DNA of 11,716 nucleotides from Candidatus Saccharimonadota bacterium (GTDB lineage Bacteria; Patescibacteriota; Saccharimonadia; Saccharimonadales; Saccharimonadaceae). Position numbers and translations under genes: made by a program. This document shows, piece after piece, positions 1-11,716 of the stretch. The DNA lies in the NCBI GenBank assembly GCA_030527565.1, contig JAUNAO010000020.1, forward strand, positions 1 through 11,716, given 5' to 3'. The notes beneath the pieces were generated by a model. It did not search any database, had not been told where the DNA came from, and saw nothing but the letters and a program-made list of their open reading frames with translations. The number at the start of each line of letters is the position of its first letter. Within the stretch, counting starts at the first letter, position 1.

Positions 1-26
1 TTGCCATTGGTATGTTCGTAAGCCAT
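1..26 (-). CDS. 5' end of a small-protein gene (cut by window edge)
   Basis: Only the first eight codons are in the window and read MAYEHTNG on the minus strand. They are supported by an excellent Shine-Dalgarno sequence (AAGGAGGAA, minus strand of 33-41) six bases before the ATG at 24-26, and by a consensus promoter further upstream (58-86). The gene therefore starts a new transcription unit after the glycolytic cluster. Eight residues are too few to name a product. Confidence 0.6.
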
Positions 27-57
27 TTAAGCTTCCTCCTTAAGTTAATATACTTTT

Positions 58-86
58 ATCTTATGACCCCAGTGAGGAAATGTCAA
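58..86 (-). promoter_or_regulatory. Sigma70-type promoter for the gene at the left edge
   Basis: On the minus strand the -35 box is a perfect TTGACA (plus positions 81-86), the spacer is 17 nt (64-80), and the -10 box is TAAGAT (58-63). It lies 6 nt downstream of the stop of the 93-776 gene. I see no hairpin terminator for that gene in between, so the left-edge gene can also receive read-through. Confidence 0.8.
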
Positions 87-92
87 GAGGTT

Positions 93-776
93 TTAGAGAA
101 ATATCAGGGCAATTCTTAAAATTATCCAAGCAAACACCCTATAAATCAAGATAATTAAGATAATCGCCGTTAAAAGAATCGCAAATCCTGTCCATGTTGG
201 TGCCCATACCGGCGCGGCAAATTCCCTCCGATAAAGTTCTGTCGACGGCAACGCCGCAATCATCTGGTCCTCCAAATTATCCGCCGCCGGATATTTCTGG
301 ATTTCGCTGAGCATACAATTTATATATTCCGCATCCCGATACCCCCAGCCATTCGCGATCGCCTGCGACTTACAAACCTGCGCCGCGAGTAAATAAACAT
401 TCCCATGCGGATTCGCATCAGACGTAAGATTTGCTTCTGCTTCTTCTAGCGCCTTATTCGCCGCCCGAAGATATGATTTTTCAAGATAAAACGGCCCCGT
501 CCCGAACGTAACTTTTTGCACGCCATTCTCTTCAACTATATTTATGACCATGTTTGAAAAAGTAAATTCTTTAAGCGTCATTATCGAATTCAAAATCGCC
601 TGATCGTCTTCCGCCGCATCTGCCGCAATCACCGCATCGCGAAGCTCCACCATTCTCATATGGTCTAAACGCAGTAGCGTCGCATCAATAAACAAAAGTG
701 GCAAGAGCGCAACGAGCAACCACCAAGTCTTCAACTTGAACTTTTCTCGCTCTTTTTTTCTCCCACCTTTTTTCAT
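93..776 (-). CDS. Hypothetical membrane protein with two transmembrane segments
   Basis: A 227-residue protein of unknown function. The N-terminus is very basic (residues 2-16, many Lys/Arg) and is followed by a hydrophobic helix at about 17-35, fitting a signal anchor with the basic side inside. Residues 40-190 are a soluble, mostly helical and Ala/Glu-rich region with two Cys (about C135 and C154). Residues 195-227 form a strongly hydrophobic C-terminal segment that runs to the end of the protein. Its ATG follows the gpmI stop directly (TAA-ATG, no gap), so it is translated from the same message. Co-transcription with pgi and gpmI is the only clue to function, and I do not infer a glycolytic role. 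The central region may face outside, because both ends can be membrane-anchored. Confidence 0.85.
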   Translation of the reverse strand: MKKGGRKKEREKFKLKTWWLLVALLPLLFIDATLLRLDHMRMVELRDAVIAADAAEDDQAILNSIMTLKEFTFSNMVINIVEENGVQKVTFGTGPFYLEKSYLRAANKALEEAEANLTSDANPHGNVYLLAAQVCKSQAIANGWGYRDAEYINCMLSEIQKYPAADNLEDQMIAALPSTELYRREFAAPVWAPTWTGFAILLTAIILIILIYRVFAWIILRIALIFL

Positions 777-2360
777 TTACTTCATCCCAATAATCGGTGC
801 TTGCCATTTTTCTGGATAATCATTTTGTCCTAAAAGCATCGCAATAGTCGCCGCGATATTCGAAAGCCCTTTTCGCCCCGCCAAAATCTCATATTTTCCG
901 CGGTTCGTCGTATTATCATAGAAAATACAAGGCACCGCATTCGTCGTATGTGAAGTTTTCTTATTCCCATCTTTATCGATCAATTCTTCCGCATTCCCAT
1001 GATCCGCAATAATTACAAGTACCCCGCCTAGTTCATCAACTTTCTCCGCAATTCGTTTCAGCGACAAATCAACCGCTTCAACCGCCGTTTCCGTCGCCCG
1101 AATATCCGCCGTATGACCAACCATATCACCATTCGGATAATTTAATCGTACAAACTTATAATTCGGCAAAGCCTCAATCACTTTATCGGTAATTTCTGCC
1201 GCCCGCATCCATGGCCGCTCCTCGAGCGCCCCAGACAAAGAATCGATCTCACAAAATTCTTCCCCCTCCGCCTTGTCATAACTATTCCCATTAAAATAAT
1301 ACGTTACATGTCCAAACTTCACCGTTTCCGAACATGCAAATTGTGAAATCCCTCGCTCCGCTAAAAACGTATTCAAAGGCTCTGTAATCTCGATCGGCTC
1401 AACTAGCCGATGTTCCGGCACATGCGTATCCGAATTATATTCCGTCATCCCAACAAAATACACTTCATCCGGCGTATATCCACTCCGATCAAAATATGGA
1501 AAATCATAATACGTAAACGCCTGCGCAATTTCAATCGCCCGATCTGCCCGAAAATCGAAATAAATTAATGCATCGCCCCTCTCAATTCGTCCAACTGGCG
1601 CATGAAATTCATCAACTACAACAAAAGGTGGCAAATTTTGATCCTGCACTTCCGGATCTTCCGCACGTAGCGCCAAAATTCCCTCTTCAGCACTCTTAAA
1701 ATAATACTCCGCCTTCCCAAACACCATCATATCAAATCCGGCTTTTACCATCCCCCAATCGCTTTCATACCGATCCGAAACACACACCATTCGTCCTCCG
1801 CCCGATGCGATTCGAATATCCGCCCCCGAAAACTTCTTCGCAAAATTTTCAAACCTCTGAATAAATTTCGGTTCAGATTGCGGCAAAACATCTCGTCCAT
1901 CAAAAATCGCATGTACCCGCATTTTCCTAACGCCATCTTTGTAAGCCCGCTCAATCATCTTTTCGAGATGTGCCATCGAACTATGTACCCCGCCATCCGA
2001 AAAAATTCCCGCAAAATGTAGCGTCCCGCCCGCCGCAGCTCGAAGAATCGCCCCTCGCCAAGCATCCGTCAAAAACGCCTCACCCGATTCTAGAGCCTCA
2101 TTAACTCGCGCTAAACCTTGCTTAATAATCTGACCCGAACCAATCGTATTGTGCCCAACTTCCGAATTCCCCATTTGCCCAGGCGTCAAACCCACCGCCT
2201 CGCCCGAAGCATCCAAAGAAACGTGCAAATAATTTTGCGAAGCATACCCTAAAAACGGCGTTCGCGCCCTCGACACCGCATTACCGGGTCCATCTAAAGC
2301 TAATCCCACACCATCCAAAATCGCGAGCACTACAGGCCCATCAAACTGCAGTTTATCCAT
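777..2360 (-). CDS. gpmI: 2,3-bisphosphoglycerate-independent phosphoglycerate mutase
   Basis: A cytoplasmic glycolytic enzyme interconverting 3- and 2-phosphoglycerate through a phosphoserine intermediate, with two Mn ions in an alkaline-phosphatase-like fold. Visible motifs in order: LDGVG metal ligand (D16); MGNSEVGHNTIGSG with nucleophile Ser66; FSDGGVHS (about 120-127); FDGRDVLP (153-160) and the RYESDW substrate loop (197-202) in the inserted phosphotransferase domain; DFRADR; HTADIRATE; and the C-terminal IADHGNAEEL and HTTNAVP metal-binding segments. The length of 527 residues is normal for the family, and all the catalytic motifs I looked for are present. Its start lies 12 nt after the pgi stop. 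It has its own candidate extended -10 box (2367-2375), so it may be transcribed both with pgi and independently. Confidence 0.97.
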   Translation of the reverse strand: MDKLQFDGPVVLAILDGVGLALDGPGNAVSRARTPFLGYASQNYLHVSLDASGEAVGLTPGQMGNSEVGHNTIGSGQIIKQGLARVNEALESGEAFLTDAWRGAILRAAAGGTLHFAGIFSDGGVHSSMAHLEKMIERAYKDGVRKMRVHAIFDGRDVLPQSEPKFIQRFENFAKKFSGADIRIASGGGRMVCVSDRYESDWGMVKAGFDMMVFGKAEYYFKSAEEGILALRAEDPEVQDQNLPPFVVVDEFHAPVGRIERGDALIYFDFRADRAIEIAQAFTYYDFPYFDRSGYTPDEVYFVGMTEYNSDTHVPEHRLVEPIEITEPLNTFLAERGISQFACSETVKFGHVTYYFNGNSYDKAEGEEFCEIDSLSGALEERPWMRAAEITDKVIEALPNYKFVRLNYPNGDMVGHTADIRATETAVEAVDLSLKRIAEKVDELGGVLVIIADHGNAEELIDKDGNKKTSHTTNAVPCIFYDNTTNRGKYEILAGRKGLSNIAATIAMLLGQNDYPEKWQAPIIGMK

Positions 2361-2366
2361 AAACTT

Positions 2367-2375
2367 ATTATATCA
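2367..2375 (-). promoter_or_regulatory. Extended -10 promoter for gpmI, probably leaderless
   Basis: The minus strand reads TGATATAAT, a perfect extended -10 element (TGN + TATAAT), with exactly 6 nt between the hexamer and the gpmI ATG. Transcription would begin at or next to the A of the ATG. The TGA of the element is the stop codon of pgi. There is no recognisable -35 box and no Shine-Dalgarno sequence. The same sequence block precedes pgi (3516-3524). Confidence 0.55.
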
Positions 2376-3509
2376 CAACTTTTTCAGTTCCGTTTTATAA
2401 GCCTCAACCCCAGGCTGGTCAAACGGATTAACTCCAAATAATTTCGCTGACACCGCACAAGCCAACTCAAAGAAATAAATTAACTCCCCAAACCCTCGTT
2501 CATCATACGACTCTGGCCGAATCGACAAAACTGGAATCCCGCCCGCCGCGTGCGCCAATTTTACTGCCGTTACTACTTTCATATTCAATTCGTCCGTTGG
2601 ATAATCAATAATCGTTTCAAACAAATTTCGCCGTCCGTCTTGCATAAACTGACCAAGCGAATGTAAATCCGTCGAATAAATCACGCTCGTCGGCAAAATC
2701 CCCTGCTTACCTTTCCCCTCAGATTCGCCAAACAACTGTTTCAACCATTCGTTAAAATACATCGCACTCGGCTCAAAACTCGCAAAAACCTCCGTATCAT
2801 AATTCTTCTGCCCCAACAAATTCCGGATAAACGCATATTGTATTGCTGGATTTGCCATAGTTTCAGAATCTAAACTTTCCCGAAACTCCGCCGCGCCTTC
2901 TAATAACTTATCAATATTAACTCCCGCAACTGCCATAGGCAACAACCCCACCGCCGTTAAAACTGAATATCTCCCACCAATATTATCCGGCACAACAAAC
3001 CGTGTGTAGCCCCTTGATACCGCTTCGTCATGCAAAGTCCCCTTCTCTGCGTCCGTCGTTGCATAAATTCGCTCCGCCGCCGCTTCCTCGCCATATTTCT
3101 CAATCAATTTTTTCTTAAATTCCTCAAAAGCGATCGCCGGTTCTAAAGTCGTTCCAGATTTAGAAATCACATTGACCGAAAAATCCGCATCCCCAACTTC
3201 CTCAAGCGCCCGGTTAAGCTCCCGTCGCGACAAAGAATTTCCAGCATAGACAATTTTGACCGGCGACCTCGAACCTAGAGCCTCAATAATCGCCCGATGT
3301 CCAAGATAAGAACCGCCAATCCCAATACAGACTAAAATCTCCGCCTCGGACTGAATCTTCGCCGCCGCTTCCTTAATCCTAGAGAGCTCCGCCATGTCCA
3401 CTTTCCTCGGCAAATCAAACCATCCCCCCATCAGATCGGCTTCAATTTCCGTCAATATCTCCCCCGCCCGCTTAGTATCTATTTCTGGTGCAAAATTCAC
3501 TTTAATCAT
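2373..3509 (-). CDS. pgi: Glucose-6-phosphate isomerase
   Basis: A cytoplasmic enzyme interconverting glucose-6-phosphate and fructose-6-phosphate. Visible features are the first SIS-domain phosphate-binding loop CIGIGGSYLGHRA (61-73), VISKSGTTLEPAIAF (114-128), DNIGGRYSVL with the conserved Arg180, FGESEGKG with the likely catalytic Glu262, DLHSLGQ with the ring-opening His283, and QPGVEAYK with the conserved Lys372. At 378 residues it is clearly shorter than the usual 440-550. The N-terminal helical part before the first SIS loop is reduced to about 60 residues and the protein ends just after the Lys motif, yet every catalytic residue I looked for is present. This looks like genome-streamlining reduction and not truncation. 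It is the first gene of the pgi-gpmI-membrane protein unit. Confidence 0.96.
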   Translation of the reverse strand: MIKVNFAPEIDTKRAGEILTEIEADLMGGWFDLPRKVDMAELSRIKEAAAKIQSEAEILVCIGIGGSYLGHRAIIEALGSRSPVKIVYAGNSLSRRELNRALEEVGDADFSVNVISKSGTTLEPAIAFEEFKKKLIEKYGEEAAAERIYATTDAEKGTLHDEAVSRGYTRFVVPDNIGGRYSVLTAVGLLPMAVAGVNIDKLLEGAAEFRESLDSETMANPAIQYAFIRNLLGQKNYDTEVFASFEPSAMYFNEWLKQLFGESEGKGKQGILPTSVIYSTDLHSLGQFMQDGRRNLFETIIDYPTDELNMKVVTAVKLAHAAGGIPVLSIRPESYDERGFGELIYFFELACAVSAKLFGVNPFDQPGVEAYKTELKKL

Positions 3510-3515
3510 AACCTT

Positions 3516-3524
3516 ATTATATCA
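3516..3524 (-). promoter_or_regulatory. Extended -10 promoter for pgi, probably leaderless
   Basis: The minus strand reads TGATATAAT followed by 6 nt and the pgi ATG, the same arrangement as at gpmI. An alternative upstream -10 (TATAAG, 3531-3536) would give a short leader with a weak AAGG ribosome site. The region is divergent with the plus-strand tRNA promoter 36 nt away. Confidence 0.5.
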
Positions 3525-3559
3525 CCTTCTCTTATAATTCCCGTTTTTTATGCGAAATA

Positions 3560-3568
3560 TGATATAAT
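3560..3568 (+). promoter_or_regulatory. Extended -10 promoter of the tRNA-Leu/tRNA-Pro unit
   Basis: The plus strand reads TGATATAAT, an extended -10 with a perfect hexamer at 3563-3568. The -35 position (about 3540-3545) shows no good match. Transcription should begin near 3575, inside the first GC-rich hairpin, about 90 nt before the mature tRNA-Leu 5' end. Confidence 0.6.
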
Positions 3569-3571
3569 AAT

Positions 3572-3660
3572 AGCGAGCCCGCTCGCAAAGCGCGGGCGAG
3601 TTAAGCGAGCCCGTTGGCAAAGCCCGGGCTAAAAGCCCGTTCGCGTAAGCGCGGGCGAAC
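3572..3660 (+). repeat. Three tandem GC-rich hairpins in the tRNA leader
   Basis: Three imperfect repeats of about 30 nt each fold on themselves. Hairpin 1 pairs GCCCGC (3577-3582) with GCGGGC (3592-3597). Hairpin 2 pairs AGCCCG (3608-3613) with CGGGCT (3625-3630). Hairpin 3 pairs GCCCG (3635-3639) with CGGGC (3652-3656), with an inner CGC-GTAA-GCG. Each left arm contains (G)AGCCCG, which is also the 5' acceptor strand of the following tRNA-Leu (GCCCGAG at 3668). None has a T tract, so they are not ordinary terminators. Confidence 0.7.
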
Positions 3661-3667
3661 ATAGTGA

Positions 3668-3754
3668 GCCCGAGTGGCGGAATTGGCAGACGCGCTAGCT
3701 TCAGGTGCTAGTGTTCGCAAGAACGTGCAGGTTCAACCCCTGTTTCGGGCACCA
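3668..3754 (+). tRNA. tRNA-Leu (anticodon CAG)
   Basis: An 87-nt class II tRNA with encoded CCA. The acceptor stem pairs GCCCGAG (3668-3674) with TTCGGGC (3744-3750, one G-T pair); the discriminator is A3751 and CCA is 3752-3754. The anticodon stem CTAGC/GCTAG holds the loop TTCAGGT with anticodon CAG at 3702-3704, which decodes CUG. The long variable arm (around GTTCGCAAGAAC) and the T-loop GTTCAAC are typical of tRNA-Leu. Confidence 0.96.
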
Positions 3755-3763
3755 TTAAAATTT

Positions 3764-3839
3764 CTGGGTGTGGCGCAGTTGGTAGCGCGCAGCGTTCGGG
3801 ACGCTGAGGTCGTCAGTTCAAGTCTGATCACCCAGACCA
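3764..3839 (+). tRNA. tRNA-Pro (anticodon CGG)
   Basis: A 76-nt tRNA with encoded CCA (3837-3839), 9 nt after tRNA-Leu. The acceptor stem pairs CTGGGTG (3764-3770) with CACCCAG (3829-3835). The anticodon stem CAGCG/CGCTG holds loop TTCGGGA with anticodon CGG at 3797-3799, which decodes CCG. The T-loop is GTTCAAG. It should be co-transcribed with tRNA-Leu. Confidence 0.96.
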
Positions 3840-3840
3840 C

Positions 3841-3861
3841 AAATCCCTCAGGGGATTTTTT
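3841..3861 (+). terminator. Intrinsic terminator of the tRNA unit
   Basis: The stem AAATCCC (3841-3847) pairs with GGGATTT (3852-3858) around a TCAG loop and is followed by a run of T to 3861. It begins right after the tRNA-Pro CCA. The opposite strand lacks a T tract of similar quality. Confidence 0.85.
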
Positions 3862-3994
3862 ACAACCCAAAAATCTTCTTTACATCCGAATAAGCCTTCG
3901 GTGATTTTTTCACTCCCGCAACCGCAAAATCAAGTTTCACTAGCCGATAATTGCCCGCAGCCGAAATCAAATCCGCCCGCTTCGTCAGCAACAT
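3860..3994 (-). CDS. Possible small ORF downstream of the Xre regulator
   Basis: A 44-codon reading frame starts with an ATG at 3992-3994, five bases past the stop of the Xre/DUF4065 gene, and ends with TAA at 3860-3862, against the tRNA terminator. The same frame is open back to an ATG at 4088-4090 (76 residues), which would overlap the upstream gene by 91 nt. The predicted peptide is basic, soluble-looking and rich in Ala, Val and Lys. It fills an otherwise empty 130-bp interval, and its codons resemble those of neighbouring genes, but there is no clear ribosome site and I recognise no family. It could be a small partner of the regulator, or the remnant 3' end of a longer gene. Confidence 0.35.
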   Translation of the reverse strand: MLLTKRADLISAAGNYRLVKLDFAVAGVKKSPKAYSDVKKIFGL

Positions 3995-3999
3995 ATACC

Positions 4000-4719
4000 C
4001 TATACCTGCGCTGGCCCATATATCTTCTCCGGCTCTTCCTGAAAAATCAAACCGTATGGGATTACTTCGCCATCCAGACAAATCTGCCACGGCAACTGTT
4101 CATGTGTAAAATTAACAATGTCCTCCGTCGACTTCCCCTGCCATGCCTTACAAATTTTCTTAATCAAATTCACTTCCCCCTTCGACAATTTTCCGTTCGG
4201 GGCTTCTTTCTCAACCAATGAAAACATAATCGCCTGACCCTTCTGTTCACGCAAAATCACCCCGTCATCCTCCATCTCATCCAGCGCCCTAAAATAAACG
4301 TCCGCTACTGGCCCCCGCGGCAATTTCCGATAAGCCATTCCCGACATCGGTTTTGAGTTTTCATAATACCAAATAAAATCAACCAAATAAACTAACTTCG
4401 CCAATTTCGTTTTTGTAATTTTCCCATCACTATCCGCCCCAAACCGCAAAGCATTCAAAATAATTTGTTTATATTTATCAGTAAAAATTATAAAATCAAA
4501 CAACGTCGCTGTATCATCTGCAACTCCTAGAATATCCCCAATACTAATCCTTAAAATCGACGACAATGCGTCAGCCTGACTAATCGTTAATTCCTTTTTT
4601 CCGGTCTCAATATTTATATATGTTGGGCGACTCACGCCAATCGCCTTCGCGATTTGTTCCTGAGAGTATCCGCGCGCCTGTCGTGCCCGCATAATGTTGT
4701 TCGATACTTGCCCACTCAT
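4000..4719 (-). CDS. Xre-family regulator with DUF4065 (Panacea/SocA-like) domain
   Basis: A 239-residue protein. Residues about 6-65 are an Xre/Cro helix-turn-helix: N-N-I-M-R-A-R, then YSQEQIAKAIGVSRPTYINI, then a KELT segment. A 20-residue linker leads to a C-terminal domain (about 95-235) with the pattern KTKLAKLVYLVDFIWYYE, MAYRKLPRGPV, then DEMEDDG, as in DUF4065. Domains of this family (Panacea, SocA) serve as antitoxins or proteolytic adaptors, so an antitoxin/autorepressor role is a fair inference. I start at 4719 because AAAGGA lies just upstream and because a near-consensus promoter (4747-4775) sits inside the longer open frame, which would exclude its upstream start at 4788. No large toxin gene follows, only the small ORF at 3860-3994. 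Confidence 0.85.
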   Translation of the reverse strand: MSGQVSNNIMRARQARGYSQEQIAKAIGVSRPTYINIETGKKELTISQADALSSILRISIGDILGVADDTATLFDFIIFTDKYKQIILNALRFGADSDGKITKTKLAKLVYLVDFIWYYENSKPMSGMAYRKLPRGPVADVYFRALDEMEDDGVILREQKGQAIMFSLVEKEAPNGKLSKGEVNLIKKICKAWQGKSTEDIVNFTHEQLPWQICLDGEVIPYGLIFQEEPEKIYGPAQV

Positions 4720-4746
4720 ACTAAATCCTTTCTTTTTCCTAACTCC

Positions 4747-4775
4747 ATCATAGCACAGATTTAGCAAAAAGTCAA
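4747..4775 (-). promoter_or_regulatory. Promoter of the Xre/DUF4065 gene, with possible operator
   Basis: The minus strand has -35 TTGACT (4770-4775), a 17-nt spacer and -10 TATGAT (4747-4752) preceded by TGC (extended -10). A second TTGACA lies 13 nt upstream (4783-4788), so TTGAC occurs twice as a direct repeat over the -35 region. Such a repeat could be an operator for autoregulation by the Xre protein; this is inference. Confidence 0.75.
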
Positions 4776-4851
4776 CATCAATTGTCAAGTTTTTTTACAA
4801 AAATACATCTCATTTTTTACATATCTATTAAATTTACCCTCGTCTCAAAAC

Positions 4852-4870
4852 ACCCCTGAAAAACAGGGGT
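4852..4870 (+). other. Perfect hairpin upstream of the DGR operon
   Basis: ACCCCTG (4852-4858) pairs with CAGGGGT (4864-4870) around an A5 loop. It lies between the Xre promoter and the DGR operon promoter. No T tract follows on either strand that would make a convincing terminator, so it may be a protein-binding palindrome or a weak insulator. Confidence 0.45.
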
Positions 4871-4887
4871 ATAAACCGTAAAACTTA

Positions 4888-4896
4888 TGCTAAAAT
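4888..4896 (+). promoter_or_regulatory. Extended -10 promoter for the DGR accessory/RT operon, probably leaderless
   Basis: The plus strand reads TGCTAAAAT with 6 nt between the hexamer and the ATG at 4903, the same spacing as at pgi and gpmI. No ribosome-binding sequence precedes the ATG, in line with a leaderless message. No convincing -35 box is visible. Confidence 0.5.
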
Positions 4897-4902
4897 TAAA
4901 GC

Positions 4903-5775
4903 ATGGGAAAAGGTCCTGAAACGCAAAATTACTCAAAGCAAAAAACGCGACTCTTACTTGAAGAAAAACCGAGCGACGACAAGAACCATAAAACCGTCGA
5001 CGAACTAAGACGCGACATCTACGCGAACTATCGCGAAACTAAACGCCAAGTTTTCGAACTCGAAAAGTCAAACTCGAGCCATCTCTACTTTTTCCCTTCT
5101 TCCGACATCGATACAAACTCGAAAAAATTTTACCTTCTCGGCGGCAATTCCGCCATCATCTTCACTCAAGAAATCGCCCCACGCATCAAACAATCCCAAA
5201 AACTCCGTCGCGATACCGACATCGGCGATTACAAATTCTATCACGGCGTCTGCGCAACCTCAAATCTCGAAAAGCTAACCGAAAAACTTGCCGAAATCGG
5301 CATCAAACGCAAAAAAGACAACGGCGGAATCATCGTCTTCAAATTAACTCGCACCTATGCAAAAGCCGAGATTAAAGAAATGTTAAAACAAAAAGACGTC
5401 GAACTCGAAAAACTGAACCACCTCGCTTACCCCGAAGTCGTTCATCCCGAAATTCATAAACTCGTCATCAAACTAAAGAAAGAAATCCCACCAAAAACCA
5501 GCAAACTCCCACTTTTCTATCGCCAAACTTTCGGCCAAGATTTCTACTCTGCCCTTTCCGAATTAACAACTTCCTATACTTCCCTCGCCCGCCATCATCT
5601 CCCCGCAAAAACCGCCGGCCTAAAAATGCTCCTCGCCCTTGATCGGATGATCAACCTCGTCTCTTCCCTCAACGAAATTAGCGTTTGGGAAGTCTCGACT
5701 TGCTCCCGCCTCATCGCCATTTTAACCGACCTCGAATCCTTAACAAAACGCAAAATCATCAAAGAGGGAAAATGA
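4903..5775 (+). CDS. DGR accessory protein: MutS-like domain fused to Avd-like domain
   Basis: A 290-residue protein directly upstream of the reverse transcriptase, with ATGA overlap. Residues 1-40 are basic and polar. Residues about 55-150 follow the pattern of the MutS mismatch-recognition domain I: FYLLGGNSAIIF aligns by eye with the FYE-F-x-DA segment, and FYHGVCATSNLEKLTEKLAEIGIKRK with the later G-(Y)H-x(n)-Y-L-x-LxxxGYKVA segment. Residues about 178-285 resemble the helical Avd accessory protein of DGRs: helix around HKLVIKLKKEIP, helix around FYSALSELTTSY, then KTAGLKMLLALDRMINL (compare the AGL-x-MLRFWLRFL segment of Bordetella Avd), then a last helix with STCSRLIAILTDLESL and a basic tail. 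Avd binds the RT and template RNA and is needed for mutagenic cDNA synthesis. The MutS-like assignment is by eye and weaker than the Avd one. Confidence 0.82.
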   Translation: MGKGPETQNYSKQKTRLLLEEKPSDDKNHKTVDELRRDIYANYRETKRQVFELEKSNSSHLYFFPSSDIDTNSKKFYLLGGNSAIIFTQEIAPRIKQSQKLRRDTDIGDYKFYHGVCATSNLEKLTEKLAEIGIKRKKDNGGIIVFKLTRTYAKAEIKEMLKQKDVELEKLNHLAYPEVVHPEIHKLVIKLKKEIPPKTSKLPLFYRQTFGQDFYSALSELTTSYTSLARHHLPAKTAGLKMLLALDRMINLVSSLNEISVWEVSTCSRLIAILTDLESLTKRKIIKEGK

Positions 5776-6908
5776 AGCTAATCGACGAAAACGATAAAAA
5801 GTGGCTCGAAAATCCAAAAAACCAGCTCCTCTTCGAACTCAACATTGCCTACAACGAAGCCCGTCGCGGTGGAAAACGTGGCACTTTCGACGAACACAAA
5901 TTCGAAATCAACGAAGCTACTAATCTCGTCAATCTCCGCGACACCCTCCTCGACCGCACCTATCGCCCTTCCCGCGGCACCGCCCACATCATCTACAACC
6001 CAGTCATCCGCGAAATTTTCGCCGCCCCCTTTCGTGACCGCATCATCCATCACTGGATTTATAATTGCGTTTACGATTGGTGGGACCGCCGTTTCGTCAT
6101 TGACTCCTACTCCTGCCGCGAAGGCAAAGGCACAAAATACGGTATCGACCGCCTCGCCCATCATATTAGGTCCCTCTCCGACAATTACAAAAAAGAAATC
6201 TACGTCATTAAACTTGATGTCCAAGGCTACTTCATGTCGCTCGACCGCGAAAAATTATTCAAGCGCGCAATTTGGGGTCTCGACCAACAATTCAAAAACA
6301 ACAAAAACTGGAAATATCATTTATTAAAATTTTGTTGGGAGCAAATCATTTTCGACGACCCAATCAAAGGCGTCATAAAACAAGGTTGGCCAAACGACTG
6401 GAAAAATCTCCCGCGTTCAAAAAGTCTTTTCTACCAGCCAAAAGGCAAAGGCATCGTCATCGGCAACCTAACCTCCCAACTCCTCTCAAACATTTACCTC
6501 GACCAACTCGACCGCTACATAATTTACGATCTCGGTTATAAACACTACGGCCGCTATGTCGACGATTTCTATTTCCTCGTCGAAAAAGAAAATCTCGAAA
6601 AAGCGAAAAACGATATCAAAGCCATCGAACGTTACCTAACCCGCCTCGGTTTAACTCTCCACCCGAAAAAACGTTACATCCAACCCGTCTCACGCGGCGT
6701 CCCGTTCGTCGGCGCCGTCGTCTACCCAGGTCGCATCTACCCGAGCAAACGCCTCGTCAAAAACTTTCGCACCGCCGTACATGAAGTCGCCACCGGTCGT
6801 CGCGATCCTGAATCGATCGCGTCCTACCTCGGCCACTTAAAATACCTTAAGTCCGACAAATTAATTACGAAAGTTTTTGCTGAAGTCGGCTGGAAATACC
6901 GCCGCTAA
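5772..6908 (+). CDS. Diversity-generating retroelement reverse transcriptase
   Basis: A 378-residue RT, the usual compact size for DGRs. The start is ATG 5772, overlapping the previous stop as ATGA and preceded by AGAGGG; a longer open frame to 5685 lies wholly inside the upstream gene. Motifs: RPSRGT and a conserved Arg-rich fingers region (65-120), motif A IKLDVQGYF (146-154, metal ligand D149), the DGR-diagnostic motif IGNLTSQ (230-236, the family form being [ILV]GxxxSQ where group II introns have QG), catalytic YVDD (262-265), LTLHPKKR (294-301) and PFVGAVVYPG (311-320). There is no maturase, endonuclease or protease domain. It copies the template RNA with errors at adenines. No terminator is visible after it: the stop is only 17 bp from the TR, so its message may run antisense into the template. 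Confidence 0.96.
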   Translation: MKLIDENDKKWLENPKNQLLFELNIAYNEARRGGKRGTFDEHKFEINEATNLVNLRDTLLDRTYRPSRGTAHIIYNPVIREIFAAPFRDRIIHHWIYNCVYDWWDRRFVIDSYSCREGKGTKYGIDRLAHHIRSLSDNYKKEIYVIKLDVQGYFMSLDREKLFKRAIWGLDQQFKNNKNWKYHLLKFCWEQIIFDDPIKGVIKQGWPNDWKNLPRSKSLFYQPKGKGIVIGNLTSQLLSNIYLDQLDRYIIYDLGYKHYGRYVDDFYFLVEKENLEKAKNDIKAIERYLTRLGLTLHPKKRYIQPVSRGVPFVGAVVYPGRIYPSKRLVKNFRTAVHEVATGRRDPESIASYLGHLKYLKSDKLITKVFAEVGWKYRR

Positions 6909-6925
6909 AAATAAAATTTTGAAGA

Positions 6926-7153
6926 GGAAGAGACCTAGAGGGGAAACGAGAAAACCTACAAAGATAACATACATCGCACCGAGTTCCCGTTGTTCCGATT
7001 GTTGTTGTTGCCCGAGTTCAACCCATTCGACGGATTGTAGTTCAGGTTGTAACGATTGTTAGCATTGTTCGCGGTAGTAGACCACCAGTTCCCGTTCGTC
7101 GACGGATTGTTGAGGGTACTATTGTTCCAGTTCCCAGCCGCGACAGGCGAGAA
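6926..7153 (-). repeat. DGR template repeat (TR)
   Basis: This 228-bp copy matches 7681-7908 at a constant offset of 755 bp without gaps. I count 32 differences, of which 30 lie at plus-strand T (template adenines; about 58 adenines in total). The two exceptions are 6934 (C/G, outside the coding part) and 7051 (A/G). Read in the frame of the target gene, it encodes 23 Asn codons (AAC or AAT), and 22 differ in the VR. The low-coordinate end (the 3' end of the template RNA, 6926-6973) carries four adenines that are all unchanged, as expected for the region where cDNA priming/homing starts. Confidence 0.97.
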
Positions 7154-7595
7154 ACTAGCGTACGCGCTCCCGATCGCTCGGGAGGCCGGGCAGAGAGAAC
7201 CCAGCAAGTACCATGAACTACGCTGTGACAAAACGCCGCAAAAACAACAATTGCTTTTGGGGCAAAGAAACATCTTAATACCTTTACGGCTCGGAAGCCG
7301 AAAAGGGCTGACCCTAAGTCTCCCCCTCTAGCGGTTCAAAACGATTCTCCGCCGCCATCCGCGCTACTTCTTCAGGGACCATTGACCTGCATTCAATTTG
7401 CAGGGTGTTTCTGCTCTCTTCCTTTTCTTCGGGACCAACCTCGGTGATCGGGGCTTACGAAACTGCGACTTCTGCCCGGTGCTACCCTAGGTCCCCGAAT
7501 GCAGCAATTCGAGATTGACTTACGCATTCGAATCTTTAATTCGAGGGCACTCGTACCGGCTCGCACCTTTCGGTGCTCGCAAGTCGTAGACCCTT
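6926..7595 (-). ncRNA. Predicted DGR template RNA with a ~440-nt structured leader
   Basis: The promoter at 7602-7630 would start a minus-strand transcript near 7595 that reads through 7154-7594 and then the TR. The leader has no plausible gene on either strand but holds several clean hairpins. They are GCACC-GAAA-GGTGC (7563-7576), TCGAAT/ATTCGA (7528-7544), CCTGCA/TGCAGG (7386-7404), an 11-position stem with one mismatch (7281-7306) and CTCCCGA/TCGGGAG (7167-7184), the last only 13 nt before the TR. I compared the region by eye with RNase P RNA, tmRNA, SRP RNA and group I/II intron signatures and found no match. The 3' end is not defined: the RNA may extend past 6926 antisense to the RT gene. 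This interval (6909-7680) otherwise has no gene. Confidence 0.6.
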
Positions 7596-7601
7596 ACCCT
7601 T

Positions 7602-7630
7602 ATTATACATTCTGCTCCAGTTTACCACAA
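7602..7630 (-). promoter_or_regulatory. Promoter of the DGR template RNA
   Basis: On the minus strand the -10 box is a perfect TATAAT (7602-7607), the spacer is 17 nt and the -35 box is TTGTGG (7625-7630). It sits between the VR and the structured leader and points toward the TR, which gives the template its own transcription start separate from both the RT operon and the target gene. Confidence 0.75.
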
Positions 7631-7645
7631 GCAGTTCGACGATCG

Positions 7646-7672
7646 GCCGCCTTCGCCCTAGGCTACGGCGGC
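7646..7672 (-). other. Hairpin just downstream of the VR (candidate homing hairpin)
   Basis: GCCGCC (7646-7651) pairs with GGCGGC (7667-7672), with an inner GCC/GGC pair (7655-7657 with 7661-7663) across a 3x3 internal loop. It starts 8 bp past the 3' edge of the VR. A DNA hairpin/cruciform just after the VR is known to assist target recognition in the Bordetella phage DGR. No T tract follows, so an intrinsic terminator for the target gene is unlikely. Confidence 0.5.
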
Positions 7673-7680
7673 GATGCTCC

Positions 7681-7908
7681 GGAAGAGAGCTAGAGGGGAA
7701 ACGAGAAAACCTACAAAGATAACATACAACGCACCGAGAACCCGTAGCTCCGACTGCTGCTGCCGCCCGAGACCAACCCATACGACGGACTGTAGCCCAG
7801 GGCGTGACGAGTGCTAGCACCGTACGCGGTAGTAGACCACCAGTACCCGCCCGTCGACGGATTGTAGAGGGTACTAGTGTACCAGTACCCAGCCGCGACA
7901 GGCGAGAA
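7681..7908 (-). repeat. DGR variable repeat (VR) inside the target gene
   Basis: This is the diversified copy of 6926-7153. It codes for residues 483-547 of the target protein, the stop codon and 30 bp beyond it. Twenty-nine adenine-site changes fall in 22 Asn codons, giving Tyr, Gly, Ser, Thr, Ala, Val and Phe; one more is silent in an Arg codon. Since AAY mutated at A gives NNY, no stop codon can arise. Confidence 0.97.
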
Positions 7909-9354
7909 TGCATCTACGTTAACCTTACTCCAGCTTCCATCCCCACCGATATTGTTCCATTCCGTATCGCTTGGCATCTTCCAGTTGGCCGGACAGATAT
8001 CGATAGTTGCTTCACCGCCATTCGTTCCAGACGCCTCGCAACGTTGTCCTGCAGTTGCGGCACAGTAGTTATACCAATACCCGTTTGCTTCTGCGGTAAG
8101 TTTTGTCTTTGTTAAATCTTCCTCGGTTGGAACTTGAACTCGTGCTTCAGTATAAGTATTAAATATCTTATTTGGTAATACGCCAACCGTACCGAGAGTT
8201 GTTGTAACAATTTCCGTCGATCCTTCTGGAACTAACCCGCGGAGGTTCGTCGTATCGGAACTTAGCGTCATTCCAGCCTCAAGCGCAAGACTCATATTTT
8301 GTGTTGTCCAACAATGACCGTTAATATATTGCACCGTGTAAGAATTTCCGTCTCGTTCATCCCAGAGCGTAACCGGCGACGTCGACGCCTCAGCTAAACA
8401 CTGATCATCCGTGTATTGCTGAATTGATGGTTTCCAAACTGCATAAAGTTCAATATTATTCGCGCTCGTCGTGCTAACCGTAACTTCGCCGCCAGCCTTA
8501 ACTAACTCACCAGTACATTCCCCTTCCGTAGCCGACGCAACCGTACACCAACCGCCGAACGCAAGACCCTCCCGTCGTGGGACAATCTTCGAGACTGTTC
8601 CCGTAGTTCCCGCCGTCGTTCCTTCTTCCCCCGAAGCCGGCATATTTGTTACTTCACTCGTTGTATTCGTATTATAATTAATTATATATAAAATCGGATT
8701 CACGACCGCCGTTAAAATCACATTCTTCGAATAAGTCCCCGTTGGGATTGTATTATTAATCCGCGCCGCGAAACCTACGCTATAATTATTCGCCGTCGCA
8801 TTCGCCGCGTCTGTCTTGTCTAACGAAACTGCCGTTGTTGTCGGGGATGGATGATACGAACTTCCCGCGAGGCTCGGCGTACTATAATAGTAACCCCATT
8901 TATTGCTATATGTCGTCGCATTTGCCGCCGAAAATTCCGCTTCGGTTAGTTCGTTCTCGATCGAAGCGATATTTACCGGCGTAGCGTCTTCCGTCGTTAC
9001 CGTACCCACTAAATTCCCCGCATCATCTTCCGCCGAAATTAAAAGTTCATATCCGAAAAAGTGATCCGTCGTTACCGTAAATTCCGCCGCCGAAGATTTA
9101 ATAAAAATACCATCTTTTAATTGTGTTTTCTCACTATCCGATAAATTTTCCATGGTCGCGGAAGCGGCTCCCGTGCTCGTAAGGGTCAGGGTTGGATCCG
9201 TCCCCTCCTCGCCGTCAACCGCCCCCACGTCTCGCACACCTTGATCTATTGGGATAAGGGTCATGGTGGCGAGCAAACTTAATGCAAAAAAAGCAACAAA
9301 GATACTTTTCTTTGTGTTTTTTTGAAACGTAATATTGTGTTGTGTTCTCTTCAT
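7711..9354 (-). CDS. DGR target: secreted protein with C-type-lectin/FGE-like variable domain
   Basis: A 547-residue exported protein. Residues 1-45 form a signal peptide with a basic start (MKRTQ, KNTKK), a hydrophobic core at 18-35 and a VGAVDG cleavage region. Residues 55-220 are a Thr/Ser/Ala-rich beta region without a family I can name. Residues 222-308 match an InlB/Listeria-Bacteroides-type repeat (FGGW, then IELYAVWKP). Residues 315-547 match the Fib-succ major-paralogous/formylglycine-generating-enzyme-like C-type-lectin fold: GHCWTTQNM (347-355), CPANWKMPSDTEW (454-466), YWWSTT (504-509) and a terminal SVRCMLSL. The last 65 residues are the VR, and variable positions cluster at 490-539 on the expected ligand surface. 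There is no LPxTG-like motif, C-terminal helix or lipobox, so how it stays on the cell is unclear. It probably binds a surface partner, the ligand being unknown. The start lacks a clear Shine-Dalgarno sequence. Confidence 0.94.
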   Translation of the reverse strand: MKRTQHNITFQKNTKKSIFVAFFALSLLATMTLIPIDQGVRDVGAVDGEEGTDPTLTLTSTGAASATMENLSDSEKTQLKDGIFIKSSAAEFTVTTDHFFGYELLISAEDDAGNLVGTVTTEDATPVNIASIENELTEAEFSAANATTYSNKWGYYYSTPSLAGSSYHPSPTTTAVSLDKTDAANATANNYSVGFAARINNTIPTGTYSKNVILTAVVNPILYIINYNTNTTSEVTNMPASGEEGTTAGTTGTVSKIVPRREGLAFGGWCTVASATEGECTGELVKAGGEVTVSTTSANNIELYAVWKPSIQQYTDDQCLAEASTSPVTLWDERDGNSYTVQYINGHCWTTQNMSLALEAGMTLSSDTTNLRGLVPEGSTEIVTTTLGTVGVLPNKIFNTYTEARVQVPTEEDLTKTKLTAEANGYWYNYCAATAGQRCEASGTNGGEATIDICPANWKMPSDTEWNNIGGDGSWSKVNVDAFSPVAAGYWYTSTLYNPSTGGYWWSTTAYGASTRHALGYSPSYGLVSGGSSSRSYGFSVRCMLSL

Positions 9355-9378
9355 AGCTTTTTAGATTAAGACATTCTA

Positions 9379-9408
9379 ATTATAGCACGTCCTTTTTCAA
9401 AAAAGCAA
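9379..9408 (-). promoter_or_regulatory. Promoter of the DGR target gene
   Basis: The minus strand has -35 TTGCTT (9403-9408), an 18-nt spacer and a perfect TATAAT (9379-9384) preceded by TGC, making an extended -10. The transcript would begin near 9372, about 18 nt before the ATG. It lies after the rplU terminator, so the target is an independent unit. Confidence 0.75.
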
Positions 9409-9432
9409 TACCGAAATGAAGAATTTTCGCGC

Positions 9433-9460
9433 AAAAAAATCCCCCTTGCGGGGGATTTTT
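9433..9460 (-). terminator. Intrinsic terminator after rplU
   Basis: ATCCCCC (9439-9445) pairs with GGGGGAT (9450-9456) around a TTGC loop (plus strand), flanked by A7 on one side and T5 on the other. On the minus strand the stem is followed by a T7 run, ideal for ending rplU. It would work weakly in the other direction too. Confidence 0.92.
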
Positions 9461-9462
9461 GA

Positions 9463-9771
9463 TTAACCGATTTTTGTAATTTCGATTTCCGAGTATTTCT
9501 GGCGATGACCAGTCTCTTTATGTACGCGCTTCTTGCTATGATAGCGAATCACGCGGATTTTGTCGCCTTTGACGAGTTCGGTTTTAACCTTTGCCGAAAC
9601 TTTCACGCCTGCGACCGTTGGGGTTCCGACTTTTACATCGTCGCCATCAATTACGAGCAAAGCATCAGTCTCGAGCTCTTTCGTTCCTGCCGGGAGGAGG
9701 TCCACCCGTAGGGTCTCTTTTTCCTCGACGAGATATTGCTTCCCGCCAACGAGGATAACTGCTTTCTTCAT
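9463..9771 (-). CDS. rplU: 50S ribosomal protein bL21
   Basis: At 102 residues it has the normal bL21 length. The N-terminal AVILVGGKQYLVEE matches the conserved A-[VI]-[IV]-x-x-GGKQY signature, and the C-terminal half has the typical KGDKIRVIRYHSKKRVHKETGHRQKYSEIEI segment. bL21 is a small beta-barrel protein that binds 23S rRNA domain VI in the large subunit. It is monocistronic here, with its own promoter (9796-9824), ribosome site AAGGA and terminator; the usual partner rpmA (bL27) is not adjacent. It is a housekeeping marker showing that the DGR sits in the chromosome and not on a plasmid or phage. Confidence 0.97.
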   Translation of the reverse strand: MKKAVILVGGKQYLVEEKETLRVDLLPAGTKELETDALLVIDGDDVKVGTPTVAGVKVSAKVKTELVKGDKIRVIRYHSKKRVHKETGHRQKYSEIEITKIG

Positions 9772-9795
9772 ATTAATCCTTAATTAACTTAGAAC

Positions 9796-9824
9796 ATTAT
9801 AGCACAGATTCTCTAAAAAATCAA
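9796..9824 (-). promoter_or_regulatory. Promoter of rplU
   Basis: The minus strand has -35 TTGATT (9819-9824), a 17-nt spacer and a perfect TATAAT (9796-9801) preceded by TGC (extended -10). The -35 begins 4 nt after the stop of the upstream surface-protein gene. The block CTGTGCTATAATG is almost the same as at the Xre gene promoter. Confidence 0.85.
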
Positions 9825-9827
9825 GAA

Positions 9828-11186
9828 TTACTTCTTTTTCGGGGTTTTTGGCGTCTTCACCTTCGGTTCGATTCCGCCACCAACCGCTTCCGTAACTGTT
9901 TTCAGAGTCTTTCGAGTCTTATAGAAATAGAATCCGCCGCCCCCGATTCCGAGCACGATAATCGTCGCGAGCGTGATCTCTAAGGGTCCCGTCTTTACAA
10001 TTTCATCCGGCAATTCTTCCTCGTCCGGCTTATCTTCCGGTTTTTCCTCTGGATTGTCTTCTGGATCATCTTCCGGCACCGTATCGCAACCATCTTTCGA
10101 AACCTTCACCGTCGCCGTATCCGTATCCGAGTCCCCAGTCGAAACATTTGAATCGTAAGTCAACTTCGCCGTATTCGTCAGTTTCAAACTCCCGCAATCC
10201 AGCCCCTCCGCAACCTTTGCCCGATATGTTATATATACGGCATTTCCCGTTCCGATCGTCCCGAGATTCAGCCCATTCGCAACCAACGCATCCGACTGTT
10301 TATCTTTCGTCGTCGATTCATTCACCCAAAGTTCAACACTCCCCGAAACTAAATTCAACTTTTCCGGCAGCGCATCCTCAATCGACGCATTTGTCAGCGC
10401 AACATCTCCCGTATTTTTCACCGCAAGTTTAAAGTAGATCTCGTCACCTTCCTTCGCCTCAACCGTTTCTGAAAAGTTCACGCCGTCCGTCGAGACCGTC
10501 TTCTCGACCGTCCCATCCAGCAAACTCGCCTGTAAAACATACGAAACTACACCGTGATACTGTTCGCAACCAGGAATTCCACCATCCAAAGCCGTCAAAC
10601 CAATCAGCGTCCCCGCTTCTGTAAATAAATCAGTCGATAAAATCGAATTATTCGTCGCCCAGTCATTGTAAATCTTCGCCGACCCCGAAACATAGTTCAA
10701 AACTACTTTCTCACTCGCCGTAGTTACGTACGCCTCATCCCAAACTTTCGCCGGTTTTGAATTATCCGCCATAATCGCTCCCGTAACCGTCCCACGTTCT
10801 CCCGCCGAAAGATAAGTCGGGAACGAACTCGACATTCGCGTTCCAAGTGCAATTCCCGAATGATTATATTGCGAATAATTATAAGTTTCCGAAGCGTCAT
10901 TATGGAAATAAATATAAACAAGATATTGTTGCCCAGGAACAATCTCGACCTCATCTTTCAAATCCGTCACCTCAGCATCGATTTTCCCAATTCTAACAAA
11001 GTTCCGCTCATCCCCAATCGTCGGATTATTCGTAATCGAATTAAACGTCGGGTACGTCGCCGGATTTTCCATCGTAAACGTTTCACGTTCCGGACCCCAC
11101 GCAAAAGTACTCGTCGCCATTAAAATCACCGGCATTACCGCTGCTAGCGCAAACCCTAAACTTTTTTTGAACTTAATTCTTTTCAT
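9828..11186 (-). CDS. Cell-surface protein with DUF11-type domain and VKTGP anchor
   Basis: A 452-residue exported protein. The signal peptide covers 1-29 (basic MKRIKFKKS, hydrophobic core, FA cleavage before WGPERETF). Residues 30-215 are an extracellular beta domain; its opening (NSITNNPTIGDERNFV) resembles repeated Saccharibacteria surface proteins I remember. Residues about 225-365 fit a DUF11/isopeptide-type beta domain (EGDEIYFKLAVKNTGD, then LTNASIEDALP, then LTNTAKLTYDS). An acidic Pro/Glu/Asp spacer (367-391) leads to LPDEIVKTGP (392-401), a hydrophobic helix (404-422) and a basic tail. This has the layout of a sortase-type signal, but with VKTGP in place of canonical LPxTG and a tail of 30 residues, so it may be only membrane-anchored. 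Ribosome site AAAGGAAAA; it follows the previous gene by 17 nt. Confidence 0.88.
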   Translation of the reverse strand: MKRIKFKKSLGFALAAVMPVILMATSTFAWGPERETFTMENPATYPTFNSITNNPTIGDERNFVRIGKIDAEVTDLKDEVEIVPGQQYLVYIYFHNDASETYNYSQYNHSGIALGTRMSSSFPTYLSAGERGTVTGAIMADNSKPAKVWDEAYVTTASEKVVLNYVSGSAKIYNDWATNNSILSTDLFTEAGTLIGLTALDGGIPGCEQYHGVVSYVLQASLLDGTVEKTVSTDGVNFSETVEAKEGDEIYFKLAVKNTGDVALTNASIEDALPEKLNLVSGSVELWVNESTTKDKQSDALVANGLNLGTIGTGNAVYITYRAKVAEGLDCGSLKLTNTAKLTYDSNVSTGDSDTDTATVKVSKDGCDTVPEDDPEDNPEEKPEDKPDEEELPDEIVKTGPLEITLATIIVLGIGGGGFYFYKTRKTLKTVTEAVGGGIEPKVKTPKTPKKK

Positions 11187-11203
11187 GTTTTCCTTTCCCC
11201 ACC

Positions 11204-11716
11204 TTAATTAAACCCAAAATTATTTACGACCTGATTAAGCGTTGCACTGTCATCGAGTTTATTTTCTTCGGCCGCCGCCTGCCCCGCATCATCCGCTTTT
11301 GTCGCATTTGGATTCGTCGCACTCACCCCACCTCGGTCCGTCGCCGCGTTATTATCTCCCGAATATACTGCCGCCGTATCATCTTTCACCGCATTATTCT
11401 CAACCTTTACTTCTGGTTTCTTGAAAGAATCCTCCTCTCCCGTCCTCTCCGTCGTCGTCGCTGGAGTCACAACAACATCCCCCGCACTAACATTCTCTTC
11501 AATCTTTTCTTCGATCTTGTCATCAATCCGTTCCAAATTCACCGGGTCTTTCGGTTTCACTTCCTCTTTCTTTGGCGGAACTGGCGGTTTTGGTCCAGGT
11601 GGGACTGGATCATCATCATCGTCGTCATCTTCTTCTTCCGGCTCAGATGGAGTCGGGTCACCATCTTCCGGATCCTCAATCTCCGGCAAATCATCATAAA
11701 CCTGCTTCTGTCCCCG
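11204..11716 (-). CDS. Acidic, proline-rich low-complexity surface-protein fragment (5' end outside window)
   Basis: The minus-strand frame is open to the window edge, giving 170 visible residues of the C-terminal part and no true start. It begins with an acidic spacer with a run of seven Asp, then a Pro/Lys segment (PVPPGPKPPVPPKK), then a charged helical stretch (LERIDDKIEEKIEENV) and an Asn/Asp/Ala-rich tail ending NQVVNNFGFN. There is no C-terminal membrane helix. Composition suggests an extracellular stalk or cell-wall-spanning linker. It ends 17 nt before the next surface-protein gene, so the two are probably in one operon. I do not recognise a family. Confidence 0.75.
   Translation of the reverse strand, partial: RGQKQVYDDLPEIEDPEDGDPTPSEPEEEDDDDDDDPVPPGPKPPVPPKKEEVKPKDPVNLERIDDKIEEKIEENVSAGDVVVTPATTTERTGEEDSFKKPEVKVENNAVKDDTAAVYSGDNNAATDRGGVSATNPNATKADDAGQAAAEENKLDDSATLNQVVNNFGFN

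Follow-up and report, generated by a model that had tools for sequence, protein, structure and literature searches.

Organization of the locus

The window, the whole stretch of 11,716 nt analysed here, is contig JAUNAO010000020.1 of the Candidatus Saccharimonadota assembly GCA_030527565.1, a genome of 595 kb on 61 contigs. By its sequence features the element in the window is a diversity-generating retroelement (DGR), whose genes and repeats are as follows:

4903..5775, plus strand: accessory protein, 290 aa, with an extra N-terminal domain and a C-terminal Avd-like bundle
5772..6908, plus strand: DGR reverse transcriptase (RT), 378 aa, with GIVIGNLTSQ and YVDD (RVT_1 match, profile match, alignment)
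6926..7153, minus strand: template repeat (TR), with 17 nt between it and the RT stop (repeat finder, TR/VR alignment)
7646..7672, minus strand: inverted repeat, 6-bp stem and 15-nt loop, 8 nt beyond the VR end; possible target hairpin
7681..7908, minus strand: variable repeat (VR), 3' end of the target gene (repeat finder, TR/VR alignment)
7711..9354, minus strand: target gene, 547 aa, with the VR inside a Fib_succ_major domain (open frame, Pfam, NCBIfam)

The preliminary description had claimed a complete DGR with intact frames in a CPR-type genome, and this reading held: the TR/VR pattern, the DGR RT, the accessory protein with its Avd bundle and the target were all present in this Saccharibacteria genome, and all three frames were open. 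A repeat finder returned one 228-nt pair in the window, 86% identical. When TR and VR were realigned in the coding, minus-strand orientation and tabulated by template base, they matched without gaps over 228 bp and differed at 32 positions, 30 of which fell on the 58 template adenines (hypergeometric p 3.8e-19), as had been described. The changes from TR to VR were A>G (16), A>T (11), A>C (3), T>C (1) and G>C (1), and A was never the VR base at a difference. Codon positions 1 or 2 took 30 of the 31 in-gene differences, the 32nd lying beyond the stop. Because TR and VR are on the strand opposite the RT, the excess appears at T when the plus strand is read.

The RT matched Pfam RVT_1 (E 3e-11), and a profile built from 16 relatives placed it in the DGR lineage, as the preliminary description had proposed: its best match was the BPP-1 DGR RT (8ub7_A, E 5.9e-40), the next RT following at 1.5e-11. 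IGxxxSQ is a mark of DGR RTs, and IGNLTSQ was present in the RT alignment. A retron-type RT was not indicated, NCBIfam retron_St85 reaching only 52.3 bits against a cutoff of 235, far short of the DGR RT match. The accessory protein is an Avd-type protein plus an extra domain; the Avd-like four-helix bundle spans approximately residues 177-290 and the additional domain approximately residues 32-176. MutS domain I was suspected for the latter (hhalign to a P. goldsteinii ORF, probability 11, E 0.003). Foldseek returned zero matches below E 0.001 for models of either the two-domain protein or the N-terminal domain. A profile match of the accessory protein to beta-phosphoglucomutase (E 0.025) was discarded as a local match.

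The target matched Pfam Fib_succ_major (E 2.4e-9, 38.1 bits, cutoff 33.9) and NCBIfam FISUMP (42.9 bits, cutoff 41.65), a family match that places the VR within the C-terminal domain; no PDB sequence matched at E<=1, and the lectin fold named in the preliminary description is putative. The N-terminus of the target, as read from the sequence, is hydrophobic, and the FISUMP-domain protein is probably exported. In a 90%-identical relative of the target, 24 of the 31 VR residues at adenine codons were different, as were 1 of the 34 remaining VR residues and 27 of the 480 residues outside the VR, and the VR therefore appears to diversify in this lineage. Such VR-limited divergence between close relatives is no more than an indirect sign of retrohoming; at the level of the lineage, it supports the activity that the preliminary description had considered likely. 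In 71 loci, the mean longest stem was 6.04 after the VR, 5.30 after the TR and 4.21 in shuffled sequence, and stems of at least 8 were found 17 times after the VR and 12 times after the TR. For a VR on contig C32, action in trans by the cassette on contig C39 is not claimed, as the contig ends fit a broken cis arrangement.

Inverted template repeats in related loci

The TR of the window is inverted behind the RT, on the opposite strand. Outside its own genome, 38 of the 40 best-matching RT loci of the same genus contained a TR/VR pair, and the TR was opposite the RT strand in 38 of 38. Mismatches fell on A in 788 of 840 cases among these pairs, which were retained only if at least 65% of their mismatches were at A. 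The target was on the RT strand in most related loci. In an RT tree built by a quick method with a midpoint root, from which L145 was omitted for an excessively long frame and in which the 23 rows lacking a TR/VR pair carry the label 'none', 72 inverted rows fell in one RT clade.

A structured RNA leader 5' of the template repeat

The region between TR and VR contained a conserved structured domain, with the following features:

7254..7442, minus strand: conserved core of the template-RNA leader (covariance models, pair counts)
within 7254..7442, minus strand: 30 nt ahead of P1 in the core, including the P0 5' strand (covariance models)
7406-7412 with 7266-7272, minus strand: P1 helix, enclosing P2 and P3 (covariance models, pair counts)
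7399-7404 with 7386-7391, minus strand: hairpin P2 (covariance models, pair counts)
7287-7300, minus strand: hairpin P3 (covariance models, pair counts)
7274-7276, minus strand: AAG in the leader core (covariance models)
7413, minus strand: conserved C immediately ahead of P1, a candidate for the priming nucleotide
7415..7423, minus strand: P0 5' strand AGGAAGAGA, just upstream of P1, pairing with the TR 3' end
6925..6933, minus strand: P0 3' strand TCTCTTCCT, complementary to 7415-7423 and covering the last 8 nt of the TR
7602..7630, minus strand: promoter-like sequence, TTGTGG, 17 nt, TATAAT (TA[TA]AAT upstream of related cores)

Searching 44 loci (481 kb, both strands) with covariance model R1 gave 27 matches at E<=1, 23 of them seeds, and all 27 ended from 196 nt before to 13 nt past the TR 5' end on the TR strand. 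Across 40 matches, the leader domain was 89% paired with a covariation of 0.79, compared with at most 0.16 when the structure was slid. A structure-free MAFFT alignment of 23 sequences gave 81.1% paired cells (39.7-46.3% slid) and a covariation of 0.633 (at most 0.171 slid); P1 had been chosen by eye ahead of alignment and P3 had not, and P3 taken alone was 80.3% paired in this alignment. Training-free loci, aligned to the RNA model and with L190 excluded, yielded 14 matches in 13 loci with 91.7% pairing and a covariation of 0.858 (at most 0.171). Relative to a shuffle control, the number of pairs changed on both sides was not raised (16 vs. 14.7, 147/500, in alignment A1; 17 vs. 16.3, 200/500, in A8); only the both-sides-changed cell count, the paired share and the covariation score were. 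The C before P1 was found in 35 of the 39 A8 rows with a letter there and in 23 of 23 in A1, and is not invariant. A covarying RNA domain 5' of the TR, apparently kept by compensatory change, is shown by these alignments.

The strength of this covariation bears on the reading of the locus as a DGR of the usual BPP-1 type, whose 3' spacer would continue into the antisense of the RT gene and whose region 5' of the TR would be a mere untranslated leader. BPP-1 requires a folded 3' spacer, according to the cited part of PMC12875486, and has a TR-RT gap of 144 nt by annotation; antisense read-through may occur, and in most loci a search for terminators 3' of the TR found none. Strong covariation is unexpected of a passive leader, however, and the gap to the RT stop is 17 nt here and has a median of 41 nt in 77 loci, so that we regard this reading as improbable. 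The window contains no long 3' spacer of the BPP-1 type, and the RNA model did not match a 7-kb BPP-1 stretch.

The RT clade with RNA matches held 88 RT rows, of which 41 had a match, at E 0.07 and 0.12 for the two weakest, and 47 had none. Model R2 matched one (L097) of the 40 loci L084-L123 and, at E<=10, none of six phage or viral loci. A whole-genome search at E<=0.01, in which 11-15 candidates were scored per genome and which gives no proof of absence elsewhere, produced same-genus matches only, in 5 of the 199 genomes of the family and 2 of the 286 genomes of the phylum. Two matches departed from the usual placement: the domain of L144 lies on the other side of its TR, and a weak match in L149 (E 0.21) was on the wrong strand. 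At gathering score, Rfam detected nothing but tRNAs in the window and likewise in seven related loci. A CRISPR-repeat match on the other strand (Rfam, E<=1, positions 6900-7720; E 0.23, 21.7 bits vs. 50) was taken as chance.

The conserved RNA could be an independent small RNA, or a regulator such as an attenuator or riboswitch, that simply adjoins the TR. Its own promoter-like sequence and the absence of a fitting Rfam family would suit such an element. The domain, however, keeps company with the TR where the latter has moved or turned (L061, L130, L170), flipping along with it relative to the RT in L130 and L170, and it adjoins the TR in L210, far from any RT found. In addition, P0 links the domain to the far end of the TR, making an independent RNA very unlikely. 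Used for searching, the RNA model blindly located a template unit with no RT gene beside it in genome G022, where it matched contig C2 (E 4.9e-6) and the RT is on contig C8; a TR lay directly 3' of the match and a VR 1 kb off, with 24 of 31 mismatches at A, and no match to the RT or accessory protein of the window occurred within 12.5 kb.

Probable closure of the template RNA by P0

The P0 scores of own pairs summed to 199.1 over 27 loci, compared with 151.8 (SD 5.7) with the tails of other loci, and to 106.4 compared with 80.4 (SD 4.0) over 14 further loci, a disjoint set; 0 of 20,000 permutations reached the own-pair sum in either. In only 9 of the 27 loci did no other tail score higher than the own one. 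Many loci scored 6.0-6.3, unrelated tails averaging 5.56, and low scores were obtained for L060 and L065 (4-5) and L043 (4.0). The signal was weak in 37 inverted loci without an RNA match (7.44 vs. 6.96; 7/5,000). Ten long-spacer DGRs gave a similarly weak P0-like signal (8.85 vs. 7.76; 7/5,000), and closure may therefore not be special to the 5'-structured group.

Transcription of the template RNA

Upstream of the cores, TA[TA]AAT was detected in 33 of 37 loci on the TR strand and 20 of 37 on the other strand (9.2 expected), and a scan for promoter-like sequences up to 450 nt from the TR in 38 loci gave 24 on the TR strand and 14 on the other (7.9 expected). Leader helices contained 56 G-U compared with 25 A-C, which mildly favours the TR strand. 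These observations argue against transcription of the template RNA from the RT strand, whereby mutation would occur at template U and the structured region would lie 3' of the template as in BPP-1. Inverted repeats are alike on both strands and the RT adjoins the TR in most loci, as such transcription would allow; yet, according to the cited part of PMC8144416, mismatches between TR and VR are found opposite template A across the clades of DGRs, and DiGReF sought C-, G- and T-type pairs and interpreted its three T cases as inverted TRs (PMC3521204, section cited). We consider RT-strand transcription the least probable of the alternatives, with a very small chance of being correct. Of 77 loci, 28 had terminator-like sites 3' of the TR when the TR strand was scanned, 39 had them on the RT strand and 16 in a control stretch; these sites are not decisive, and the RNA 3' end is therefore not fixed.

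Proposed mechanism

Our favoured reading, which we hold to be quite likely, is that this DGR uses a 5'-structured, P0-closed template RNA to diversify the last 65 residues of a FISUMP-domain protein, itself probably exported. The template RNA would start at its own promoter near 7600, in the direction opposite to the RT gene, and its leader would fold into P1-P2-P3. Pairing of the P0 strand upstream of P1 with the TR 3' end would bring the template start beside the folded domain, the presumed binding site of the RT and of the accessory protein with its two domains. Synthesis of cDNA might then begin at the junction of P0 and P1, where the conserved nucleotide is a possible starting point. During copying of the TR, bases would be inserted at random opposite A, and the VR would be replaced by the resulting cDNA, the 5' leader and closing helix taking over the job of the BPP-1 3' spacer.

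The locus is unusual in four respects that the preliminary description had not pointed out: its TR is inverted, a structured RNA lies 5' of that TR, the two ends of the template RNA are predicted to close on each other, and the accessory protein has two domains. We regard the element as a DGR variant with a 5'-structured, P0-closed template RNA, as predicted here; among the titles and abstract openings searched in the open literature, none described a 5'-structured DGR template RNA or Saccharibacteria DGR RNAs, which does not prove their absence in print. More tentatively, and with somewhat less than even confidence, we propose a second, retron-like layout of DGR RNA, with the folded domain 5' and the template 3', P0 as the closing helix, and cDNA priming in the leader, at the P0/P1 junction, instead of in a 3' spacer. 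Such a rearranged BPP-1 RNA may extend to other CPR bacteria, Bacteroidales and gut phages, in 10 loci of which the TR ended 7-98 nt before the RT and was preceded by 104-255 nt without a long ORF. A short TR-RT gap also occurred in five viral or phage records. The 595-kb genome retains two cassettes for targeted protein diversification, perhaps at a host-facing surface.

Comparison with known systems

On paper, the predicted layout resembles retron ncRNA, in which the folded domain is 5' and the template 3', msr preceding msd (PMC8867640, part cited). The element of the window differs from retrons in its DGR-type RT and in a product that goes into the VR; a branch G or msDNA is not known here. 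In retrons, the a1/a2 helix closes the two ends of the ncRNA.

RT and TR lie on opposite strands in the window, as in inverted DGRs, which form DiGReF group 4 (Shewanella, Vibrio, Photobacterium), with the RT on one strand and TR, VR and target on the other (PMC3521204, part cited). Three cases from proteobacteria make up that group, their repeats measuring 130-139 nt, and the section on them describes no RNA structure (PMC3521204), whereas the clade of the window has 72 inverted rows and the RNA domain in 41 of 88; the two are likened by layout, kinship apart. DGR clade 2 of Roux et al. 2021 (Patescibacteria) shares the superphylum and is likened by host group alone; the words accessory, orientation, secondary structure and Saccharibacteria do not occur in the main text (PMC8144416).

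Most of what is known about how DGR cDNA synthesis starts comes from one phage system. The BPP-1 DGR has in common with the window A-specific TR/VR change, a related RT, an accessory protein of the Avd fold and a VR at the C-terminus of the target. In BPP-1, TR and RT share a strand, the TR coming first, beside avd and 144 nt from the RT by annotation, and the template RNA carries a folded 3' spacer (PMC12875486, part cited). In the window, the TR follows the RT in inverted orientation, only 17 nt separate it from the RT stop, and there are a folded domain 5' of the TR, the P0 closure and an extra accessory domain. A second RNA layout with compensatory change across dozens of Saccharibacteria loci would represent an independent solution relative to the solved BPP-1 RNP, and comparison of the two layouts would point to the RNA parts that may be essential.

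The cassette and its relatives

The window is an entire contig (C15) of a 595-kb genome in 61 contigs that is 95% complete, and contigs related to it are Candidatus Saccharibacteria by name, many of ruminant gut origin. The features referred to here are:

4000-4788, minus strand: gene with HTH and SocA/Panacea antitoxin-like matches (Pfam E 3e-14 and 5e-14), adjoining the cassette
4903-5775, plus strand: accessory gene
5772-6908, plus strand: reverse transcriptase (RT)
6926-7153, minus strand: template repeat (TR)
7254-7442, minus strand: RNA core, in which stem P1 encloses hairpins P2 and P3
7415-7423, minus strand: P0, just upstream of P1, complementary to the 3' end of TR (6925-6933)
7681-7908, minus strand: variable repeat (VR)
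7711-9354, minus strand: target gene

The TR/VR divergence claimed in the preliminary description was reproduced exactly on realignment, with 32 of 228 positions differing on the minus strand, 30 of them at template adenines.

RT matches at E ≤ 0.001, some weak, were present in 59 of 100 genomes of the same genus, and 40 loci of the best matches were fetched. The pair finder, which recovered the annotated TR of the Bordetella phage system BPP-1 exactly, detected a TR/VR pair in 38 of the 40. TR lay on the strand opposite to RT in all 38, behind RT in 37 and before it in one (L061); VR was upstream of RT in 32 loci, and the remaining six share the window's arrangement, with VR downstream. Among the 77 inverted rows of the RT tree set, TR is separated from the RT stop by a median of 41 nt (≤140 nt in 71).

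The window's genome holds a second cassette on contig C39 (L010) with its own accessory gene, RT, RNA core (2372-2554, minus) and TR. The corresponding VR lies on contig C32 (L009, 136-353), gap-free over 218 bp with 27 differences, all at adenines; the contig ends are consistent with a target-accessory-RT-TR order split by assembly. A further target-like gene on contig C1 (L008, 5726-7297, minus), 47% identical to the window target, differs from the window TR at 37 positions, 25 at adenines; it may be an older target, or one served in another way.

Diversification of the variable repeat in the lineage

Four of 31 listed target homologues were compared with the window target, whose own copy (P0009) was among those omitted. 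VR residues were divided into 31 with an adenine at TR codon position 1 or 2 and 34 others.

Differences from the window target (A-codon VR; other VR; outside VR)
P0010, protein database, 90% identical: 24/31; 1/34; 27/480
P0011, 76% identical: 20/31; 1/34; 96/475
P0013, more distant: 21/31; 3/34; 248/453
P0015, more distant: 24/31; 7/34; 192/388

This pattern of differences is what repeated A-targeted rewriting would predict, and it speaks for the lineage, not for the current condition of this individual cell.

A conserved RNA domain 5' of the template repeat

A common pattern was first spotted by eye in the 430 nt 5' of TR. When 23 segments were aligned with MAFFT (alignment A1) and P1, P2 and P3 imposed on the result, 81.1% of cells were paired vs. 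39.7-46.3% in slid versions, and covariation was 0.633 vs. at most 0.171. Both sides had changed in 16 of 19 pairs, a count that shuffles attain as well (mean 14.7), and P2 aligned poorly (62.9%).

A first covariance model (R1), searched over 44 loci, gave 27 matches at E ≤ 1, 23 of them its seeds. All 27 were directly 5' of a TR and on its strand, ending between 196 nt before and 13 nt past the TR start. A second model (R2), trained on these 27 and run over 80 further-fetched loci, 25 of which duplicate earlier ones, gave 28 matches at E ≤ 1, with 13 matched loci new. Placement was evaluated for 26 matches, one per locus, excluding second matches in L144 and L149. A TR/VR pair was present in 24 of these loci, and the RNA ended 3-196 nt 5' of TR, on the TR strand, in 23 of the 24. 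The exception, L144, has its better match beyond TR and its second (E 0.045) 41 nt 5' of TR. The two L144 matches (2522-2634 and 3076-3180, minus) are in tandem and may represent a duplicated and decayed template unit. The second match in L149 (E 0.21), on the opposite strand, is probably due to chance.

In alignments fitted to the model, the 14 matches outside the training set, from 13 loci (L097 and all but one of the 13 new loci), were 91.7% paired with a covariation of 0.858 vs. at most 0.171, and the 40 matches combined were 89.4% paired (0.792 vs. at most 0.156). An A (40/40) and a G (37/37 rows with a letter) preceding the P1 3' strand and a C in P2 (40/40) were invariant.

In four other loci (L184, L185, L187 and L189; L185 titled 'bacterium', the others Saccharibacteria), TR lies behind RT on the same strand. 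By eye, the RT-TR gap of about 250 nt contains a P1-like CAATACT...AGTATTG and, in some, a hairpin straight after its 5' strand; the L184 record includes masked bases. The RNA model search did not detect these P1-like elements.

Searching genomes across the family with R2 revealed one match away from any RT, on contig C2 of genome G022 (E 4.9e-6). At this locus (L210), the core (6085-6222) is 13 nt from a TR (5828-6071) whose VR (7096-7339) has 31 mismatches, 24 at adenines, and tblastn with the window RT and accessory protein gave no match over 12.5 kb. Thus the RNA domain by itself predicts the template. The only RT found in G022 is on contig C8 (L054), where no TR/VR pair was found within the 13 kb fetched. 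L210 may be a template unit served in trans, or the two contigs could be mis-binned.

Proposed closure of the RNA by P0

Pairing was scored between the 20 nt preceding P1 and the TR-end region (25 nt of TR and 30 nt beyond). Over 27 loci, own tails summed to 199.1 vs. 151.8 (sd 5.7) for permuted tails, with 0 of 20,000 permutations as high; without five close relatives the values were 157.5 vs. 120.1 (sd 5.0; 0 of 20,000), and in 14 other loci 106.4 vs. 80.4 (sd 4.0; 0 of 20,000). The per-locus score was 7.37, and two control stretches gave 5.3 and 5.1. The own tail was the best or tied best partner in just nine of the 27 loci, which makes this a collective signal. In 12 of 27 and seven of 14 loci, the window included, TR/VR identity runs on for 4-9 nt past the start of the P0 3' strand. 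Because P0, the TR end and P1 converge at one place, we infer that cDNA synthesis may be primed where the three meet.

The motif TA[TA]AAT occurred within 220 nt upstream of 33 of 37 cores on the RNA strand and of 20 on the other strand (shuffle expectation, 9.2), and G-U cells outnumbered A-C cells (56 vs. 25 in alignment A8; 37 vs. 26 in A1). In L130 and L170, TR sits on the RT strand, before the accessory gene and behind RT respectively, and the RNA domain has switched strand with it; the RNA domain and its TR therefore behave as a single unit whatever the orientation of RT.

RT phylogeny and accessory protein

In a quick-method, midpoint-rooted tree of 136 RTs, all 41 rows with an RNA match fell in a single clade of 88 rows (SH-aLRT 99) and none among the remaining 48. 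The clade comprises 72 inverted layouts, 11 rows without a pair, three with TR behind RT on the same strand, and one each with TR before RT on the other and on the same strand. Outside it, 36 rows had a pair, with TR on the RT strand in 30 and on the other in six. Inversion is thus common within the clade and rare outside, with several changes. RTs of L174 and L200 (titled Deltaproteobacteria and Nomurabacteria) adjoin this Saccharibacteria group; L200 and L089, the latter assigned to the window's family, are one locus, and the L174 and L200 records are perhaps mislabelled or mis-binned.

In 25 rows with TR before RT on the same strand, the gap, from estimated RT starts, was 7-98 nt in 10 loci and 213-484 nt in 13; L089 and L130, with an accessory gene between TR and RT, were set apart. 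In the short-gap loci, which include Parabacteroides goldsteinii (L203), 104-255 nt separate the previous ORF and TR. P0-like pairing scored 8.69 vs. 7.32 (0 of 5,000) across 17 loci with short-gap or other layouts and 8.85 vs. 7.76 (7 of 5,000) in 10 long-gap loci, which offers no more than a lead. L203 (NZ_JADNBB010000006.1) is a DGR with TR on the RT strand, in which a separate ORF precedes avd (3693-4202, 4199-4543), with a Fib_succ_major target and a 12-nt P0-like pairing; the ORF has a weak, below-cutoff match to MutS domain I (E 0.017). Being a cultured system, it would allow the idea to be tested.

The window accessory protein had eight homologues at E ≤ 0.001 in a search, requiring shared five-residue words, of a database of 5.8 billion. 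Its C-terminal 110 residues are an Avd bundle, and Pfam bAvd was matched by all eight aligned accessory proteins of same-strand relatives. The N-terminal domain gave a good model (pLDDT 91.9), for which Foldseek returned nothing below E 0.001; three of 33 family members matched HTH_3. These three, identified from the alignment as those of L043, L044 and L055, are long accessory proteins with an extra N-terminal part resembling an HTH domain.

Comparison with known systems

Inverted DGRs were reported as a rare type in 2012 (PMC3521204), and CPR bacteria are likewise known to carry DGRs (PMC8144416). In the BPP-1 model (PMC12875486, PMC8867640), the folded RNA is located 3' of TR. Searches of open literature turned up no account of a DGR template RNA folded on its 5' side and closed. 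Inversion and a CPR host are already known, and what appears new, relative to that literature, is a DGR template RNA predicted to be folded 5' of TR and closed.
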